A stretch of 64,000 bases of DNA from IMG/VR virus record IMGVR_UViG_3300047508_000265, positions 1 through 64,000 of that record. One strand, given 5' to 3'. Source of the DNA: a virus. Both the position numbers and the translations under genes were made by a program. The notes under the pieces are model-generated. The model was not told the origin of the DNA and did not search any database. It worked only from the letters and a program-made list of their open reading frames with translations. Of this stretch, positions 1 to 64,000 are shown one piece after another (positions within the stretch are counted from its first letter, which is position 1; every line of letters starts with the position of its first letter).

Positions 1-95
1 CGTGGCGAAGGCCGATCGTTGTAGACTCACTGACAAAGCCAGATAGAAGTGCGGACTTGGAATACAATCGGCCTTACATGATGGAGGTGTATTGA
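1..95 (+). CDS. 3' end of an unidentified gene (cut by left edge)
   Basis: An open frame (codons starting at base 3) enters from the left edge and stops with TGA at 93-95. The visible tail reads WRRPIVVDSLTKP and ends MMEVY. The next gene starts on the overlapping TTG at 92, the compact overlap used throughout this genome. Too little remains to assign a function. Confidence 0.5.
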   Translation, partial: WRRPIVVDSLTKPDRSADLEYNRPYMMEVY

Positions 96-262
96 AAATA
101 ACAAACGCACAAGCAGAAAACTTAGCATCTGATATAGTTAAAATTGTAGATGAGGATATTTGGGGCCAACTCTTTGAGTTTCCTGAAGAGCCTGATCTTG
201 CAGATGCGCAAATTAACCAAATGATACAAACTATCAAAGCTTGGGGTTCAAAACTAAAATGA
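92..262 (+). CDS. Small phage protein, 56 aa
   Basis: TTG start with a good Shine-Dalgarno (GGAGG at 83-87). The product is acidic (KIVDEDIWGQLFEFPEEPD) with no recognised domain. It overlaps the preceding stop by TTGA and the following gene by ATGA, which supports it being translated. Function unknown. Confidence 0.6.
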   Translation: MKITNAQAENLASDIVKIVDEDIWGQLFEFPEEPDLADAQINQMIQTIKAWGSKLK

Positions 263-474
263 CATTCGAAGAATATTGGAACCTCGTCGGCTCTCGACAG
301 CAAGTGGAGTCTCACGAGGAACGAGCACGGAGAGCGTGGGGCGCCGCGATACAATCAACAGCTAGGTTAGTTCCACGAAGTCCTAATGTCGCCTTATGTG
401 GCATGAGCTTTAAGTTACAAAGCAATAGTTCGCCTAGCGAATCTGCTACGGCATCTAAATATGGGCTCACCTAG
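259..474 (+). CDS. Small phage protein, 71 aa
   Basis: ATG at 259 overlaps the previous stop codon (ATGA), so this start is preferred over a TTG at 241. The N-terminus (MTFEEYWNLVG...) has the look of a short helical phage early protein, with charged and aromatic residues followed by a basic middle. No family recognised. Confidence 0.6.
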   Translation: MTFEEYWNLVGSRQQVESHEERARRAWGAAIQSTARLVPRSPNVALCGMSFKLQSNSSPSESATASKYGLT

Positions 475-637
475 AAAACGGGCAGCACCGCAGCCGTGGC
501 ACGGCGAAGCCGTATCCAAATGGAATGAGTTCGGCGAGCGATGCAAGAGAGACAAGAAAATGCAGATGAAAGTGAAAGAAATATGGGAGAATAGACTTGA
601 TACAAATAAACGAACTAGACGCACCGCTTTACATTGA
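461..637 (+). CDS. Small basic phage protein, 58 aa
   Basis: ATG at 461, overlapping the previous gene by 14 bases in another frame. The product is rich in Lys and Arg (RDKKMQMKVKEIW) with a Trp-His motif near residues 13-14. Small basic proteins like this may bind nucleic acid, but that is only an inference. Confidence 0.45.
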   Translation: MGSPRKRAAPQPWHGEAVSKWNEFGERCKRDKKMQMKVKEIWENRLDTNKRTRRTALH

Positions 638-809
638 TGTTTATTGCTACGGCTGTAAGCGTCGTGTGGCTATGTCGAATACTATAGAAAACGACGGAAG
701 ACGATTTTGTTACAGATGTTTTACGGCAGGGGGTAACGATTGTTTAAGAATACTTGGCGATCACGGCAACCGCAATCCTGGCCAAACTTCTCCCGATACC
801 AATCCTTGA
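597..809 (+). CDS. Small zinc-ribbon-like protein, 70 aa
   Basis: TTG start at 597 with GGGAGA upstream. Two Cys pairs (CYGC near residues 17-20 and CYRC near 38-41) suggest a four-cysteine zinc ribbon. The last 30 codons overlap the convergent gene on the other strand by about 90 bases, so the C-terminus is less certain. Function unknown. Confidence 0.5.
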   Translation: MIQINELDAPLYIDVYCYGCKRRVAMSNTIENDGRRFCYRCFTAGGNDCLRILGDHGNRNPGQTSPDTNP

Positions 810-1167
810 AGGCATCACCACCAGCAGGGCCAATCGTGCGGGCAATAATGTCGCCCAATCCACGATCTTTTTCTTGCGCAAGCAACCGAAAAGGCAAGAG
901 ATATGCGGGCCAAGGTTCAGGAGGCGCGTCTGAACACAGGCGCCTCTGGTCCTCGGGAGATAGGCGACCGCAGATGGCGTCCTGTATCTCATCCGATATG
1001 GTATTGAAACCCTCCTTGATTACAGGCAACTTCATATTCAGGCGATGCTGCGCAATTTTAACAAGTAAACCGTGGAAGGTCACTCCGCCGTTCATTGGAT
1101 ATCCAGTTTCTGGTTGAGTGTAGCACCATCCAAGGGGCACCATGAGATTTGTATCGTTTAGGCGCAT
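721..1167 (-). CDS. Phage protein with C-terminal Cys motif, 148 aa
   Basis: I chose the ATG at 1167 because it lies just after the upstream HNH stop; a GTG at 1215 would overlap that gene. The C-terminus has an FG..CGC..RQ..LN pattern (FGQDCGCRDRQVFLN), possibly a metal site, and seen, as I recall, in small proteins of other phages. No enzymatic motif. It is convergent with the plus-strand gene ending at 809. Confidence 0.6.
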   Translation of the reverse strand: MRLNDTNLMVPLGWCYTQPETGYPMNGGVTFHGLLVKIAQHRLNMKLPVIKEGFNTISDEIQDAICGRLSPEDQRRLCSDAPPEPWPAYLLPFRLLAQEKDRGLGDIIARTIGPAGGDAFKDWYREKFGQDCGCRDRQVFLNNRYPLP

Positions 1168-1168
1168 A

Positions 1169-1717
1169 TTAAAACCACTTAACTTTTCTGTGTCTAGCTC
1201 GATGGCAATTAGCACACAGTACTTTTACTATTGGAGGGAAATTTTGATTTATTAACCAGCGAAAAAATTGACCGCTTTTGCCTACTTTTTCCCTATTTTG
1301 TTTTCCATCGCCGTTGATATGATCAAGTTCAAGAACCTCAAAACAAGTAACTCCGCAGCCCCGAGCCGTGCAATGTGGATCACCTTTGCAATAATGAGAT
1401 ATGACTATACGTCGTAAACTACGACGATTAGTTCGATTTCTTACTAACGCACAATCAATACAAGAAGTATCATGCTCATAAAAATCTCGTTTAGATTTCT
1501 TTTTCTTGCATCTCCAACAACACATCATTGCTGGTTTATTTTTTCGCCAGCGTTTGTGAATTTCCTTTGAGCGTTCTTTATTGGAATGATACCATTTAAA
1601 GGCTCGGATTCTATCTTCACATTTCTTTTCTTCTGATTTAGGAGAAATAGTACGTTGCAACAGCCAATACATTCTATGAGCAATCACTTCTCTTTGTTTG
1701 TTAGTCATTTCCAACAC
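1169..1717 (-). CDS. HNH endonuclease (free-standing homing type)
   Basis: 182 aa, GTG start. A basic N-terminal half carries a CxxC pair (CWRC) and a second pair (CIDC). The HNH core LELDHINGDG at about residues 129-138 is followed by FFRWL and LCANCHRARH, the layout of zinc-stabilised phage HNH nucleases. These usually cut at or near their own insertion site and spread by homing. It belongs to the same subgroup as the genes at 30270, 45976 and 50100. Confidence 0.9.
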   Translation of the reverse strand: MLEMTNKQREVIAHRMYWLLQRTISPKSEEKKCEDRIRAFKWYHSNKERSKEIHKRWRKNKPAMMCCWRCKKKKSKRDFYEHDTSCIDCALVRNRTNRRSLRRIVISHYCKGDPHCTARGCGVTCFEVLELDHINGDGKQNREKVGKSGQFFRWLINQNFPPIVKVLCANCHRARHRKVKWF

Positions 1718-1752
1718 CCCATCATTGGAATAATTTATGAAATAAAATAATT

Positions 1753-1917
1753 ATGTCAACTAAATTAAGTAACTATCTTCCGTGGTCGTTCTGCGTACCG
1801 TGGGGTTTCGTATTAAGTATCCCTGACCCAAACTCCGCAGTCTTAGCAGGACTTGGATTTGCAATACAAACAGCGGGCTTCATAACATATCTAATACGAG
1901 GAAGCATGGCGCGTTAG
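1753..1917 (+). CDS. Possible small hydrophobic protein, about 54 aa
   Basis: A short plus-strand frame in the gap between two minus-strand genes. Its product is hydrophobic (GFVLSIPDPN, then AVLAGLGFAIQTAGFITYLI), suggesting a membrane segment. Its TAG at 1915-1917 overlaps the convergent stop of the giant gene (TTAG). No clear ribosome site, so existence is uncertain. Confidence 0.4.
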   Translation: MSTKLSNYLPWSFCVPWGFVLSIPDPNSAVLAGLGFAIQTAGFITYLIRGSMAR

Positions 1918-4900
1918 AGTTTACCGCCACCTTTCTTCTTGAAAGGATGCTTCCAATCTTTAAGTGTGACCCGCTTGCCAGGTTTCTCAGGGGGGGCAGG
2001 GTGAACGTGAGTAGCTGCGATGCTAGCCGCTGCGGCAATGCTATCTCCGATAAAAACTTTGGCGAACTTGCTACCCACGCCATGTTCTCGCAGGAGTTCA
2101 AAGTGTTCCTGCGCAGTCTGAGCTATGGGAATAGGCGCCTTGGCTAAAGCATACTCATACCACTTCAATGGTGTCTTGGGCGCCTCTCCAAACTTCGCTT
2201 CCTTGGCATTTTTCCAAGGCAAAGGACGACCAGTGTATGCCTGCTTACCCCTCGCAATCTCCAGCAAATCAGTAAACACAGGATTGACTTTGCCTAAAGC
2301 ATATTGCAATAATTTATCTGCAACATCTGAGCGGTTTTCCGCTGGTACAACTTGAGACACAGTTGTAGCTAAACTAATACGAAGCGGCGACAGGAATGAA
2401 CTAGGCGATATGATTGTCTGACCATGTGCTTTGAATGCAAGCCAATCCGCTTTACTCGGGTCGAGCCAGTTGATCTTGTCTTTCTTATCGCCTGATGCTT
2501 GAATGGCAATTTCGTTGGCGCCAAGTAAAGCAAAATAAGTAGCGGCTCTAAAAGCATTCTGGCGAAGTACCAAACGCCGAAACATTTTCTCTGCCGGTGT
2601 AAGTTCAGTAAAGGCGCCTTTGGCATATAACGCGCCCATACGAGCAGGATTAATAACTACATCTTGCCAGCGGGCAGATTCTAGGCGGGGAGCAAAGAAT
2701 ACTTGGCGCCAATTCGGATGTTCAAATAACCCGCCTAGAAAAGTACTTCTGTCTGTCGTGCCTGTGGAATGGTTCACCAGCGTCATAAGTTCCTGCAGAA
2801 TCTGATCGCCTGCCTTGGAGCCGCTGGCCACTTTTGCTTTCTCGGCATCCGTAAGTCGTGTTTCATACCACTTGTTAGCAATGTCCATGCGCATCGCCTT
2901 TAGCACATCCATGCCTCTGTTACCCGCCCTTGCCAAGCCACCGACATAAGGAACCTTCTCCCACAAACTTTGATACTGTGCAATATCGTCTAGTGTCCCC
3001 ACTTTAACTTTAAGTCCTGCCTTTACAAACTTCCCGTAGTTCTCATCTGCCATAATGTTCTGCAACATTTCTTCATGTGTAGCAGGATCGCCAAATGCCT
3101 TGAACGTTTGTAGTATGTTACGACCTTGGATTCCCCAAGTCGGAGGATAGAAAATCAGGCCGAGACCGTGCGTAAGAGGCGCGTTAACGTGGGCGAGCAC
3201 ACTGAGCGATCGCTGGAAGTTCCAAGCAAAGTCTGCATACTGTCCCAACTTCCCTTGTGCAACATTGTTCATCCACATACGATTGGCGACGAGAATAGCG
3301 CGCTGTTGCGCCTGTGCTCGATACAGGGCATCACTTGCATTTCGAACAGTTTTGTTAGTGTTCAGGGCCTCACGAACTAGTTGAGGACTGATGCCCAATT
3401 CCTTGGACGCCCAATCAAACAACTCCACAGGCTTGATGGGAACCTGCCCCATGATATCCACGGAATTAGTCTTAACCCAATTCCAAATAGCGGCGGCTTC
3501 TCGTGGTGTGAAGTTACCACCTGCTGCTTTCGGCGGATTCGCCTCGAATTTATCAGTGAAATATTTCTGCAGGTCTTTGGTGGAGTCTATAGGTAGCTTG
3601 GCCAGCTTCTTCGCATCTTCTGGCTTTACTCCCTGCGCCACAGCTTGCTTCACTATCTTATCCTCATCTATCGGGGTTTCCTTAGTTCCTAATTCCTTGG
3701 CGATATCCTCACCCATTGTCTTGTATTTATCAGCCACTTCTGTACGAGCCTTTTGCGTTTCATCAACTTGCTTCTGAATTTCAGCGCTTTCCTTCTCGGT
3801 AGGTGTGCGGCCTACGTCTCGAACAAACTTGCCGCGAACATCATAATAATTTCCAGTGTCTACATCATTTGCCCCGATGTGCGCCGCCAACGCTTCGCCC
3901 GCGCCAGTGGAAAAAGGTTTCACTTTGTTCGCCCAATCAAGCTCTGCTTTTACTGCTTTTTGTAGAGCATCCTGATTCTCCTGCGACGGGTCTTTAGCGA
4001 CTTTATCCCGCAAGTCGCTGGTTTCTTTTCCTAGCATAATTGCCTTTGCACGAAAACGGCCAAAGTCTTCGCCAGTAGCGGCAGCGGCACCAGACTCTAC
4101 CCCCTTTAGATCGGCAATACGTTTGTCCAGATCGTAGCCTTCTTCAATATCCTTTATTCCTTGCTCCGTCAGTTCTTTCGCTCTAGTCACTTCTCCTGGC
4201 AGCACGGGTATATCTCGCTCATCCCACATGCGTTGTGAAATACCTGCTCGCCATGCGCTTCGTTGATTTGATTCCACTTTGGCGCCAATGGTTCGATCAT
4301 GAATGTCCTCCACCTGTTTTTCAGTCAGGGAGTTTTCCTTGGCGACTTGCTCCACGGATTTACCGGAGCGAAGTTCTCGGACAATCATTTGATCTTTGTT
4401 TGAAGCTCTTTGCGCTTCCTCTGCCGCGCCTTCTCCCACTCGTTCTTTTTCCACTGGAGTACTGACCAACTTCATCACTGCATCATATGCCCCATCCAGC
4501 AAGGAACCGGGCTTCACTACCTTCCCGTAAAATAGTTCCTTAAACCAGTTGCCCACGGATTGTAGAAAAGTTTTCTTAGGTTCAAGCTTGGGCAAGTTCG
4601 CCAAAGCTTTTCTGAACTCGGCGTTGGCTCCTATTTCTGCTGCAAACTCACGAACGTTTGTTAGCCCATAATGCTCTTGTCCGCTGGAATCTACCGTTCC
4701 CCGTAGCCCTTTCTTCGCTGCCTCAAATGCTCTGTTAATATTTTCATAAGCAGCCTGTTCTGTTGGATTGCGCTTGTAATCCTCATCTAGTTTCAACACG
4801 GTATTATCATGCACTGCTTCATGCAGCAAGGAGCCAGACATTCCTCCCGCTTGTCCTTGAGGGTCGGCGGTATTGATGAAAAGTGTCGCCTTTTCCGGCT

Positions 4901-7900
4901 CATCCACGTTATCAATGCGGTGTCGCATTGCATAATTTTCTTTCGATTTTTCATTATACGGCCTGAACTTTCGGACCACTCGTACTTGAGAAGTGTCTCG
5001 ACCGGAATCAAGATAAGCTTTCGCCAAGGCCCTGTTCTCAGGCGATTCCCTTGGATCATTGGCGATGTAGCGCAGAGCAGTTCCAAAAGGATCGGGCGTA
5101 TCCTTGCGGAGGATGCCCATCGCGTCCAGTATTTCCAAATTCCTTTTTGCTGTTGCCTTAGCTGCTGCACGATCTTCCTTGGTTGGGCGCGCGCCTCGAT
5201 CGTAGTCGCCTTCTTTTCTGGTATCATCATCCTTGTCCAGCACTTCATTAGGCTTCAAGTCCGGATCGTGCTCCTTTAATATGTCCTCAAACATCTTCTC
5301 CTCTTCGAGATGTATCCTTTCGCCTCTTACTCCCAGCGTCTCTGATTCAGGAGGCAAAGTCTCCTCTCCCGGTTTGGGCTGGCGAGCAAGATTTTCAGCA
5401 AGGCCTTGAAGTTTATCTACCTCTGGAAGGCCTTCAGGGCTCTTACGGAAGAATCGAAGCAAGGATTCTTTCTGAGCATCGTAAATAGTTGCGGCATCTA
5501 GACCTCGTTTTTCATTAGCTTGAAATATTTTTCCGCCGGGAGCCAAACCTTTATCCTTCATATACTCCACAACCTTCACGCCTTCTGCTTCTGTTATTGG
5601 CCCGCCTTGTCCAAGCTTCTCCGTTTCTTTCCGATATCCCTTCTTCAACGGAGTCAACTCTCGTGCTGTCTTCCCGCCGGTTTGCGCCTCGGAAGCTTCC
5701 TGCACTTTCGGATTTTCTTTATAAGCTTTCGTCAAGTCGCCGGGATTTTTAACCTCACCAAATTTCGGCAGGTCAACGGAGACAACTTGCTCTCGGCCAT
5801 CAGGTAACGCCTTAGTTTGTATGCGCGGATTAACTTCTGTTCCTTCCGGCACAAACAAATCATTCCCAGCGTTTAGGTGGGCCGCAACTTCTCTAGGCTT
5901 GTTAGTAAATCGAGGGGTAATTTTACCATCGGCGTCCGTTGTCATCGGCAAAGTAAACTTAGGCACCTCAGATTTCTCTGTGGTCTCCTTCGCCCCTTCT
6001 GGCACTGGTTCAGGTGGATAGGCTTTCTCCAATTCCTTGCGCAAAGATTCCTTGGCTACATTGGCGCCTGTTTTACCTACTTCCTTCTGTAGAAAACGAT
6101 TACCTTCCACAGATTCCAAGTCGTGTCCACCAATCGTGCCCTCTTTCAATAACTCGTCTCGTAGTTCCGCGGTCCTAGTCGCAATCTGTTCCGGCGTCTT
6201 TGTTGGTGCTCGTTTGGGCTTTGCTTCCGCAGGTTGTATGCGCTCTTGAATCTCCTTCAACAGGGCCACACGGGTATCGGAAGGCATGGCTGCATCCGAG
6301 ACATGCTTGGCAAGTTCTCGAAGTTGATCTATGCTGGCGCCCTCTGGGATGTCCAGCGTATGTTTTGGCCCCTCAGGAGTTGCTTCTGTGATCAAGCGGG
6401 GCGCAACCTCAGCGGGTTGATTAGCATTTCTAAGTTCACCAGCTTTTCGTTCGGCCACTTGTTCTAAAGTTTCAGGAGGCGCGGGAACCTGCGGCGCGGC
6501 TTCTGAAGCTGGTTTTTCGGCCTCTGCAACAGGGGTCTCAGGCTTCGGCACAGATTCAGGCGTTTCCTTCGCCAGTTCTTCTTGAGGCACTGTTTGCACA
6601 GCTTTCGCTGTTTCAGGAGCAACCTGTGCCAGTTCCTTATTCTTTATGGCGTCTTCGACATTCATGGGCTCCAGTCCTCGCCTAGTCAATTCATCCATTA
6701 CTGCCGCATGAACTTCGGGCGCACGTTCTTTCAGGTCGGCATTTCCGCCTGCTACCTGCAACAGGCGATCAGATAATTCCGGAGTATGTTTTTCAATAAC
6801 TGCATCAGAATGAACTGCATGCTTGGCGGCAATACCGCCCATCGCCAAGTCAACAGCAGTGTTGAGAATGCCTTCTAAAGCTTGGCCAGGAGTCTTGGCA
6901 GTGAACGCATCTTCGAGATGCGGCTTAACCTGCGAAAGCATTTGTTCTCCAAACCCAGCAGAAATTATCTTGCTCATGTTCCCCTCGCTTGGCCCCAAGC
7001 CCATCCACATTCCCGGCGTAAGCAAGGTCATTAACAATCCTTGCGCGGCGTTGAACGATCCCTTGGCGTAAGAAGCGGCGGTAGAATCTGTAGGTCTGTG
7101 TTCATAGAAAAAGTTTTCAGGCTTCATCCCCGCCGCAGTCGCCACTGTCATCGGATTTACAAAGAGTTCGTTCTGAATAAGCGGAAGCAAACCTGTATCG
7201 TTAGGCGTAGCACCAAGAGGATGGTACTCATATCTCGTAGACCCATCTGGATTTTTGCCCCACGGAATCATATTCAAACTCTTTTCCTTTTCCGTTACCC
7301 CGAGAAGAGGAGCGAACTCATGGCGAAAATCCTCGTATGCTTTACCGGCGAATCCCGCAATATCGCCTTTGTAATAATAGTTTCCTAATCCGGGCTCAGC
7401 ACTGATCTGTTCTCCCGCGGGACCTTTGCGTTCTTGCGCATCCTTCAACTGCTTATCTGCTTCAGCTTGCGCCTGTCCTATCTGTGCCTTGTAAAAAGAA
7501 TCCTTGATATCTTTGGGCAAAGGATACACGGCTTCTCGGATCGCTTGCGCATTGGTTTTCCATCCTGCTGTTGACTGCAATGATAGATCAGGGATTTCTG
7601 GCGCAGGAGGAAGTTCCGCAGCAGGAGGCTCACCGGGAACAGGAGGCAGGGGCTGTGGAGAAAACGGCTCTATCGCCTGCACTGCAAGCTTAACGCGAGC
7701 TTGTTCCGGCGTAAGATCGCCTGCTGCTTTGCTTAGTTCGGTTTGTTTATTCGCGGCGAACTTGTTGAAGTCCTCGGATTGATTGCTCCATTCCGGATGC
7801 TGGGATGCCCAATTATAGGCGGCATTGTGCCAGCGATCGAAAATAACTAACTGCTTCTCAGGTGGGGCTTGCTGATAATTATCCAGCGCTTCAACTTCAG

Positions 7901-7973
7901 ACCAACGAGGTGGAACCGCGGGCTGTTGCTGGTCGCCTCCACCATTATCTACTGGAGGGGTTTCATCCGCCAT
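1914..7973 (-). CDS. Giant virion/polyvalent protein with HExxH motif, 2019 aa
   Basis: The largest gene in the window and the last of the structural block. Residues 1-130 are Pro-rich; about 420-640 is Ala/Glu/Lys/Pro-rich and probably extended. An HEAVH zinc-peptidase motif (H1051, E1052, H1055) sits in a compact domain followed by VREFAAEIGAN, a pattern I associate with large polyvalent phage proteins. The last 450 residues look globular and mixed hydrophobic, with a short membrane-like stretch near FALLGANEIAIQ. Size and position suggest an internal virion protein ejected with DNA, but this is inferred from context only. Confidence 0.75.
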   Translation of the reverse strand: MADETPPVDNGGGDQQQPAVPPRWSEVEALDNYQQAPPEKQLVIFDRWHNAAYNWASQHPEWSNQSEDFNKFAANKQTELSKAAGDLTPEQARVKLAVQAIEPFSPQPLPPVPGEPPAAELPPAPEIPDLSLQSTAGWKTNAQAIREAVYPLPKDIKDSFYKAQIGQAQAEADKQLKDAQERKGPAGEQISAEPGLGNYYYKGDIAGFAGKAYEDFRHEFAPLLGVTEKEKSLNMIPWGKNPDGSTRYEYHPLGATPNDTGLLPLIQNELFVNPMTVATAAGMKPENFFYEHRPTDSTAASYAKGSFNAAQGLLMTLLTPGMWMGLGPSEGNMSKIISAGFGEQMLSQVKPHLEDAFTAKTPGQALEGILNTAVDLAMGGIAAKHAVHSDAVIEKHTPELSDRLLQVAGGNADLKERAPEVHAAVMDELTRRGLEPMNVEDAIKNKELAQVAPETAKAVQTVPQEELAKETPESVPKPETPVAEAEKPASEAAPQVPAPPETLEQVAERKAGELRNANQPAEVAPRLITEATPEGPKHTLDIPEGASIDQLRELAKHVSDAAMPSDTRVALLKEIQERIQPAEAKPKRAPTKTPEQIATRTAELRDELLKEGTIGGHDLESVEGNRFLQKEVGKTGANVAKESLRKELEKAYPPEPVPEGAKETTEKSEVPKFTLPMTTDADGKITPRFTNKPREVAAHLNAGNDLFVPEGTEVNPRIQTKALPDGREQVVSVDLPKFGEVKNPGDLTKAYKENPKVQEASEAQTGGKTARELTPLKKGYRKETEKLGQGGPITEAEGVKVVEYMKDKGLAPGGKIFQANEKRGLDAATIYDAQKESLLRFFRKSPEGLPEVDKLQGLAENLARQPKPGEETLPPESETLGVRGERIHLEEEKMFEDILKEHDPDLKPNEVLDKDDDTRKEGDYDRGARPTKEDRAAAKATAKRNLEILDAMGILRKDTPDPFGTALRYIANDPRESPENRALAKAYLDSGRDTSQVRVVRKFRPYNEKSKENYAMRHRIDNVDEPEKATLFINTADPQGQAGGMSGSLLHEAVHDNTVLKLDEDYKRNPTEQAAYENINRAFEAAKKGLRGTVDSSGQEHYGLTNVREFAAEIGANAEFRKALANLPKLEPKKTFLQSVGNWFKELFYGKVVKPGSLLDGAYDAVMKLVSTPVEKERVGEGAAEEAQRASNKDQMIVRELRSGKSVEQVAKENSLTEKQVEDIHDRTIGAKVESNQRSAWRAGISQRMWDERDIPVLPGEVTRAKELTEQGIKDIEEGYDLDKRIADLKGVESGAAAATGEDFGRFRAKAIMLGKETSDLRDKVAKDPSQENQDALQKAVKAELDWANKVKPFSTGAGEALAAHIGANDVDTGNYYDVRGKFVRDVGRTPTEKESAEIQKQVDETQKARTEVADKYKTMGEDIAKELGTKETPIDEDKIVKQAVAQGVKPEDAKKLAKLPIDSTKDLQKYFTDKFEANPPKAAGGNFTPREAAAIWNWVKTNSVDIMGQVPIKPVELFDWASKELGISPQLVREALNTNKTVRNASDALYRAQAQQRAILVANRMWMNNVAQGKLGQYADFAWNFQRSLSVLAHVNAPLTHGLGLIFYPPTWGIQGRNILQTFKAFGDPATHEEMLQNIMADENYGKFVKAGLKVKVGTLDDIAQYQSLWEKVPYVGGLARAGNRGMDVLKAMRMDIANKWYETRLTDAEKAKVASGSKAGDQILQELMTLVNHSTGTTDRSTFLGGLFEHPNWRQVFFAPRLESARWQDVVINPARMGALYAKGAFTELTPAEKMFRRLVLRQNAFRAATYFALLGANEIAIQASGDKKDKINWLDPSKADWLAFKAHGQTIISPSSFLSPLRISLATTVSQVVPAENRSDVADKLLQYALGKVNPVFTDLLEIARGKQAYTGRPLPWKNAKEAKFGEAPKTPLKWYEYALAKAPIPIAQTAQEHFELLREHGVGSKFAKVFIGDSIAAAASIAATHVHPAPPEKPGKRVTLKDWKHPFKKKGGGKL

Positions 7974-7977
7974 AAGC

Positions 7978-8916
7978 TTACGTAGTTAAATCTACCGGGT
8001 TAATTACAGCGGGTTTTTGATTGCCTGTAGCCCCCTCTGGTGGGTTACCTGTGGACGGTTGAGGTGTAGCCGCAGGATGCGTAGGAATTGGAGTAGGAGC
8101 TTGCGCGCCTGCCCAATCACTCACCTGTTGTTCCTTAGGAGTAGACGCTGCGGGTGTTTCCGGCACGGAAGTAGAAGCAGAAGTTTGGGCAGGAGGAACA
8201 GCAGGAGGAATAGGTTGCATTTCTTCAGAAGGTTTCGTGCCTGCCATTCGTTTCAAGGCACCATAATAAGCGTCCTTCATCAACTGTGCAGGCAACGCCC
8301 CGTCGCCTCCCGCGCTTATTGCGGCATTTAAACTACCTTCAATTCCTTTATCCTCGTTACCATATTTTGTATTAAGATACTTCATTAACTGGAAATCTTG
8401 TGCAGTAGGAGTCGTCGCCTTTTCCTGTTCTTTATCATAAGCGTCCCGTATTTTGGCGACCTCTGGATTAAGTCTTGCATTAGGAAATGTTTGATCAAGC
8501 CACTGCATTTTGTTATCGTAGTCAGGATCGCCTTTTACAATTAAAGAATGCTTCTGTAAATATCCTGTGGCGTCATTCATTATCCTAGTGTTATTCGTTA
8601 TCTTATCATACTCGGAGGCGATCTGTAGTCCCTTAAGAGCGGCGTCCTGCGACTCTCTAGCTTGCGCTAAAGATTCCTGAGCGGCAGCATGGGTCTTATC
8701 AAAATCAAGTCTTGACTCCTGTAGCCGACGAGTTTGTTCTCCTTGTGCTGCCTCTCGTTGTTCCTTCTGAACCGCCAACTCTCTTGCAGCAACTTCGTTT
8801 GCTTGCTTAGCTTGAGCGATTTTCTTGGCATCCTCATATGTTTGAGAACCGGGACCAGCGTAGACTCCGCCCCCTCTGCGATTAGCGATCATTTGAACGA
8901 CAGGTCTATCAGCCAT
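7978..8916 (-). CDS. Coiled-coil virion-associated protein, 312 aa
   Basis: The N-terminal third is highly helical and charged (many Lys, Gln, Glu, Ala in heptad-like runs at about 30-105), the middle is mixed, and the C-terminus from about 225 is Pro/Thr/Ser/Ala-rich and probably disordered. Four bases separate it from the giant gene. It overlaps the upstream gene by one base. Position suggests an internal virion or ejection protein; no family recognised. Confidence 0.65.
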   Translation of the reverse strand: MADRPVVQMIANRRGGGVYAGPGSQTYEDAKKIAQAKQANEVAARELAVQKEQREAAQGEQTRRLQESRLDFDKTHAAAQESLAQARESQDAALKGLQIASEYDKITNNTRIMNDATGYLQKHSLIVKGDPDYDNKMQWLDQTFPNARLNPEVAKIRDAYDKEQEKATTPTAQDFQLMKYLNTKYGNEDKGIEGSLNAAISAGGDGALPAQLMKDAYYGALKRMAGTKPSEEMQPIPPAVPPAQTSASTSVPETPAASTPKEQQVSDWAGAQAPTPIPTHPAATPQPSTGNPPEGATGNQKPAVINPVDLTT

Positions 8917-9944
8917 TATTGTTCCTCCTTTTTCTTTTCTTCCTGCGGCGGAGGTGGCGGAGGGTTAGGGTTTGCTTGCTGTTGCGGAGTCTGACTGGCA
9001 GACATTGCAGCCAAAAGATCAGGCGATCCTTTTATCATATTAAAGGTGTTATCGGGTTTTCCAAAATTAGCCGTGCCCCCACTAGGCAATTGTAAAGTAG
9101 TAGTTTGATTAGGGTTTTGAATCATATTTCCTGAAAAAGCTCCGGGGGCTCTATTATCTGTAAATGACGGGGATTGGCCAAAATTGGCAGGAAGTTTTTC
9201 GGTATTATAATTATTTCCTTCTGTGTAGGACTGACCTACAGTCCTAGCGTAATTGATATAACCTTCGCCGGTGTTCTGATTAGGTCCGCGGATATCGGGT
9301 TGCGAAAGTAGACGTTGATTCTCTGGACTATTATATTGCTGCACGGTTTTAAAGTATCTATCTGCCGCATCAGGCGAAGCCCCAGCATGAGCGCCTGTTT
9401 GTGCTGCGCTCATGACATCATTAGCCGTTACTGCTGTTGGCCCTGTTGCCCCTCTAGCAGCAACTTCTTTTTCCAAAGCCAACTGATTACTAGCGGAAAG
9501 AAATTTAGTAGATGTATCCTGCCACTGTTTCTGGGCTTCAGGGGTGCCCAGCCTATCTGCTACTGTTTTTGCAACATACACATCCTGATATGTGGTTAAC
9601 TGTGCAGGAGGCTGCGCATAATTATTTAGATATTGTGTAGCAGTCTGCTTGGCTGCGTCAGCGGGAGTACTGCCAGTAGCTTGAGGCGGCGGAGTGTAAA
9701 AATCCTTATTGTTATATTTATCCGGAGTGGGGATTGGTTGCTGTGCCGTAGGTTTCTTAGGCTTCTCCTCTGGTTTCTTAGGAGGCGGCTTCATAGAAAA
9801 ATGACTGGGCTGCCCAGGAGCCAGATCGCCACCAGCCGCCGGAACTGGTTGCTGAGCCATCGTCCAACTGAAAGCATTACTCCCTTTGGCACGAGCTACC
9901 GCGGCTCTGTTTTCCAGTTCGTCTGTGTTATCGTATAGTGCCAT
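8916..9944 (-). CDS. Low-complexity structural protein, 342 aa
   Basis: Rich in Gln, Asn, Pro, Thr and Ala. It has a Lys-Pro block near residues 52-68 and ends in a polyproline run followed by EEKKKEEQ. No catalytic motif. It lies between a tail-adaptor-like gene and the coiled-coil gene in the same operon, so a virion role is likely but not shown. Confidence 0.65.
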   Translation of the reverse strand: MALYDNTDELENRAAVARAKGSNAFSWTMAQQPVPAAGGDLAPGQPSHFSMKPPPKKPEEKPKKPTAQQPIPTPDKYNNKDFYTPPPQATGSTPADAAKQTATQYLNNYAQPPAQLTTYQDVYVAKTVADRLGTPEAQKQWQDTSTKFLSASNQLALEKEVAARGATGPTAVTANDVMSAAQTGAHAGASPDAADRYFKTVQQYNSPENQRLLSQPDIRGPNQNTGEGYINYARTVGQSYTEGNNYNTEKLPANFGQSPSFTDNRAPGAFSGNMIQNPNQTTTLQLPSGGTANFGKPDNTFNMIKGSPDLLAAMSASQTPQQQANPNPPPPPPQEEKKKEEQ

Positions 9945-9949
9945 AAAGG

Positions 9950-10879
9950 TTACATGTGGGAAGTTAAACGTGGAGCGCCGCCCGGATAGAAAAATCTAAT
10001 CATGGGAATTTCATCAGAGCTGTGGCTGTCTTTAAGCTCAGAATTTAAAATAGCTAAGGCGCGAGCGTGATAATTATCGGAAACTGAAATATCGTTCTCA
10101 GCCAAATACTGTAGAGAATCTAGTTCCAGCCCGAGAGCCGTTACATTTGTAATCGGAAGAATGTCCTGATCTGAAGTAGTTTCTATATGGCGCCTCTTTA
10201 CTAAGGCAATAGCATTAGCCTGAGCCACATTTGTTAACGAATCGTCCCGATATCGTCTATAAAAAGTGTCTTCCTCGCCCCCTTCCATAATGGCTAAATT
10301 AGTGACTGTGCTATCGTCAGCTATTTGTTGGACCTTTACTACAAAGGCTGTTTGATCTTTATGCAAGCGCTCGATACGAATAAAGGAGTTGGCGATAGAA
10401 GGAGCAGTGTTTGTTAAAGTAGCTACTAGAGGCATGCCCTCAGAATCGCGGCCATAAACTGTTACAACGTATTCGTCTGCTCCTGTAGGCAAAGAAGTTA
10501 ATGTGCCGCCCAAAGGAAGATCATGAAGAGTTGGCCACCCATCGCCGAGAGATCTCACCGCATCGAGTCCAAAGCCTTGTCGACTTGCGTCTGCTAAACT
10601 TTCTTTTCCTTGGAGAAACTCAAACCAGCCATTTGTTAGTGTGCGCACCCTATAGGTTCCATCACTATTTTTGTCAAGTTTGATTCCTTCTAAAGTTCTG
10701 TAGCCCCTTGGAAGCGTCAAGTCTCCAAATTCGCACAACAAAGCAATTCTATCGGTCCCGCCAAGAAATTTTCCATCGAGTAAAATGCGTTCGATAGCTC
10801 TGTTGATGCGGTCCTCTAAGACATCCTCTGGGGCATGGCTAGCCAGTAATCGTTTTGCTTCTCCTAAAATTAACCGCAT
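9950..10879 (-). CDS. Tail tubular/neck adaptor-like structural protein, 309 aa
   Basis: Begins with a helix (ILGEAKRLLASH...VLEDRINRAIERIL), then a beta-rich part with LPRGYRTLEGI. This layout, a helical start for docking followed by a beta domain, resembles adaptor or tail-tube-completion proteins of phages. Strong Shine-Dalgarno AAGGTAGG before the ATG. The assignment rests on pattern and operon position; confidence in exact role is low. Confidence 0.6.
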   Translation of the reverse strand: MRLILGEAKRLLASHAPEDVLEDRINRAIERILLDGKFLGGTDRIALLCEFGDLTLPRGYRTLEGIKLDKNSDGTYRVRTLTNGWFEFLQGKESLADASRQGFGLDAVRSLGDGWPTLHDLPLGGTLTSLPTGADEYVVTVYGRDSEGMPLVATLTNTAPSIANSFIRIERLHKDQTAFVVKVQQIADDSTVTNLAIMEGGEEDTFYRRYRDDSLTNVAQANAIALVKRRHIETTSDQDILPITNVTALGLELDSLQYLAENDISVSDNYHARALAILNSELKDSHSSDEIPMIRFFYPGGAPRLTSHM

Positions 10880-10915
10880 AAACCTACCTTATACGAGGAA
10901 GAAATAAAAGCAAGT

Positions 10916-11623
10916 TTAGTGGAAGACCTTCTTAACCTTGTAAGTTAGACTATCGCTTTTGCAACCATTTTCGTAAGCAGAAATAATCTGCAAATTTTCA
11001 GGCGAATGGGCGCCTCCTTTTGCAAGCGGAATTATGTGATCAACTTGAACGTTAAATCCCTGTTGGCGTAGTTCAGAAGCACGAATATAAATTTTTGCGA
11101 TCTTAGTAAGATCGCCAATAGTAACCAATCTTTTTAGCGCTTCTCGCTTGGCATTCGTGGCGCTTTTCTTTCCTGGATTCTTTTTAGACCATAATCTTTT
11201 AGTTTTTCTTACTCTTTCGGGATATTGACGCCGGTATCTTCTCGAATTTTCACAATGTTTTTGTTTATTAATGGGCTGATTGCGCCATTTTCTAGCTTGC
11301 TTGGCTATTCTTTTTTGGTTAGCACGAGCATAATTCTTTCTCCATTCAGGATTGTTTCTATGCCAAATTCGGCATGCTTTTCTTCTTTCGTCTACATATT
11401 TTAATCTAGATTTGCGGCTGTTGCTTCTAATCTTATCTGGAAACGCAAGAAAATATAACGCTTTGTACATTCGAAATTGCGCCATACGTTCTTCATCTTG
11501 TCCACAAGCTAGGCAGCAGTTATTGCTTTTTCTTCTGCCGCACTTCCACGTATCGTGTCCATTTACACAATAACGTTTTCTGCTTTTGCGAACCTCTTGT
11601 TTACGTCGCTCTTTGGAAATCAC
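10916..11623 (-). CDS. HNH endonuclease, TIGDL family
   Basis: 235 aa. Long basic N-terminus with a four-Cys finger (CVNGHDTW..., CCLACG) followed by Arg/Lys-rich repeats. The C-terminal HNH core contains TIGDLTKIAKIYIRA, VDHIIPLAKGGAHSPENLQII and ends KVKKVFH. This C-terminal block is nearly shared with genes at 41206, 47903 and 58573, so they form one homing family within the genome. It overlaps the upstream 82-aa gene by four bases. Confidence 0.9.
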   Translation of the reverse strand: MISKERRKQEVRKSRKRYCVNGHDTWKCGRRKSNNCCLACGQDEERMAQFRMYKALYFLAFPDKIRSNSRKSRLKYVDERRKACRIWHRNNPEWRKNYARANQKRIAKQARKWRNQPINKQKHCENSRRYRRQYPERVRKTKRLWSKKNPGKKSATNAKREALKRLVTIGDLTKIAKIYIRASELRQQGFNVQVDHIIPLAKGGAHSPENLQIISAYENGCKSDSLTYKVKKVFH

Positions 11624-11868
11624 GAAGGCAAATCAAGAGCCATGATAGATATTTCAGGCCAAATCCGGCCTGAGCTTATGTCTAATTTAGCGACGTGAAG
11701 CGAGACGTGGTAACTTTTACAGATATCATTTATCGCTTTTATGGCGCCAGTTTGTCTTGCTTGGCGTTGTTCGGGGGTTTCTACAGTACGCGGTAACGGC
11801 GTAGGTTTTACTGCATCGGTTGGCGGTTGAACGGGAGCGGACGGTTGCGGGACGGGTTGATTTTCCAT
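11620..11868 (-). CDS. Small structural-region protein, 82 aa
   Basis: Pro-rich first third (QPVPQPSAPVQPP), then a compact part (ETPEQRQARQTGAIKAINDI) and a hydrophilic end. It lies between the LamG fibre gene and an HNH gene. No family recognised. Confidence 0.55.
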   Translation of the reverse strand: MENQPVPQPSAPVQPPTDAVKPTPLPRTVETPEQRQARQTGAIKAINDICKSYHVSLHVAKLDISSGRIWPEISIMALDLPS

Positions 11869-11885
11869 GTTGCCCTTAATATCCC

Positions 11886-13214
11886 TTAAAGTTCCCCAAT
11901 CGCAAATCCTTTTTCTACACTTCCCGAAACCGTGGGGCCGATAATCTTGAAGTTTTCCAGCATGGAATTCGAGCGCTGTGTGCGTCGGATAAGCTTGGTA
12001 ATGTCCTCATCTTTGTAGAAAATTTTGGCAGGCAATTCTACCTCGCGCAGAGGGTGGCTTCCCGCTACGCCTAGTCCCCCGCAGCAAGGATTTGGAATTC
12101 CGCATTCCGTATTAAGTCCTAAATAAGTTCCTCCGGAAGCAATGCAATCCGCTTCCGTTGTAATACTGCAATAACCATTTAAACAGCAAGCACCAGTGCC
12201 CGCGATTTCCGCTCCTAAAGTTAAGAAGGGGCCGAAAGATATTTGATTCCGGTAATCTATTAAAAGTTGATCAACAGAGCGACCGGCATTTAGAAACCGA
12301 ACTTCGTCCAAAATTCCATCCCAGTAACAACAACTAAAGGTGCGTATTTTGCCTATAACAGTTGCGGGACTAAAATTTATATTAATGGGGCCATTTGGAG
12401 CAACATTAAAATCTAATACTCCATTTACATATCCGCTCAAACCATTAACTGAATCATAAGTCAATGAAAGATAATACCACGTAGCAATTAATAATGTGTG
12501 GCTACCTAAACCATCATAAGAAACTTGACTATTAGCTTTAATGTTCAGTGAAAGTTTTCCGTCACTTCTAACTCCTAATTGATAGGATTGAAAAGGAGGC
12601 CCAGGATTAAACCCGCTTTCTACAACTCCAGCACCGGGAAAACTAGTAGCATTTACCCATGCAGAAATTGTCATTGCACTAGTAGGATGATACCCGCTTG
12701 CCGCTTCTAGCCATTGAGAACTAGAAGCATTAAACTGCGCCCCACCATCAATCTGCCCAATCGCGGGAGTGACAACATTATTATTACTAAGTTCAGATAT
12801 TCCAGTTACGCTGTTTATTCTAGATAACGTAGCTCCATTCTTTAAGTGAAATGCTGCCATGAAAGCGCTGCTCCAAACATTTGTTGGGTCTGATTGATCG
12901 GTAGTAATGGAAGCATCCCCATAGAAAATATAGAATACTGTAGGAACCGTACTGGATATATTTGGAAGTTTCACCCAAGCAACAACTTCTCCAGTGACTG
13001 GATTGTAGCGTTCCATTTCCCATTTAAGTATAATTGCGGCTCCTGAGTCAGCATAAAATCCTATATCAAAACCATCTTCACTCTCTACGTGGCCCCCATT
13101 AGTCCGAGACTTCAGTGTGGTATTAGTAAAATTTACAACTACTGGGAAATCAACTTGGTCACTGGGAACCTCAGTAAAATCTACAGTAATCGAACGATGA
13201 TAAGTAAAGGCCAT
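11886..13214 (-). CDS. DUF2341 + LamG-like fibre protein with Cys-rich tail, 442 aa
   Basis: Residues 1-110 match the DUF2341 pattern (FPVVVNFT, GFDIGFYADSG, KWEMERYNP, FYIFYGD). Residues about 120-345 form a LamG/concanavalin-like jellyroll (AMTISAWVNATSFP, WYYLSLTYDS, GYVNG, WDGILDEVRF). A Cys-rich block follows (GACCLNGYC..TTEADC..GGTYLG). The C-terminus ends SVEKGFAIGEL. Such proteins bind carbohydrate or serve as appendage tips, so a receptor-binding or decoration role is inferred. Paralog at 16912. Confidence 0.8.
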   Translation of the reverse strand: MAFTYHRSITVDFTEVPSDQVDFPVVVNFTNTTLKSRTNGGHVESEDGFDIGFYADSGAAIILKWEMERYNPVTGEVVAWVKLPNISSTVPTVFYIFYGDASITTDQSDPTNVWSSAFMAAFHLKNGATLSRINSVTGISELSNNNVVTPAIGQIDGGAQFNASSSQWLEAASGYHPTSAMTISAWVNATSFPGAGVVESGFNPGPPFQSYQLGVRSDGKLSLNIKANSQVSYDGLGSHTLLIATWYYLSLTYDSVNGLSGYVNGVLDFNVAPNGPININFSPATVIGKIRTFSCCYWDGILDEVRFLNAGRSVDQLLIDYRNQISFGPFLTLGAEIAGTGACCLNGYCSITTEADCIASGGTYLGLNTECGIPNPCCGGLGVAGSHPLREVELPAKIFYKDEDITKLIRRTQRSNSMLENFKIIGPTVSGSVEKGFAIGEL

Positions 13215-13372
13215 TAGTTTTCCTGGGGATTATAAACGAAACCTGTCTCCACATTGCCTTCTATCCCAGTTCCTTCCAATCTAATCTTCCCGAGACCAGT
13301 CTCCAGTTTAGAAGTTTCGTCGTGAAGTAATTGGATTAGCGCGCTACTACTGACTTCGTTTGTATCTTCCAT
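13214..13372 (-). CDS. Small protein, 52 aa
   Basis: I chose the ATG at 13372 (MEDTNEVSSS...), inside the last codons of the upstream 914-aa gene, over a longer start that would overlap it more. Its C-terminus (GNVETGFVYNPQEN) resembles the end of the neighbouring 442-aa protein (GSVEKGFAIGEL), hinting at a shared short motif. Function unknown. Confidence 0.5.
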   Translation of the reverse strand: MEDTNEVSSSALIQLLHDETSKLETGLGKIRLEGTGIEGNVETGFVYNPQEN

Positions 13373-16080
13373 AATCTGGGAATATCTGTTGGCACTACTG
13401 TAGCAGAGATTACTCGTTCTGTCCCTATCCAACCTGTGCCGGGAATATATGTAGGCGAATCCCAACCAAATACATTCCATTGGGAGCCGTACGATGAAGA
13501 AAGAGGTCCAGTAGTACCATTAGGAAAAGAGCCGCCTAAACCATCTGAGTAGGCCAAAATTGAATTACCCACGCCTAAAGCAGTAATTATAATATCGTTT
13601 TTGGAGTAGGCGCCTAAGAGTAGTGTTATGTGTGCGCCGAGAATCGCCCCCGCTCCAGGATTATAAAGCGTAGCAAGATTTTTATGAACTGTTGATCCCG
13701 AAGGAATTCCAGAAACATATTCTGAAGCACTCGGTGTAGTCGCTGCAAAGGCGATTGATCCGTATACATAAGCATCATGAAGCACATCATGAACAAATTC
13801 AGGCGCTCCACTAAGACCTGTTATGACAGCGCTATCCGTGATAATTTCGCTAAACTCTACATCTGATCCCGATCCCGGTATGCCGACTGTTGGAGTTGTA
13901 TCCTTTAGCATAAACCAAGTACGAATGGTATGCTTCACCAGTCTGGCCGACGCCCGTTTATAAAAAGCCGCGCTCGGAATAATCCCTATGTATCCCGGAA
14001 ATTGATAAGGCTCAAAAGAGTATGTAATGATGGCAGAACTGGGACCGGTCGCCAAAGGCTGCCGTGTAATCTTAACACGCTTGCTCCTCCATTTATCAAG
14101 AGGTTTTACATTCTCAACAAAGTAATCGCCACTTGTGCCAGTATAGCTGACGTCTACAACCTGCTCTTCCTCCAAGCTGTAATTCTGCAGTTCCTCATCC
14201 CACTTCCGTCCAGTAAGAGTAGGCCACGCAACAACATTAAGCTCGCTAGTTTCTTTGAGAAACAATCCCGCTCCAAGAGATTTCACCCTAGACTTGGTTA
14301 TCGTTACCCCCTCATCAGGAATCATAGGCGTGATATCCAAAGTCCTGACGATACCCAGAGAGCCGCCACCATATTCTTCCGTAGTCTCGAAATCGATCAA
14401 AACCGCAGGAAGACCAAGAGTATTACGGCTAACAGTTCCTACCCTATGTTTAAATTCTGTAATCTGGTCGTCTGTCGCCCGCAAATCTCCAGTGCCCAAC
14501 GTAGGAGGCGTTGCCTGCCCTTCCAGTATTTCCTCAATAGAATCAGTTGGTATGGCCGCTCTGAACTCCTGCGGGATGACGTCAGGTATTTCAACAGAGT
14601 ATTTTATGGCATTGAAAACATCCGGTACCACTCCAGATGTTGCCAACGTAGTTCCATTTCCCAAAGGTTGAATTTCCAACTCCTCAGTTCTCGCGTTAAT
14701 GGTCGGCAGTTGTTGCTGGATTCCCGAGAACAGAGTGGCAGTAATAGTTTCCAACTGCTGAACTGGAGTCATCTTGAAATTAACTAGGGATACTGGAAGA
14801 TGTAAGATGTCTCTATCCTCTATGGTTACCCTGCGCCAAAACTCAGTAGTTTGTTCTTGGATTTCTGATAACTCTCCGGTGCCTAACACAGGCTGCGCCG
14901 CCTGACCAATCTCTGTATAAGAATCAATTCTAGTAGGCAGCAATGCACGAAATTTTTCTGGAATAAGATCTGGTATCTTTGTCTCAAATCTCGCCTTGGA
15001 GAAAACATTTGGAACAGTTACTCTAGAGAGCAGAGAGGAGTTGTTGCCAAGCTGCATCATATCTCCCTCTATTAACAATGGGGCGGGAACCAAATTTTGT
15101 ATCCCGTTCGCCCAAGTATCTGTAGCCGTGGAGAGTTGCTGCTCCGCGGTCAGGCGAAGATCTGTCAGTGTTATAGGCGCCTCAAGATCACGAACAGTAG
15201 ATGAAATCTCTTTCTTGAACTTAGTGGTCTGATGCTGCGACGCCTCCCAATCGTGATCTGCTAAGACTGGTGCCACTGCTATTCCGGCGAGAGTTTGACT
15301 GGTTTTCTGGGACGGTAGCGCAGCAAGAAATCTACGATGACGATAGGGAAGCACCGCATCGTCCCGCGAGGTAGCCAAAATTGTATTAGGAAAGACGTCA
15401 GGCACTGTGCCGATGGTTACTTCTGCCTTTGCGGTAGTCTTTCTATCCTCCTTGGCGATCTCCGTTAGGGCTGAAAGGGGAAGCGGGGGGACAGCATCTG
15501 TTTTTACAGTTTGAGTTTGGACTGTAACTAATTGTTGAACTTGATTCTCTTGGTAGGAAGTAATGACTGGTCCGGGCAGTCGCTCATACGTACGAATTAC
15601 CGAAACAAACAAAGCATCAATTTCGGGATTTTGTAATCGCCCAATTTTATGATCCGTAAGAAAGAGATCAGGATACACAGGATCTTTTGAATCCGCGGCG
15701 GGCTCGTCTTCTCTTTGGTCGCCTCTTAACACCACGTAAGTCCTCGTGATTGTAGGGTAATTAGGGTCGGCAAAAGGGTAGCTTATCTCGAAATTATAAT
15801 CATTTTGGTTCTGTCTTTCATTCAACCAGTATTCATTTACCCAGCCTATCTGATCAAGAGATTTGGAAGTGGCGAATAAAAATCCTTCCATTTTTTCAGG
15901 CTCAAGCCCTGTATAGGTGTCGCCTTTTTCGGGCTGTTTATATCCCGCAGCACGAGTATCTTTGCGAATAACTACAATGCGATCGTCGAGATTTGGCGTA
16001 GGAAGCTCTTGTACGTTGGGCTTCCCTGGGATTGCGGGACTGGGACCCACATAGGAATTAGAAGGTTGTTGGTTCGCCAT
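13336..16080 (-). CDS. Large virion protein with three 130-residue repeats, 914 aa
   Basis: ATG at 16080 chosen over TTG at 16089. After a unique N-terminal domain (about 1-175), three repeats of about 130 residues run to about 560. Each has VPDVF or VPNVF, an (E/K)FRAxxPT-like segment, LGTG and TxEF; in the longer numbering the VP(D/N)VF copies fall near 229, 359 and 488. The rest looks beta-rich. It lies in the tail-fibre region, so a baseplate or fibre-hub role is plausible, but no family is recognised. Confidence 0.7.
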   Translation of the reverse strand: MANQQPSNSYVGPSPAIPGKPNVQELPTPNLDDRIVVIRKDTRAAGYKQPEKGDTYTGLEPEKMEGFLFATSKSLDQIGWVNEYWLNERQNQNDYNFEISYPFADPNYPTITRTYVVLRGDQREDEPAADSKDPVYPDLFLTDHKIGRLQNPEIDALFVSVIRTYERLPGPVITSYQENQVQQLVTVQTQTVKTDAVPPLPLSALTEIAKEDRKTTAKAEVTIGTVPDVFPNTILATSRDDAVLPYRHRRFLAALPSQKTSQTLAGIAVAPVLADHDWEASQHQTTKFKKEISSTVRDLEAPITLTDLRLTAEQQLSTATDTWANGIQNLVPAPLLIEGDMMQLGNNSSLLSRVTVPNVFSKARFETKIPDLIPEKFRALLPTRIDSYTEIGQAAQPVLGTGELSEIQEQTTEFWRRVTIEDRDILHLPVSLVNFKMTPVQQLETITATLFSGIQQQLPTINARTEELEIQPLGNGTTLATSGVVPDVFNAIKYSVEIPDVIPQEFRAAIPTDSIEEILEGQATPPTLGTGDLRATDDQITEFKHRVGTVSRNTLGLPAVLIDFETTEEYGGGSLGIVRTLDITPMIPDEGVTITKSRVKSLGAGLFLKETSELNVVAWPTLTGRKWDEELQNYSLEEEQVVDVSYTGTSGDYFVENVKPLDKWRSKRVKITRQPLATGPSSAIITYSFEPYQFPGYIGIIPSAAFYKRASARLVKHTIRTWFMLKDTTPTVGIPGSGSDVEFSEIITDSAVITGLSGAPEFVHDVLHDAYVYGSIAFAATTPSASEYVSGIPSGSTVHKNLATLYNPGAGAILGAHITLLLGAYSKNDIIITALGVGNSILAYSDGLGGSFPNGTTGPLSSSYGSQWNVFGWDSPTYIPGTGWIGTERVISATVVPTDIPRLWKIQTKSVVAR

Positions 16081-16102
16081 TACCAGCAACTCTAAGCCAA
16101 AC

Positions 16103-16225
16103 CTACTGAATTACAAGAACAGGGATCGGCTTCTTGATCTTAGGACGTTTCGCTTTCCACTGTTTTCTCCGCCAATGTTTCCTGTCTTTGCTGCGCCAAG
16201 GTTTCCCGTTGCCGAAATATCTCAT
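16103..16225 (-). CDS. Small basic protein, 40 aa
   Basis: ATG at 16225 overlaps the stop of the C39-like gene (ATGA). The product is very basic and Trp-rich (WRSKDRKHWRRKQWKAKRPK) with a short hydrophobic end. It is too short for automatic gene callers that use a 60-residue cutoff. Function unknown. Confidence 0.5.
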   Translation of the reverse strand: MRYFGNGKPWRSKDRKHWRRKQWKAKRPKIKKPIPVLVIQ

Positions 16226-16626
16226 AAGTCAGGAATGAGGATACAACCAAAACGTGCTCTATGTGCTTTTTTATAAGTAGAGGGCAACCAAACCGAACAA
16301 TCGGTATCGAATAACATGCCGCACATCAAAACGACCACATGGGGAAGCCGAAGCACGTTAGAATAATTTATTGCTAAAATCCCCTTATCAGTGAGAAGAT
16401 TACAATTCCTTTTCTTACGTAAGGGATATCCTACTCGTTTGGCGATGTTCACTATACTGGTCATGTATAGCCCAGATTCATGAGGGCTTCTCCCTGCTCG
16501 TTTCTCTGTAGCCGCCGCAACTAGGATATCTTCATAGCTCTTTCCGGATAACGTAGCGAGACAGCTTATGCCGCAATCGCCAGAAGCTCGCTGAGGCTCA
16601 AACTTAAGAATGGGTTGGTGTTTCAT
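16222..16626 (-). CDS. C39-like cysteine peptidase-fold protein, 134 aa
   Basis: SGDCGISCLATLSG at about residues 15-28 fits the catalytic Cys motif of papain-like C39 peptidases (C18). The His of RLPHVVVL (H96) and an Asp in FDTDC (D107 or D109) could complete a triad. The length suits a minimal domain. Phages carry such proteins near tail or lysis genes; whether it cleaves a peptide is unknown. Confidence 0.7.
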   Translation of the reverse strand: MKHQPILKFEPQRASGDCGISCLATLSGKSYEDILVAAATEKRAGRSPHESGLYMTSIVNIAKRVGYPLRKKRNCNLLTDKGILAINYSNVLRLPHVVVLMCGMLFDTDCSVWLPSTYKKAHRARFGCILIPDL

Positions 16627-16911
16627 TTTTCGTTACAATGTTTTGTAAAGCTGAGCTATTCTTAAAATCTACCGCAGCTATGGCACTGCAACCAACTGCA
16701 ACTAATCCGGCGAAACTTGTAACCACAATTTGTGCTAATGTTGCGATGTTTCCAGCTAGCGCGGGTTTAATAAATAAGAGAGCCGCAGAGACTACGAAGA
16801 TACTGAGAACTCCAAGCATACCTCTATTTATCAATCGCCATTTTTTGGAGTCTTCTGAAGGTTTATCAAGCTGATCCTTGAAAAACCTTACGGAGTCATA
16901 AGCTGGTTCGT

Positions 16912-16915
<4 letters not shown>
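16604..16915 (-). CDS. Two-span membrane protein, holin-like candidate, 103 aa
   Basis: Two hydrophobic segments (about residues 34-52 and 57-83) follow a charged N-terminus, and the tail is hydrophilic. Size and topology are compatible with a holin or another small phage membrane protein. It overlaps the LamG gene upstream by four bases and the peptidase-like gene downstream. Function inferred from topology only. Confidence 0.6.
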
Positions 16916-19761
<2,846 letters not shown>

Positions 19762-19765
<4 letters not shown>

Positions 19766-19908
19766 GGTAATACTAATCTATAATCTCCTTCTTCAGTTAC
19801 GCGAATGTTTTTATCTTCCGTTGCACGAAATATATTATCGCCTTTTTCCTCAACAGAAACCCCACCGCACTGTGGTCCTTCCTCTACAACACCATCTTCC
19901 TCGCTCAT
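19762..19908 (-). CDS. Small acidic protein, 48 aa
   Basis: I chose the ATG at 19908 ([12 protein letters not shown]), which overlaps the stop of the Ig-like gene (ATGA). The protein is acidic and short with one Cys and ends with GDYRLVLP. A role beside the fibre genes is possible; nothing is recognised. Confidence 0.5.
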
Positions 19909-20291
19909 GGTCCCGTGGCTCCTGTAGCAATTGTTTGGGTAACTTCTCCCTCGGCGAATATGGTTCCAAAACAAGGTGTGGCAACGGCGCCTGTCTCATC
20001 CTCCACCAACTCCACATCCCAATAATATGGGCGACCTGGTCGCATTTGAACTGTGTTGGTGTGGGGCACTGTTACGTCTAAAATCCCATCCGCATCCTCG
20101 CCTACGACTTCAATATCCCCGTCCTCAAGCGAACCTTGGAAGATAGCAGCAAAATCCGAATCATACTTACTGCGCTTGATTGTGAAGTAAATTCCATGAA
20201 AAGTGGCCAAGCTGATGGGCGTTCCATCTGGATTCAGAACGGGTATACGAAGTATAGCAGTGTCGCCTTGAACAATAGAAAGCCGCGTCAT
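19905..20291 (-). CDS. Ig-like baseplate/fibre accessory protein (BppU-like), 128 aa
   Basis: Beta-rich protein with the order VQGDTAILRIPVLNPDG, FTIKRSK, and YYWDVELVEDETG, then FAEGEVTQTI. This pattern fits the N-terminal Ig-like domain found in phage baseplate upper proteins and related appendage connectors. It ends with ATGATGP, reminiscent of the collagen repeats. Assigned from pattern only. Confidence 0.65.
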   Translation of the reverse strand: MTRLSIVQGDTAILRIPVLNPDGTPISLATFHGIYFTIKRSKYDSDFAAIFQGSLEDGDIEVVGEDADGILDVTVPHTNTVQMRPGRPYYWDVELVEDETGAVATPCFGTIFAEGEVTQTIATGATGP

Positions 20292-20293
20292 AT

Positions 20294-20749
20294 TTACACT
20301 TTATTCATCTTCGCCTCAATTACAACTTTGGACATGACAAAAAGCAGTAACTCCGCTCTGCGTCTTTCATCGGCGTCTTCATTCGTATCATCCGCCTTTT
20401 CGCGCAATAAAATCTTTAGTCTAATCGTCTTTTCAGGAGTCAGGCGAAGGTGCTCCAAATCCTCCAAAAGCTTGTCAAGCTCCCGAGATTCAGGGTGCGG
20501 ATGATGCAATGTGTCAGCAATTTCTTTTTGAAGAGCAGACCAAAGCGGGCTCACTTGTGTTTCCAAAGTCGTGAGTCTGGTGTTTATTTTCCAAGCATAC
20601 CCAAGAAGAGCCATGGAAATAGGAACCAAGGCCCCCAATATCCAAGGAGTATAAGGCGAGGCATCTGCCAAGACCGCCAGAACACCAACTAGAAGAGCGC
20701 TAAAAACTACAGGAACAGCTTTTGTACCATAAAAAATATGTGATATCAT
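20294..20749 (-). CDS. Membrane protein with coiled-coil tail, 151 aa
   Basis: Two hydrophobic segments (about residues 11-27 and 36-51) are followed by a charged, helical C-terminal half (TTLETQVSPLWSALQ... then LEDLEHLRLTP). This organisation occurs in small phage membrane proteins of the lysis or virion region. It overlaps the next gene by four bases. Exact function unknown. Confidence 0.6.
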   Translation of the reverse strand: MISHIFYGTKAVPVVFSALLVGVLAVLADASPYTPWILGALVPISMALLGYAWKINTRLTTLETQVSPLWSALQKEIADTLHHPHPESRELDKLLEDLEHLRLTPEKTIRLKILLREKADDTNEDADERRRAELLLFVMSKVVIEAKMNKV

Positions 20750-21012
20750 GGATTAAAAAGCCTTTGATACCAAGGACGTTTTACAGGAACTTGGTGGTGA
20801 ACTCTTGGCGATCTGATTCGAGTTGGAGTTGGAGTTGGAGTTGGAGTTGGAGTTGGAGTTGGAGTTGGTGGAGGAGAAGCATTTTCTATCAGCTCAATTC
20901 GATCCATGTTTTGATCGCTTTGTTCTGCTAAATGAGAAAGCCACCTAAACGACAGTCCTGTAACAAAAACAACTATCGTCAGGATTACAAATCTTATAAT
21001 CCACACTCGCAT
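20746..21012 (-). CDS. Membrane-anchored Pro-Thr linker protein, 88 aa
   Basis: One N-terminal membrane segment (IIRFVILTIVVFVTGLSF) is followed by a short acidic part and eight to nine Pro-Thr dipeptides, then a basic end. Pro-Thr tracts often act as rigid periplasmic spacers, so an inner-membrane protein reaching into the periplasm (possibly spanin-like) is conceivable. The repeat is a GTTGGA hexamer in the DNA. Confidence 0.6.
   Translation of the reverse strand: MRVWIIRFVILTIVVFVTGLSFRWLSHLAEQSDQNMDRIELIENASPPPTPTPTPTPTPTPTPTRIRSPRVHHQVPVKRPWYQRLFNP
20820..20870. repeat. GTTGGA hexanucleotide tandem repeat
   Basis: About eight copies of GTTGGA in tandem, read on the minus strand as Pro-Thr codons in the linker protein. 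The exact unit phase makes slipped-strand length change likely, which would alter linker length. Confidence 0.85.
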
Positions 21013-21013
21013 T

Positions 21014-21340
21014 TTAAAAAGGCGAAGGATTTTGTGTTGCTATGCCAGTTGCGGGCGGCGAAGTATAAGGCTCAGGATTGACCTCAGATTCGGCCTTGAC
21101 AGGAATGCCCTCCAACTTGGTCAGGCAAAGATCGCCATCTTCATCCAGCTTGAACGTGCCAACTGCGGTAAATTCGTCTCCTGCCTTAACGCCAGAAGGA
21201 AGCTGGTAACCTTCTGGAATTGCGAAATCGACTTTGTCTTCCTCATCGTAATCTTGCTGTTCATCCGGACCGGCAGGGCCCATACCTTTCGGAAGAACGC
21301 CTTTCATCTGGGCTATAATATCAGAGGCTTTATTAGGCAT
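21014..21340 (-). CDS. Conserved phage protein, 108 aa
   Basis: The core (PEGYQLPSGVKAGDEF, AVGTFKLDEDGD, EGIPVKAE) recurs in the 130-aa protein at 25806, so the two are paralogs flanking the fibre block. The tail is Pro/Ser-rich. No known domain recognised. Confidence 0.6.
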   Translation of the reverse strand: MPNKASDIIAQMKGVLPKGMGPAGPDEQQDYDEEDKVDFAIPEGYQLPSGVKAGDEFTAVGTFKLDEDGDLCLTKLEGIPVKAESEVNPEPYTSPPATGIATQNPSPF

Positions 21341-21356
21341 GGGAATACGATAACAT

Positions 21357-22037
21357 TCATAAAGCGGTCGCGCTAACTATTTCTGACCAATCTGAAAAAA
21401 CATTTCCGCCCCACAGAAACGGGTTCTGCGCTCGGACACGATAATAGTAGGTTGTGCCGGAGATAACAGTGATATCAGTCAACGAGTGGAGCACAAAGTT
21501 GTTTAGGTAACGCCATGTCACTAGATCGGTTGAACGATAGATGTAAAATATCATTCCTGTTCCATCAGGTTCGGGGATGAAATATCCATTAGTCCAAGAG
21601 ACGCGGATAGAACCAATTTGTGGAACCGCCGCCACATTGATAGGTGGCGCTGGTATTTGCTGGTTTGGCATCGGCCCATCCGCTGTCGTAAAAACAACTT
21701 CATCGGTAAATACGGAAACCTGCCCCTGTGCGTCATAGGCGCGGGATTTATAACACCACATTGTCCCTGGCAAAAGCCTTACTGAATCGATAAACGAACC
21801 CTGCGGGTAGCCGGAATTTATGTTATGAAATACCTCAGTAGGCATTTGTGCCCGCCACGCTTGAAATCCTACTTGAGTCCCAACTTTAGGATCTACGTGG
21901 AAATGAACCTTGTAAGGATCGACCGAACCGTCAGCCTCAAACACCGGATCGACATGAAAATTTGTTGGTGGAGGCGGCGTCGGCGATTGTCCGTAAGCAG
22001 TTAAAGCGAGCAATGCGATTAAAAATAAATATTTCAT
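21357..22037 (-). CDS. Secreted fibronectin type III-like protein, 226 aa
   Basis: ATG at 22037 chosen because it gives a classic signal peptide (MKYLFLIALLALTAYGQS); a TTG at 22073 is the alternative. After a Pro-rich linker, two fibronectin-III-like units are suggested (WCYKSRAYDAQGQ... and a second with VSWTNGY, YYYRVRAQNP, FSDWSEIV). Such domains often decorate virions or bind the cell surface. Signal peptide implies export if expressed free. Confidence 0.65.
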   Translation of the reverse strand: MKYLFLIALLALTAYGQSPTPPPPTNFHVDPVFEADGSVDPYKVHFHVDPKVGTQVGFQAWRAQMPTEVFHNINSGYPQGSFIDSVRLLPGTMWCYKSRAYDAQGQVSVFTDEVVFTTADGPMPNQQIPAPPINVAAVPQIGSIRVSWTNGYFIPEPDGTGMIFYIYRSTDLVTWRYLNNFVLHSLTDITVISGTTYYYRVRAQNPFLWGGNVFSDWSEIVSATAL

Positions 22038-22073
22038 AGGATTCAAAAATAACCCTAAAAGGGAATCAAGCAA

Positions 22074-22792
22074 TCACTGAATCATAAATCCACCAAACCC
22101 CCCACCCAACCCATAAAGCAATCGCACGTATCCTGCTGCTCCCGTTCCACCGGCACGATTCGTGGCTGTCGTGGAGAATGCACCACCACCCGCACCACCA
22201 TAAGCATTGGCAGGACTGCCGGTTCCTGCCGTTGTTCTTGCCGCTCCACCAACTCCACCGACATTGTTAACGTTGGGGTTTATTGAAGTACCTGTGCCGC
22301 CCGCGCTAATCCCTCCCGCGCCACCAGCCCCCTGGCTGCCTGCTGCCCCTCCGCCTGCCGCGCCATGAGTTGAATCGCCAGTGCCGCCGCTACCACCAGC
22401 AAATAGAAGATCGCCTACGCATCCAGTAGTTGAACCTACCCCGCCCGTCGAACTATTAGCCACACTTTTTCCACCCGCGCCGCCTTTGGCGACACAACTC
22501 GTGGAACTATCACCTACAAAGCTACTGTCGTTTCCCTGTCCGCCGTTTCCTGCGCTCGTTCCAGTCTTAAGGGCCGCCACGGTGACGGTGTAACTGCTGC
22601 CGGGAGTAACGGGAATCATTGCTTTAGCTGCATAAGTTCCGCCTGCTCCTCCACCACCACCAAAATTTCCGCCGTCCGTGGTGCTCGTGCCGCCGCCCGC
22701 GCCGCCGCCGCCCCAACACTCAGCAGTGACAAACCGAATACCTGCTGGACAAGTCCAACTTTGGGTTGTTGTGAATTCTTCAACGTAAGCCA

Positions 22793-22793
<1 letters not shown>
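22074..22793 (-). CDS. Glycine-rich tail tip protein, 239 aa
   Basis: An N-terminal beta domain (MAYVEEFTTTQSWTCPAG...) leads into glycine-rich blocks (GGGGAGGG, then GGAGGGA) and ends GYVRLLYGLG. This fits the glycine-rich tip domains of phage receptor-binding proteins, which pack as polyglycine II helices. It follows directly after the long collagen-like fibre gene, so it probably sits at a fibre tip. Confidence 0.75.
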
Positions 22794-25804
<3,011 letters not shown>

Positions 25805-25805
25805 G

Positions 25806-26198
25806 TCATCTACGTACGTGCATTTTGTTAGCAGCGCCAAAGTTCAAGGCGTTACGTGGAAGCACAATGCCACGAGTTCCAAAAGGCGTTACTGAATTAG
25901 TCAAGCCATTAACTCCCATTGCTCCCGGAGCCGCAGGATTGGGGTCCCCTTCGCTCTGCTCTGGTGACATAGACGGATCAATAGGCATGCCGTCAACTTG
26001 AACAATCTCCATCAAGCCCGCTTCATCAACACGAAAAGTTCCCACAGCATTGAATAAATCTCCTGCAGCAAGTCCATCAGGCAAAGGATAATTTTTAGGT
26101 AGTGGGAAAGTTACTCTCGGAGCTTCTGATATTGGCTCACCAGCAGGGTTAGTCTGCGGCTTCATCATCTGCGAAATTATATTACCGACATTGGCCAT
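25806..26198 (-). CDS. Conserved phage protein, 130 aa, paralog of the 108-aa protein
   Basis: Shares [14 protein letters not shown] and [11 protein letters not shown] with the protein at 21014. N-terminus [14 protein letters not shown] versus MPNKASDIIAQMKG also matches. The tail ends NKMHVRR. Its position just upstream of the long fibre suggests a tail-associated role. Confidence 0.6.
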
Positions 26199-26227
26199 TA
26201 CTGAAGGTCTCTCAATTAGCAGCTAAG

Positions 26228-26464
26228 TCAAGGAGCTTTGTTTAACGGAAGGAATATGACCAACCCGTCCCAAGAAGTATGAGCGTAAAGCCACCTGTAA
26301 TGTTTTGCAGTCTTGTGATCACATTGAAAACAAGGGCCATTGTTAGGACACACCAAAGCGTTAGGTTTACCATTACGATAATCAGGAACTGTTTCTCCGA
26401 GAAGTATTTGGCAAAATCCAAAATATACCATCACTATAACCACTATCCGCTGTAGGAATTCCAT
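26228..26464 (-). CDS. Small exported Cys-containing protein, 78 aa
   Basis: Hydrophobic N-terminus resembling a signal (MEFLQRIVVIVMVYFGF) followed by a Cys motif (CPNNGPCFQCDH) that could bind metal. It overlaps the 50-aa gene by 83 bases, so the true start may be internal. Function unknown. Confidence 0.45.
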   Translation of the reverse strand: MEFLQRIVVIVMVYFGFCQILLGETVPDYRNGKPNALVCPNNGPCFQCDHKTAKHYRWLYAHTSWDGLVIFLPLNKAP

Positions 26465-26534
26465 TTTTAATTAATCCTAATTTAACCGCTTGACTCCACG
26501 TTCGGTACTTCAACATTTTAATTTTCTTTTTCAT
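26382..26534 (-). CDS. Small protein, 50 aa
   Basis: ATG at 26534 overlaps the stop of the upstream 45-aa gene (ATGA). The product (MKKKIKMLKYRTWSQAVKLG) is basic at the start and hydrophilic at the end. Reported because of the ordered overlaps; no family. Confidence 0.4.
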   Translation of the reverse strand: MKKKIKMLKYRTWSQAVKLGLIKNGIPTADSGYSDGIFWILPNTSRRNSS

Positions 26535-26668
26535 TTTCGTAGGCAATCGATGATTTGAACCAACCCTTCGACGGTAGAATAGTCGCCAACACCAGCCCAA
26601 GAACGCTTCAATCGAGCTTTTGTGTCGCTTAGCAGTTTTTGTTCTTCCTTAGTTAATTCCTTTTTCAC
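26531..26668 (-). CDS. Small helical protein, 45 aa
   Basis: GTG start overlapping the previous stop (GTGA). The product (KKELTKEEQKLLSDTKARLK) is charged and helical. It overlaps the next gene by ATGA. Function unknown. Confidence 0.45.
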   Translation of the reverse strand: MKKELTKEEQKLLSDTKARLKRSWAGVGDYSTVEGLVQIIDCLRK

Positions 26669-26772
26669 GGAGTTACAAGCGCATTAAACATATGAGAACA
26701 TTCTCGAAGCACTAAAATCGCAACCACAATTACCAAAATCCCAAAAGCAATACTAGCCACGGTTCGTATCAT
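26665..26772 (-). CDS. Single-span membrane peptide, 35 aa
   Basis: ATG at 26772 overlaps the preceding lipoprotein stop (ATGA). It contains one hydrophobic segment (ASIAFGILVIVVAILVL). Too short for standard gene calling; overlaps on both sides support translation. Confidence 0.5.
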   Translation of the reverse strand: MIRTVASIAFGILVIVVAILVLRECSHMFNALVTP

Positions 26773-27332
26773 TTTGCGCTAAATGAAAGTACACGAAAGT
26801 TAGCTGACCCATTGCTCAAATAAGCGCCATGGGCGTATCCGTGATCGGTTCCACCAAAACAAACTGAAATATCTGAGTCACCGGCAACAGCTTTGTTAAA
26901 TAAATTAATATGCGCCTGATCGTAATTACACGGAAATCCATCTATCGTCTGCCAATTTTCAGGAGTCATCTTAACAGTCAAGGTATGCCTACCGATCTGT
27001 AAATCTTGTCGATTGGCATGATTGGAAAAAATTGTTGCACTAGCAAATTTGAATCCTACCTGTCCTGGTTCGTTTTCAGTGGACGTAAAAATAGGATTTT
27101 TACCAGTGATCTCATAAGTCATGGAAACCTGCTTAACTAATTTAGCTCCTCTATCGACAGAATGAATTCCATCTTTGTTTGGGAAATCAAAAGAAAAAGT
27201 ATCTCCAGTCACAACTAGTTTTACATTTTTTGTCCAAGCATCAACATGCCAGTTTTTAGATTCGATACCTAACGCGGCGCACCCCACAAGAAACAGGGCA
27301 AATAAAACAGATAAAAAATTACTTGTTTTCAT
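26769..27332 (-). CDS. Putative lipoprotein, 187 aa
   Basis: Signal peptide with lipobox LVGC near residues 17-20 (MKTSNFLSVLFALFLVGCAA). The mature part is polar with scattered Gly and Asp (NFRVLSFSAK at the end). ATG at 27332 was chosen because TTG at 27338 gives no better site. Likely anchored in the cell envelope during infection. Role not known. Confidence 0.65.
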   Translation of the reverse strand: MKTSNFLSVLFALFLVGCAALGIESKNWHVDAWTKNVKLVVTGDTFSFDFPNKDGIHSVDRGAKLVKQVSMTYEITGKNPIFTSTENEPGQVGFKFASATIFSNHANRQDLQIGRHTLTVKMTPENWQTIDGFPCNYDQAHINLFNKAVAGDSDISVCFGGTDHGYAHGAYLSNGSANFRVLSFSAK

Positions 27333-27507
27333 AAACAATATGGTTGACCTCTACTTTGAATAACACAAATTCCGCTTTGGGTCCAGAGGATTTCTCACTT
27401 TTGTATAAGCTAACTCCTCCACTAGTAAAATAACCGGCAACCATAGGCGCAGCAGCACATCCGCTAAGTAAATAGATCGCCACAATAGCTTCAATACACT
27501 TTATCAT
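27319..27507 (-). CDS. Small lipoprotein, 62 aa
   Basis: Signal peptide ending in LLSGCAAAP (lipobox LSGC), then a short polar tail. Small lipoproteins next to a membrane protein can act as outer-membrane spanin subunits, so it is a candidate o-spanin, though no defining motif is present. Confidence 0.6.
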   Translation of the reverse strand: MIKCIEAIVAIYLLSGCAAAPMVAGYFTSGGVSLYKSEKSSGPKAEFVLFKVEVNHIVYENK

Positions 27508-27700
27508 TTTCTGGATCGGGATTGGCCCACTTAGCTTTGGGCGGGTCTATACTGAAATGGAAGTCAATTTTTATGTTGAAGCGATCGAGGAGCCCGTGAA
27601 GAATTCCTGCCGCCCGCATTTCAAAATCTTGGGCGATTGGGCCCAGAGTTTGAACAGCTTCTAAGCCCGCTTCTTTACCAGTACTAGCGAATAAGCCCAT
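27491..27700 (-). CDS. Small protein, 69 aa
   Basis: Amphipathic N-terminal half (LEAVQTLGPIAQDFEMRAAG) and a polar end. It overlaps the small lipoprotein downstream. No family recognised. Confidence 0.5.
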   Translation of the reverse strand: MGLFASTGKEAGLEAVQTLGPIAQDFEMRAAGILHGLLDRFNIKIDFHFSIDPPKAKWANPDPENDKVY

Positions 27701-27764
27701 AATAGTCCTGCTGCCGCAATAACCTGTAAGCTGTTAACTTCTATTAGAAATTGAAAATAGGCGA

Positions 27765-28121
27765 TTAGCACCCGGATTGCACTTTGACAGCCAGTGCCTC
27801 TAAAACTTGGTTTACTTGAGCAGGAGTAACCGGATGCGCTGCTACAAAGTCATCTATAATCCCTCTGATGAAATCGGTGTATTGATTCCCAGACGGTAGC
27901 CAACTGTCAGCCAATGCTTGCAGTGCCGCCGGAATTCTGGTCGCATCTCTAGCAAGTGCACTGCCTTCAAGACTGCGTATAGCAATTGCAAACGCCTGTT
28001 TATAAACACAAGAATTAGGTCCAAGAACGCATACGTATTTTGTTCCTGTGGTTTTATTCACACAGCACCCACTTTGAAAGAGCATTGCTACTGATAAAAT
28101 TAAGGCGATTAGATATTTCAT
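27765..28121 (-). CDS. Putative lipoprotein, 118 aa
   Basis: ATG at 28121 overlaps the upstream stop (ATGA); a longer TTG start is discounted. Signal peptide MKYLIALILSVAMLFQSGCC has a loose lipobox with two adjacent Cys. The mature part is helical (DATRIPAALQALADSW, TPAQVNQVLEALAV). Envelope role inferred. Confidence 0.6.
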   Translation of the reverse strand: MKYLIALILSVAMLFQSGCCVNKTTGTKYVCVLGPNSCVYKQAFAIAIRSLEGSALARDATRIPAALQALADSWLPSGNQYTDFIRGIIDDFVAAHPVTPAQVNQVLEALAVKVQSGC

Positions 28122-28300
28122 GGACAACCTTCGCTAATGTTTCCGCTCATTGCAGGAAAACCTTTTCCAGAATCTCCTGCACGTTCATCAGAAGGCCCGC
28201 CATCACCACTGCCAATACCGAAAGATTTGCAAGTTTCACTGGCGATATCCTCTGGCATAATTGGAGCGCCGCTGGCGCCTTTTATTAGATCTTCGTTCAT
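28118..28300 (-). CDS. Small Gly/Ser-rich protein, 60 aa
   Basis: ATG at 28300 with AAGGAAA upstream. The product is acidic and rich in Gly and Ser (GIGSGDGGPSDERAG) and contains two Cys. No known family. Confidence 0.5.
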   Translation of the reverse strand: MNEDLIKGASGAPIMPEDIASETCKSFGIGSGDGGPSDERAGDSGKGFPAMSGNISEGCP

Positions 28301-28313
28301 TTATTTCCTTTCG

Positions 28314-28562
28314 TTAACAATTGGTTCCAAATGTCCCGCGAGCGAGCCCGTATTGAGAAACACTAGGATCGCCAGCTTTAATATCCGGATTCATATTCAC
28401 CGGTTCCGCCTCGGGAACAATCTTAGGTTTGGTTGGAGGAGACATAAACGGTTTCATGGATGCCATAGCATCCCCCTCTCCGTCGCCACCACCATCGCGT
28501 CTTAAGGCGGGTGGTCTTGAAGCTGTAGATGGTGTATTAGTTCCTGTAGGTATTTGATCCAT
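28314..28562 (-). CDS. Small Pro-rich protein, 82 aa
   Basis: Low-complexity N-terminus (TGTNTPSTASRPPALRRDG) with a Pro/Lys-rich middle. It follows the capsid gene with a strong hairpin between them. No family recognised. Confidence 0.5.
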   Translation of the reverse strand: MDQIPTGTNTPSTASRPPALRRDGGGDGEGDAMASMKPFMSPPTKPKIVPEAEPVNMNPDIKAGDPSVSQYGLARGTFGTNC

Positions 28563-28578
28563 AAATTAATGTAGGACC

Positions 28579-28609
28579 GCGCAGCAGAACTGTCAAGGTT
28601 CTGCTGCGC
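28579..28609. terminator. Perfect 12-bp hairpin after the capsid gene
   Basis: GCGCAGCAGAAC and GTTCTGCTGCGC form a perfect 12-bp stem with a 7-nt loop. It lies just past the capsid stop at 28626, reading on the minus strand, but no uridine run follows. It could be a terminator, an attenuator or a 3' stabilising element. Confidence 0.6.
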
Positions 28610-28625
28610 TAATCCAAGTTAAGGT

Positions 28626-29813
28626 TTAGGCACCAGTACAACCAGTGTCGCCAGGAATCACTGGACCACAGCGTAAGTGACGAATCACATAACCGAGGTC
28701 AGGACGCTCTTCTTTTATCCCATACGCAAATAGCGCACGGAAGAAGCCGATGTTGCCATCGATATTGCAGTCCCGGGACGGGATGTTGCGCCACACGAAC
28801 TCACCTGCCCACGAATACTGGGCGAGATAGGTCATGCCGCCAATGTTGCCCTGAGGCTTGGGAATCAGCACACGAAGAACTTCCTCGTGATAGATTACCG
28901 TATCCTCGTAGTCAGCATCTTTGTAGACGTCATTAACCAGCCATTTCTGACCGCGAGAAGCACTTGCAGCAGAATACGGATATCTCCGCGCATAGGCGCC
29001 GGTCACGATATCGTATCTAGGCGGAAACTGCACAGCTTGGAATTTAAAGCCATGGTAAACTTTTCCGCCAAGCCCAGGAGCACCAACCAATACATCAGGT
29101 TCGTTAAACGAGAAATACCGGTAGTCATTCCTGTTATTGGAACTCAGTTTCTTGAGGTTGTTGAACGTGTAATTCGAGCCAACCGCTGTGTAAACAGCAG
29201 TGCCATCATCAACACGCGCAGTAGGTTTCAAAGTTCCGCCATTATACCCAAGCTCTTGGTGAATTGTTTCAAGCAACTCAAAGCTCAAGGTTGATGTAGG
29301 CGGAACAGAAGCGTCAAAGGTTGTCTCAATCGTAGGCGAGGCGCCTATAGCTGAAACACAATTAGCTGAATGGGCGATTACTTCTGTTTGATAGGTCTGG
29401 GACCAAACCCACTTTGAATTCTCGGCGAGAACTCTAGTTACGTTTTTGATCTGGTCTAGCACCTGCCATTGGAACTTGAAATCATCCAAGCAGATATCTG
29501 GACTATTGACGGCAGCTTTCTTCAAAGCCACGGTCTTCACATCAACAGCGAAACTGTCAATGTTATAGCCAGTGATAGAACATGCGCCGGTACCGATCAG
29601 GTTATTACCTGTGGCACCAGTGGCGCTGAGAGTTGCAAACGACTGGAAGAAATCCGCATCCGTTACCGCTTTCGTGATTAACGATCGCTGATATATTGGG
29701 TACGAATATTGATAGCCTTGGCCGTCAAGCCAAGGTTCCTTCGGCAGTGTTTTAATGTAAAAATCTGAGTCTTGAATTTGGACTGCAACCAATATTGTTA
29801 CTACCTTTTCAGG
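28626..29813 (-). CDS. Major capsid protein, exon 2 (main part)
   Basis: The continuous open frame starts at TTG 29792, but coding continues upstream (PEKVVTILVAVQIQD) up to the intron. With exon 1 (29989-30069) the spliced product would have about 422 residues. It follows the scaffold-like gene and precedes tail genes, the usual capsid position, and has the expected mixed beta-rich composition for an HK97-type shell. No catalytic motif. Capsid role rests on position and size. Confidence 0.7.
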   Translation of the reverse strand, partial: PEKVVTILVAVQIQDSDFYIKTLPKEPWLDGQGYQYSYPIYQRSLITKAVTDADFFQSFATLSATGATGNNLIGTGACSITGYNIDSFAVDVKTVALKKAAVNSPDICLDDFKFQWQVLDQIKNVTRVLAENSKWVWSQTYQTEVIAHSANCVSAIGASPTIETTFDASVPPTSTLSFELLETIHQELGYNGGTLKPTARVDDGTAVYTAVGSNYTFNNLKKLSSNNRNDYRYFSFNEPDVLVGAPGLGGKVYHGFKFQAVQFPPRYDIVTGAYARRYPYSAASASRGQKWLVNDVYKDADYEDTVIYHEEVLRVLIPKPQGNIGGMTYLAQYSWAGEFVWRNIPSRDCNIDGNIGFFRALFAYGIKEERPDLGYVIRHLRCGPVIPGDTGCTGA

Positions 29814-29988
29814 CGGCTATGAGCTTTCGCCATAGCTCTTTGGTTTTATCTATATCCAAAGATCGGACTATATCATCCCTTTCGGGCCCTGCGTATAGTC
29901 TCTACGGGGTCATTTACGACTTCCCTCGGTATTGTCCTTTTCAGGAGTTTCACCGATATAGCAAGGTTTTCCATTTCAGCTATTTCTA
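29814..29988 (-). ncRNA. Very small group I intron in the capsid gene
   Basis: About 175 nt, no ORF inside. Sequence elements in minus-strand order: P1 pairs exon TTTCAGT (29995-29989) with GCTGAAA (29980-29974) with U.G at the 5' splice site; P3 CCTTGC with GCAGGG; P4 TCGGT with ACCGA; P5 TCCT-GAAA-AGGA; P6; P7 GACTATA with TATAGTC; P8 CCC-GAAA-GGG; P9 hairpins. These form a complete group I catalytic core. The 3' splice G is placed at 29814; a second in-frame G at 29805 would give 184 nt. Confidence 0.85.
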
Positions 29989-30069
29989 ACTGAAACGCGA
30001 CGTTGGTCCATCGTTCCGAATTAGCATCGAATGATCAAGAAACAGATTTTCTAAAGCAGTACATGCCAT
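29989..30069 (-). CDS. Major capsid protein, exon 1 (27 codons)
   Basis: ATG at 30069 with AAGAAAG about 10 bases upstream. Encodes MACTALENLFLDHSMLIR and stays open to AGT at 29989, where the group I P1 helix places the splice site. Joining to CCTGAAAAG at 29813 keeps frame. Without splicing the frame stops within the intron. Confidence 0.75.
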
Positions 30070-30215
30070 AATAAAATCTTTCTTAAAAGGTTACACTGAG
30101 GATATTCCTATCGCCTAATGCGATAAGTCTCAGCTTTCTCCCTTTCCGCAGCGGTTATGAACTCGGATTAGGGAACTCCGAAACCGCGAAAAGCTAATTA
30201 AGGGTTAGCAACCCT
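30070..30215 (-). promoter_or_regulatory. Structured 5' leader of the capsid gene
   Basis: About 145 nt between the candidate promoter and the capsid ATG. It can form AGGGTTGCTAACCCT (30215-30201), an outer AGCTTT/AAAGCT helix enclosing GCGGTT/AACCGC and TCGGA/TCCGA stems, and TATCGC-ATTAG-GCGATA (30125-30109). Such layered stems suggest a cis-regulatory RNA, perhaps a control site for capsid synthesis. Confidence 0.55.
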
Positions 30216-30222
30216 GCGCCTT

Positions 30223-30251
30223 ATTATCCTTCGAGCGCACTTGTTCTTTAA
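30223..30251 (-). promoter_or_regulatory. Candidate capsid promoter
   Basis: On the minus strand TTAAAG (30251-30246) and GATAAT (30228-30223) are separated by 17 bases. The -10 matches the three plus-strand promoters; the -35 is poor. It lies just beyond the HNH stop and would drive the structured leader. Moderate confidence. Confidence 0.4.
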
Positions 30252-30269
30252 CACCAACAAACTAACTCG

Positions 30270-30731
30270 TCAAGAAATTTCTTTATGAGGACAAACGCCA
30301 TAGTTAGATTTGGCGTTATTGCAATTGTGGCACAACACTTGAAAGCCTTTAGGAAATTTATTCTTTTTTAACCAACGATAAAAATCAGTTCCCGCTCTTC
30401 CATTAGTGTATTTACGTCTATGAGCATTGCCCCTTCCTTCTATATGATCAATTACTAAAAATTGAAAGATATCTTCACCACAACAAGCGCATTTAGATGG
30501 CGTACCGCCATAATGCTCCAAGCATTCTTTTCGAAGAGCTTGTTCCCGTTTCTTTTTCTTTGCGATAATCTCTACAGAATGATTACGATACCAGACTTTC
30601 CATCCCTTTCGTCTAGATCGTTTCCCTTTTTCGGACATGTAATATCGACGACTAGCTGCCTTCCCTTTGTCAGAATGGTTGTACCGGTATTCAGTAGCAA
30701 GTCGAGCTTCGCGCCGTTCATGAATATTCAC
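30270..30731 (-). CDS. HNH endonuclease upstream of the capsid gene
   Basis: 153 aa. Basic helical N-terminus, then a zinc knuckle (CACCGED), HNH core FLVIDHIEGRGNAHRRKY, FYRWLKKNKFPKGFQVLC and HNCNNAK. It belongs to the same subgroup as 1169, 45976 and 50100. Located directly between the scaffold gene and the intron-bearing capsid gene, it is a candidate mobility partner for that intron although it lies outside it. Confidence 0.9.
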   Translation of the reverse strand: MNIHERREARLATEYRYNHSDKGKAASRRYYMSEKGKRSRRKGWKVWYRNHSVEIIAKKKKREQALRKECLEHYGGTPSKCACCGEDIFQFLVIDHIEGRGNAHRRKYTNGRAGTDFYRWLKKNKFPKGFQVLCHNCNNAKSNYGVCPHKEIS

Positions 30732-30772
30732 TATCCTAATATTACCAGATTACTGGTACAATATCAAGATAA

Positions 30773-32065
30773 TTATTGCGGTAAGATATTCGGTAGACTC
30801 TTCTTCAATACATCAATGAAGCTCGCACTCTCTGCGGGTTTCGCAGAAGCCGGTGCGGGAGCAGGAGGAGCGCCGCCGCCAGCAGGGGGTGTGCCACCAC
30901 GCAATTTGGTAACCTCTTCCTCTAAGTCTTGGTTACTTTTGACCAAGTCAGCAACAAGACCGAGAGTCATATCCAAAGCTTCCTTCTTATAAAGAGCCTC
31001 GGCGATAGCGCTATTAGGCATACGAGCAACGTCTACAGCTTGAACTCGTGCAATCGCCTGCTGCATATTTGTATCCCAAGCAGCATCCTTGGTAATGCCA
31101 AAGATAGGAATGTTCTGGGCGAGATTCTTTAGAGTATCCGTGAGTGCGCTCTTCCAATTCGCCTGATATTCCTGCACCGCTTGATCGTTGGCTTGTTTAG
31201 CAGTTCGCCTGTTCTCCTCAAGTTTCTGCATCGCAAACTCAAGAACCTGTTGCTTCTCTACATTCAATCGGTCGTAATCAAGCACAGATCGATCGAACCC
31301 AGTCATATCTAGGCGATTAAAGCCCGCGGATAATTCGGACAATTTATCGCTTCTTACAGTTTGATCGGGCTCCATCAACGCCGAACGCAATTCAGTAGGA
31401 TCGATCTTATATTTAGTAGAATACGCCTTGAAGCTGTTCTCGACAGTCTCAAGCGGCTTGGCGATCTTGTTCTGGAACTCTTCAGTATTCTGATAATCTA
31501 CAATCGACAAGCGTTTCTCATAATCATTTACTTTGTCTTGGAGTAGTTTGACCTCGGCTTCATTTACCGGCGGAGCTTGTGACGCCGAAGAAAGCTTCTG
31601 TTCCGCCTCGGCAAGTTTCGCCTCTGAATCTTTCAGATTTCTTCGAAGAATCTTAAACGCCGTTCCCGCAGCGACCGTCATCTTGCTCTGGGCAGCATCT
31701 AACTGTGCTTCTGTGGGAGCCGCCGCTGTCGCACCGGTGGCGCCAGTTTCAGCCGTAGGACCGGTAGCGCCCGTATCAGCCGCTGCTGTCGCACCGGTAG
31801 CAGCCGTATCACCTGTCGCACCAGTCTCTGCAGTAGCTCCTGTGGCCGCGGTATCGCCTGTAGCGCCGGTCGGAGCCGGTTCTGCAGCCGCTGTAGCGCC
31901 GGTAGCACCAGTGTCAGCAGCCGCTGTAGCGCCGGTTGGAGCCGGTTCGTTTTCTAAATTTCCTTTTGCTGGCAGGGCTTCTGGCGGAATAACGCCTCCT
32001 GGGTAAGCTGCTGCTAAAGCGGCTTCGAATGATGTAACGGCGGTATTTGTGACGGGTTCGGGCAT
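30773..32065 (-). CDS. Scaffold-like protein with TGATAA-type repeats, 430 aa
   Basis: N-terminal 115 residues contain degenerate TGATA/TGAT repeats resembling the collagen tracts but alanine-rich. From about 130 a charged coiled coil follows (LRRNLKDSEAKLAEAEQ, VKLLQDKVNDYEKRL), the usual architecture of capsid assembly scaffolds. Pro/Ala-rich linker near 390 and a C-terminal helix (FIDVLKKSLPN). Position between portal-side genes and capsid supports the call. Confidence 0.7.
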   Translation of the reverse strand: MPEPVTNTAVTSFEAALAAAYPGGVIPPEALPAKGNLENEPAPTGATAAADTGATGATAAAEPAPTGATGDTAATGATAETGATGDTAATGATAAADTGATGPTAETGATGATAAAPTEAQLDAAQSKMTVAAGTAFKILRRNLKDSEAKLAEAEQKLSSASQAPPVNEAEVKLLQDKVNDYEKRLSIVDYQNTEEFQNKIAKPLETVENSFKAYSTKYKIDPTELRSALMEPDQTVRSDKLSELSAGFNRLDMTGFDRSVLDYDRLNVEKQQVLEFAMQKLEENRRTAKQANDQAVQEYQANWKSALTDTLKNLAQNIPIFGITKDAAWDTNMQQAIARVQAVDVARMPNSAIAEALYKKEALDMTLGLVADLVKSNQDLEEEVTKLRGGTPPAGGGAPPAPAPASAKPAESASFIDVLKKSLPNILPQ

Positions 32066-32066
32066 A

Positions 32067-32396
32067 TTAAACGACTACCTTTCCTTCTAGGATTTCTTGT
32101 GCTCTTTCTTCGACATTGCCTGAATCCCATGGTTTTCGGTCAGGCATGCGATGAACATTTAGTTCAGCAAGTTTAAGTAAATTTTGAAGCGCAGCCTCGT
32201 ATCCAGCTTTCTTAGCGCCGTATACTGCGTAGACTTCCATTAAATTAGGAGCGCTTAAAGGAGGAGAACCAGAAGCTTCGTAAAGTTGTTCTTTAACGAT
32301 TGCCAATGCATCGACAAATGCAGGCTGTTGCATTAACTCGGCGAGTTCTCTACGTCTTGTTGGAGATTCTTTCCACTGATCTAATAATGAGGGCAT
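32067..32396 (-). CDS. Head-region protein, 109 aa
   Basis: Helical protein (TRRRELAELMQQPAFVDALA, then EAALQNLLKLAELN) next to the scaffold gene and upstream of the portal. Possibly a head-completion or assembly factor; no family recognised. Confidence 0.6.
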   Translation of the reverse strand: MPSLLDQWKESPTRRRELAELMQQPAFVDALAIVKEQLYEASGSPPLSAPNLMEVYAVYGAKKAGYEAALQNLLKLAELNVHRMPDRKPWDSGNVEERAQEILEGKVVV

Positions 32397-32455
32397 ACGA
32401 TTATCTGAATTTACAGGCCCAATCTAGGGCGATGATTACTTATCTCACACGGAAT

Positions 32456-32590
32456 TTACTTGTCAACCAAAATCAGGATGCCCGCGAGAACGGCCACAAT
32501 TCCAACAATTACAGCAGGAATTGGAAGACCGAACGAGACAAGCCCGAATAGGATCAAGAAAATTGCGAGAGCTATAGTTCCGAGTTTCAT
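32456..32590 (-). CDS. Two-span membrane peptide, 44 aa
   Basis: ATG at 32590, stop TAA at 32456. Almost entirely hydrophobic (TIALAIFLILFGLVS, AVIVGIVAVLAGILIL). It fills the gap between the portal and the 109-aa gene and is too short for a 60-residue cutoff. Function unknown. Confidence 0.6.
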   Translation of the reverse strand: MKLGTIALAIFLILFGLVSFGLPIPAVIVGIVAVLAGILILVDK

Positions 32591-32601
32591 AAGCACCAAC
32601 A

Positions 32602-34845
32602 CTACGCAGTTTGTTTAGCTTGTCCACTAACTTTTTGAGCCGCGGCGGCGTCCGCTAACGCTCGCGCCTGCGCTGCCGTAGCCGCCTTCTCTTTCATAGT
32701 TGATTGATGAAGTTCTTCTCGATGCCGTATCTTCTGACTGTGCTCCTCTTGGGATTGACGGAGATTCTGAGCATGCTCATTCTCAGCCGCTTGAGAAGCA
32801 GGATCGGGCGGAGGAGGTTGAGTCGCAGCTTTAATCTGATCTTTCATCGCCTGCCGCTTGGCCCTATCGTCCGCTGCAGAAGTGCGCTCGGCTAAATTAT
32901 TAAATTTCCTAGTCAACTCAGCAACTAACTTCTCCTGCAATTTATCCGGTTTCAAAAGCTGCATATGCTGCGCGGAATGTTTCGTCTTCAATATCGCCAC
33001 CTGCAAAAGTTGCGGGGTGGCCTGACCCTGTTCAAGTTGAACTAAGTCGTTCTCCAAACTGGGTAAATGCGCCTGTAGATGAAGAATATGATGATCGTTG
33101 GGCATGACCGACATAGGAACACCATTACTCATTGCGACATTTTGGAGTTCGGCAATCTCGGCATCAAGCGGAGTCCGGCCATTCATTTGAATTGAAGGAA
33201 CAAATTCGTCTACTTGTGCGTATCCTACCTTTTGAGCAAACTTAGCACGAAGCAAATTATTCTGGCCCACTGGATCAAGGGAACCCCAATAATCCATAAA
33301 GTCATCGAACGCAGCCTCTCTCGCTGCGGGCGAACCATACCCAACTGCACGATAAGGTTCCACCCAAGAAGTGAGATCCATTAGCATGACTTCAGGAACG
33401 CCTCGCCTCATACATCTTTCTCTATAGGCGAAAACTTGTATGCCTCCAGGATCGTTTTGCTTTAGCTTTGGATTTTTAACTCGCCGCCATACCTCGTTCA
33501 GGTGGCGCTTCCATGGCTGATAGAAAAGATTCAAGGACGCTGTTGGAAGAACTGACTCCTCGGCGATATCCGCTCGCTTCTCGAATTTGGTTTTTCTCTG
33601 ATCGCCACTTTGCTTCTGATTTACATTAGGCTGCTGATCCTGCAGCAACATAGACATGTCCTGAATAATTGGAAGCATGCTATCAGATGGATTCTGAAGT
33701 TTTGTCTGAACCACATTAACCTCAGGTGGGATATAGACCACACCACCGTACCAAATCAAAGCCATATCCTCCGCCTCAGTAGCTGACTTAGGCTGAATAA
33801 TCATGCTACCCGCCAATCGAGCGTTATCTACCGATTGATTACGAACTGTGTTAAGAACCTGTGCTTCGGGATACCTTTCATGAGCTAGGCCCCTGACGGA
33901 ATGCAACTGACCGTTGGTCCCAACCTCGTAAGGAAAAAAGTTGAAACATTGATTAACGTTCTCGAACCGATTTTCGTACTTGAATAAGTAGTCTTCATTA
34001 TCGCCAAGGCGCAAAGTTAAGTAATAGGAAACTTTCCCGGAATATTCTTTCACCCAGCAGTGAGCTAACTTCACATACTCATTCGCCTTTGTAGCTGCAA
34101 AAATGTCGTTATTTTTAAGAATCGTTTCCCACTTTTCCCATTCTCCCTGCGACCAAACTGCCTGCTGATTGTACGCCTTTAATATCGCCTTATAAACTTC
34201 CGGCCTGTTCCAACGCTTATCTCCGGGATCGCTTTGCATACACCATTGATAAAGAGTAGATACTGTAACCTCTCGAAATGCTACAGCGATATCTACTTCC
34301 TCTTCAGCAAGTGTAGTTCCGCGAGCCATCTTAAAGTCCTCCATACCCGCAACTCGCCACTGCCAATTCAAGTCGTCCTGAAAATACAGAAATCCCATAC
34401 CATGAGTAACAAATTTCTGAACAAGCAATTGATGGTACGTTTCAAAAGACGACCAATCCTTTAACATCTTATGAAATTCTTCCGACATGACGGAACACCA
34501 CTCTGATCGCTTAGTGGGATCAACGTCCATGTTAGAATTCACACGAGCCAATACTGGAACTGATTCAGTTAGATCATAATAAGATACACACTCTCGTTTT
34601 ACTCTACGCTTAAGATCAAGGAAGTTTAAGTTAGCACGACCTTCTTGTCCCGAATCTCGCATATACTGTTCATCATATGGCGCCTTGCCATCAACTGCAG
34701 CCTGTATGTCCTGTCGCTGCAAGGCAGAAATTAAATCCAACTCAACAATCTTCTTGACAATATTGTTAAGAGACCCAACATCGGCGATACGCGTTTTAGG
34801 GGCTTTGCCGGTTTCTGTTATTTGAGCGAAGTTAAAATCTGCGAT
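32602..34845 (-). CDS. Portal protein, about 747 aa, non-AUG start
   Basis: Large protein between the terminase and scaffold genes, with DGKAPYDEQYMRDSGQEG, VPVLARVNSNM and a helical Gln/Glu/Ala-rich C-terminus typical of portals. The frame stays open upstream of the first TTG (34740) through ADFNFAQITETGKAP and KTRIADVGSLNNIV, to an ATC at 34845 preceded by AAGGAAGG at the right distance. This extended part looks coded, so I take an AUC (or AUU) start; TTG at 34740 is the conventional alternative. Confidence 0.75.
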   Translation of the reverse strand: MADFNFAQITETGKAPKTRIADVGSLNNIVKKIVELDLISALQRQDIQAAVDGKAPYDEQYMRDSGQEGRANLNFLDLKRRVKRECVSYYDLTESVPVLARVNSNMDVDPTKRSEWCSVMSEEFHKMLKDWSSFETYHQLLVQKFVTHGMGFLYFQDDLNWQWRVAGMEDFKMARGTTLAEEEVDIAVAFREVTVSTLYQWCMQSDPGDKRWNRPEVYKAILKAYNQQAVWSQGEWEKWETILKNNDIFAATKANEYVKLAHCWVKEYSGKVSYYLTLRLGDNEDYLFKYENRFENVNQCFNFFPYEVGTNGQLHSVRGLAHERYPEAQVLNTVRNQSVDNARLAGSMIIQPKSATEAEDMALIWYGGVVYIPPEVNVVQTKLQNPSDSMLPIIQDMSMLLQDQQPNVNQKQSGDQRKTKFEKRADIAEESVLPTASLNLFYQPWKRHLNEVWRRVKNPKLKQNDPGGIQVFAYRERCMRRGVPEVMLMDLTSWVEPYRAVGYGSPAAREAAFDDFMDYWGSLDPVGQNNLLRAKFAQKVGYAQVDEFVPSIQMNGRTPLDAEIAELQNVAMSNGVPMSVMPNDHHILHLQAHLPSLENDLVQLEQGQATPQLLQVAILKTKHSAQHMQLLKPDKLQEKLVAELTRKFNNLAERTSAADDRAKRQAMKDQIKAATQPPPPDPASQAAENEHAQNLRQSQEEHSQKIRHREELHQSTMKEKAATAAQARALADAAAAQKVSGQAKQTA

Positions 34846-35293
34846 AAAAATCCCTTCCTTTAATTAGATTATCTCGGGCCCAAAGCGGCTGGGTATTGGT
34901 ATAATGAAAGGCAGCTTTCTGACCAGCTAATGTAGTAAGGTCAAATTTACAAATTGGGATTTTGTGGTCAATGTGCCATTCACCATAATTTGTCCAAGAC
35001 ATCCCAGGAACAAACTGTCGCTCAAGAAAAGTTTTGTAAAAGTGATAAGAACAGCCCAACAACTCCTTAGTATGCCCCATTTTCAGTAATCCAGATACCG
35101 CTCTTCGCACACGTTCACGACAACTATGTCGTAACTTAACTAAAGGTTTTTGTTTATATTTTCGACAAGCCGCTTTATGCTTTTCTGGATTAGCTAACTG
35201 CCAGCATTTACGGTATCCTTTAAATTCTTCAGGATGTCCTAATGCCCATAAATACTTGTACATTCTTCTTTCCAAATCAGTTAACTTGGCCAT
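34832..35293 (-). CDS. HNH endonuclease between terminase and portal
   Basis: 153 aa, ATG at 35293. Core WHIDHKIPICKFDLTT and the downstream helix QPLWARDNLIKGRDF fit the HNH type that binds DNA without the CxxC knuckles of the other subgroups, so it is a third lineage. Its last codons overlap the portal start region by 14 bases. Confidence 0.85.
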   Translation of the reverse strand: MAKLTDLERRMYKYLWALGHPEEFKGYRKCWQLANPEKHKAACRKYKQKPLVKLRHSCRERVRRAVSGLLKMGHTKELLGCSYHFYKTFLERQFVPGMSWTNYGEWHIDHKIPICKFDLTTLAGQKAAFHYTNTQPLWARDNLIKGRDFYRRF

Positions 35294-35330
35294 GATCAAT
35301 TAATCTTAGGCGATGCCCCGATAAAGTCAA

Positions 35331-37145
35331 TTAGACTTCTGGATGGGCCCCCACTCGGATACGAGATAAGGCGGAAGGCCGAGCAAGTTTGGGATTACGC
35401 AATCTGCACAGCTCTCTCCAACTTCGCACAACTTTTTTTAAATTACTGTCGGGGGCAATCTTCATCGTAAATCCAAAACGTTCCCGTGCCAATGTGACAA
35501 GAATAAAACCCGCATCCGCAATATCGGGACTTCGATGGGTTCTAAATTTCATATCTGTTTTGCTCTCAGCGAAAATTCTTTTCTTAGCGCCAGTGGTTCC
35601 ATACATTCGTATCACCATCTCTTGCGCCATCGCGGGGCATATGCCTTTAAGTTGTGACTGACGAAGTAATTCACGCCCGCTATACCAAATTTCCGAAACT
35701 CTATCATGATATTTTTCTTTGGCTGGAGTTGAATCAGTAAGGCTGACTGGAAACTCGCTAGCACTACCACCAAAGTTTACGCGAAGTATCAGAGGAGACC
35801 ATACAGTAGCTACCACATCACAAAATGGATTACCCGCCCCCGTATTATCTACTCCGCAATTATAAGGCGGAATATCTCGTTTCTCGCACTGTTCTTTTAA
35901 CTGTCTGGCAATTTGAAAAGATCGTTCTTCTTTTGTGTTAGTGACATCTTCGGTTAACTCAAGGTATTCATCAAACTGTAATACTTTCTTTCCTTCTTTA
36001 TCCTGACCCAAGGTTCCAAAATATAAAATTGATCGATCGCCGCCATTCGTAAATCCGGGATCCAAGGCTGCTATACGAATAAGCGGAGAATCCCCCCAAA
36101 CAGCGGGCTCGTCACCCTTAAACTTCACAATATCAACTTGTGAATAAATCAAATCGGCTTGACCCATAGGCGAAGGGAAACCGCGAATCATACGCCAGAA
36201 ACGCAGGGAATTTGCACCACCCTCAGACGCTAGCGCCGCATCAATCTTCTCTTGGGTTGGAAGAAACGACAGTCCCGTATTTGGCGCCTTATAAATTACC
36301 TCAGGAATGTTAGGCGATTTCATTCCATCTAAATGCAAGGCGATACCGTATTCAGTTTCCCAGCGAGTATCCTCTACAGTGATAGAAGTCCAACCAGCTT
36401 TCGGTTTCCAGATTCGAGCAAAGCTATCATAATAAGAGGCTGGATTCGCCAACCCAATCACTTGATACTTGGGATTTGAAGAAAGATTTCCACCGGGAAG
36501 CGCATACTCTATAATTGACTCAGGCAATTCTGTAAGCTCATCCGCCACTACAATCACCTCATCTTGGTGTTTTCCAATCAACTTTCCAATCGCCTCTTTT
36601 TCCTGTTTTCGTTCACCAGCGATTAAGCATAGACAAGCCCGCTCTCCCGCCTTAAACGTAGGTGAATTGTAACGAATTATGCCGGTTGCCATAGCTTCCA
36701 ACGGCAAAACCCCCTTTGGAATTGCATGAACGAAGTCTACGGCAGAACCCCAAATACGTTGTTTCGCCTCCTTTAGGGAAGTGGATATGGCAAAACCAAG
36801 AGTACGGCGAGCATTAGATAAATACTTTACAAGCAACCACAAAGCCGCGGTTTCTGATTTTGTCGAACCACTGGCGCCGCCAACAGCAACATATTTGTAG
36901 GAGCACAATTCATCCACAATATCCTCGGACCAAGGATTTTTGATGAAGTATTTGGAGGTATTGTGAACTGGATTATTAACGCCCCAGAGATAAGCCACAA
37001 TCTCCCAAAAATGTCCCGCCTGCCCAAGACCACCCTGTTCTTTAGTTCGACCTATTTTGAAGCAATGCAAGGCTATGTCGAGATTTGTCCACTTCTGGGG
37101 AAACATCAATCCATATTTTTGTCTGCGCTGCATTCCCTGTATCAT
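35331..37145 (-). CDS. terL: Terminase large subunit, 604 aa
   Basis: ATPase motifs: Walker A-like GGASGSTKS (89-97), Walker B VIVVADE (197-203). Nuclease motifs: ALDPGFTNGGD near residue 370, VDNTGAG and the Asp-rich HRSPDIADAGF. It packages DNA into the procapsid with the portal. The frame is open upstream of the ATG but has no better start. Walker A lacks the usual Gly before Lys (TKS), a known kind of variation in terminases. Confidence 0.9.
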   Translation of the reverse strand: MIQGMQRRQKYGLMFPQKWTNLDIALHCFKIGRTKEQGGLGQAGHFWEIVAYLWGVNNPVHNTSKYFIKNPWSEDIVDELCSYKYVAVGGASGSTKSETAALWLLVKYLSNARRTLGFAISTSLKEAKQRIWGSAVDFVHAIPKGVLPLEAMATGIIRYNSPTFKAGERACLCLIAGERKQEKEAIGKLIGKHQDEVIVVADELTELPESIIEYALPGGNLSSNPKYQVIGLANPASYYDSFARIWKPKAGWTSITVEDTRWETEYGIALHLDGMKSPNIPEVIYKAPNTGLSFLPTQEKIDAALASEGGANSLRFWRMIRGFPSPMGQADLIYSQVDIVKFKGDEPAVWGDSPLIRIAALDPGFTNGGDRSILYFGTLGQDKEGKKVLQFDEYLELTEDVTNTKEERSFQIARQLKEQCEKRDIPPYNCGVDNTGAGNPFCDVVATVWSPLILRVNFGGSASEFPVSLTDSTPAKEKYHDRVSEIWYSGRELLRQSQLKGICPAMAQEMVIRMYGTTGAKKRIFAESKTDMKFRTHRSPDIADAGFILVTLARERFGFTMKIAPDSNLKKVVRSWRELCRLRNPKLARPSALSRIRVGAHPEV

Positions 37146-37157
37146 ATCACGAAAGGC

Positions 37158-37193
37158 TTGACTTTCATCCCAAAATTTGAGATAATAGAAGAC
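37158..37193 (+). promoter_or_regulatory. Phage promoter P1, plus strand
   Basis: TTGACT (37158-37163), 17-base spacer, GATAAT (37181-37186), with AAATTTGA before the -10. The predicted start is about 37193 and the first ATG is at 37202, so the leader is only about 9 bases. It shares spacer and -10 with P2 and P3. Confidence 0.75.
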
Positions 37194-37201
37194 ACTTAGA
37201 A

Positions 37202-37282
37202 ATGAACTATTTTATCGCAGGATTTCTCGTTGGTGGTTTTTTCGTATTATTTTTCTGGATAATTAGCGATTTACGAAAATGA
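37202..37282 (+). CDS. Membrane peptide, 26 aa
   Basis: ATG directly after promoter P1, stop overlapping the next ATG. Product (MNYFIAGFLVGGFFVLFFWI) is one hydrophobic span. Very short but consistent with the overlapping series. Function unknown. Confidence 0.5.
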   Translation: MNYFIAGFLVGGFFVLFFWIISDLRK

Positions 37283-37398
37283 TTAAATGTTTCTTTCATA
37301 TACACAAATGGAGCTATTTTGTCGATGGCAGCGTAAGACAATGTAGACGATGTGGTAAGTGGCAATATCAAATTTTTACACGATTACGTTGGGTATGA
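37279..37398 (+). CDS. Small zinc-binding protein, 39 aa
   Basis: Contains CFFHIHKW and CRRCGKWQ, giving a Cys/His arrangement able to hold zinc (KC..H..H plus CxxC). It resembles the short phage DUF1660-type pattern with RQCRRCGK. Overlaps both neighbours by four bases. Confidence 0.6.
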   Translation: MIKCFFHIHKWSYFVDGSVRQCRRCGKWQYQIFTRLRWV

Positions 37399-37835
37399 TA
37401 GCAATTGATCCAGGACAGTCCGGCGGGATAGCCTCAAATGAAGAGCCCGGCGATATCGTCGCGTGGGCAATGCCAAAAACCGATAGAGAAATAGCAGATC
37501 GTTTGAGCCCCGGGGCAAATCCAATAGCTTATCTTGAAGACCTTGTAAAATTTACAGGTAGAAATATGCCCTCCTCAGCTATGGCGGTTTACGCTTCTAA
37601 CTGGGGGTTTATCAAAGGAGTGCTAACGGCAAGAGGTTTTCGTATAGTAATTATACATCCCAAAACATGGCAGAAAGCTCTCGGCCTTGGGACTACAAAA
37701 AGCCTCTCTCGAACAGAATGGAAAAATAAATTGAAACAAAAAGCAGAACAACTCTATCCAAAAATCAAAGTGACTTTGGCAACGGCAGACGCTTTACTAA
37801 TTCTTGAAGCCGCCCGAAGAGGTGCCCTAGGATGA
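37395..37835 (+). CDS. RuvC-like Holliday junction resolvase/nuclease, 146 aa
   Basis: ATG at 37395 chosen because it gives MIAIDPGQSGGIA, an RNase H-fold beta-1 with the first catalytic Asp (D5), and overlaps the previous stop. An Asp near 132 (ATADALLILEAAR) fits the last catalytic acid. Phages use such enzymes to resolve branched DNA before packaging. Exact specificity is not visible. Confidence 0.8.
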   Translation: MIAIDPGQSGGIASNEEPGDIVAWAMPKTDREIADRLSPGANPIAYLEDLVKFTGRNMPSSAMAVYASNWGFIKGVLTARGFRIVIIHPKTWQKALGLGTTKSLSRTEWKNKLKQKAEQLYPKIKVTLATADALLILEAARRGALG

Positions 37836-38125
37836 AAGTCTTATTTATTGGGGGACAAATGGATGGGTATCGTCGAGATTGGCCCGCTTCCCGAGACCAA
37901 ATAGCGAATTTCGCCATTCGTTGTCCGGGTCCATTTAATGCAGCTTTTGCAACAGCGCACTGTGATCAAGCAGTTAGTTTTAAAACTGATACATATACTC
38001 TTCGACAATTCGCAGAAGGCGACAACAGGTATTTCGTTGCAGCGCATCCAAGCGTCAAGAATACAATGGAGAAGTTAATCAAGGGCTACCACGGTCACCG
38101 ACATGGACGATCAAGGCGAGTATAG
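37832..38125 (+). CDS. Conserved small phage protein, 97 aa
   Basis: Starts MKVLFIGGQMDGYRRDWP, a pattern common at the start of short phage proteins of unknown function. Rest: polar, with YTLRQFAEGDNRYFVA and a basic His-rich tail. Overlaps neighbours. Confidence 0.65.
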   Translation: MKVLFIGGQMDGYRRDWPASRDQIANFAIRCPGPFNAAFATAHCDQAVSFKTDTYTLRQFAEGDNRYFVAAHPSVKNTMEKLIKGYHGHRHGRSRRV

Positions 38126-38315
38126 GGCTTACAGGAAGCAGACAGGTTGGGGGAAGGGTGACGTCCAGAGGCCCCGACAAATTAGTAGAAAAGAGTTCGA
38201 GGATAACTGGGATTTGATAGACTGGGGAAAAGTACCAAGACGATCACAAAGCTTTCTTAAATCTTCTCATGCGCCCGCGGAATCAGATGCATTTCGAAGA
38301 GCGACAGGCAAATGA
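38103..38315 (+). CDS. Small basic protein, 70 aa
   Basis: Rich in Arg, Asp and Trp (YRAYRKQTGWGKGDV, then DNWDLIDWGKVP). Starts inside the end of the previous gene and overlaps the next by four bases. No family recognised. Confidence 0.5.
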   Translation: MDDQGEYRAYRKQTGWGKGDVQRPRQISRKEFEDNWDLIDWGKVPRRSQSFLKSSHAPAESDAFRRATGK

Positions 38316-39049
38316 ACCATAGCTGCATTGTTCGATCTCATGGGGCAGGGCTGTTCTCAAACATCAACAAAATTCTAGTATGTTCGAGAATTTACGATCA
38401 TGTGCATGTAGATTGGAGTGTCGTTGATCACAATGACGCCGCATACAAATACGGAGGTAGTTTTTACGGCGATTGCTGGAATGTTTTATTCGAACCAACT
38501 ATTGCGCCCGATCCCCCATTCGATTCGATTTGGGAATACCCTTTTTACGAAATCACGGCTGGCTGTGCGGGCGTCTTATACCAAAACGAGCAATGGAATT
38601 GGAGACAACGATACAACAACGAATGGAAAAAGCTCACCTGTAAAGTGCAAGGGCTTCCAGTCGAGCCTAATACCGTGGGAGTCTTGATTCGTAGTGAGGC
38701 TCTTGGAGGCGAACAACTTTCAGGACGAAGTCCTACACTGGAACAATATGCTGCGTCAATCGACAAAAACGCTAATCTGTTCGTTGTATCAAGCGATCAA
38801 GAAAGTCTTTCATGGTTTTGCAATCAGTATCCAAATACGAAATTTACTGAAGGGATTAAACGAAATGCCAAACGTTCCGATCGAGAACAGCACATTCATA
38901 TTCCGCAAACTAAAGAGGATGCAGTGCAGGTAATGCAAGAAGTGCTAACTCTAGCAAATTGCCAAACCCTTGTCCATCCAGTTTCAAATATGGCAACCGC
39001 GGCGCTCTATATGAATTTGAATCTGAAAAGTATTTTCGTAAAATCATAA
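38312..39049 (+). CDS. Fucosyltransferase-like glycosyltransferase, 245 aa
   Basis: N-terminus SHGAGLFSNINKIL and C-terminal VHPVSNMATAALYMN fit a GT-B-like fucosyltransferase or NodZ-related fold (nucleotide-sugar site near the C-terminal SNMA loop). The middle has SSDQESLSWF. First of four consecutive sugar-transfer genes. Donor and acceptor unknown. Confidence 0.65.
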   Translation: MNHSCIVRSHGAGLFSNINKILVCSRIYDHVHVDWSVVDHNDAAYKYGGSFYGDCWNVLFEPTIAPDPPFDSIWEYPFYEITAGCAGVLYQNEQWNWRQRYNNEWKKLTCKVQGLPVEPNTVGVLIRSEALGGEQLSGRSPTLEQYAASIDKNANLFVVSSDQESLSWFCNQYPNTKFTEGIKRNAKRSDREQHIHIPQTKEDAVQVMQEVLTLANCQTLVHPVSNMATAALYMNLNLKSIFVKS

Positions 39050-39051
39050 TC

Positions 39052-39696
39052 ATGCTCAACCTATCTAACATAACTTTAGTGTGTTTTGAGGCACGGCATT
39101 TCAAACGGGCTCTAGCATTCATGAATGACATGTTAGACTTCGCAATCTGGGGCGGCATGCGTTGGTACAACCATCATGATAGCTACAAAGATTTTTGGTA
39201 TTCTGAACTAGAGGCCCACAAAATCGTTCATACATCTCACATGATGTATACCCATTTGGATGGGTTTCCTGTTAACTCGGAAGTATGGGACCCAAAATGG
39301 TTGGAATATGACTACATTGGCGCACCTTGGCCTGAAGGTTGGCAACCTTATCGAGTAGGAAACGGCGGCTTTTCTCTTAGAACTAAAAAATTAGCGGCAA
39401 GATTAGAAGAATTATCGCAGGGACAGACAGATATCGTAAATGATATTCTTGTTAGCGTTACTCATAGAAAACAACTAGAACGAGAGGGCTTCAAATTCGC
39501 ACCAATCGCAGAAGCAGCAAAATTTTCTGTAGAATTTGCAGTAGCTGAGACCCCCAAAAAGACTTTTGGTTTTCACGGTTATTGGCCAGACCCTACGCAA
39601 ACCCCTCCACCATATTTTACTCTCAGCGGCTGCATGATTCCTAAACCCGATGCAAAAATTGATAGTTGGGATTTCTTTTGCAAAACTAAGAAATGA
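39052..39696 (+). CDS. DUF5672-like glycosyltransferase, 214 aa
   Basis: ATG at 39052 chosen over an upstream start within the previous gene. Contains HMMYTHLDGFPV, EYDYIGAPWP and RVGNGGFSLRTKKL, a block I recognise as the DUF5672 sugar-transferase pattern. It follows the previous gene after two bases and overlaps the next. Acceptor unknown. Confidence 0.7.
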   Translation: MLNLSNITLVCFEARHFKRALAFMNDMLDFAIWGGMRWYNHHDSYKDFWYSELEAHKIVHTSHMMYTHLDGFPVNSEVWDPKWLEYDYIGAPWPEGWQPYRVGNGGFSLRTKKLAARLEELSQGQTDIVNDILVSVTHRKQLEREGFKFAPIAEAAKFSVEFAVAETPKKTFGFHGYWPDPTQTPPPYFTLSGCMIPKPDAKIDSWDFFCKTKK

Positions 39697-40556
39697 ATAT
39701 TTACCATCATTCCGGCGATATTGGTGACGTAATCGCAAGCATGCCGGTTATGCGCGAATTGGGCGATGGTAAACTAATAATCAGTGAAACCTCTTACCCG
39801 CCAGGAAAAAATCCAGCAAGAAGCATGCGAGGAAAAAGATTCGAAGCACTGCAGCCAATGTGGGAAGCCGCGCCTTACGTCACTTCAATCGAATGGCAAG
39901 ACCAACCGAAAGGCGTTACTCACGACATCGGAAGATTTAGAATGGAGGCAGCATGGACAGCAGGGGAAACCTTATACCATTGGCAAGGCAGAGCAATGAA
40001 AGTGAACTTGCCTGAAGCGCCGCAACGATGGCTGCATGTCGAGGTTCCATACCATGATATGATTGTAATTGGCCGCACTGCCCGTTATCATACTCCTCAC
40101 TTTCCTTGGCGATTGATAGTTGAAAAATTCCATAACAACCTTTTATTTCTGGGTCTGCCGGAAGAATACAAAGCTTTTCGGGAAGAGTTTGGCAAAGTGG
40201 AATACCAGCTCACCAAAGATTTGCTGGAAGCCACCAAGATTATCGCAGGCTCCAAGTTATTTATCGGCAATCAATCTGTTTTGTTCTGGATAGCCGCGGG
40301 GCTCGCGCATCATCTGATTCAGGAAACCTTTCACCAAATCTATTCACACGATTCCATAGTGCCAAGGCGGAACGCCTTATATGTCAATTCTGCAGAAGAT
40401 CTGTTATTGGTACATACGACCTTGGGGCTCAGCACAGACTGGCTGAAAAAATACAATTTCCCAATTTCATCCCGCGTCAATCTCACCACAAGCGCAGGCG
40501 ATCCCAGAAAAAACTTAACCACTTCCGCCGAGATATTTGAACTACTAAACTCATGA
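39693..40556 (+). CDS. Heptosyltransferase-like (GT9) protein, 287 aa
   Basis: Starts HHSGDIGDVIASMPVMREL, the N-terminal Rossmann pattern of GT9 family enzymes that act on lipopolysaccharide heptose. FIGNQSVLFWIAAG further on is like the second nucleotide-binding half. Overlaps both neighbours. It may act on lipopolysaccharide or on another phage sugar; this is inference. Confidence 0.65.
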   Translation: MNIYHHSGDIGDVIASMPVMRELGDGKLIISETSYPPGKNPARSMRGKRFEALQPMWEAAPYVTSIEWQDQPKGVTHDIGRFRMEAAWTAGETLYHWQGRAMKVNLPEAPQRWLHVEVPYHDMIVIGRTARYHTPHFPWRLIVEKFHNNLLFLGLPEEYKAFREEFGKVEYQLTKDLLEATKIIAGSKLFIGNQSVLFWIAAGLAHHLIQETFHQIYSHDSIVPRRNALYVNSAEDLLLVHTTLGLSTDWLKKYNFPISSRVNLTTSAGDPRKNLTTSAEIFELLNS

Positions 40557-41209
40557 AAGCTGTTACTTATTTTAACGAAGTGGAAAGTTTACACGATCCT
40601 GCCCTGCTTGAATTATGGAAAGCTTCATGGGCAAAGTTTGGATGGGAGCCCGTGGTGCTTACTATCAAAGATGCCTTGGAAACTGACCCCGATATGGTGG
40701 AACGTTTTCAGAAATCTCCTCTACTAAAATCCCATCCCGGAAATCCATCCGGTTATGTTTGGGCTTGCTTAGTACGCTGGGTAGCGCAACTTAAAATAAA
40801 AGAGCCAAGCCTGCTGCTGGATTGGGATGTTATATGTAACGGATACAAACCAGAAGACGCACCGAAAGAAACTAACGATTTTAGACCCGTATTTCTAGCT
40901 GGTGGTTTATGTCCATGCGCAGTTGCAGGAAGACATATGACTTGGCAAATGATTTGTGCTTGGCTAGAATTCGCACCCTTTGCCCCAAACTTTAGCACAG
41001 AAGCTTTGGCGAAAGACAACGCAGACCAATATGCTATTGCTTACGTAATGCCTAAAGAATGGGCGATCGTCGATCCAAAATCTCCTTGTATAGCATATCA
41101 GAACGAAGGCTGGAAAACAGCGCCAATGATTCATTTCCCAAATCAAGTAACAAGCTATCCGAGAAGTGAAGTAATTAAACATGAATTAGGGATATTAGGG
41201 AACAGTTGA
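40553..41209 (+). CDS. Glycosyltransferase-like protein with DxD, 218 aa
   Basis: LLLDWDVI at about 87-94 gives a D90xD92 pair suited to metal-nucleotide sugar binding (GT-A). N-terminus MKAVTYFNEVESLH, later PCAVAGRHMTW and IHFPNQV. The family is not recognised with certainty. It ends on an overlap with an HNH gene. Confidence 0.6.
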   Translation: MKAVTYFNEVESLHDPALLELWKASWAKFGWEPVVLTIKDALETDPDMVERFQKSPLLKSHPGNPSGYVWACLVRWVAQLKIKEPSLLLDWDVICNGYKPEDAPKETNDFRPVFLAGGLCPCAVAGRHMTWQMICAWLEFAPFAPNFSTEALAKDNADQYAIAYVMPKEWAIVDPKSPCIAYQNEGWKTAPMIHFPNQVTSYPRSEVIKHELGILGNS

Positions 41210-41697
41210 AAACTCCTTTAAAAATTCTAGAAAAGAATAAACGCTGGCGACTGCGGCATCCGGTTCAAGTAAAAGCAATAAACCAAAGCTATTATTCAAA
41301 AAATTCTAGAAAAATAAAAGCCAAGGTTCGTAGATACAAAAAACAAAACAAAAAGAAAGTAAACGCATCCAACAAAAAATGGCGAGCAAAGAACAAAACA
41401 AAAGTAAAAGAAATAGGCCGAAAATACTACTTAAAACACCCCGATAAGGCAAGAACAAATTGCGTTAAAAGACGAGCCTTAAAACGAAAAGCTACAATTG
41501 GTGATTTAACAGAAATCGCCAAAATTTACGCCCGCGCCAGAGAGCTTAGACAATGGTTTAATGTCGTAGTTGATCATAAAATTCCTCTTTCAAAAGGCGG
41601 GGCGCATTCACCCGAAAATTTACAAATTATTTACGCTTACGAAAACGCTCAAAAACACAACAGTTTAACTTATAAACCTAAAATAATTTTCAAATGA
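41206..41697 (+). CDS. HNH endonuclease, TIGDL family
   Basis: 163 aa, TTG start overlapping the glycosyltransferase stop. A very basic N-terminal half is followed by TIGDLTEIAKIYARA, VVDHKIPLSKGGAHSPENLQII and ends PKIIFK with an ATGA overlap to the next gene. Almost the same C-terminal block as genes at 10916, 47903 and 58573. Confidence 0.9.
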   Translation: MKTPLKILEKNKRWRLRHPVQVKAINQSYYSKNSRKIKAKVRRYKKQNKKKVNASNKKWRAKNKTKVKEIGRKYYLKHPDKARTNCVKRRALKRKATIGDLTEIAKIYARARELRQWFNVVVDHKIPLSKGGAHSPENLQIIYAYENAQKHNSLTYKPKIIFK

Positions 41698-41897
41698 TCC
41701 CCGAACTTAAAATCACAGAACGGGAAGATTATATTTGGTTCCGCATCCCTTGGCGCAATTGGTACATGAGGTGTTGCAATTGCCATCTGATACACAGAAT
41801 TAATCACAAACTTGTTAACGGAAAACTATTCTTGCAGGCGATCAGAGAAGATGAGCTAACAAAACAAAATGAGAATACTAAAAATAACTTGGCTTGA
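41694..41897 (+). CDS. Small Cys/His protein, 67 aa
   Basis: Starts on the ATGA that ends the HNH gene. CCNCHLIHRINHK could bind zinc. N-terminal EDYIWFRIPWRNWYM is aromatic. Unknown phage protein. Confidence 0.55.
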   Translation: MIPELKITEREDYIWFRIPWRNWYMRCCNCHLIHRINHKLVNGKLFLQAIREDELTKQNENTKNNLA

Positions 41898-42108
41898 CAG
41901 TATAAGAAACGGAGGATGGCAATCTAACCAAGCATATTGCGATGAAGCAGACTACAAGGGCCTTCTTCATACTTCAGTAGGCTATGAAATACAAAACGCC
42001 ACTCACTCAATCCTTCTCGCCCAAAGCAAAGCAGAGCACACTACAAATATTTGTGATACAATTCAAATTCCAAAAAGAACTATTATCAAAATCAAAGTTC
42101 TAAAATGA
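41869..42108 (+). CDS. Small protein, 79 aa
   Basis: Starts MRILKITWLDSIRNGGW; centre has GLLHTSVGYEIQN and the end is basic. Overlaps both neighbours. Pattern resembles small proteins found in other phages but no family name is offered. Confidence 0.55.
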   Translation: MRILKITWLDSIRNGGWQSNQAYCDEADYKGLLHTSVGYEIQNATHSILLAQSKAEHTTNICDTIQIPKRTIIKIKVLK

Positions 42109-43358
42109 CGCCACTTTTTTCAATCCAAAAAACGCACGTAGCAAAGCTACAAAAAATACTTGATACACACTCGGCAGTCCTTGATTCCTCAGATTGTGGA
42201 ACGGGGAAGACATATGTCGGAGCAGAACTAGCTCGACTTCACAAAGGTCCAGTTCTAGTGGTTGCGCCTTTAGCAACCCTTCCTTTCTGGCGAGCTATTA
42301 TGAAGGATCGCGGAGTTCCTGCGGGCTTCATAAATTATGAGAAATTACGCACTGGTAGAACTGAATTTGTAAAGAAAGAGCCAATGCTGTGGAAATGGCA
42401 GCTTTCTAATTCGGCTATGATTATCTTTGATGAGGCGCATCGCCTCAAATCAAGAGACTCCATTATCAGTAAAATCGCCATCGCTGCCAAACCTTACAAG
42501 AATATTTTCCTTAGCGCCACGATAGCAGAGAACCCTCTACACCTTCGCGCTGTAGGATTTCTGCTTGGCTTACACAATCTCAAGAACTATTGGAATTGGT
42601 GCCGGATTTTGAAATGCGCTCCAAATGGTTGGGGCGGTCTTGAGTTCACTGGAGGTCAAAAAGAACTGCAAAAACTCCACGCACAAATTTATCCCGAACA
42701 CGGCGATAGAATTTCCCTGACTGACATGGCTGACCTGTTTCCTGAAAACCGAATCGTCTATCAAAAAATAGACTTCGGCGATAAAGGAAAAATTCAGGCG
42801 TTATATGAGGAAATGGAAGCAGAGCTTACCGCGCTCAAGGAAACAGCGGAACAAGATAGCAAGGGCGCAGAGGCTTTAACTATCCAGTTGCGCCAAAGGC
42901 AAAAAACGGAACTGCTGAAAGTTCCGATGTTGGCAGAACGAGCACAAGATTTAGTAGAAGAAGGAATGTCTGTAGTTATCTTCTGTTGCTTCCGAGATAC
43001 TATTCGCGCCTTGCAGCAACGCCTTCCCAACGCACCAGCGATAGAAGGAGGCCAGAAACCTGAGGAACGGGAACGAATTAAGCAGGATTTTCAATCAGAC
43101 AAAACCCCAATCCTTCTCTGTAACGTCGCCGCCGGAGGCGCGGGAATCTCACTTCATGGAACCAAACCACGAGCAACCCTGATTACCCTTTCTTGGACTG
43201 CCCCTGACATCAAACAAGCTCTGGGACGAACACATCGGGCTAAAGGTTCGTCCTCTATCCAGTATATTTTGACCTGCAGCGATTCAGTGGAAGAACAATT
43301 GGAAGTCGCAGTACGACAGAAACTTGCGAATATTGAAACACTAAATGTTGGAAATTAA
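42105..43358 (+). CDS. SF2 helicase (SNF2/DEAD-like), 417 aa
   Basis: Walker A GTGKT (32-36), DEAH (109-112), SAT (137-139) and motif VI GRTHRAKG near 375-385. The second RecA-like lobe includes VVIFCCFRDTI and AAGGAGISLHG. Such helicases act in replication, recombination or DNA repair. It ends just before promoter P2. Substrate preference not visible. Confidence 0.9.
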   Translation: MTPLFSIQKTHVAKLQKILDTHSAVLDSSDCGTGKTYVGAELARLHKGPVLVVAPLATLPFWRAIMKDRGVPAGFINYEKLRTGRTEFVKKEPMLWKWQLSNSAMIIFDEAHRLKSRDSIISKIAIAAKPYKNIFLSATIAENPLHLRAVGFLLGLHNLKNYWNWCRILKCAPNGWGGLEFTGGQKELQKLHAQIYPEHGDRISLTDMADLFPENRIVYQKIDFGDKGKIQALYEEMEAELTALKETAEQDSKGAEALTIQLRQRQKTELLKVPMLAERAQDLVEEGMSVVIFCCFRDTIRALQQRLPNAPAIEGGQKPEERERIKQDFQSDKTPILLCNVAAGGAGISLHGTKPRATLITLSWTAPDIKQALGRTHRAKGSSSIQYILTCSDSVEEQLEVAVRQKLANIETLNVGN

Positions 43359-43421
43359 CTGCTTATTTGTAAAAATACTTTTGTGTTATATGCGCTTTTG
43401 TAAAATTTAATCACAATAATA

Positions 43422-43457
43422 TTGACTTACAGGTTAAAATTTGAGATAATAGAAGAA
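43422..43457 (+). promoter_or_regulatory. Phage promoter P2, plus strand
   Basis: TTGACT (43422-43427), 17-base spacer, GATAAT (43445-43450). Predicted start about 43457, three bases before the TTG start codon at 43460. Spacer end AAATTTGA and downstream AGAAGA match P1. Confidence 0.75.
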
Positions 43458-43459
43458 CA

Positions 43460-44674
43460 TTGAAAACGGATTTAGACGGGGCCGCAGAAGAGTCAGAGTT
43501 GCAGAAACCTTCTCAACTTGAAACTGTGGTTCCCGAACGAATAGATGAAACAGGACAAGCACATGCCACCTTTCCGCCTTCTCAACTGTCGAATTTCGAG
43601 AAATGTCCTGGCTTTAGAAATCGCCCCAGCGCGGAATCAAGTAACCCTGAATCCGCGGCCAAGGGCACACGAATCCATAAAGCACTGGAGAAAGATGCAG
43701 TTGACGACTTAAAAAATGAAGAAGAAAAGGGGCTCGCGCAAATTCTTAAAGATTACATAGATGGCGTTATTCAAGAAAATTTACCTACCCTCCCTTCGAT
43801 TGATCGGCGTGAAATCAGACTCACGATGGATTTGGGCGGAGGACTTAAAACGTTTGGAACCTGTGATCGTATTCTTATCTACGGTACCAAAGGACGAGTT
43901 TTTGATTACAAAACGGGTTTTCGTGAGGTGGCTGATGCGGAGACAAATGCGCAAGCGTGGAGCTACTCGTTAGGCAGCTTTCAAAAATACGACTACTTAG
44001 ATGAAATCAAATTCACCTTTCTCGTCCCGCAAAGAGACGAAGTCCTCTCTCATACTTTTAAACGATCAGACATGCCAGATATTAGGCTTCGGCTCAACAC
44101 CATTATCCGCCGCGCTATGGCAATTGACTGGTCAAAACCCGTCGATCCTAAAAAACTTAATCCTCAACCCTCGCTTTGCGAGTGGTGTAAATATCAAGGA
44201 ACCTGCCCTGCCCTAGCCGAAAAGGCATTGAAAATTGGCGCTGCCCTCCTCCCCGGTCTCCCAGTGCCGACATCAGTGCTCGTAGATGCCAGCCGTCCGA
44301 ATGATATCCCCCTCATTCTGCGGCTGGCACCTCTCATGGAGGAATGGGCCAAGAATGCACGGCAGACCGCACTCAAGCTGAATATGGAAGAAGGGTTAGA
44401 TATTCCTGGCTTCAAGCGCATCGAGCGATCTACACCACGAGCGGTTACTTCCGTAGTGGGCGCATGGGAGGCCATAAAAGATAAAATCGGATTGGACGAT
44501 TTCTTAGCCGCTTGTGCCCAAGTATCCGTGCATCAATTAGAGCAGATGTTCGCCGATCAAGCGAAGCGAGGTGGCAAGGCGAAAGCGAGACAAGACCTCG
44601 AAATCAGATTGCGTCAAGCTGATGTGCTACGCGATCAGGGAAAAATTTATTATTTACGAGAAAAAAAATCATGA
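43460..44674 (+). CDS. PD-(D/E)XK nuclease with Fe-S-type Cys cluster, 404 aa
   Basis: RecB/Cas4-like core: GTRIHKALE at about 69-77, D136 (GTCD) and D149/K151 (VFDYKTG). C49 with C240, C243 and C249 (LCEWCKYQGTC) gives four Cys positions as in AddB- or Cas4-type iron-sulphur nucleases. It likely processes DNA ends with the next gene's product in recombination. Starts with TTG only three bases after the predicted transcript start. Confidence 0.8.
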   Translation: MKTDLDGAAEESELQKPSQLETVVPERIDETGQAHATFPPSQLSNFEKCPGFRNRPSAESSNPESAAKGTRIHKALEKDAVDDLKNEEEKGLAQILKDYIDGVIQENLPTLPSIDRREIRLTMDLGGGLKTFGTCDRILIYGTKGRVFDYKTGFREVADAETNAQAWSYSLGSFQKYDYLDEIKFTFLVPQRDEVLSHTFKRSDMPDIRLRLNTIIRRAMAIDWSKPVDPKKLNPQPSLCEWCKYQGTCPALAEKALKIGAALLPGLPVPTSVLVDASRPNDIPLILRLAPLMEEWAKNARQTALKLNMEEGLDIPGFKRIERSTPRAVTSVVGAWEAIKDKIGLDDFLAACAQVSVHQLEQMFADQAKRGGKAKARQDLEIRLRQADVLRDQGKIYYLREKKS

Positions 44675-44868
44675 GCAAAGCAAATTCATCAATTCAAATC
44701 GGCCCCAGCGGATCAATGTTACTTACAATCGTATTCGTATTTTTAAAAGTACTCGGATACATTACTTGGTCTTGGTGGTGGGTTTTCTCGCCACTTTGGA
44801 TTTCCGCAATTATTGGACTCTTAATTCTAGTAGCAGTAATCGGATTAGCACTATGGGCCGAGTCATGA
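44671..44868 (+). CDS. Two-span membrane protein, 65 aa
   Basis: Hydrophobic stretches near residues 16-34 and 40-61 with an aromatic TWSWWWVFSPLW turn between. ATGA overlap with the nuclease. The aromatic motif is typical for short phage membrane proteins. Function unknown. Confidence 0.65.
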   Translation: MSKANSSIQIGPSGSMLLTIVFVFLKVLGYITWSWWWVFSPLWISAIIGLLILVAVIGLALWAES

Positions 44869-44869
44869 A

Positions 44870-45007
44870 ATGAGCCCACGATACAATTTCTTAGTGTTTA
44901 TGATTCTGTTAGGATTAGACTTCGGTCGATCTTACGCAGGTCTATTCGCTACGATAGCAACAGGAATCCTCTTAATAGTCGATATCCTGCCAAGTAAACC
45001 CAAATGA
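44870..45007 (+). CDS. Small membrane peptide, 45 aa
   Basis: ATG at 44870, stop overlapping the next ATG. MSPRYNFLVFMILLGLDF, then GLFATIATGILLIV suggests two short hydrophobic parts. Too short for the usual cutoff but consistent with the operon. Confidence 0.5.
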   Translation: MSPRYNFLVFMILLGLDFGRSYAGLFATIATGILLIVDILPSKPK

Positions 45008-45174
45008 AACTACCTAACGAAATATTCGTAATCAAAGAAAAAGACGGTAATGATTCCTATCTGATCGCCTTTAATTCATTGGATGAAATTCCAATGGACC
45101 AAAATGGTGATTCAGTAGGCGTCTACCAGCTTCAAGAAACCCGAAAATTAAAAGTAACAACTGAATTAATCTAA
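45004..45174 (+). CDS. Small protein, 56 aa
   Basis: ATG at 45004 overlapping the previous stop; stop TAA overlaps the next ATG (TAATG). Product (MKLPNEIFVIKEKDGNDSY..GVYQLQETRKLKV) looks like a small beta domain. Unknown. Confidence 0.55.
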   Translation: MKLPNEIFVIKEKDGNDSYLIAFNSLDEIPMDQNGDSVGVYQLQETRKLKVTTELI

Positions 45175-45929
45175 TGGCAAAGACATCATTCGTAAAGAAA
45201 GCAGAAGTAGTAGAATCTACTCCGGAATCAGTCACGGATACGACTGTCGCTGTGGCGCAGCCCAAAACGCTCGCAGTGCAACATGAGGGCAAGGATGACA
45301 TGTTTGGCGAGTGGCTCCCAGGAGACTCAAAACTCCCTAGGCTGAACATCAGACAAAAATCCAGTGGTGATGAACTACAGGAGAACTTTGAATTCGGAGA
45401 CCTTGTATTCGCCAAGAAAATCAAACTCGCAGATGAGAATTCAACTGTAACCGTAGTGCCTATTATTGCTGGTAAAGATTACCAGCAGAAGGTGCCATTC
45501 GGTGAGGGCCAAGGCGTAGTTTATCCTACTGCCCAAGCTGTAATCGACAATGGCGGAGTGCTGCAGTATAGCAAAGAGGCTGTAAACGAGCAGACCTACT
45601 TCGGTCCGAGAGCGCATATTGAACTTGCAATTAAGGCGCCGAAAGGCTTGTCGGAAGACGACCTCAACTACTTCCCATTTGAGTTTAATGGCGAAAGTTG
45701 GGCGGTCTGCCTGTTCACAGTAGCGTCTAGCGCTTATACATCATTCGCAAAAGAACTGGAAACACTGCGACGTCATAACGTAATCATGCGCAAAGGATTA
45801 ATATATGGCCAACTAGAGTTGACTACTAAGCAAAGGAATAAACCTGGACAATCATGGTTTATTCCTGTAGCTAAATTAGTCGGTGAAAACCCGCCTGAAT
45901 TAGTAGAGTTCTTAGAGAAGATTAAATAA
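45174..45929 (+). CDS. DNA-binding/recombination-associated protein, 251 aa
   Basis: A Ser/Thr/Val-rich N-terminus leads into LPRLNIRQKSSGDE and a beta-rich body (VTVVPIIAGKDYQQKV, FFEFNGESWAV-like). Neighbouring the PD-(D/E)XK nuclease suggests a single-strand-binding or annealing partner, but no diagnostic motif was found. Unknown family. Confidence 0.55.
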   Translation: MAKTSFVKKAEVVESTPESVTDTTVAVAQPKTLAVQHEGKDDMFGEWLPGDSKLPRLNIRQKSSGDELQENFEFGDLVFAKKIKLADENSTVTVVPIIAGKDYQQKVPFGEGQGVVYPTAQAVIDNGGVLQYSKEAVNEQTYFGPRAHIELAIKAPKGLSEDDLNYFPFEFNGESWAVCLFTVASSAYTSFAKELETLRRHNVIMRKGLIYGQLELTTKQRNKPGQSWFIPVAKLVGENPPELVEFLEKIK

Positions 45930-45941
45930 CCAAACAACATT

Positions 45942-45971
45942 GGACACGCGGGTCCAACCCCCGCACTGTCC
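45942..45971 (+). other. Hairpin resembling a tRNA/tmRNA 3' end
   Basis: GGACA-C-GCGGG-TCCAACC-CCCGC-AC-TGTCC. The GCGGG(7 nt)CCCGC arm plus a five-base closing stem mimics a T-arm stacked on an acceptor and resembles the 3' end of tmRNA (GGAC, GCGGG, CAA, CCCGC). No CCA follows. Could be an attachment-site remnant, a processing signal, or a hairpin ending the preceding gene. Confidence 0.5.
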
Positions 45972-45975
45972 ATTT

Positions 45976-46320
45976 ATGTATTACAAAAGTAAAAAATTTT
46001 ACAAGACACGGAAACGTTATGCTAAAACGCATCGAGTCGAGCTACGAATTAAGCAACGTCAATATAATAGAAAACTAAAAGAAGATATATTTAATCATTA
46101 TGGAATCGAATGCGCTCACTGTAAATTTTCTGATTTACGAGCTTTATCTATCGATCATATTAACGGGGGCGGCACTCAACATAGAAAAAAGTTTAAAAGT
46201 CCCTACTCTTTTTACATATGGTTGCGACAAAATAAATTTCCAAAAGGGTTTCAAACTCTTTGTATGAATTGCCAATTTATCAAACGACATACAAACAACG
46301 AAAGTACCCGAATAAAATGA
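45976..46320 (+). CDS. HNH endonuclease
   Basis: 114 aa from ATG 45976 (MYYKSKKF); a TTG at 45940 would lie inside the hairpin. Core CAHCKFSDL, LSIDHINGGGTQHRKKF, FPKGFQTLCMNC. Stop codon overlaps the ATG of the dNMP kinase. Same subgroup as 1169, 30270 and 50100. Confidence 0.85.
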   Translation: MYYKSKKFYKTRKRYAKTHRVELRIKQRQYNRKLKEDIFNHYGIECAHCKFSDLRALSIDHINGGGTQHRKKFKSPYSFYIWLRQNKFPKGFQTLCMNCQFIKRHTNNESTRIK

Positions 46321-46850
46321 AACTAATCGGCATCACAGGACGCAAAAAATCAGGTAAAGATACAGCAGCGCGAGCCCTGATAACAGAAGGCTACTGGCCA
46401 CTGCGCTTCGCAGGCGGGTTGAAGGCGATGGTGGCATGCCTACTCACCTACATGGGCATAGAGCCCGCGACCATCGAGAAGATGATCGATGGCGATTTGA
46501 AGGAAATGCCTTTTCCATATCTGGAAGGCAAGTCTTGTCGACAGATTATGCAAACTTTGGGTACAGAATGGGGCAGGGATTGTGTAGGCAGGGATTTATG
46601 GGTTCACATTTGCATGGAACGAGCGAAGTCCTACGACAAGGTTGTCGTTACGGATGTTCGCTTTAAGAATGAGGAGAAAGCAATCAGGGAGGCAGGCGGA
46701 AAGATCGTGAAGATTGAACGACCTACATTGGTGAGAGACGATCACCCCTCTGAGGCAATTGACAAAATCCACCCCGATCTAATTATTATGAACACAGGAA
46801 CAATTAAATACCTACAGGAGAAAATTACTGAATATGCGCGAAGGAACTGA
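46317..46850 (+). CDS. Deoxynucleoside monophosphate kinase, 177 aa
   Basis: ATG at 46317 overlaps the HNH stop. P-loop GRKKSGKDT (8-16), then WGRDCVGRDLWV and VVVTDVRFKNEEKAI, the pattern of phage dNMP kinases (gp1-like). Makes dNDPs from dNMPs for replication. An upstream start at 46260 is inside the HNH gene and less likely. Confidence 0.85.
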   Translation: MKLIGITGRKKSGKDTAARALITEGYWPLRFAGGLKAMVACLLTYMGIEPATIEKMIDGDLKEMPFPYLEGKSCRQIMQTLGTEWGRDCVGRDLWVHICMERAKSYDKVVVTDVRFKNEEKAIREAGGKIVKIERPTLVRDDHPSEAIDKIHPDLIIMNTGTIKYLQEKITEYARRN

Positions 46851-47334
46851 GAAATTTAATGACGAAGCTAAAGGCGGCTATTCGTACGCCGAAAAACTTG
46901 CTCTGGTAGCACAAGAGGCCATGGATCCCTCCGAAATAGGTTTAGAGACCGCAGCACAAGCAAGAGCGAAAATTGTAGACAAGCCGCCTGCGTTAATGAA
47001 ACTCAGTGACTTCGTGACATTTGAGGCATCTGTAGTCCCGCCGCAACTCCGCGCTCACTGGGCCTACCAAGATTTAACAATTAAACCCGAGAATATGAAA
47101 GCTTGGGAGGCTGATTGGTGTGAACAGCACAAAAATGAATACGCTATCCAAGGCCTTCTCCACAGTGGCGGCTTGGCCGCACAAGTTGGCCAACTCTTCA
47201 CAGACCCGATACTGGGATTCTGTGAAATGTTGCGCAAAGCTGCAGAATTACTAGAAAAGAAATATGAAGAGCTTAAAAAGACAGACCCCAACCCTATCAT
47301 CACAAGAGACGAAGCTACTAAAGAAAGCAGTTAG
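46834..47334 (+). CDS. Uncharacterised phage protein, 166 aa
   Basis: Mostly helical, with Trp and acidic residues (LRAHWAYQDLTIKPENMKAW). Ends with a charged coil (LLEKKYEELKKTD). Overlaps the kinase by 17 bases. No family recognised. Confidence 0.55.
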   Translation: MREGTEKFNDEAKGGYSYAEKLALVAQEAMDPSEIGLETAAQARAKIVDKPPALMKLSDFVTFEASVVPPQLRAHWAYQDLTIKPENMKAWEADWCEQHKNEYAIQGLLHSGGLAAQVGQLFTDPILGFCEMLRKAAELLEKKYEELKKTDPNPIITRDEATKESS

Positions 47335-47476
47335 TTTATTTCCAAGCTTAATTGCAAGAGACTGCGGAAATGTTGAAGGAACTCCATGTAATGATCTTAA
47401 CCACAGATATGTTTGCAAGTATCATCGTTGGTTAACCAAAGCTCGTGCTGCATTAAAAAATGAAAAGAAAACGTAA
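47264..47476 (+). CDS. Small Cys-containing protein, 70 aa
   Basis: Body SLFPSLIARDCGNVEGTPC followed by HRYVCKYHRWLTKARA. It overlaps the previous gene by 71 bases in another frame, so the start may be further in. Possibly zinc-binding. Unknown. Confidence 0.5.
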   Translation: MKSLKRQTPTLSSQETKLLKKAVSLFPSLIARDCGNVEGTPCNDLNHRYVCKYHRWLTKARAALKNEKKT

Positions 47477-47615
47477 ACGAAGCCAGAGGTTTGACCGGCC
47501 CTTCTACCAAACAAAGCACGGACTCCGAGGAGGAATAAAAGACTCCTACGGAAAAGTGTATGAAGTCCGACCTGACGGATCGATAAAACGAATTTCTTCA
47601 AGACGCCATGAATAA
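47460..47615 (+). CDS. Small basic protein, 51 aa
   Basis: ATG at 47460. Strongly basic N-terminus (MKRKRKRSQRFDRPF) and a turn-rich tail (YEVRPDGSIKRISS). Overlaps the next gene by eight bases. Unknown. Confidence 0.5.
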   Translation: MKRKRKRSQRFDRPFYQTKHGLRGGIKDSYGKVYEVRPDGSIKRISSRRHE

Positions 47616-47745
47616 ATTACTAACCGCTTTACTTTTTATCCTTTCCTTCTCAGTTGGATTTTTTATTGGTTGGGCGATTCTAAACTATCCGTTGCCCGTA
47701 ATCGCAGCAACAATGATCATTCAAACCTTTACAAACAGACTTTAA
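47608..47745 (+). CDS. Membrane peptide, 45 aa
   Basis: One or two hydrophobic spans (LLTALLFILSFSVGFFIGW, then VIAATMIIQTF). ATG at 47608 within the end of the basic protein. Function unknown. Confidence 0.5.
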   Translation: MNKLLTALLFILSFSVGFFIGWAILNYPLPVIAATMIIQTFTNRL

Positions 47746-47754
47746 CAAATTAAA

Positions 47755-47919
47755 ATGAAAGCATGGACCTGCACAACTGGCTGGTGCTTTGGCGAAACGC
47801 CTAGACGGGTAGCGGGAACGGATTCTGTCCCGTTCAACCGCATCTCTCCCATCGCAAGATGGCGCCTTGTGAATTGCCTTAGGTGTGCGGGTCCTTTAAT
47901 TTATGGGTTCCTCAATTAA
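47755..47919 (+). CDS. Small Cys-rich protein, 54 aa
   Basis: ATG at 47755, stop at 47919, overlapping the HNH start by 17 bases. Two Cys pairs (CTTGWC and CLRC) around a basic centre suggest a zinc knuckle. Unknown. Confidence 0.5.
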   Translation: MKAWTCTTGWCFGETPRRVAGTDSVPFNRISPIARWRLVNCLRCAGPLIYGFLN

Positions 47920-48343
47920 ATACTACAAAGAGCATCCAGAAAAACGTCGTGAACATATGCGACAATGGAGAGCTAACCGTCCGGGCTATAAATCTGCAGA
48001 AGGAAAATTATATCGTAAACGGTACCCTGAAAAAGCTAGATTATCTTGTCGAAAAAATTATCAAAAGCACAAACAAGAGAGAATTCAAAAAGGCGCCATT
48101 CATGCCAGAACTTATAGAGCCAGAAAACATGGCGCAACTATAGGAAACGCAAAAGACATCCTAAAAATTTATAACCGAGCGAAAGAACTGCGGCAATCTG
48201 GGTTTGATGTAGCCGTTGATCACATTTTCCCGCTTTCAAAGGGAGGAGCGCATTCTGTGGAAAATCTTCAAATAATTTACTCTTTTGAAAACTCTCAAAA
48301 AGGCGATCGGCTTAATTACATACCTTCTATTATTTTCAAATGA
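47903..48343 (+). CDS. HNH endonuclease before DNA polymerase
   Basis: 146 aa with repeated basic segments, GATIGNAKDILKIYNRA, VDHIFPLSKGGAHSVENLQII and C-terminus IPSIIFK. Its stop codon overlaps the polymerase ATG (ATGA). TIGDL family with 10916, 41206 and 58573. Confidence 0.9.
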   Translation: MGSSIKYYKEHPEKRREHMRQWRANRPGYKSAEGKLYRKRYPEKARLSCRKNYQKHKQERIQKGAIHARTYRARKHGATIGNAKDILKIYNRAKELRQSGFDVAVDHIFPLSKGGAHSVENLQIIYSFENSQKGDRLNYIPSIIFK

Positions 48344-50103
48344 TCACTTACGATTTTGACTACGAGACCTACTACGATCGTGATTTTTCAGTTAAGACCC
48401 TTGGAAATTGGATGTATACTCACGACGAACGTTTCGATGCTTATCTTCTCACTGTTGAAGGCGACAACGGTTACGAGTGGGCAGGGAATCCAAAAGAATT
48501 TGATTGGGAAAGATTCAATGGACAAATCGGAGTAGCGCACAATGCAGGATTTGACTTCGCGGTAACAGAACGGCTAAAGGAATTAGGCATCGCGCCAGCT
48601 TTTACATGGGCAGAACTTTATGACACTGCTGACCTTGCAGCCTATCTCGGCTACCCACGGAGTTTAGCTTCCGCATCTTTTCATCTTCTAGGCGTCAGTC
48701 TTAGCAAGGAAATACGCGACAAGGCTAAAGGAAAGCATTGGAATGAAATGACGCCTGAATTCCAGAAACAAATGCTCGCCTATGGCAAGAATGACTCCAA
48801 AATTGGGCTACGTCTTTGGAAAGAGCATGGGCACAAGATGCCACAATGGGAACGCGAGCTATCCAGATTGACGAGAGAAATGTGCTGGCGGGGAGTTCCT
48901 ACAGACCCAGCAAAAGTCAAGGCAGCTATCACAAATCTTGAGACCCGCTTGATCACAGCACGGTCGTTGATTCCATGGGTTAAGGATAATCCAGAGGCGC
49001 CAGTATTGTCATTGAAGCAAGCAGGACTGGAAGCTCGCAAGCACGGCGTAGCACCGCCAAAGTCGTTTGCGAAAGATAGTGAGGAATTTGCAGAATGGGT
49101 TACGCAATACGGCGAAAAATTTCCATGGGCCCGCGGGCTAGGGGAATATCGCAGCGTTAACATGTTGCTCCAAAAACTAATTACACTCAAAGAAAGAACA
49201 GATTCGTCTGGCGTATTCCGTTATGGATTAAAATACTTTGGGGCGCATACAGGCAGAGACAGTGGTGACTCCGGTTTCAATCCACAAAATTTGGCAAGAA
49301 AACCGATGTTTGGGGTTGATGTTAGAGGATGCGTTATTACCGCTCCAAAAGGATATATTTTAGGAATCGCAGACGAGGCCGCTATTCAACCTAAAATAGT
49401 AACTCTTTTTTCAAAAGACAAAGAAATTTTGGATCTTCTGCACAAAGGGCAAGATATTTATGAGGCCCAAGCTAGAATATCTCATGGTTACACAAATCCT
49501 GAGCCTCTAAAAGAGAGCGATCCCGACTTCCGCAAACATATGAAAGTCGAGTTATTGGGCTGCATGTTTGGTGCTGGCGCCGCAAAAGTACAAATTATCG
49601 CCAAACAACAGGTAGGACTGGATATCTCCTTCTCCGAGGCAGAGAAGATTGTAAACACCTTTCGCAAAAGAAAATTTATTCCAAATTTATGGAAGCATCT
49701 TGAATCGCAAATAGCAAAATCTGCTCCAGGAGACTGGGAACTTGAACTGCCCTCAGGCAGAATAATGAACTACCGAAATGTACGAAGCTTTGGGAACACC
49801 AGTGCCGAAATTCCACGACTAGGAAAAATGCTGCGAGTAAAATTATGGGGTGGCACATTATGCGAAAATTTAGCCCAAGCGGTAGAACGAGATATAGTAA
49901 TGTGGCATGTTCTTCAAATAGTTAGTGCTGGATTTCAAATTCTGCTAAGAGCGCACGATGAATTAGTCCTATTATTAAAAGAATCCGAAGCAGAAACAAA
50001 ATTAGCAGAAGCTCTTGCTATAATGAGTCAGCCTCCGCCATGGCTTAAAGAATTTCCTGCTGGAGCAGAAGGGCAACTTAGCAAATCCTATAAGAAAATA
50101 TGA
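48340..50103 (+). CDS. Family A DNA polymerase with 3'-5' exonuclease, 587 aa
   Basis: Exonuclease motifs FDYETY at 6-11, AHNAGFDF and YGKNDSKIGL. Polymerase motif A IADEAAIQP (D345), motif B KVELLGCMFG, motif C HDE (539-541). Motif A has Gln350 where Pol I has the steric-gate Glu of DYSQIE. Short phage-type Pol A without a 5'-3' nuclease domain. Sandwiched between two HNH genes that overlap it by ATGA on both ends. Confidence 0.9.
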   Translation: MITYDFDYETYYDRDFSVKTLGNWMYTHDERFDAYLLTVEGDNGYEWAGNPKEFDWERFNGQIGVAHNAGFDFAVTERLKELGIAPAFTWAELYDTADLAAYLGYPRSLASASFHLLGVSLSKEIRDKAKGKHWNEMTPEFQKQMLAYGKNDSKIGLRLWKEHGHKMPQWERELSRLTREMCWRGVPTDPAKVKAAITNLETRLITARSLIPWVKDNPEAPVLSLKQAGLEARKHGVAPPKSFAKDSEEFAEWVTQYGEKFPWARGLGEYRSVNMLLQKLITLKERTDSSGVFRYGLKYFGAHTGRDSGDSGFNPQNLARKPMFGVDVRGCVITAPKGYILGIADEAAIQPKIVTLFSKDKEILDLLHKGQDIYEAQARISHGYTNPEPLKESDPDFRKHMKVELLGCMFGAGAAKVQIIAKQQVGLDISFSEAEKIVNTFRKRKFIPNLWKHLESQIAKSAPGDWELELPSGRIMNYRNVRSFGNTSAEIPRLGKMLRVKLWGGTLCENLAQAVERDIVMWHVLQIVSAGFQILLRAHDELVLLLKESEAETKLAEALAIMSQPPPWLKEFPAGAEGQLSKSYKKI

Positions 50104-50399
50104 GGGCCCGCGATCAAGCATATGTGGATAAAATCTTCAATCACTACGGACGGAAATGCATCTGTTGTGACGAAGATGAAATACGTTTCCTAACGATTGA
50201 TCATATCAACAACGACGGAAATAAACACAGAAGGAACTTCAAACAATACACCGGCGCCGCATTTTATCGTTGGATTGTGAAGATGGGATTTCCAAACGAT
50301 CTTCAAATCCTATGTGCTAATTGTAATTCAGGCAAACATCGTAATGGCGGTATATGCCCGCACCAAACAAAAGCGGCCAAAGAAATCGAGGAAGGGTAG
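50100..50399 (+). CDS. HNH endonuclease after DNA polymerase
   Basis: 99 aa, starts on the ATGA of the polymerase stop. Zinc motif CICCDEDE, core FLTIDHINNDGNKHRRNF, FYRWIVKMGFP and LCANCNSGKHR. Compact version of the subgroup with 1169, 30270 and 45976. Confidence 0.9.
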   Translation: MRARDQAYVDKIFNHYGRKCICCDEDEIRFLTIDHINNDGNKHRRNFKQYTGAAFYRWIVKMGFPNDLQILCANCNSGKHRNGGICPHQTKAAKEIEEG

Positions 50400-50453
50400 C
50401 CTCTTTACTAGGACAAGTCTCTTCACAAACTCCAATGACCGCAGGATAACATA

Positions 50454-51047
50454 ATGAGAAAACCAGGAATTGAAACTTTTACTGGCAAAAGAGTTTTGAT
50501 TAAAAACACAAAACCGAAGAGCATTAACATATATGATATTGCTCGCGGACTGGCCATGACAGTTAGGTTCAATGGACAACTCGATGATTTCTTCTGCGTA
50601 GGACAGCATTGTATAAATGTAAAAAACATGCTGAAATCAATGGGCGAGCCCCCGCCTGTTCAAATGTATGGACTGCTTCACGACGCTCCTGAATTCGCTT
50701 TAGGCGATTTAGTACGACCGGTAAAAATAATGCTTCCCTCCTTTAAAAAACTAGAGACAGGAGTGATGAAGGCGGTGTTAAAGGCACTGGGACTCCGCAA
50801 ACAACTTGCTCTAACCAAGGAGCAACTCAAAAGTGTGAAGTTCGCCGACAACTATCAGGTAATCATTGAACGTCTAGCTCTTAAATCTGCAGCATGCAAA
50901 AAGAACGGTTGGAATGATTTTGGTCCTCAACCAAGAGAACTAGGAATGGACCCCAAGGCTAAAAGGAAAAAACTAATCTGCATGAGTTGGAAAACGGCCG
51001 AAAAGAAGTATCTTAAGGAATTCAAAAAACTGAAAGCGGAATTATGA
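50454..51047 (+). CDS. HD-domain phosphohydrolase (5'-nucleotidase-like), 197 aa
   Basis: HD motif residues H52 (VGQHC), H76-D77 (LLHDAPEF) and D85 (GDLVRPVK) match the YfbR/HD family that hydrolyses nucleoside monophosphates or related nucleotides. May balance nucleotide pools or degrade host nucleotides. It precedes the primase-helicase with an ATGA overlap. Confidence 0.75.
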   Translation: MRKPGIETFTGKRVLIKNTKPKSINIYDIARGLAMTVRFNGQLDDFFCVGQHCINVKNMLKSMGEPPPVQMYGLLHDAPEFALGDLVRPVKIMLPSFKKLETGVMKAVLKALGLRKQLALTKEQLKSVKFADNYQVIIERLALKSAACKKNGWNDFGPQPRELGMDPKAKRKKLICMSWKTAEKKYLKEFKKLKAEL

Positions 51048-53155
51048 AATTCTTCTCTCTCCCAAACCTATCATCACAAGACGTTTCGGAGACTGATCCA
51101 CGCACAGCGAAGCGACCGGATTTTGCAGAGAAGGCAGAGTTCAGAGCTTGGTGTAATGATATCAAAACGCAGCATTGCTTCTACAATCACACGGAAGCAA
51201 TTACGCCAAGCCTGCGAGTAACCGTCAATAATGAGCCCTTTTATTTGCATGGCTTCACAGCAGATTACGATGCAGAAATAAAACAGAAGGAAGCGCTGCT
51301 GATCATTACACGTAACGCTCCTGCAGGACTCCTGCCGCGCTTCATATCGTCAACCTTCTCCGGCGGTATCCGTCTGACTTGGGAGTTCGAGGAACCTGTG
51401 CTTGTAGATCAAGGCGAACTGTCGGAGAAATTCATGAAGCTGCTGGTGGCAGAACTGGGAGCAAAGAATTTGGCAGCAGGGTTTGACGTCGCCTCCCTGA
51501 AACTAGGGCAGTATTATGAAGCAGGACGAAATTGGAACGAGATACCAAACTCCAAGCCAATCAGTAATAAGATTTTACAACTCATCTTCTTTCGAGCGGC
51601 AAATCAAACGACCATAAAATCTGAAGGACCGAAGATACCGATCGAAAAGGTGGCAGAGCAAGTGGAGAAACTATTCCCCAGCAGGGTGAAAGATTTCTCC
51701 GTAGGGCAGAGAGTCCCCTTATTTTGGGTAGAACCATTTGAGCCCCGAGTTGGTGCACAAATAGGCGATCTTGGAATGCTCTGCTACTCCACTCGCGCAG
51801 GCAAGAGCTTCGTTCCGTGGAGCGAAATCTTGGGCACGGAATTCATGAGAGATTATCAGGCGCAGAGAATTGGTGCTGCCGCGGAAGGGTTGTACTTCGA
51901 TGGACAGCACTACTGGCGGAAGGATTTCGAGTTTTACTGGCAGAAGGCTACGAAGGAAGACACGATCATGTGGCTCAAAAGTCAGGGCGTAAATCCTCGA
52001 CCGGAAACTAAGAGTTACGCCAGCGAGGCAGAGCGAGTCCTGTTGGTATCACAGGCACAGCATCGCGTGAAGGCAGCAGTGCCGATTGTTCATAATAAAA
52101 ACACCATCGTAGTAGATGAAAGCGGCAGTAAATTTCTTAACATATCTACCCGCAAGATAATGCAGCCCGCGGAAGAGGACGGAAGCTTCAACTGGATAGC
52201 GAAGTTCTTCCAAAATATCTGGGCGAAACCTACGGAGACCCAGAAAGATTTCTTTCTAGCTTGGCTACAACACGCCTATCAGAGTTGTTTAAATGGGAAG
52301 CCGGATCAGGGTCAGGCGCTTTTCATTGCAGGTCCGCCCTCAAGTGGTAAGACCTTCATGAATTACCACATCCTAGCCAAAATATTTGGTGGATGCGCCG
52401 ACCCTTCCGAGCTTCTGATGGGCCGCACAAATTTTAATAAGAATGAAAGTGAAAACTATTTGTGGGCGATTGATGACACTCGCGGAGCAGCGATGTGGGA
52501 TAGCAAGCTGAAGTTCGGCGCCAGTATCAAGAAATATGTAGCAAACCCCTATGTAAGATGTGAAGGTAAAGGAAAAGATGCAGCACAAATATCATGGAAC
52601 GGACGAATTGTTGTCACCTGTAATACTGACACCCGATCACTTGAAATCATTCCTCCCTTGGACGAAGAAGGAATACTCGACAAAATTAGTCTGTTTCTCT
52701 GGGACGGATGGAAGGCTCCATTTTTACCCAATAAAGGTACCGAAACCGTTGTGACCAAAGAGCTTCCCCACTTCCTGCGTTGGTTGATCGGATGGAAAGT
52801 GCCAAAGGAATGTGTTTCAGACAATCCTCGCTTCGCGGTCAACTCATACCACCATCCGGATTTGTTAGAAAGCACTCAGGATTTATCCAGCGGCGCCAGG
52901 CTAAAGGATTTACTGAAACACTTACTCGAATCACAAGATGGACTTGGAACAGGGAAGCAGTGGATGACCCCCACAAAACTCAGGGCTTGGTTGAGCAAAG
53001 TTGTGGGTTCCGGCGAATTAGTTGAATTTGGAAAGAATCGGATGAAAGAAGGTCTCGAAGAGCTTAAATTTAAGAGGCGAAGGAACGGAACCTCAACAGA
53101 GTATTTGGTTTACGACTCAGACCCTGAGGCGGGAGACAAACATCTATATGAATAG
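51044..53155 (+). CDS. Primase-helicase (SF3/D5-like), 703 aa
   Basis: C-terminal SF3/AAA-type helicase with Walker A GPPSSGKT (430-437) and Walker B WAIDDTRG (D477-D478). The N-terminal ~250 residues are consistent with a primase-polymerase-like domain but no catalytic triad is identified with confidence. Likely opens and primes the phage origin. Followed directly by the AT-rich repeat region. Confidence 0.8.
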   Translation: MKFFSLPNLSSQDVSETDPRTAKRPDFAEKAEFRAWCNDIKTQHCFYNHTEAITPSLRVTVNNEPFYLHGFTADYDAEIKQKEALLIITRNAPAGLLPRFISSTFSGGIRLTWEFEEPVLVDQGELSEKFMKLLVAELGAKNLAAGFDVASLKLGQYYEAGRNWNEIPNSKPISNKILQLIFFRAANQTTIKSEGPKIPIEKVAEQVEKLFPSRVKDFSVGQRVPLFWVEPFEPRVGAQIGDLGMLCYSTRAGKSFVPWSEILGTEFMRDYQAQRIGAAAEGLYFDGQHYWRKDFEFYWQKATKEDTIMWLKSQGVNPRPETKSYASEAERVLLVSQAQHRVKAAVPIVHNKNTIVVDESGSKFLNISTRKIMQPAEEDGSFNWIAKFFQNIWAKPTETQKDFFLAWLQHAYQSCLNGKPDQGQALFIAGPPSSGKTFMNYHILAKIFGGCADPSELLMGRTNFNKNESENYLWAIDDTRGAAMWDSKLKFGASIKKYVANPYVRCEGKGKDAAQISWNGRIVVTCNTDTRSLEIIPPLDEEGILDKISLFLWDGWKAPFLPNKGTETVVTKELPHFLRWLIGWKVPKECVSDNPRFAVNSYHHPDLLESTQDLSSGARLKDLLKHLLESQDGLGTGKQWMTPTKLRAWLSKVVGSGELVEFGKNRMKEGLEELKFKRRRNGTSTEYLVYDSDPEAGDKHLYE

Positions 53156-53375
53156 GCGAAACATCCACAAAACATATATGGCCATATACAAAACATATAT
53201 TGGCACTTATCTGCTTCAAGGCGAGAGCTTTAAGTCCTATTGAATGATCATTCATATATGTTTTTACTATTCTGTCCGCTAAACAAAAAAAAAGAGGAAA
53301 GTGTAAAGAAATGATACACATTATGGTCAAAGTGGGCCCTTTGGCGCTACGGACTTCAAAAACATATATACATAT
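53156..53375. repeat. AT-rich repeat cluster after the primase-helicase gene
   Basis: 220 bases without a gene. ACAAAACATATAT occurs at 53167-53179 and 53188-53200 (21-base period), an inverted copy CATATATGTTTTT at 53253-53265, and AAAACATATATACATATATG ends at the next ATG (53376). ACATATATG also precedes the ATG at 53606. Candidate replication origin iterons or operator sites. Confidence 0.6.
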
Positions 53376-53609
53376 ATGAACCCCTTAAAATGGTTTAAAT
53401 CCCTGTGGCCGCAGCAACGAGCCCAAGTCCCGTTGGATATCGCCGTTCGCAACGCCCTGCGAGTTTGCATCCAACCCGTTCAGCTTACCGAGGAGCAATT
53501 TGAGGCCCTCTACTGCCTCATTATGGAGAACGAGGTCTTGGCGCCAAATCACAAGGATGCTGGGGAGATTATTACTAAGTTCTTTAAGGAGAATAATATA
53601 CATATATGA
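53376..53609 (+). CDS. Small protein, 77 aa
   Basis: Starts within the AT-rich repeat. Helical body (DIAVRNALRVCIQPVQLTEEQ) and acidic tail. Stop overlaps the next ATG. No family recognised. Confidence 0.55.
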   Translation: MNPLKWFKSLWPQQRAQVPLDIAVRNALRVCIQPVQLTEEQFEALYCLIMENEVLAPNHKDAGEIITKFFKENNIHI

Positions 53610-53893
53610 GCCGTCTGCGTTGCACTTGTGATCCTGATTCAGAGGGCTGCACTTGTGGTTATGCTTTTGCTGGCATTGACCTTTTAAACCCTGACACCTG
53701 GCACAACCCATACCCTATGCAAATAACACTGGAACAAAGAATCAAGGATGAGATTGAGTATCTGAAAGATCGAGTAATCTTCCTCAGTCGAGAAATAGAG
53801 GCAAGACATGCTCAGATTGAAGAGATCAAGAGATTTCAGTTGTCTTTGGAAACGAAACTAATGCTGAACAAAACCGATGAATCCCGAAAATAA
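53606..53893 (+). CDS. Cys-rich + coiled-coil protein, 95 aa
   Basis: N-terminal CTCDPDSEGCTCGY suggests a metal site. Residues about 45-90 form a charged coiled coil (IKDEIEYLKDRVIFLSRE). ATGA overlap on its left and 17-base overlap on its right. Function unknown. Confidence 0.6.
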   Translation: MSRLRCTCDPDSEGCTCGYAFAGIDLLNPDTWHNPYPMQITLEQRIKDEIEYLKDRVIFLSREIEARHAQIEEIKRFQLSLETKLMLNKTDESRK

Positions 53894-54062
53894 ATACACC
53901 ATAGAGGGCCTCGCCCCCGATCGCTTCCTGATTCAGGTAGAGCGCTCCGGGTATCCTCGCCTACTAATATGCACAGCACATTCCGAACCTTACGCCCGTG
54001 TAATTGTGATCGCCTTAATGGAAATTGACAAGAACCGCGGCATCAACTGGGATAGATTATGA
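53877..54062 (+). CDS. Small protein, 61 aa
   Basis: Beta-like pattern YTIEGLAPDRFLIQVERSG, then ARVIVIALMEIDKN. ATG at 53877 within the previous gene. Unknown. Confidence 0.5.
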   Translation: MNPENKYTIEGLAPDRFLIQVERSGYPRLLICTAHSEPYARVIVIALMEIDKNRGINWDRL

Positions 54063-54409
54063 AGGTAAAACTTCGCCCTATGAATAAGAGATTTGTCGTG
54101 CCTATTTATGAAGCGCGAATTAGATTGGTTGTATCATATGATGTTACCGCGGAGCGTAAGAAATTTATACATTTGTTCGGTTCTGTTCCGGATGAATATT
54201 ATGACGCCGTATGTTCTTATTCAGGCTATGGTGATTTTGCCTTATTTTTTGAGTGTAAGCCCCTGTCTTTGAATGTTTTGTCTCATGAAGTATTTCATCT
54301 TACTCACCGCATTCTTGATTGGGTAAGCGCAAATTTTGATGGCGGGCACCATGAGCAGGGAGCTTTATTGCATGGTTATTTAATGGAGACTATAAAAAAT
54401 AAATTATGA
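54059..54409 (+). CDS. Putative zinc metallopeptidase, 116 aa
   Basis: HEVFH at 76-80 (LSHEVFHLTHRIL) with a possible third ligand E99 or H near HHEQGALLHGYL. Compact domain; small phage metallopeptidase-like proteins of this kind are common. Substrate unknown. Overlaps neighbours by ATGA. Confidence 0.65.
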   Translation: MKVKLRPMNKRFVVPIYEARIRLVVSYDVTAERKKFIHLFGSVPDEYYDAVCSYSGYGDFALFFECKPLSLNVLSHEVFHLTHRILDWVSANFDGGHHEQGALLHGYLMETIKNKL

Positions 54410-54516
54410 TAATTATTGGCCTTTGGATTACGATTACACATACTGATGTCTTGCTTCACCAGTTTACTCCGGATCAGTTTCCTGTACTTCAAGAGAAAGA
54501 GATTTATGAAAGATAA
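54406..54516 (+). CDS. Small peptide, 36 aa
   Basis: ATG at 54406 overlaps the metallopeptidase stop. Hydrophobic start (MIIIGLWITITHTDVLLHQ) and a polar tail. Short but positioned by overlaps on both sides. Confidence 0.45.
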   Translation: MIIIGLWITITHTDVLLHQFTPDQFPVLQEKEIYER

Positions 54517-54829
54517 AGGTAAGAAAATTCAAGCAGCGAAGGCGGCTAAGCAAGCTGTTTTCGGTAAGCAACTTATAAAAGTTAATGACGAGTGGTCTAT
54601 CGCCAGAATAGACGAATACAACTGGCAGATCAGGAAAAAGACCCTGCCCTATCCCAAAGCGCAGCCTTGGTATTTTGGGACTCTTCAGGGCGCTTTTGTG
54701 GCTCTTCCTGAGAAGATGCTTGATGAAGAGGCTAAAAACTCCATGGCGGAAGCCCAGAGAGACTACAGACGCTTTCTAGAAGTTGTCGAGAAGACTTTGG
54801 GGAAGATCGGAGTAGATACAAATAGATGA
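54506..54829 (+). CDS. Conserved phage protein, 107 aa
   Basis: ATG at 54506 (MKDKGKKIQAAKAAKQ) chosen over the longer start. Core EWSIARIDEYNWQIRKK and WYFGTLQGAFVALPEKML. Resembles a widespread small phage protein of unknown function. Overlaps the next gene. Confidence 0.65.
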   Translation: MKDKGKKIQAAKAAKQAVFGKQLIKVNDEWSIARIDEYNWQIRKKTLPYPKAQPWYFGTLQGAFVALPEKMLDEEAKNSMAEAQRDYRRFLEVVEKTLGKIGVDTNR

Positions 54830-55008
54830 TTGGATGTATTTGCTGCCACGGGCCTCTGGATGAAGAAGGTCTGTGCTATATTTGTGACTGGAAGAAAATG
54901 GATGAGAAGCATTTGAAAAATAGAAGGCACCATTATCGAGCCGAAGACGGCTTCCCTTGCCCTTGCGGCAAGCCCATCGATGATCCAATTCATATCCCTA
55001 GAATATGA
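54826..55008 (+). CDS. Zinc-ribbon protein, 60 aa
   Basis: CICC, CYIC and CPCG give several CxxC pairs for zinc. ATGA overlap on both sides. Possible regulator of transcription; not demonstrated. Confidence 0.65.
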   Translation: MIGCICCHGPLDEEGLCYICDWKKMDEKHLKNRRHHYRAEDGFPCPCGKPIDDPIHIPRI

Positions 55009-55178
55009 AAGTTGATGTCTATAAAGACCGGATACTCTTATTTCCTGAATCCGACGCAGAAGTGCATCAACTAGAATGGATTAAGGATCGTGTGGAGAAG
55101 GAAAGCGAATTCGCCTTTTGCGAACATCGCCAGTGGGATATTGTGAGTTTGACCCTGTATCCGGAGAGAAGAATATGA
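55005..55178 (+). CDS. Small acidic protein, 57 aa
   Basis: ATG at 55005. Acidic with aromatic residues (DAEVHQLEWIKDRVE, CEHRQWDIVSLTLYP). Overlaps the zinc-ribbon gene by four bases. Unknown. Confidence 0.55.
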   Translation: MKVDVYKDRILLFPESDAEVHQLEWIKDRVEKESEFAFCEHRQWDIVSLTLYPERRI

Positions 55179-55234
55179 ACTCGCCGTTTTGGCTGGGTTT
55201 TTTGGCGGGATAAGACTTTTTACGTAAAATACAT

Positions 55235-55414
55235 ATGATATACAGATTTAAACGAGTCCGCAATCCGGATAGATATATGATTAAAGATGGAAAATACATT
55301 CGTGCCGTGCTCTCTAAAGGCCCATCTAACCCAGCTTGGAAGACTGTGCCAAAAACAGTGTTTATTATGCGCGGAGTTGATTTGTCTTTACATTCGCCCC
55401 AGAATTTGAGATAA
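55235..55414 (+). CDS. Small basic protein, 59 aa, reading into promoter P3
   Basis: ATG at 55235. Basic and compact (YRFKRVRNPDRYMIKDGKY, LSKGPSNPAWKTVPK). Its stop codon TAA overlaps the -10 of promoter P3, so transcription of the next gene starts immediately after. A 12-codon frame at 55175 precedes it and is too short to judge. Confidence 0.5.
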   Translation: MIYRFKRVRNPDRYMIKDGKYIRAVLSKGPSNPAWKTVPKTVFIMRGVDLSLHSPQNLR

Positions 55415-55422
55415 TATAAGAA
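55387..55422 (+). promoter_or_regulatory. Phage promoter P3, plus strand
   Basis: TTTACA (55387-55392), 17-base spacer ending GAATTTGA, GATAAT (55410-55415). Predicted start about 55422 and ATG at 55424, leaving two bases of leader. Same architecture as P1 and P2. Confidence 0.7.
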
Positions 55423-55423
55423 C

Positions 55424-55708
55424 ATGAAAATCAGTAAAGAAGAGCGAAGATTACGACAAGAACTACGAGATTTTAAAAATGAGATGGACGCTGCTTGGTT
55501 TAAAGTCGAGCATCCTATCACTAGGCAAGGCCCACATTATTATCCTGATACTTGTGTAAAATCTTTCAATCTTAGTTCCTTATACAATGAGATAGAAGCT
55601 GTAGACAGACTTGGCTATGATGTAGTGCTTCGCGCTTCATTGCCCCAAACTATCAATGTAATGTATGCGCAAAGACCTCCTTCAAAACCATGGCAACTAA
55701 GATGTTAA
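55424..55708 (+). CDS. Small phage protein, 94 aa
   Basis: Immediately downstream of P3, so likely leaderless. Helical start (SKEERRLRQELRDFKNEM) and a Pro-rich end. No family recognised. Confidence 0.55.
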   Translation: MKISKEERRLRQELRDFKNEMDAAWFKVEHPITRQGPHYYPDTCVKSFNLSSLYNEIEAVDRLGYDVVLRASLPQTINVMYAQRPPSKPWQLRC

Positions 55709-55872
55709 GATTCGGTTGGACTACAAGTATGGAAACCCCATTGACTATGCATGTTTGTGACGAAAAACATTCGGATGATAATATTCCAGTAGTCGTGATT
55801 CGCCTGCCGTTTTTATCCACGAAGATGAAGAAGAAATGTGAAAAGTTTGCAGAGGAGTATTGTCCCGCGTGA
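55690..55872 (+). CDS. Small protein, 60 aa
   Basis: MATKMLRFGWTTSMETPL with VVVIRLPFLSTKMKKKCEKF. Overlaps the next gene on a GTGA. Two Cys near the end. Unknown. Confidence 0.5.
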   Translation: MATKMLRFGWTTSMETPLTMHVCDEKHSDDNIPVVVIRLPFLSTKMKKKCEKFAEEYCPA

Positions 55873-56198
55873 TTAATCGAGAACGATTTTGGATTAAGGG
55901 CGCTAACATGGATGTTCCTTGGGGAGTTTCTATTTATTATGGTTTAGAAAGCACTGATGGGCCTAAGGCTTTTGCTTTACCGGTTGAATTAAAGGAGTTC
56001 TCCGAGGATTCTCCTGAAAGGCCAAAACCTATGTTGGTTGTAGAGTCTGCCGCTGCTTTGCAATCTCTTATGGATGAATTGTGGAAAGAGGGAATTCGCC
56101 CTTCTGACATTGGTACTCCTGGCCATCTGGCTGCGACCCAAGCGCATCTTTCTGATATGAGAAAACTTGTTGAAGGAACTTTGAAAATAAAATTATGA
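55869..56198 (+). CDS. Small protein, 109 aa
   Basis: GTG start at 55869 chosen for the GTGA overlap; TTG at 55860 is the alternative. Beta-rich N-terminal half (VPWGVSIYYGLESTDGP) and helical C-terminus. No family. Confidence 0.5.
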   Translation: MINRERFWIKGANMDVPWGVSIYYGLESTDGPKAFALPVELKEFSEDSPERPKPMLVVESAAALQSLMDELWKEGIRPSDIGTPGHLAATQAHLSDMRKLVEGTLKIKL

Positions 56199-56584
56199 AA
56201 CGAAGAAACTTTCTAACTCTCGCCCTTGCATCCCTGCTTCCCTTACCCTTTGTTGCGAAGAAAAAGTGGTATCCGATTCCTCCGCCTTTACCACTTTATG
56301 AACGCTTTAGTTTTACTGTGCGGGAATTAGGTGAACGATATGATATAGAAGGGAACGTCTTGCTTCCCTGTTTCCGTGCAGTTATTAGAGATGGCAGCAA
56401 GCATATGGTTATTCAATCAACCACTTTTACAAATACCCGAGAGCGCCGTATGGCTTTGGACGGCCTGTATCATAATATCGGATACGTAACCCGTCGGAGA
56501 CAATTCCCAAAAGATACGCTGATCTACGATCGTGTAGATGATGAGCCGGGTTATCGCCTTTGTAATCCAAGATATCCTGTATGA
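56195..56584 (+). CDS. Exported protein with twin-arginine-like signal, 129 aa
   Basis: KRRNFLTLALASLLPLPF gives a twin-arginine-type signal near residues 2-19, followed by Pro-rich YPIPPPLPLYERF. The mature part has VIQSTTFTNTRERR. If real, it would be translocated folded, unusual for phage genes. Function unknown. Confidence 0.55.
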   Translation: MKRRNFLTLALASLLPLPFVAKKKWYPIPPPLPLYERFSFTVRELGERYDIEGNVLLPCFRAVIRDGSKHMVIQSTTFTNTRERRMALDGLYHNIGYVTRRRQFPKDTLIYDRVDDEPGYRLCNPRYPV

Positions 56585-56772
56585 CGGCGGAAGAGTTTGT
56601 AAATAAAGTTTGTCCTGAGCATTGTAGAACAACTTGCTCTGATGATAATTTAACAAATGGGTTAGGAAGTGGTGATACAGAAAATGATTTTCGCTGTTCT
56701 AAATGTGTTTTACTGGAAGTTGCCCGAGAGTTAGTCGCACTTCCTCCCAAATTTTACTTGGTAGGTTCATGA
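56581..56772 (+). CDS. Cys-rich small protein, 63 aa
   Basis: Cys pattern CPEHC, then a Cys (TTCSDDN) and CSKC. Overlaps neighbours by four bases. Likely zinc-binding. Unknown role. Confidence 0.55.
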   Translation: MTAEEFVNKVCPEHCRTTCSDDNLTNGLGSGDTENDFRCSKCVLLEVARELVALPPKFYLVGS

Positions 56773-56954
56773 AACTTCTGATCCCCTGCATCCCTGTCTC
56801 CTTGCTTCTTGGCTGCGCGAGAGTTGGTGAAGCTTTTACGCGACCCCATGATCAGGTGACGGGAATAGATAATTTAATACAGACCGGTGTTATAGTTGGG
56901 GTTATTCTAGTTTTTGCTATTGGATTCGGTGCGGTTATGAAATTACTGAAATGA
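56769..56954 (+). CDS. Small lipoprotein/membrane protein, 61 aa
   Basis: ATG at 56769. Lipobox LLLGC near residues 12-16 and a hydrophobic C-terminal span (GVIVGVILVFAIGFGAV). May be envelope-anchored. Overlaps neighbours by ATGA. Confidence 0.6.
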   Translation: MKLLIPCIPVSLLLGCARVGEAFTRPHDQVTGIDNLIQTGVIVGVILVFAIGFGAVMKLLK

Positions 56955-57034
56955 AAGTTCTGGGCCTAATCGCCTTTATCGTTGTCTATCTGACTATCTT
57001 GTATCAAATTTTAAAACGAGTGAAGCTTATATGA
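56951..57034 (+). CDS. Membrane peptide, 27 aa
   Basis: ATG at 56951, stop TGA overlapping the GT2 start at 57031. Single hydrophobic run (VLGLIAFIVVYLTILYQIL). Very short; kept for its exact overlaps. Confidence 0.4.
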   Translation: MKVLGLIAFIVVYLTILYQILKRVKLI

Positions 57035-57921
57035 CTATTTGCCTGCATTGTATGGTTAAAAATGGTCGCTGGACTTTGCCTGCGCTGTTTGAGTCTTGTG
57101 AGAAGTTTGTTGATAACGCTGTGATTTTAGATACCGGCAGTACAGACGGTACTCGAAGATGGCTACGTGAGCAGTCCATAATTCCAACAGAAGTGATAGA
57201 GCAACCTTTCGTGAATTTCGGCAAGACCCGAACCATTGGAATGGCCCACGCCCGCGGGCAAGCTGACTGGCTTCTCCTGCTGGACTCTGATATGGTGCTT
57301 CGCTGCGACAAGCCGGTAGAGGAAATTAAGGCTTCGATCGATCCCACGGCCAAAGCCTACATGCTCCAAATGGATCAACCGGTAACCTATTGGAATACTC
57401 GCCTGGTTAGCGGCAAGGAATTGTGGGAATACAAGGGAGTGACTCATGAGTATCTGGATCGTTCCGCGGGTTCGCCTAAGTTGGAAGGTCTTATGGTTGA
57501 GCATCACTTCAATCATGGACCACAGAAGTTCGAACGCGATCTTCGTCTGCTTTCTGCGGACGTTTCACGAGATCCGTATGATGCTAGAACAATTTTTTAT
57601 CTTGCTCAGACTTTGCGGGATATGGGCCACACTCTTCCTGCGATTTGGTACTATCAGTTACGTGCTGCGATGGGCGGATGGGAAGAGGAGAAATTCTATT
57701 CGTTATATGAGGCAGCAAGATTGGCGGGAGACCCAAGAGCTATGGAAGCTGCTTATAAATTTCGACCTAGTCGCGCTGAAACTGCTGATTGGTTGGCGAA
57801 TTATTATAGAACTCAGGGGGACAATATGTGTACCGGAAAGTGGGAAAACATAAGGGCCAATATCCCTCTTCCTCCCGATATACTGTTCCTTAACACCAAA
57901 AGTTATGGCCCCCGAAACTAG
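57031..57921 (+). CDS. GT2 family glycosyltransferase, 296 aa
   Basis: Nucleotide-sugar motif DTGSTDGT (34-41), metal-binding DSD in LLLLDSDM (85-87), and a helical tail of repeated-Leu type (YLAQTLRDMGHTLPAIWYY). Typical GT-A fold of family 2. Acceptor unknown; could be a virion protein, DNA or surface sugar. Confidence 0.8.
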   Translation: MTICLHCMVKNGRWTLPALFESCEKFVDNAVILDTGSTDGTRRWLREQSIIPTEVIEQPFVNFGKTRTIGMAHARGQADWLLLLDSDMVLRCDKPVEEIKASIDPTAKAYMLQMDQPVTYWNTRLVSGKELWEYKGVTHEYLDRSAGSPKLEGLMVEHHFNHGPQKFERDLRLLSADVSRDPYDARTIFYLAQTLRDMGHTLPAIWYYQLRAAMGGWEEEKFYSLYEAARLAGDPRAMEAAYKFRPSRAETADWLANYYRTQGDNMCTGKWENIRANIPLPPDILFLNTKSYGPRN

Positions 57922-58123
57922 AAGCCCTTACCGGTATTACTATAGAACTCGTCCTGCGACGTTTCGAGAAAAATGGCGAATGTTGTGGACTGATTGGTCT
58001 TGGCCAATTACAATTGATTATCTTGTTCCTGTAAAGAAAGGCGAGCCGGGATATGAAGAAGCGCCTTATGAAGAAACATTTATTCAGTATAGAGATGTTT
58101 GGAGTATAGAATGTACGAAGTAA
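57905..58123 (+). CDS. Small aromatic protein, 72 aa
   Basis: Tyr/Trp-rich (PYRYYYRTRPATFREKWRML). Starts inside the end of the GT2 gene. No family recognised. Confidence 0.5.
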   Translation: MAPETRSPYRYYYRTRPATFREKWRMLWTDWSWPITIDYLVPVKKGEPGYEEAPYEETFIQYRDVWSIECTK

Positions 58124-58278
58124 TTGACAGCCAAGGAATAGTTTTAGCAGAATATGAGGATTTGAAAGACGCCGAGTTATTTACGGATGGTATAGAGACT
58201 GAAGAAACCTTGGATATTGTAGATACCTGCCCGCATCCACCAAATCTTTTTCTTAGTCATGGGAATTTAACACAATGA
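58111..58278 (+). CDS. Small acidic protein, 55 aa
   Basis: ATG at 58111. Acidic (AEYEDLKDAELFTDGIETEE). Stop overlaps the MazG ATG. Unknown. Confidence 0.5.
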   Translation: MYEVIDSQGIVLAEYEDLKDAELFTDGIETEETLDIVDTCPHPPNLFLSHGNLTQ

Positions 58279-58592
58279 TACTTGATGAATACCAAGAGCG
58301 AGCTTATGACTTGGCGCTTCCTACGACCAAAAATATAACTTACATGTTGCTTGGAGTAACTAATGAATCTGGGGAGGCCGCTGGGAAATTGAAGAAAGCG
58401 CTTCGAGGCGATAAGAAACTAGCCGCGATAACTGAAGATATCGCACAGGAATTGGGTGATGTGCTTTGGTATGTATCCGGAGCCGCTAGAGTTCTAGGGT
58501 ATTCTTTGGATGAAATCGCCTGTATGAATTTGAAAAAATTGGAAGATAGACAATTGAGAGGTAAACTGCAAGGTGACGGAGACGAACGCTAA
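58275..58592 (+). CDS. MazG-like nucleotide pyrophosphohydrolase, 105 aa
   Basis: Metal-binding acids in ESGEAAGKLKK (E31, E34) and ELGDVLWYV (E59, D62) match the MazG fold. These hydrolyse dNTPs or (p)ppGpp-like nucleotides. It sits with ribonucleotide reductase, consistent with nucleotide-pool control. Confidence 0.8.
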   Translation: MILDEYQERAYDLALPTTKNITYMLLGVTNESGEAAGKLKKALRGDKKLAAITEDIAQELGDVLWYVSGAARVLGYSLDEIACMNLKKLEDRQLRGKLQGDGDER

Positions 58593-59064
58593 AATTATTT
58601 ATTCGCTTTTATGGGGTTTAGTTTTTCCTGAAAAAAGGAAAGTGATTCTTCATAAGTATAATATTTCGGATAAAAGAAAAGCGGTAACGAGACGATATGC
58701 ACAATCTGAGCGCGGAAAACAAACTATTACAGCTTATAACAATTCATCTCAAGGTAAGAACAATAGACGGCGAGCCAAACGAAAATACAAACGGTCTGAA
58801 AAGGGCCGACTAAAGAATTGTGTTCATGCTGCAAAACGTAATGCTCTGAAGAGGTGTCGTACGGTTGGTGATCTTTTTGCTATAGAAAAGGTTTACGCTC
58901 GTGCGCAAGAGCTTCGACAATGGTTTGATGTTGTAGTTGATCATATTGTTCCTCTTGCTAAAGGCGGCGCCCATTCTCCAGAAAATTTGCAGATTATTTA
59001 TGCTTTTGAAAATGAACGCAAGGGAGCCCGCTTAGATTATAAGCCACGAGTTATTTTCAAATGA
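58573..59064 (+). CDS. HNH endonuclease before ribonucleotide reductase
   Basis: 163 aa, GTG start. Basic N-terminus, RTVGDLFAIEKVYARA, VDHIVPLAKGGAHSPENLQII and ends PRVIFK. Its stop overlaps the reductase ATG (ATGA). TIGDL family with 10916, 41206 and 47903. Confidence 0.9.
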   Translation: MTETNAKIIYSLLWGLVFPEKRKVILHKYNISDKRKAVTRRYAQSERGKQTITAYNNSSQGKNNRRRAKRKYKRSEKGRLKNCVHAAKRNALKRCRTVGDLFAIEKVYARAQELRQWFDVVVDHIVPLAKGGAHSPENLQIIYAFENERKGARLDYKPRVIFK

Positions 59065-60965
59065 TTTTATCAGAAAAGTTTCTCAAGCCTTATAAAACAG
59101 CTAAACCGCCCTTCGGGTTTAATGGTCTTGGGCATGTTGTATATCGCCGGACCTACAGTCGTTTTAAAGAGGACGGTCAGTTAGAAGATTGGTGGGAAAC
59201 TTTGCAGCGTTGTGTGGAGGGCGCTCAAAAGATTGGTGCGGAATACACAGTTGAAGAAGCAGAAAAACTTTATAACCATTTATTTAATCTTAGATGCTCG
59301 TTCGCCGGAAGGTCTTTGTGGCAGTTCGGGGCTCCTACACTTGACAAACTCGGCGCGGCATCGCTACTTAATTGTTGGTTTGTTCCGATAACCAAACCTT
59401 ATGACTTCTGTTTTTTATTCGATAATCTTATGCTCGGAGGAGGCTGCGGATTTTCCATCCGTCGTCAAGATGTTCACGAACTTCCAAGAGTTAAACGCGG
59501 AGTTTCGATTACTCATCAAAAATGCAGCGACGCCGATTTCATTGTTCCCGATTCCCGTGAAGGGTGGGTACGGTTATTGCGCCGAGTTCTTAGGTCCTAC
59601 TTTGAAACCGGTACAAGTTTTAATTACTCGACTATTCTTGTGCGACCTCGCGGTGAAAGGATAGCGGGATTCGGGGGGATTGCTAGTGGGCCTATCAATC
59701 TTATAGAAGGTGTAGAGTCTATTTGTAAAGTTTTACGAGCACGAGAGGGCAAAAAACTTAGGTCTATCGATGCTCTTGATATTTGTAATATAATAGGAAG
59801 CATAGTTGTTTCGGGTAATGTTAGACGTTCTGCTGAAGTTGCGCTTTTTGACCCTGATGATGTCCTTCTTTTACGAGCTAAACGTTGGGATTTAGGAGAC
59901 GTTCCCAATTTTCGCGCAATGTCTAATAATAGTCTTTACGCTGATAGTTATGATCATATTATGGATCATGTGTGGCAAACATATGAGGGAAACGGCGAAG
60001 CGCTTGGGTTGTTTAATCTTCCCCTTGCTCAAAGCCAAGGACGATTAGGAGAGGAGCGAGACGATAATTGTGAGGGAGCTAATCCTTGTATGGAGGTTCC
60101 TCTTGCGCCTTATGAATGTTGTAATCTTGCAGAACTATTTTTAAATAATATCGAATCGCCTGAACAATTGTATGAGTGCGCCCGACTTCTCTATAAAACC
60201 CAAAAAGCAATTGCTGCTGCTCCCTATCACCATCCCGAAACAAATAGAGTGGTCCACCGAAATATGCGATTGGGACTTGGTGCCACTGGAATCTGTCAAG
60301 TTTCGAAAAAACTCGAATGGCTCGATAAGTGTTATAGAGACCTTCGGAAGTTCGATAGGGAATGGAGCAAGAAACGAGGATGGCCAGAGTCCATCAAACT
60401 TACCACCATTAAACCGAGCGGTACGTTGTCCCTCCTCGCGGGTTCCACGCCGGGTTGTCATCCAGCCTACTCGCAGTACTATCTTCGTCGTGTCCGATTA
60501 AGCTCCTCTGATTCCCTGATTCCCTGCCTCCGTGAAGCTGGCTACAATGTAACTTTTCAGGAGAATCAGGACGGTTCCGTGAATCGTGACACTCTGGTTG
60601 TTGAGTTTCCTTGTGAGGCTGGGGAAGGAGCGAAGCTCGCCTCTGATATGACTGCGGTGGACCAGCTTGAGTTAGTGAAGAAGCTTCAGACGATATGGGC
60701 TGATAACGCCGTCTCAGTTACTATTTATTATGAACATAGCGAGTTAGACGCCATACGCGCTTGGCTGAAGGAACATTATGCTTCCTCAATTAAATCCGTG
60801 AGCTTTCTCCTGAAGCAGGGCCATAACTTCAAACAGGCGCCTTATGAGGCGATAGATAAGACAACCTATGATATGCTAATGCAGAAAATTAAACCGATAA
60901 AAAATATCTCGCAGGGCGAACTAATAGAGGAGGAGTGTGCAGGAGGAAAATGCCCAGTTCGCTAA
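59061..60965 (+). CDS. nrdJ: Class II (B12-dependent) ribonucleotide reductase, 634 aa
   Basis: Monomeric adenosylcobalamin-type reductase: N-terminal redox Cys in LLNCWF (C105), active-site Cys in NPCMEVPL (C343), and a C-terminal shuttle pair CAGGKC (C626, C631). Makes deoxynucleotides for replication without oxygen dependence. No intron is evident in its frame. The preceding HNH overlaps its start. Confidence 0.9.
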   Translation: MILSEKFLKPYKTAKPPFGFNGLGHVVYRRTYSRFKEDGQLEDWWETLQRCVEGAQKIGAEYTVEEAEKLYNHLFNLRCSFAGRSLWQFGAPTLDKLGAASLLNCWFVPITKPYDFCFLFDNLMLGGGCGFSIRRQDVHELPRVKRGVSITHQKCSDADFIVPDSREGWVRLLRRVLRSYFETGTSFNYSTILVRPRGERIAGFGGIASGPINLIEGVESICKVLRAREGKKLRSIDALDICNIIGSIVVSGNVRRSAEVALFDPDDVLLLRAKRWDLGDVPNFRAMSNNSLYADSYDHIMDHVWQTYEGNGEALGLFNLPLAQSQGRLGEERDDNCEGANPCMEVPLAPYECCNLAELFLNNIESPEQLYECARLLYKTQKAIAAAPYHHPETNRVVHRNMRLGLGATGICQVSKKLEWLDKCYRDLRKFDREWSKKRGWPESIKLTTIKPSGTLSLLAGSTPGCHPAYSQYYLRRVRLSSSDSLIPCLREAGYNVTFQENQDGSVNRDTLVVEFPCEAGEGAKLASDMTAVDQLELVKKLQTIWADNAVSVTIYYEHSELDAIRAWLKEHYASSIKSVSFLLKQGHNFKQAPYEAIDKTTYDMLMQKIKPIKNISQGELIEEECAGGKCPVR

Positions 60966-61120
60966 CTTATAAAATGTTGGAGCATATTTCTAAGGAACTT
61001 AAGAAATGCAAAATGCCGCCGGTGTATAACTCGAAAGGCGAACCTTGTTATGCTTTGCGGTTTTCTGGTACAAAAAGACAATATCGTAAATTGATGAAGA
61101 AGTTATGCACGACTACCTAG
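60950..61120 (+). CDS. Small basic protein, 56 aa
   Basis: ATG at 60950 with a full AGGAGG just upstream inside the reductase end. Basic (EHISKELKKCKMPP, RQYRKLMKKL). Unknown. Confidence 0.55.
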   Translation: MPSSLTYKMLEHISKELKKCKMPPVYNSKGEPCYALRFSGTKRQYRKLMKKLCTTT

Positions 61121-61776
61121 TCTTCTGTTCCACCCGCCACGGCCAAACGAATGCCGAGCTTGGCATCTACGGCGCTGATCGGAACTTCGATCTTTGCATT
61201 CATGACTATTCGAGTTGGGGCACAGATCCACAGGAAAAGTTTAAACGATCAGAATATTGGTTTACTCGTCCAAAGGCTGAGAAGTTAGAAACGGCAGCTA
61301 TGGTGCTTCCTCATTTGCCTGTAAGTTACAAGTACTATGCTTTTTTAGACGACGATCTTACGATTACAACTGACCAGCTTAATCGTTTGTTTCTTGTTGG
61401 TGATTCCCTTGGTCTCGATCTTTATCAACCGGCATTGACAGGAAATAGTTATGGCTCGTGGAAACATTTGTTTCAATATGAGCTTCCAAATTGTCCTGCT
61501 GTTCGGGATGTAGACTTTGTTGAGATAATGATGCCTTTTATGAGCAAGGCGTTTTTAGACAAGCATATTGGAATGTTTGATTGCAACATTTCCGGTTGGG
61601 GCCTCGACCTGTATGATTGGGGCAAGGGCTATCTAGTAAATTCTATCGCCGTTGGACACTATCGTAAACCAGAAAGGCGTAATCGTATACTTCGCAACGG
61701 CCTCACACCTGCACAAGAACTTTGGATAATGACTAAGATATACAACCCAGATGACTGTAGTTTGCCGCCATGTTAA
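61105..61776 (+). CDS. DUF707-like glycosyltransferase, 223 aa
   Basis: Metal site DDD at 82-84 (YAFLDDDLTI) and a later SGWGLDLYDW block fit DUF707-type sugar transferases. Overlaps the small basic gene. Donor and acceptor unknown. Confidence 0.65.
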   Translation: MHDYLVFCSTRHGQTNAELGIYGADRNFDLCIHDYSSWGTDPQEKFKRSEYWFTRPKAEKLETAAMVLPHLPVSYKYYAFLDDDLTITTDQLNRLFLVGDSLGLDLYQPALTGNSYGSWKHLFQYELPNCPAVRDVDFVEIMMPFMSKAFLDKHIGMFDCNISGWGLDLYDWGKGYLVNSIAVGHYRKPERRNRILRNGLTPAQELWIMTKIYNPDDCSLPPC

Positions 61777-62006
61777 TGCCTTATCAAGACCCAGATGATT
61801 ACGTGAGTTTTTTCGACCAACATACCTGTCGTTTTCATGAAATAGCTCCTGGCGAACCTTATGCTGGCTGCACATGCAGCACAGATTGGGGACAACGAAA
61901 GGCTACGCCGGAAGAGCGAGAAGCCAATAGGAAGAGTCGTCTAGAGCGGGAAGAACGAAGAGCTAGGACTTATCGAGCAGTAGGATTTTTATGCAGTCAG
62001 CCTTAG
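61770..62006 (+). CDS. Small Cys/His protein, 78 aa
   Basis: HTCRFHEIAPGEPYAGCTCS suggests metal binding. The second half is a highly charged coil (REANRKSRLEREERRA). Start could be ATG 61770 or 61776. Unknown. Confidence 0.5.
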   Translation: MLMPYQDPDDYVSFFDQHTCRFHEIAPGEPYAGCTCSTDWGQRKATPEEREANRKSRLEREERRARTYRAVGFLCSQP

Positions 62007-62773
62007 TCGTAGCTTGGCACAATCCAAAACAGATCGCCGAGTTTAAGGAGGCGTGGAAGATTCAGTCTGGTCACCAGGTCTATTTTCAGCAGGATAAGGA
62101 CAAAGAGGGCTGTGCCGTAACGAAGAACAAAGGAATTCGTCGAGCGTATGATGACGGCGCTGAGATGATCGTTGTTTTAGATGATGACTGTTATCCTAAA
62201 GACGAACACTATACTCTGCAGAATTTGTTTGAGGATTATGAATCCGCCTTGAAGCCGCAGAAGGTTTTGATGTATTATGCCATTACTCAGCCTCGTTCTC
62301 GTGGAACGCCGTATTTAAACCGGACTATTCAAATGCCGGTTGCTGCGGCTTTGGGGTATGCTTTAAAGTTCCCAGATTTGGATGCCGCTTCTTCTTTGGT
62401 TCTCGGCAGCCAGATTGAGATTGGAATGCTGAAACAACCAATACACGGAAGGTATTTTAGTGGTTGCGGAATGAATTTCGCCTTTCGTCGTGAATGGATT
62501 GATTGTGTTCAATTTATCAACATTCCCAGATTCGACGACATTTGGATGTTTTTAATCTTCCAGAAAATCGCCTACGCGAAAGGATTTTGTTTTTCTTTGG
62601 AAGGTCCTGATGTAATTCATCAGCGTCAATCCAACATTTGGAGAAATTTACAAGACGAAGTCAAATATCTTGAGATAAATGAAACTCTTTGGCAGACGAT
62701 TCATGCTGCTCCTTCTTGCTTGTCCGCTTCGGAATTGAGGGATAAACTTTTTCTAAGTTATCCTCGAACATGA
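61991..62773 (+). CDS. Glycosyltransferase, RGP/GT75-like, 260 aa
   Basis: DDD at 64-66 (VVLDDDCYP), YFSGCGMNFAF and INIPRFDDIWM resemble the reversibly glycosylated polypeptide/alpha-glucan synthase-like family. Could add UDP-sugar-derived residues to a protein. Acceptor unknown. It ends in a convergent overlap. Confidence 0.6.
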   Translation: MQSALVVAWHNPKQIAEFKEAWKIQSGHQVYFQQDKDKEGCAVTKNKGIRRAYDDGAEMIVVLDDDCYPKDEHYTLQNLFEDYESALKPQKVLMYYAITQPRSRGTPYLNRTIQMPVAAALGYALKFPDLDAASSLVLGSQIEIGMLKQPIHGRYFSGCGMNFAFRREWIDCVQFINIPRFDDIWMFLIFQKIAYAKGFCFSLEGPDVIHQRQSNIWRNLQDEVKYLEINETLWQTIHAAPSCLSASELRDKLFLSYPRT

Positions 62774-62916
62774 GTTAGTCTTGGATTTCGTTTCTTAGCG
62801 CCAGCACTCGCCTTACGAGAACTTGCGGCAAGGATTTTGTTTGCCGTTGCTTGTGAGTAATTTTCGCGTCTTGCGATCGATTGAGAGGCTTTCCGGAAAC
62901 CTGGGTGCTTGTTCAT
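62758..62916 (-). CDS. Small phage protein, 52 aa
   Basis: ATG at 62916. Basic with HPGFRKASQSIARRE and the motif ILAASSRKASAGAKKRNPRL, a pattern I recognise from short phage proteins of unknown function. Convergent overlap with the glycosyltransferase end. Confidence 0.6.
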   Translation of the reverse strand: MNKHPGFRKASQSIARRENYSQATANKILAASSRKASAGAKKRNPRLTHVRG

Positions 62917-62952
62917 ATTGAGGGAAGCACGGGCGGATCAAGTTTATATACA

Positions 62953-63003
62953 ATGAAAATTGTAATTAAAGAAGCCAGCCATATTCGGAAGGTTTCGCAA
63001 TAA
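62953..63003 (+). other. Very short frame, 16 codons
   Basis: ATG at 62953 and TAA at 63001-63003 (MKIVIKEASHIRKVSQ). Lies in a plus-strand gap before the tRNA. Too short to call a gene; listed as a possible leader peptide only. The rest of 62917-63037 shows nothing else. Confidence 0.2.
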
Positions 63004-63037
63004 ACTTGTCTAAACGGAATTTTCCAATAATCTTTTA

Positions 63038-63262
63038 TCATGTGTTTACTTTCTCGGGTTGGCAAGATTCGAACTTGCGATCTGATGCTCCCAAGGCATC
63101 CGCGCTGGCCGCTACGCTACAACCCGAGGAAGGAAACCCTCGGTTGCATCCGGGCGGCAATGGTTGTGTCTTGAGTTCGCGCATAAGATTAGGATCGGGT
63201 TCTGAGCCCATTTGTCTAGACATTTCTTTTAGGAATAAATTTTCGAATGTTTCTCGGTTCAC
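63038..63262 (-). CDS. Small protein whose 3' part overlaps a tRNA, 74 aa
   Basis: GTG at 63262 overlaps the upstream stop (GTGA). N-terminus NRETFENLFLKEMSRQMG and DPNLMRELKTQPLPPGC look coded. From about residue 46 the frame reads straight through the tRNA-Pro gene on the same strand and stops beyond it. Either the gene was truncated by the tRNA or translation stops there by tRNA processing. Confidence 0.45.
   Translation of the reverse strand: MNRETFENLFLKEMSRQMGSEPDPNLMRELKTQPLPPGCNRGFPSSGCSVAASADALGASDRKFESCQPEKVNT
63054..63126 (-). tRNA. tRNA-Pro (anticodon UGG)
   Basis: 73 nt on the minus strand. Acceptor CGGGTTG/CAACCCG, D-stem GCGT/GCGC (10-25 to 12-23 Watson-Crick, 13-22 wobble), anticodon stem GATGC/GCATC, loop CTTGGGA with anticodon TGG and G37, T-arm GCAAG-TTCGAAT-CTTGC, discriminator A. 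CCA is not encoded. All arms pair, so functional. It lies inside the ORF at 63038-63262. Confidence 0.93.
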
Positions 63263-63687
63263 AGTCCTAGTTTTTGCAGAACTTCTTGAACAGTCCTGTC
63301 CGTTAACTCATTCATGCGGACGTCATCGTCTGCGTCATCGTCGTCCTGCGTGAGTTCTTTCAAGTGATCTTGAGCCGCTTTCGCGCGCGCTTCTAACTCC
63401 ACCAGAACTGCACGACTTTCGCGTGTGCGCGTGGTCGGGTCGGAATTGAGTTCGCTTGTGAAATGCTCCAATAGCACTGTGAGCGCCCATACATCGTCGG
63501 CAGCTTTAATAATTTCGTCGTCTTGGCGCGAATCTTCTGCGATCCATCCGCGAAGGAAGCCGATGCCTGCTGTGTTTTCAATTCGAGTGAACTCGCCTGC
63601 GTGAATCAGATTGTCTCTCGCGTTTTTACGCTCTGCTTTTCTATCATGGCCTTCCGGTTGTAGTATGCTGCCTGTTTGTTCGCTCAT
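63259..63687 (-). CDS. Uncharacterised helical protein, 142 aa
   Basis: Starts MSEQTGSILQPEGHDRKAER and ends in helices (VLVELEARAKAAQDHLKEL, RMNELTDRTVQEVLQKLG) after an acidic DDDDADDD stretch. No known family. Confidence 0.55.
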   Translation of the reverse strand: MSEQTGSILQPEGHDRKAERKNARDNLIHAGEFTRIENTAGIGFLRGWIAEDSRQDDEIIKAADDVWALTVLLEHFTSELNSDPTTRTRESRAVLVELEARAKAAQDHLKELTQDDDDADDDVRMNELTDRTVQEVLQKLGL

Positions 63688-63688
63688 A

Positions 63689-63871
63689 TTAGCACCAAGT
63701 TATATAAGTATTCATCCAAATTGGATTTGGGTATGGATTGAAAGGAGGCGGATCGTAGGGCCCTCTTCCGCAATAAGGGCTTCGACCGCAGTGCGGACAG
63801 ATATGCTGGTTTGGGGTATTTGTGATAGTGGTGGAATCCACTTTTACATCGCTGCCAGTTGTAGTATTCAT
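63689..63871 (-). CDS. Small Cys-containing Pro-rich protein, 60 aa
   Basis: CPHCGRSPYCGRGPYDPPPF gives a zinc motif followed by a Pro/Asn-rich tail. ATG at 63871 overlaps the stop of the next gene (ATGA). Unknown. Confidence 0.55.
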   Translation of the reverse strand: MNTTTGSDVKVDSTTITNTPNQHICPHCGRSPYCGRGPYDPPPFNPYPNPIWMNTYITWC

Positions 63872-64000
63872 TTACAAGTTTCTGGTGTACAAGGTATCAT
63901 AATACTTTTAAGACCGCAAACAATAAGACAACGCCCGCAAATTAAGTTTTTCCCATCCATCATTGGTTGTGGGTGTTCACAGTCATAAGGGCAGTGAGCA
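63868..64000 (-). CDS. Cys-rich protein, 5' end beyond window
   Basis: Open frame on the minus strand from the right edge to TGA at 63868-63870. Visible part HCPYDCEHPQPMMDG, ICGRCLIVCG, IPCTPETCK; several CxxC pairs suggest zinc binding. ATGA overlap with the previous gene. A similar Cys arrangement occurs, as I recall, in small proteins of other phages. Confidence 0.55.
   Translation of the reverse strand, partial: AHCPYDCEHPQPMMDGKNLICGRCLIVCGLKSIMIPCTPETCK

Follow-up and report, generated by a model that had tools for sequence, protein, structure and literature searches.

Short group I introns without an ORF and split capsid genes are already known from phages, and the locus described here is a further case. 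In the Jug phages, 2,513 group I introns with a mean length of about 206 nt have been reported (PMC12363816). For capsid genes, an intron was described in mycobacteriophage LittleE, in a paper that also cites lactococcal phage Tuc2009 (PMC3706429), and the crAss-like Delta and Zeta phages have multi-intron major capsid protein genes (PMC7886860). For the psbA intron of S-PM2 and the endonuclease F-CphI, collaborative homing has been described (PMC6083498).

The DNA analysed here is a 64,000-nt stretch (the window) of an 83-kb virus record, IMGVR_UViG_3300047508_000265. The original prediction had placed a group I intron in the major capsid gene and had regarded its shortness and its location as unusual. 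Neither is, given the Jug introns on the one hand and those of LittleE and the Delta and Zeta phages on the other. The intron itself is very probable and sits at the major-capsid position, but its splice sites, P1, and length differ from those first proposed. Our reading, which we hold with high confidence, is that a 220-nt group I intron without an ORF splits a probable major capsid gene immediately after codon 20; splicing would remove it and rejoin the exons.

As in LittleE, a group I intron lies in a (here probable) capsid gene, the last base of exon 1 is U and that of the intron is G, and the joined exons restore a protein matching intron-less relatives (PMC3706429). The LittleE intron is, however, 819 bp long, contains an endonuclease gene, and has been shown to splice, whereas the intron of the window is 220 nt long, ORF-less, and predicted from sequence. 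The Jug phages share small introns and many stand-alone HNH genes with the window (PMC12363816), but are gut phages of 360–402 kb with about 18 introns per genome, compared with one detected in the 83-kb record. The Delta and Zeta phages likewise have group I introns in the major capsid gene (PMC7886860), although with several endonuclease-containing introns per gene rather than a single ORF-less one. The S-PM2 psbA gene resembles the window in that an intron-bearing gene lies beside a free-standing endonuclease gene (PMC6083498); cleavage of the intron-less allele was demonstrated there, whereas the window offers gene neighbourhood alone and an HNH enzyme of a different type.

Exons of the interrupted gene

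An open frame on the minus strand (28626–29792) starts abruptly, and an ATG upstream of it, at 30069, opens MACTALENLF. Searches with the exon 2 protein recovered 40 other phage records of the family, to which it is 42–84% identical. In 39 of the 40, the frame is contiguous from the ATG through ...LIRN(D/N)↓V... or a close variant (arrows mark junctions), the exon 1 N-terminus running straight into exon 2 sequence, as in L001, which reads MACTALENLFLDHAMLIRNDVAVSIQDSDFYIKTLPKEPW. Alignment of the window to these relatives gives MACTALENLFLDHSMLIRND followed directly by VAVQIQDSDFYIKTLPKEPW. Because the 39 uninterrupted relatives read across the site, the intron was placed at 30009..29790 (junction 30010/29789):

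30010..30069, minus strand: exon 1 of the probable major capsid gene, ATG...CGG AAC GAT, encoding MACTALENLFLDHSMLIRND, an N-terminus common to all 39 uninterrupted relatives
30009..29790, minus strand: predicted group I intron, 220 nt, starting GGACCAACGUCG and finishing ...AGUAACAAUAUUG, with omega-G at 29790; junctions from protein homology, RF00028, and covariation
28626..29789, minus strand: exon 2 of the probable major capsid gene, starting GUU GCA GUC and encoding VAVQIQDSDFY... to the stop

The spliced protein would read MACTALENLFLDHSMLIRND and then VAVQIQDSDFY, joined as ...RND↓VAV..., and the segment across the junction is SMLIRNDVAVQIQDSDFY. The short upstream exon encoding MACTALENLF had been proposed in the original prediction and is borne out at 30069..30010. 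Homologues starting inside exon 2, named there as evidence against an intron, were absent; all relatives start in exon 1. No further copy of the gene was found in the 83-kb record, which rules out a second copy as the source of capsid protein. In L003, L048, L050, and L049, the capsid frame shifts with no large insertion (after NNLP in L003, after PKEPWL in L049), for which an assembly indel and a real frameshift are both possible.

In the leader of the gene (window 30096–30133, minus strand), a hairpin has a bulge of roughly 5 nt (GAAUU/GAACU type) on its 3′ side. When members were folded, a hairpin was seen at the equivalent place in L001–L004, L044, L047, and L049, with stems that differ and pairing that looks preserved, and a second motif, CGCACGAATGGAATAAGGCG, precedes it in L001–L003. 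No Rfam family matched the leader, and the hairpin is possibly a new cis-acting capsid leader RNA.

Identity of the interrupted gene

Pfam, PHROGs, PDB sequences, and profile–profile comparison gave only negative or low-confidence results for the window protein and did not establish it as a capsid protein. AlphaFold models reached a pLDDT of about 30, with no confident HK97 or other fold. Searches for relatives of the capsid protein in bacterial and archaeal genomes found none, and capsid and terminase searches in annotated phages gave no match. The gene comes after terminase-, portal-, and scaffold-like genes, labels that reflect length, gene order, and sequence motifs rather than any library match, and its protein is strongly conserved across the family. 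In the relative L100 (3001–4458), the protein at the capsid position has an extra inserted domain at residues about 280–360, of a kind common in virion and tail proteins. Gene order, family conservation, and this virion-type domain point to the major capsid gene as the probable identity. Elsewhere in the window, 22793–25840 encodes a collagen-like tail fibre protein of 1015 amino acids with long repeats.

Predicted RNA structure of the intron

The predicted structural elements are listed below; L002 and L009 are phage records with related introns.

30010..30013, minus strand: exon side of P1, CGAU, with a U30010.G30001 wobble at the 5′ splice site (pairing scan, shuffle test)
30002..30005, minus strand: intron side of P10, CAAC, pairing with exon 2 GUUG (29789–29786); counterparts in L002 (7 bp) and L009 (4 bp)
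29998..30001, minus strand: guide side of P1 (IGS), GUCG; L009 has an identical GUCGC guide opposite a GCGAU exon end
29972..29997, minus strand: P2 hairpin with GAAA loop, paired with compensatory changes in the window, L002, and L009
29961..29966, minus strand: 5′ strand of P3, CCUUGC, compensatory change at 5 of 6 pairs
29926..29956, minus strand: P4 (29956–29952/29930–29926), 100% paired, and P5 with GAAA loop (29946–29943/29938–29935), 97.6% paired, 3 of 4 pairs compensatory
29906..29925, minus strand: P6 and P6a (core alignment)
29866..29900, minus strand: P7 (29900–29896/29870–29866), 98.2% paired, 3 of 5 pairs compensatory; 3′ strand of P3 (29892–29887); P8 with GAAA loop (29886–29877)
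29802..29865, minus strand: P9, P9.1, and P9.2 hairpins (fold comparison)

The interrupting RNA folds well beyond shuffled sequences (z −5.35, 0 of 200 shuffles as good). A search with the Rfam group I model, suggested as a check in the original prediction, gave a match to RF00028 at E 1.3e-8 and 40.5 bits, below the Rfam curated cut-off of 50, which is a curator's threshold and not a defining feature of group I introns. Across the whole 83-kb record, a single RF00028 match was obtained (E 2.2e-10). Introns with the same core motif in L060 and L038, and a similar core in PA28, score above 50 bits.

For covariation, 11 introns sharing the core motif were aligned to a manually drawn structure that includes the P3/P7 pseudoknot. 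In this alignment 92.6% of cells pair, compared with 81.3% in shuffles, and compensatory change is seen at 15 of 29 pairs, P3 and P7 included, against 7.0 in shuffles. None of 500 shuffles matched the observed pairing and covariation, a test that sequence relatedness may inflate; in a control that retains relatedness, sliding the partners by one column, pairing fell to 43–47%. P3 is paired in 93.9% of cells, P4 in 100%, and P7 in 98.2%, with the pseudoknot intact. P8 aligns poorly across members, and no reliance was placed on it. With the RF00028 match, the fold, and this covariation, the group I core first proposed for the intervening RNA stands.

The short P1 (4 bp) and the RF00028 score under the curated cut-off would also fit a degenerate intron that no longer splices, leaving the phage defective or the capsid protein translated from an internal start, TTG 29792. 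We regard this as very improbable: the core is intact, no P3, P4, or P7 pair being broken, the record has no other copy of the gene, and the exon 1 N-terminus is kept in every relative.

Splice junctions and guide pairings

Exon 1 ends in U30010 (...CGG AAC GAU↓), the intron in G29790, and exon 2 begins with G29789. With the junction set by the relatives, P1 has the U.G wobble of group I introns at the 5′ splice site; the intron-terminal G and a P10 with the guide (GUUG/CAAC) are both present as well. RNA pairing played no part in setting this junction; there, P1 and P10 form an unbroken run of 8 pairs (shuffling the guide region gives p about 0.007). No ORF was found on the coding strand of the intron, in agreement with the original prediction. 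An in-frame UAG lies at 29988–29986, nt 22–24 of the intron, within P2, and unspliced RNA would yield a peptide of only 27 residues.

The intron had first been drawn from 29988 to 29814 or 29805 (175–184 nt), with UUUCAGU/GCUGAAA as P1. This pairing is the top U.G-type P1 in a blind scan, with 9 pairs, and both 3′ positions are in frame, but a group I intron with these boundaries is highly unlikely. They are off by 21 and 24 bases, and 29988 is part of the in-frame UAG. Splicing there would leave GPTSRFS plus up to about 8 residues, an extra peptide missing from all 39 relatives, and no in-frame P10 is available. The supposed P1 is instead the P2 hairpin, which in L002 and L009 lies inside the intron with altered yet paired sequence, varying independently of the exons.

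For the 220-nt intron, the transcript would fold into P1–P9 with the P3/P7 pseudoknot, and exogenous guanosine would attack after U30010, within the U.G pair of P1. With exon 2 kept in register by P10, the freed exon 1 would next attack after omega-G 29790. Ligation would give ...RND↓VAV... and so restore the capsid protein. Until splicing, the in-frame stop in P2 would keep ribosomes off the core.

Related introns in L002 and L009

The sister phage L002 (protein identity 83–84%) has a homologous 220-nt intron in the equivalent gene, inserted 16 nt upstream (GCC AU↓...↓G UUG AUU). Its P1 is GCCAU/GUGGC and its P10 has 7 bp, giving 12 pairs together, a result that none of 20,000 shuffles equalled. 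In L009 (IMGVR_UViG_3300047408_000046), the intron is 223 nt long, with P1 GCGAU/GUCGC and P10 CCAA/UUGG; the p-value of 1.5e-4 for these pairings is not independent, the junction having been picked with their help, whereas the protein match is. Spliced at the guide-predicted junction, the L009 gene matches major head protein phrog_1357 over residues 6–332 of 335. Both introns have the layout of that in the window, and each guide fits its own exons. The L009 intron resembles that of the window in its core (85% identity), layout, GUCGC guide, lack of an ORF, and location in a major head gene, but it interrupts a different capsid family and is inserted near the 3′ end of the gene. In L009 (10192–10414), one intron frame continuous with exon 1 lacks a stop, and an extended capsid variant with an altered C-terminus could be made from unspliced RNA.

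A structured RNA between the coding segments, with a stop codon shortly past the take-off point, would also fit translational bypassing of the kind seen in T4 gene 60 (programmed hopping), in which ribosomes skip the 220 nt and no RNA is spliced. For bypassing, however, a full group I core with covariation, P1, P10, and omega-G would be superfluous, and homologous cores occupy other genes with guides fitting their own exons; we give this explanation almost no credence.

Intron-body identity is 83% between L002 and L009, 77% between the window and L002, and 79% between the window and L009; the corresponding core values are 91, 85, and 85%. A tree of the short core gave no supported resolution of origin. 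The L002 intron is thus at least as close to that of L009, in an unrelated capsid family, as to that of the window. Because of this, and because the insertion sites differ, two separate acquisitions are the likelier history, and the window and L002 introns were probably acquired separately rather than inherited. Both insertion sites read AU↓GUUG, which alone cannot separate DNA homing from reverse splicing, since a splicing intron must match its site. A compact ORF-less lineage moving between and within phage capsid genes by RNA-level reverse splicing at 4–5 matching bases, with the window and L002 sites as endonuclease-free retargeting through a change of guide, is an unlikely explanation.

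Distribution of the core motif

Exact-motif scans, blind to host gene, gave 23 sequence clusters, 1 of which was judged not to be an intron, leaving 22 non-redundant introns including that of the window. In this small sample, with gene types assigned by us, 13 of the 22 lie in major-capsid-type genes, called by PHROG match or alignment to such a protein, or by gene position for the window and L002. Portal (L010), terminase (L064), and tape-measure (L059) genes account for one each, and six introns have no gene assignment. Core-motif matches in L054 and L070 sit in open coding frame and were rejected as introns.

In several phages, a single capsid gene has at least two breaks, and L060, L066, L069, and L038 have at least two RF00028 matches each. 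Multiply broken major head genes of the phrog_1357 type, with several RF00028 matches per locus, were seen in L060, L066, L069, L053, L057, L038, and L039; the breaks fall at about residues 23, 57, 92, 184, 250, 277, and 300 (L007 protein numbering). The portal gene of L010 (5486–7900, minus strand) carries an apparent intein in addition to its group I intron.

HNH endonuclease genes

A free-standing endonuclease gene adjoins the ORF-less intron in the window:

30270..30731, minus strand: HNH endonuclease gene, upstream of the capsid leader and outside the intron (phrog_2255, E 1.3e-5, a weak match)

The original prediction had noted this free HNH gene just upstream, and it is indeed present at 30731..30270, but the record contains five paralogues, this one included, and L049 has such a gene without an intron. 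The other four paralogues lie at 1193–1501, 45979–46284, 50055–50366, and 58636–58869 in the window, that at 50055–50366 carrying internal stops. An endonuclease VII-like gene (34832–35299; phrog_1035) lies between the terminase and portal genes.

An HNH gene occupies the equivalent gap in L002 (28% identical to that of the window) and in L049 (43%). Both intron-bearing phages (the window and L002) thus have one, as does 1 of the 39 intron-less records (L049); no such gene turned up in the remaining 38. These counts are weak, since the phages are relatives of one another and a few of the records end early on the upstream side. Collaborative homing, in which the upstream HNH enzyme would cut intron-less capsid genes near the site and repair would copy the intron, is compatible with our reading of the intron and has F-CphI and psbA as a precedent (PMC6083498). 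We put it forward tentatively, as a possible route rather than a probable one: the distribution of HNH genes in the gap is in its favour, whereas the low identity between the window and L002 proteins, the five paralogues, and the intron-less L049 speak against it. The association is only suggestive of a free-standing HNH endonuclease that may have helped the intron to spread.

Discussion

Sequence comparison shows that the gene carries an insertion and, through the intact relatives, exactly where it starts and ends; the core is conserved, and both P1 and P10 pair at these boundaries. We infer catalysis, splicing of the 220-nt intron in vivo, and the identity of the gene as a capsid gene. The most useful part of the finding is the pair of nearby insertion sites in the window and L002. 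For this uncharacterised phage group, a probable capsid gene would be expressed only after RNA splicing, and gene callers would therefore misplace the start of its protein.

Follow-up and report, generated by a model that had tools for sequence, protein, structure and literature searches.

A viral portal gene with a possible AUC start codon at the end of an overlapping HNH endonuclease gene

Natural AUU start codons occur in the infC and pcnB genes of Enterobacteria. The T4-like phages have free-standing homing endonuclease genes (seg, mob). In T4, promoters of downstream genes are located inside endonuclease genes, and endonuclease genes overlap the gene upstream of them by 11-24 bp; overlaps of such a size have been discussed as translationally coupled (PMC2988022). 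Pairs of zinc ligands (CX2-4C and CX2C) flanking the catalytic motif mark the F-CphI/endonuclease-VII-motif family (PMC6083498). In a Neisseria PAAR gene, insertion of a CREE repeat changed the start codon from ATG to ATC, and the authors of that study were unsure whether the gene works (PMC10210955). E. coli reporter data, as cited in PMC12350097, place AUC among the seven strongest start codons.

The window that we analyzed is a 64,000-nt part (positions 1-64,000) of an 83,126-bp IMG/VR virus record. On its minus strand, a terminase-like gene, an HNH endonuclease gene and a putative portal gene follow each other (Table 1). No portal family was matched when the portal protein was compared with Pfam, PHROG, and NCBIfam. 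Its AlphaFold2 model is of modest to low confidence (pLDDT 62.9) and the Foldseek TM-scores are low; portals were nevertheless the top matches in both structure libraries, with the portals of Pan3 (E 1.4e-5), Carin1 (5e-4), and T7 (1e-3) found in the PDB and portal/connector entries found in BFVD. By its predicted fold and its position after the terminase-like gene, and not by sequence family, the gene is likely to encode the portal. The terminase-like gene, for which no profile matched as terminase, is 66, 66, and 58% identical to the genes upstream of the portal in the loci L001, L047, and L132, respectively. Proteins with long collagen-like GATGPTG repeats are encoded elsewhere in the window (17964-19765, 22793-25840, and 30773-32065), one of them downstream of the portal gene, and a single tRNA-Pro (TGG) gene is present at 63053-63127 on the minus strand.

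Table 1. Features at the junction of the HNH and portal genes (positions in the window).
Feature	Position	Strand	Remarks
Terminase-like gene, 5' of the HNH gene	35331..37145	-	name rests on position and a GASGSTKS P-loop-like motif
HNH endonuclease gene, intact	34832..35299	-	probable ATG 35293; 14-nt overlap with the ATC-started portal gene
Shine-Dalgarno sequence AAGGAAGGG	34852..34860	-	encoded by HNH codons Lys-Gly-Arg; 6 nt before ATC
ATT, less likely candidate start	34849..34851	-	directly abuts AAGGAAGGG; adds two residues that homologues lack
ATC, proposed portal start (AUC)	34843..34845	-	in register with the homologues' ATG; no in-frame NTG before 34740
TTG, first conventional portal start codon	34738..34740	-	rejected as main start
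Portal (head-to-tail connector) gene, 747 codons	32602..34845	-	Foldseek of AlphaFold2 model; no family match

Upstream, the open portal frame is bounded by a TAA at about 34865; its stop-to-stop segment begins L-K-E-G-I-F-I-A-D-F-N-F-A-Q-I-T-E-T-G-K-A-P. From the upstream stop to 34740 it contains no in-frame NTG codon; the first ATG, GTG, or TTG is the TTG at 34740, where the frame reads LKEGIFIADFNFAQITETGKAPKTRIADVGSLNNIVKKIVELDL and which lies 35 codons past ATC 34845-34843 (codon 36 counted from ATC). The original prediction had proposed that translation starts upstream of this TTG at a non-AUG codon, either ATC 34845 or an ATT, and these two triplets (the ATT at 34851-34849) are indeed the only AUG-like codons in frame. 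Among the 58 genes that we scanned, no other has so many open codons (41) ahead of its first ATG, GTG, or TTG; the next has 27, and the chance of such a run is about 1% per gene. Taken alone, the open frame is mildly unusual and constitutes weak evidence.

Comparison with homologous portals was more telling. In the closest relatives, L046/L001 (69% identical) and L047 (67%), which have no HNH gene, an ATG is located exactly at the window's ATC. L046 and L047 start with ATG GCC GAY AAT CTN GAC TTT, and the window reads ATC GCA GAT TTT AAC TTC, in register with the relatives' ATG GCC GAY apart from a one-codon gap. The portals of G001 (54% identical) and of L135 and L136 (about 50%) start with ATG GAC GC. 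At the 81 homologous loci the start codon is ATG in 72 cases and GTG in 9; at four of these nine our script had chosen an internal TTG, which is preceded by GTG (or by a V codon at the aligned VTNNPP/VTQNPP). The N-terminal segment is missing at none of the 81 loci, HNH-free ones included, and it is because of this conservation that we take the extra N-terminus, as originally predicted, to be genuine. A further suggestion, that AUC is used deliberately in order to limit portal synthesis, found no support, since no relative conserves a non-NTG start. No related portal was found in the INPHARED phage records, and neither hosts nor prophages were found in genome_contigs.

A shortened portal that starts at TTG 34740 (or at a later ATG), with the 35 upstream codons as a relic, would make use of the first conventional in-frame start codon, but the same comparison renders it improbable. 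Besides being present in all homologues, the segment upstream of TTG contains two residues (P16 and R19) that are invariant in 24 diverse homologues, and T12, G13, A15, P16, R19, I20, S25, L26, N27, V30, and K32 are invariant in the closest four portals. Over codons 2-36, the gene differs from L046 at 10/5/15 and from L047 at 10/5/19 sites (codon positions 1/2/3); the changes thus fall mostly at third positions, a pattern indicating that this stretch is under codon constraint. A helix predicted at residues 23-51 in the AlphaFold2 model would be cut by a start at TTG, and the Shine-Dalgarno sequence at TTG is weak. Because the invariant residues, the codon constraint, and the predicted helix lie upstream of TTG, we judge from alignment and model that this codon is not the real start and that the portal gene begins at or beside 34845.

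The position of the proposed start is backed by a strong ribosome-binding site. The duplex of AAGGAAGGG with ACCUCCUUA is predicted at -8.0 kcal/mol at a distance of 6 nt from ATC, while that at TTG 34740 reaches only -1.6; the former ranks with the strongest scores in our gene scan. AAGGAAGGG is unpaired in the minimum-free-energy fold, and the predicted RNA fold around it is no stronger than that of shuffled sequence. It is spelled by the codons AAA GGA AGG (AAAGGAAGG, Lys-Gly-Arg) of the HNH gene. Since Lys-Gly codons always spell AARGG, the D-N-L-x-K-G motif of the HNH protein would by itself carry part of a Shine-Dalgarno sequence. Initiation at ATT 34851 instead of ATC 34845, by which the residues IF would be added, is very improbable: the ATT is in frame, has an AAAGG about 5 nt upstream and corresponds to a known natural start codon (AUU, as in infC), but it directly abuts the main Shine-Dalgarno sequence and is out of alignment with the relatives' ATG. 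From ATC, the portal would begin with (M)ADFNFAQITETGK.

At the start base the junction reads GGAAGGGATTTTTAT, then C, then GCAGATTTTAAC, and G in place of C gives ATG. The real codon at 34845 may be ATG (or another NTG), with the C representing an error of sequencing or assembly or a minority or defective variant taken as consensus, and with a normal start behind an overlapping HNH gene; we regard this explanation, which the original prediction had not raised, as the main rival to a real AUC start and as less likely than it. With G as the true base, no feature of the locus would look different. ATC is one base away from ATG, and both the strong Shine-Dalgarno sequence and the exact register with the relatives' ATG are expected of a normal start. 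The HNH codon affected (CGC to GGC) is located in a non-conserved tail, faulty-looking sequence does occur in the same collection (of 81 portal loci, about 180 kb, one has an internal stop), and the ATC is known from a single record, a search of viral_contigs, in which near-identical records may be missing, for a second copy of the HNH-portal junction by exact pattern having yielded none. Conversely, a consensus error at any given base is rare and would have to hit the start codon beside an insertion boundary; apart from this base, the three reading frames concerned (portal, terminase-like, HNH) are intact. Against a real AUC start also speaks the consideration that one ATC-to-ATG change restores a strong start and should be favored by selection. 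Weighing these arguments, we see a real AUC start for the portal as evenly poised between true and false.

As had been predicted, the HNH gene ends inside this region: its stop codon lies within the portal frame, and its 3' end reads TTT TAT CGC AGA TTT TAA. The gene matches PHROG 1035 'endonuclease VII' (E 1.8e-12) and has 41 relatives in viral contigs. W-H-I-D-H (invariant W-H-x-D-H), N133, N142, and K145, which are conserved across 14 aligned relatives, are all present; as no invariant catalytic-motif residue has been lost, the gene does not look decayed. Conservation in the protein extends as far as D-N-L-x-K-G; the remaining tail, R-D-F-Y-R-R-F, varies among family members, which would be expected of a tail encoded by local sequence. 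The HNH gene has its own stop codon and a frame different from that of the portal, so that it is not contained in an intron or intein. L001, L047, and L135 lack it in front of their portal genes. With its sporadic occurrence between conserved genes and its intact catalytic residues, it would fit a free-standing HNH homing endonuclease. G001 (IMGVR_UViG_3300019888_000001) has an HNH gene of a different kind (VDHIIPLAKGGAHSAENLQII type) in front of the portal (locus L127), which ends about 30 nt before the portal's ATG, and HNH genes seem to insert repeatedly at the portal start. A further HNH homologue of G001 (L131; G001:25429-25878) is interrupted by a TAA and is possibly a decayed copy.

Two further ideas about the origin of this arrangement were not borne out. 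Reuse of the portal's ATG as the start of the HNH gene (ATGGCC at 35293) found no support. In L001, L047, and G001 the portal is preceded by a glycosyltransferase-like gene for which the window offers no convincing match, but L135 and L136 have neither gene, so that its replacement by the HNH gene does not follow.

A separate start would not be needed if a self-splicing intron, or a +1 frameshift out of the HNH gene, connected the portal N-terminus with sequence upstream of it. This is the least probable of the alternatives. Another gene of the phage does contain a group I intron, and the TTT TAA C at the HNH stop permits +1 re-pairing in principle; yet cmscan found no Rfam intron at E<=1 in 32000-38000 and nothing plausible at E<=10 in 34600-35500, the HNH reading frame fills nearly the whole gap, the relatives start at an ordinary ATG, and fusion of an endonuclease to the portal's N-terminus is unlikely. 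The HNH-portal frameshift fusion, for which a possible site but no comparative support was found, was dropped. The intron elsewhere, which the same cmscan search did detect, is a group I core (RF00028, 29846-30043, minus strand, E 2.2e-8, below the gathering score) located upstream of a gene (28626-29792) whose first conventional start is TTG; the probable first exon of this gene begins ATGGCATGTACTGC near 30069.

Eight HNH genes are present in the 64-kb window (1169-1717, 10916-11623, 30270-30731, 34832-35299, 41206-41697, 45940-46320, 47903-48343, and 58573-59064). Most of them sit directly against the next start, and in four of the eight the stop codon overlaps the following ATG as ATGA. 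HNH genes tucked against the next start are therefore usual in this window, while loss of the ATG is not. Some 25 other genes adjacent to HNH genes keep ATG or GTG, and for this reason start loss is not the usual result of an HNH insertion; general start-codon erosion by such insertions was rejected, as none of these genes was without ATG or GTG, bar L012. In L012, near 3465, the gene that follows the HNH gene appears to shift frame in a poly-A run immediately behind its ATG, through sequence error or slippage. The proposal that the HNH insertion replaced the portal's original ATG consequently stands as plausible and unproven: the ATG of the HNH-free homologues speaks for it, and the starts retained by the other HNH-adjacent genes speak against it.

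Our best explanation for this locus, to which we give an even chance, is that insertion of an HNH element at the start of the portal gene left this gene with an AUC start codon, which is served by the endonuclease's ribosome-binding site and probably by coupled translation. An endonuclease-VII-like HNH gene would have entered at the upstream edge of the portal gene, between the terminase-like and portal genes, so that its 3' end came to run 14 nt into the portal frame, and this event would have caused the loss of the ATG. The Shine-Dalgarno sequence that the endonuclease gene's last conserved codons provide would position the ribosomes, and portal synthesis would be initiated at AUC with the initiator Met-tRNA. 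Coupling is probable, given that ribosomes translating the endonuclease would finish at a stop a few codons downstream of AUC. A weak AUC might be tolerated, as the virion needs few portal subunits. A bolder version, in which AUC is the stable natural start of an essential virion gene whose ATG was destroyed by the endonuclease that now supplies ribosome site and coupling, so that the phage cannot lose the endonuclease without losing the portal, strikes us as rather doubtful.

If the C is real, an essential structural gene runs on a very weak start codon by means of a ribosome-binding site lent by a selfish endonuclease gene. This would be one way in which selfish endonuclease genes could become hard to delete, with the embedded promoters of T4 as a parallel. 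In that case, too, a gene finder restricted to ATG, GTG, and TTG would cut 35 residues off the portal. Should the C be wrong, what remains is an ordinary case of an HNH gene overlapping the portal start.

How does this locus compare with the described systems? Like the AUU starts of infC and pcnB, the proposed start is an AUN codon backed by a strong ribosome-binding site; those starts are conserved, however, whereas the window's ATC is found in one genome only. With the T4 seg and mob genes the HNH gene shares its location between phage genes, the overlap with a neighbor, and the possession of signals that the neighbor needs; in the window, the overlap is with the start of the downstream gene, and the signal would be a ribosome-binding site. 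The 'endonuclease VII' PHROG match and a His-x-Asp-His motif near the C-terminus are shared with F-CphI, but the CX2-4C and CX2C zinc pairs characteristic of its DHHRN homing endonuclease family are absent from the HNH protein. Common to the Neisseria PAAR gene and the putative portal gene are mobile DNA at the gene start, an apparent change from ATG to ATC, and a start that was missed by automatic annotation; the mobile DNA in Neisseria is a repeat element in a bacterium, whereas in the window a virion gene with a strong Shine-Dalgarno sequence is concerned.
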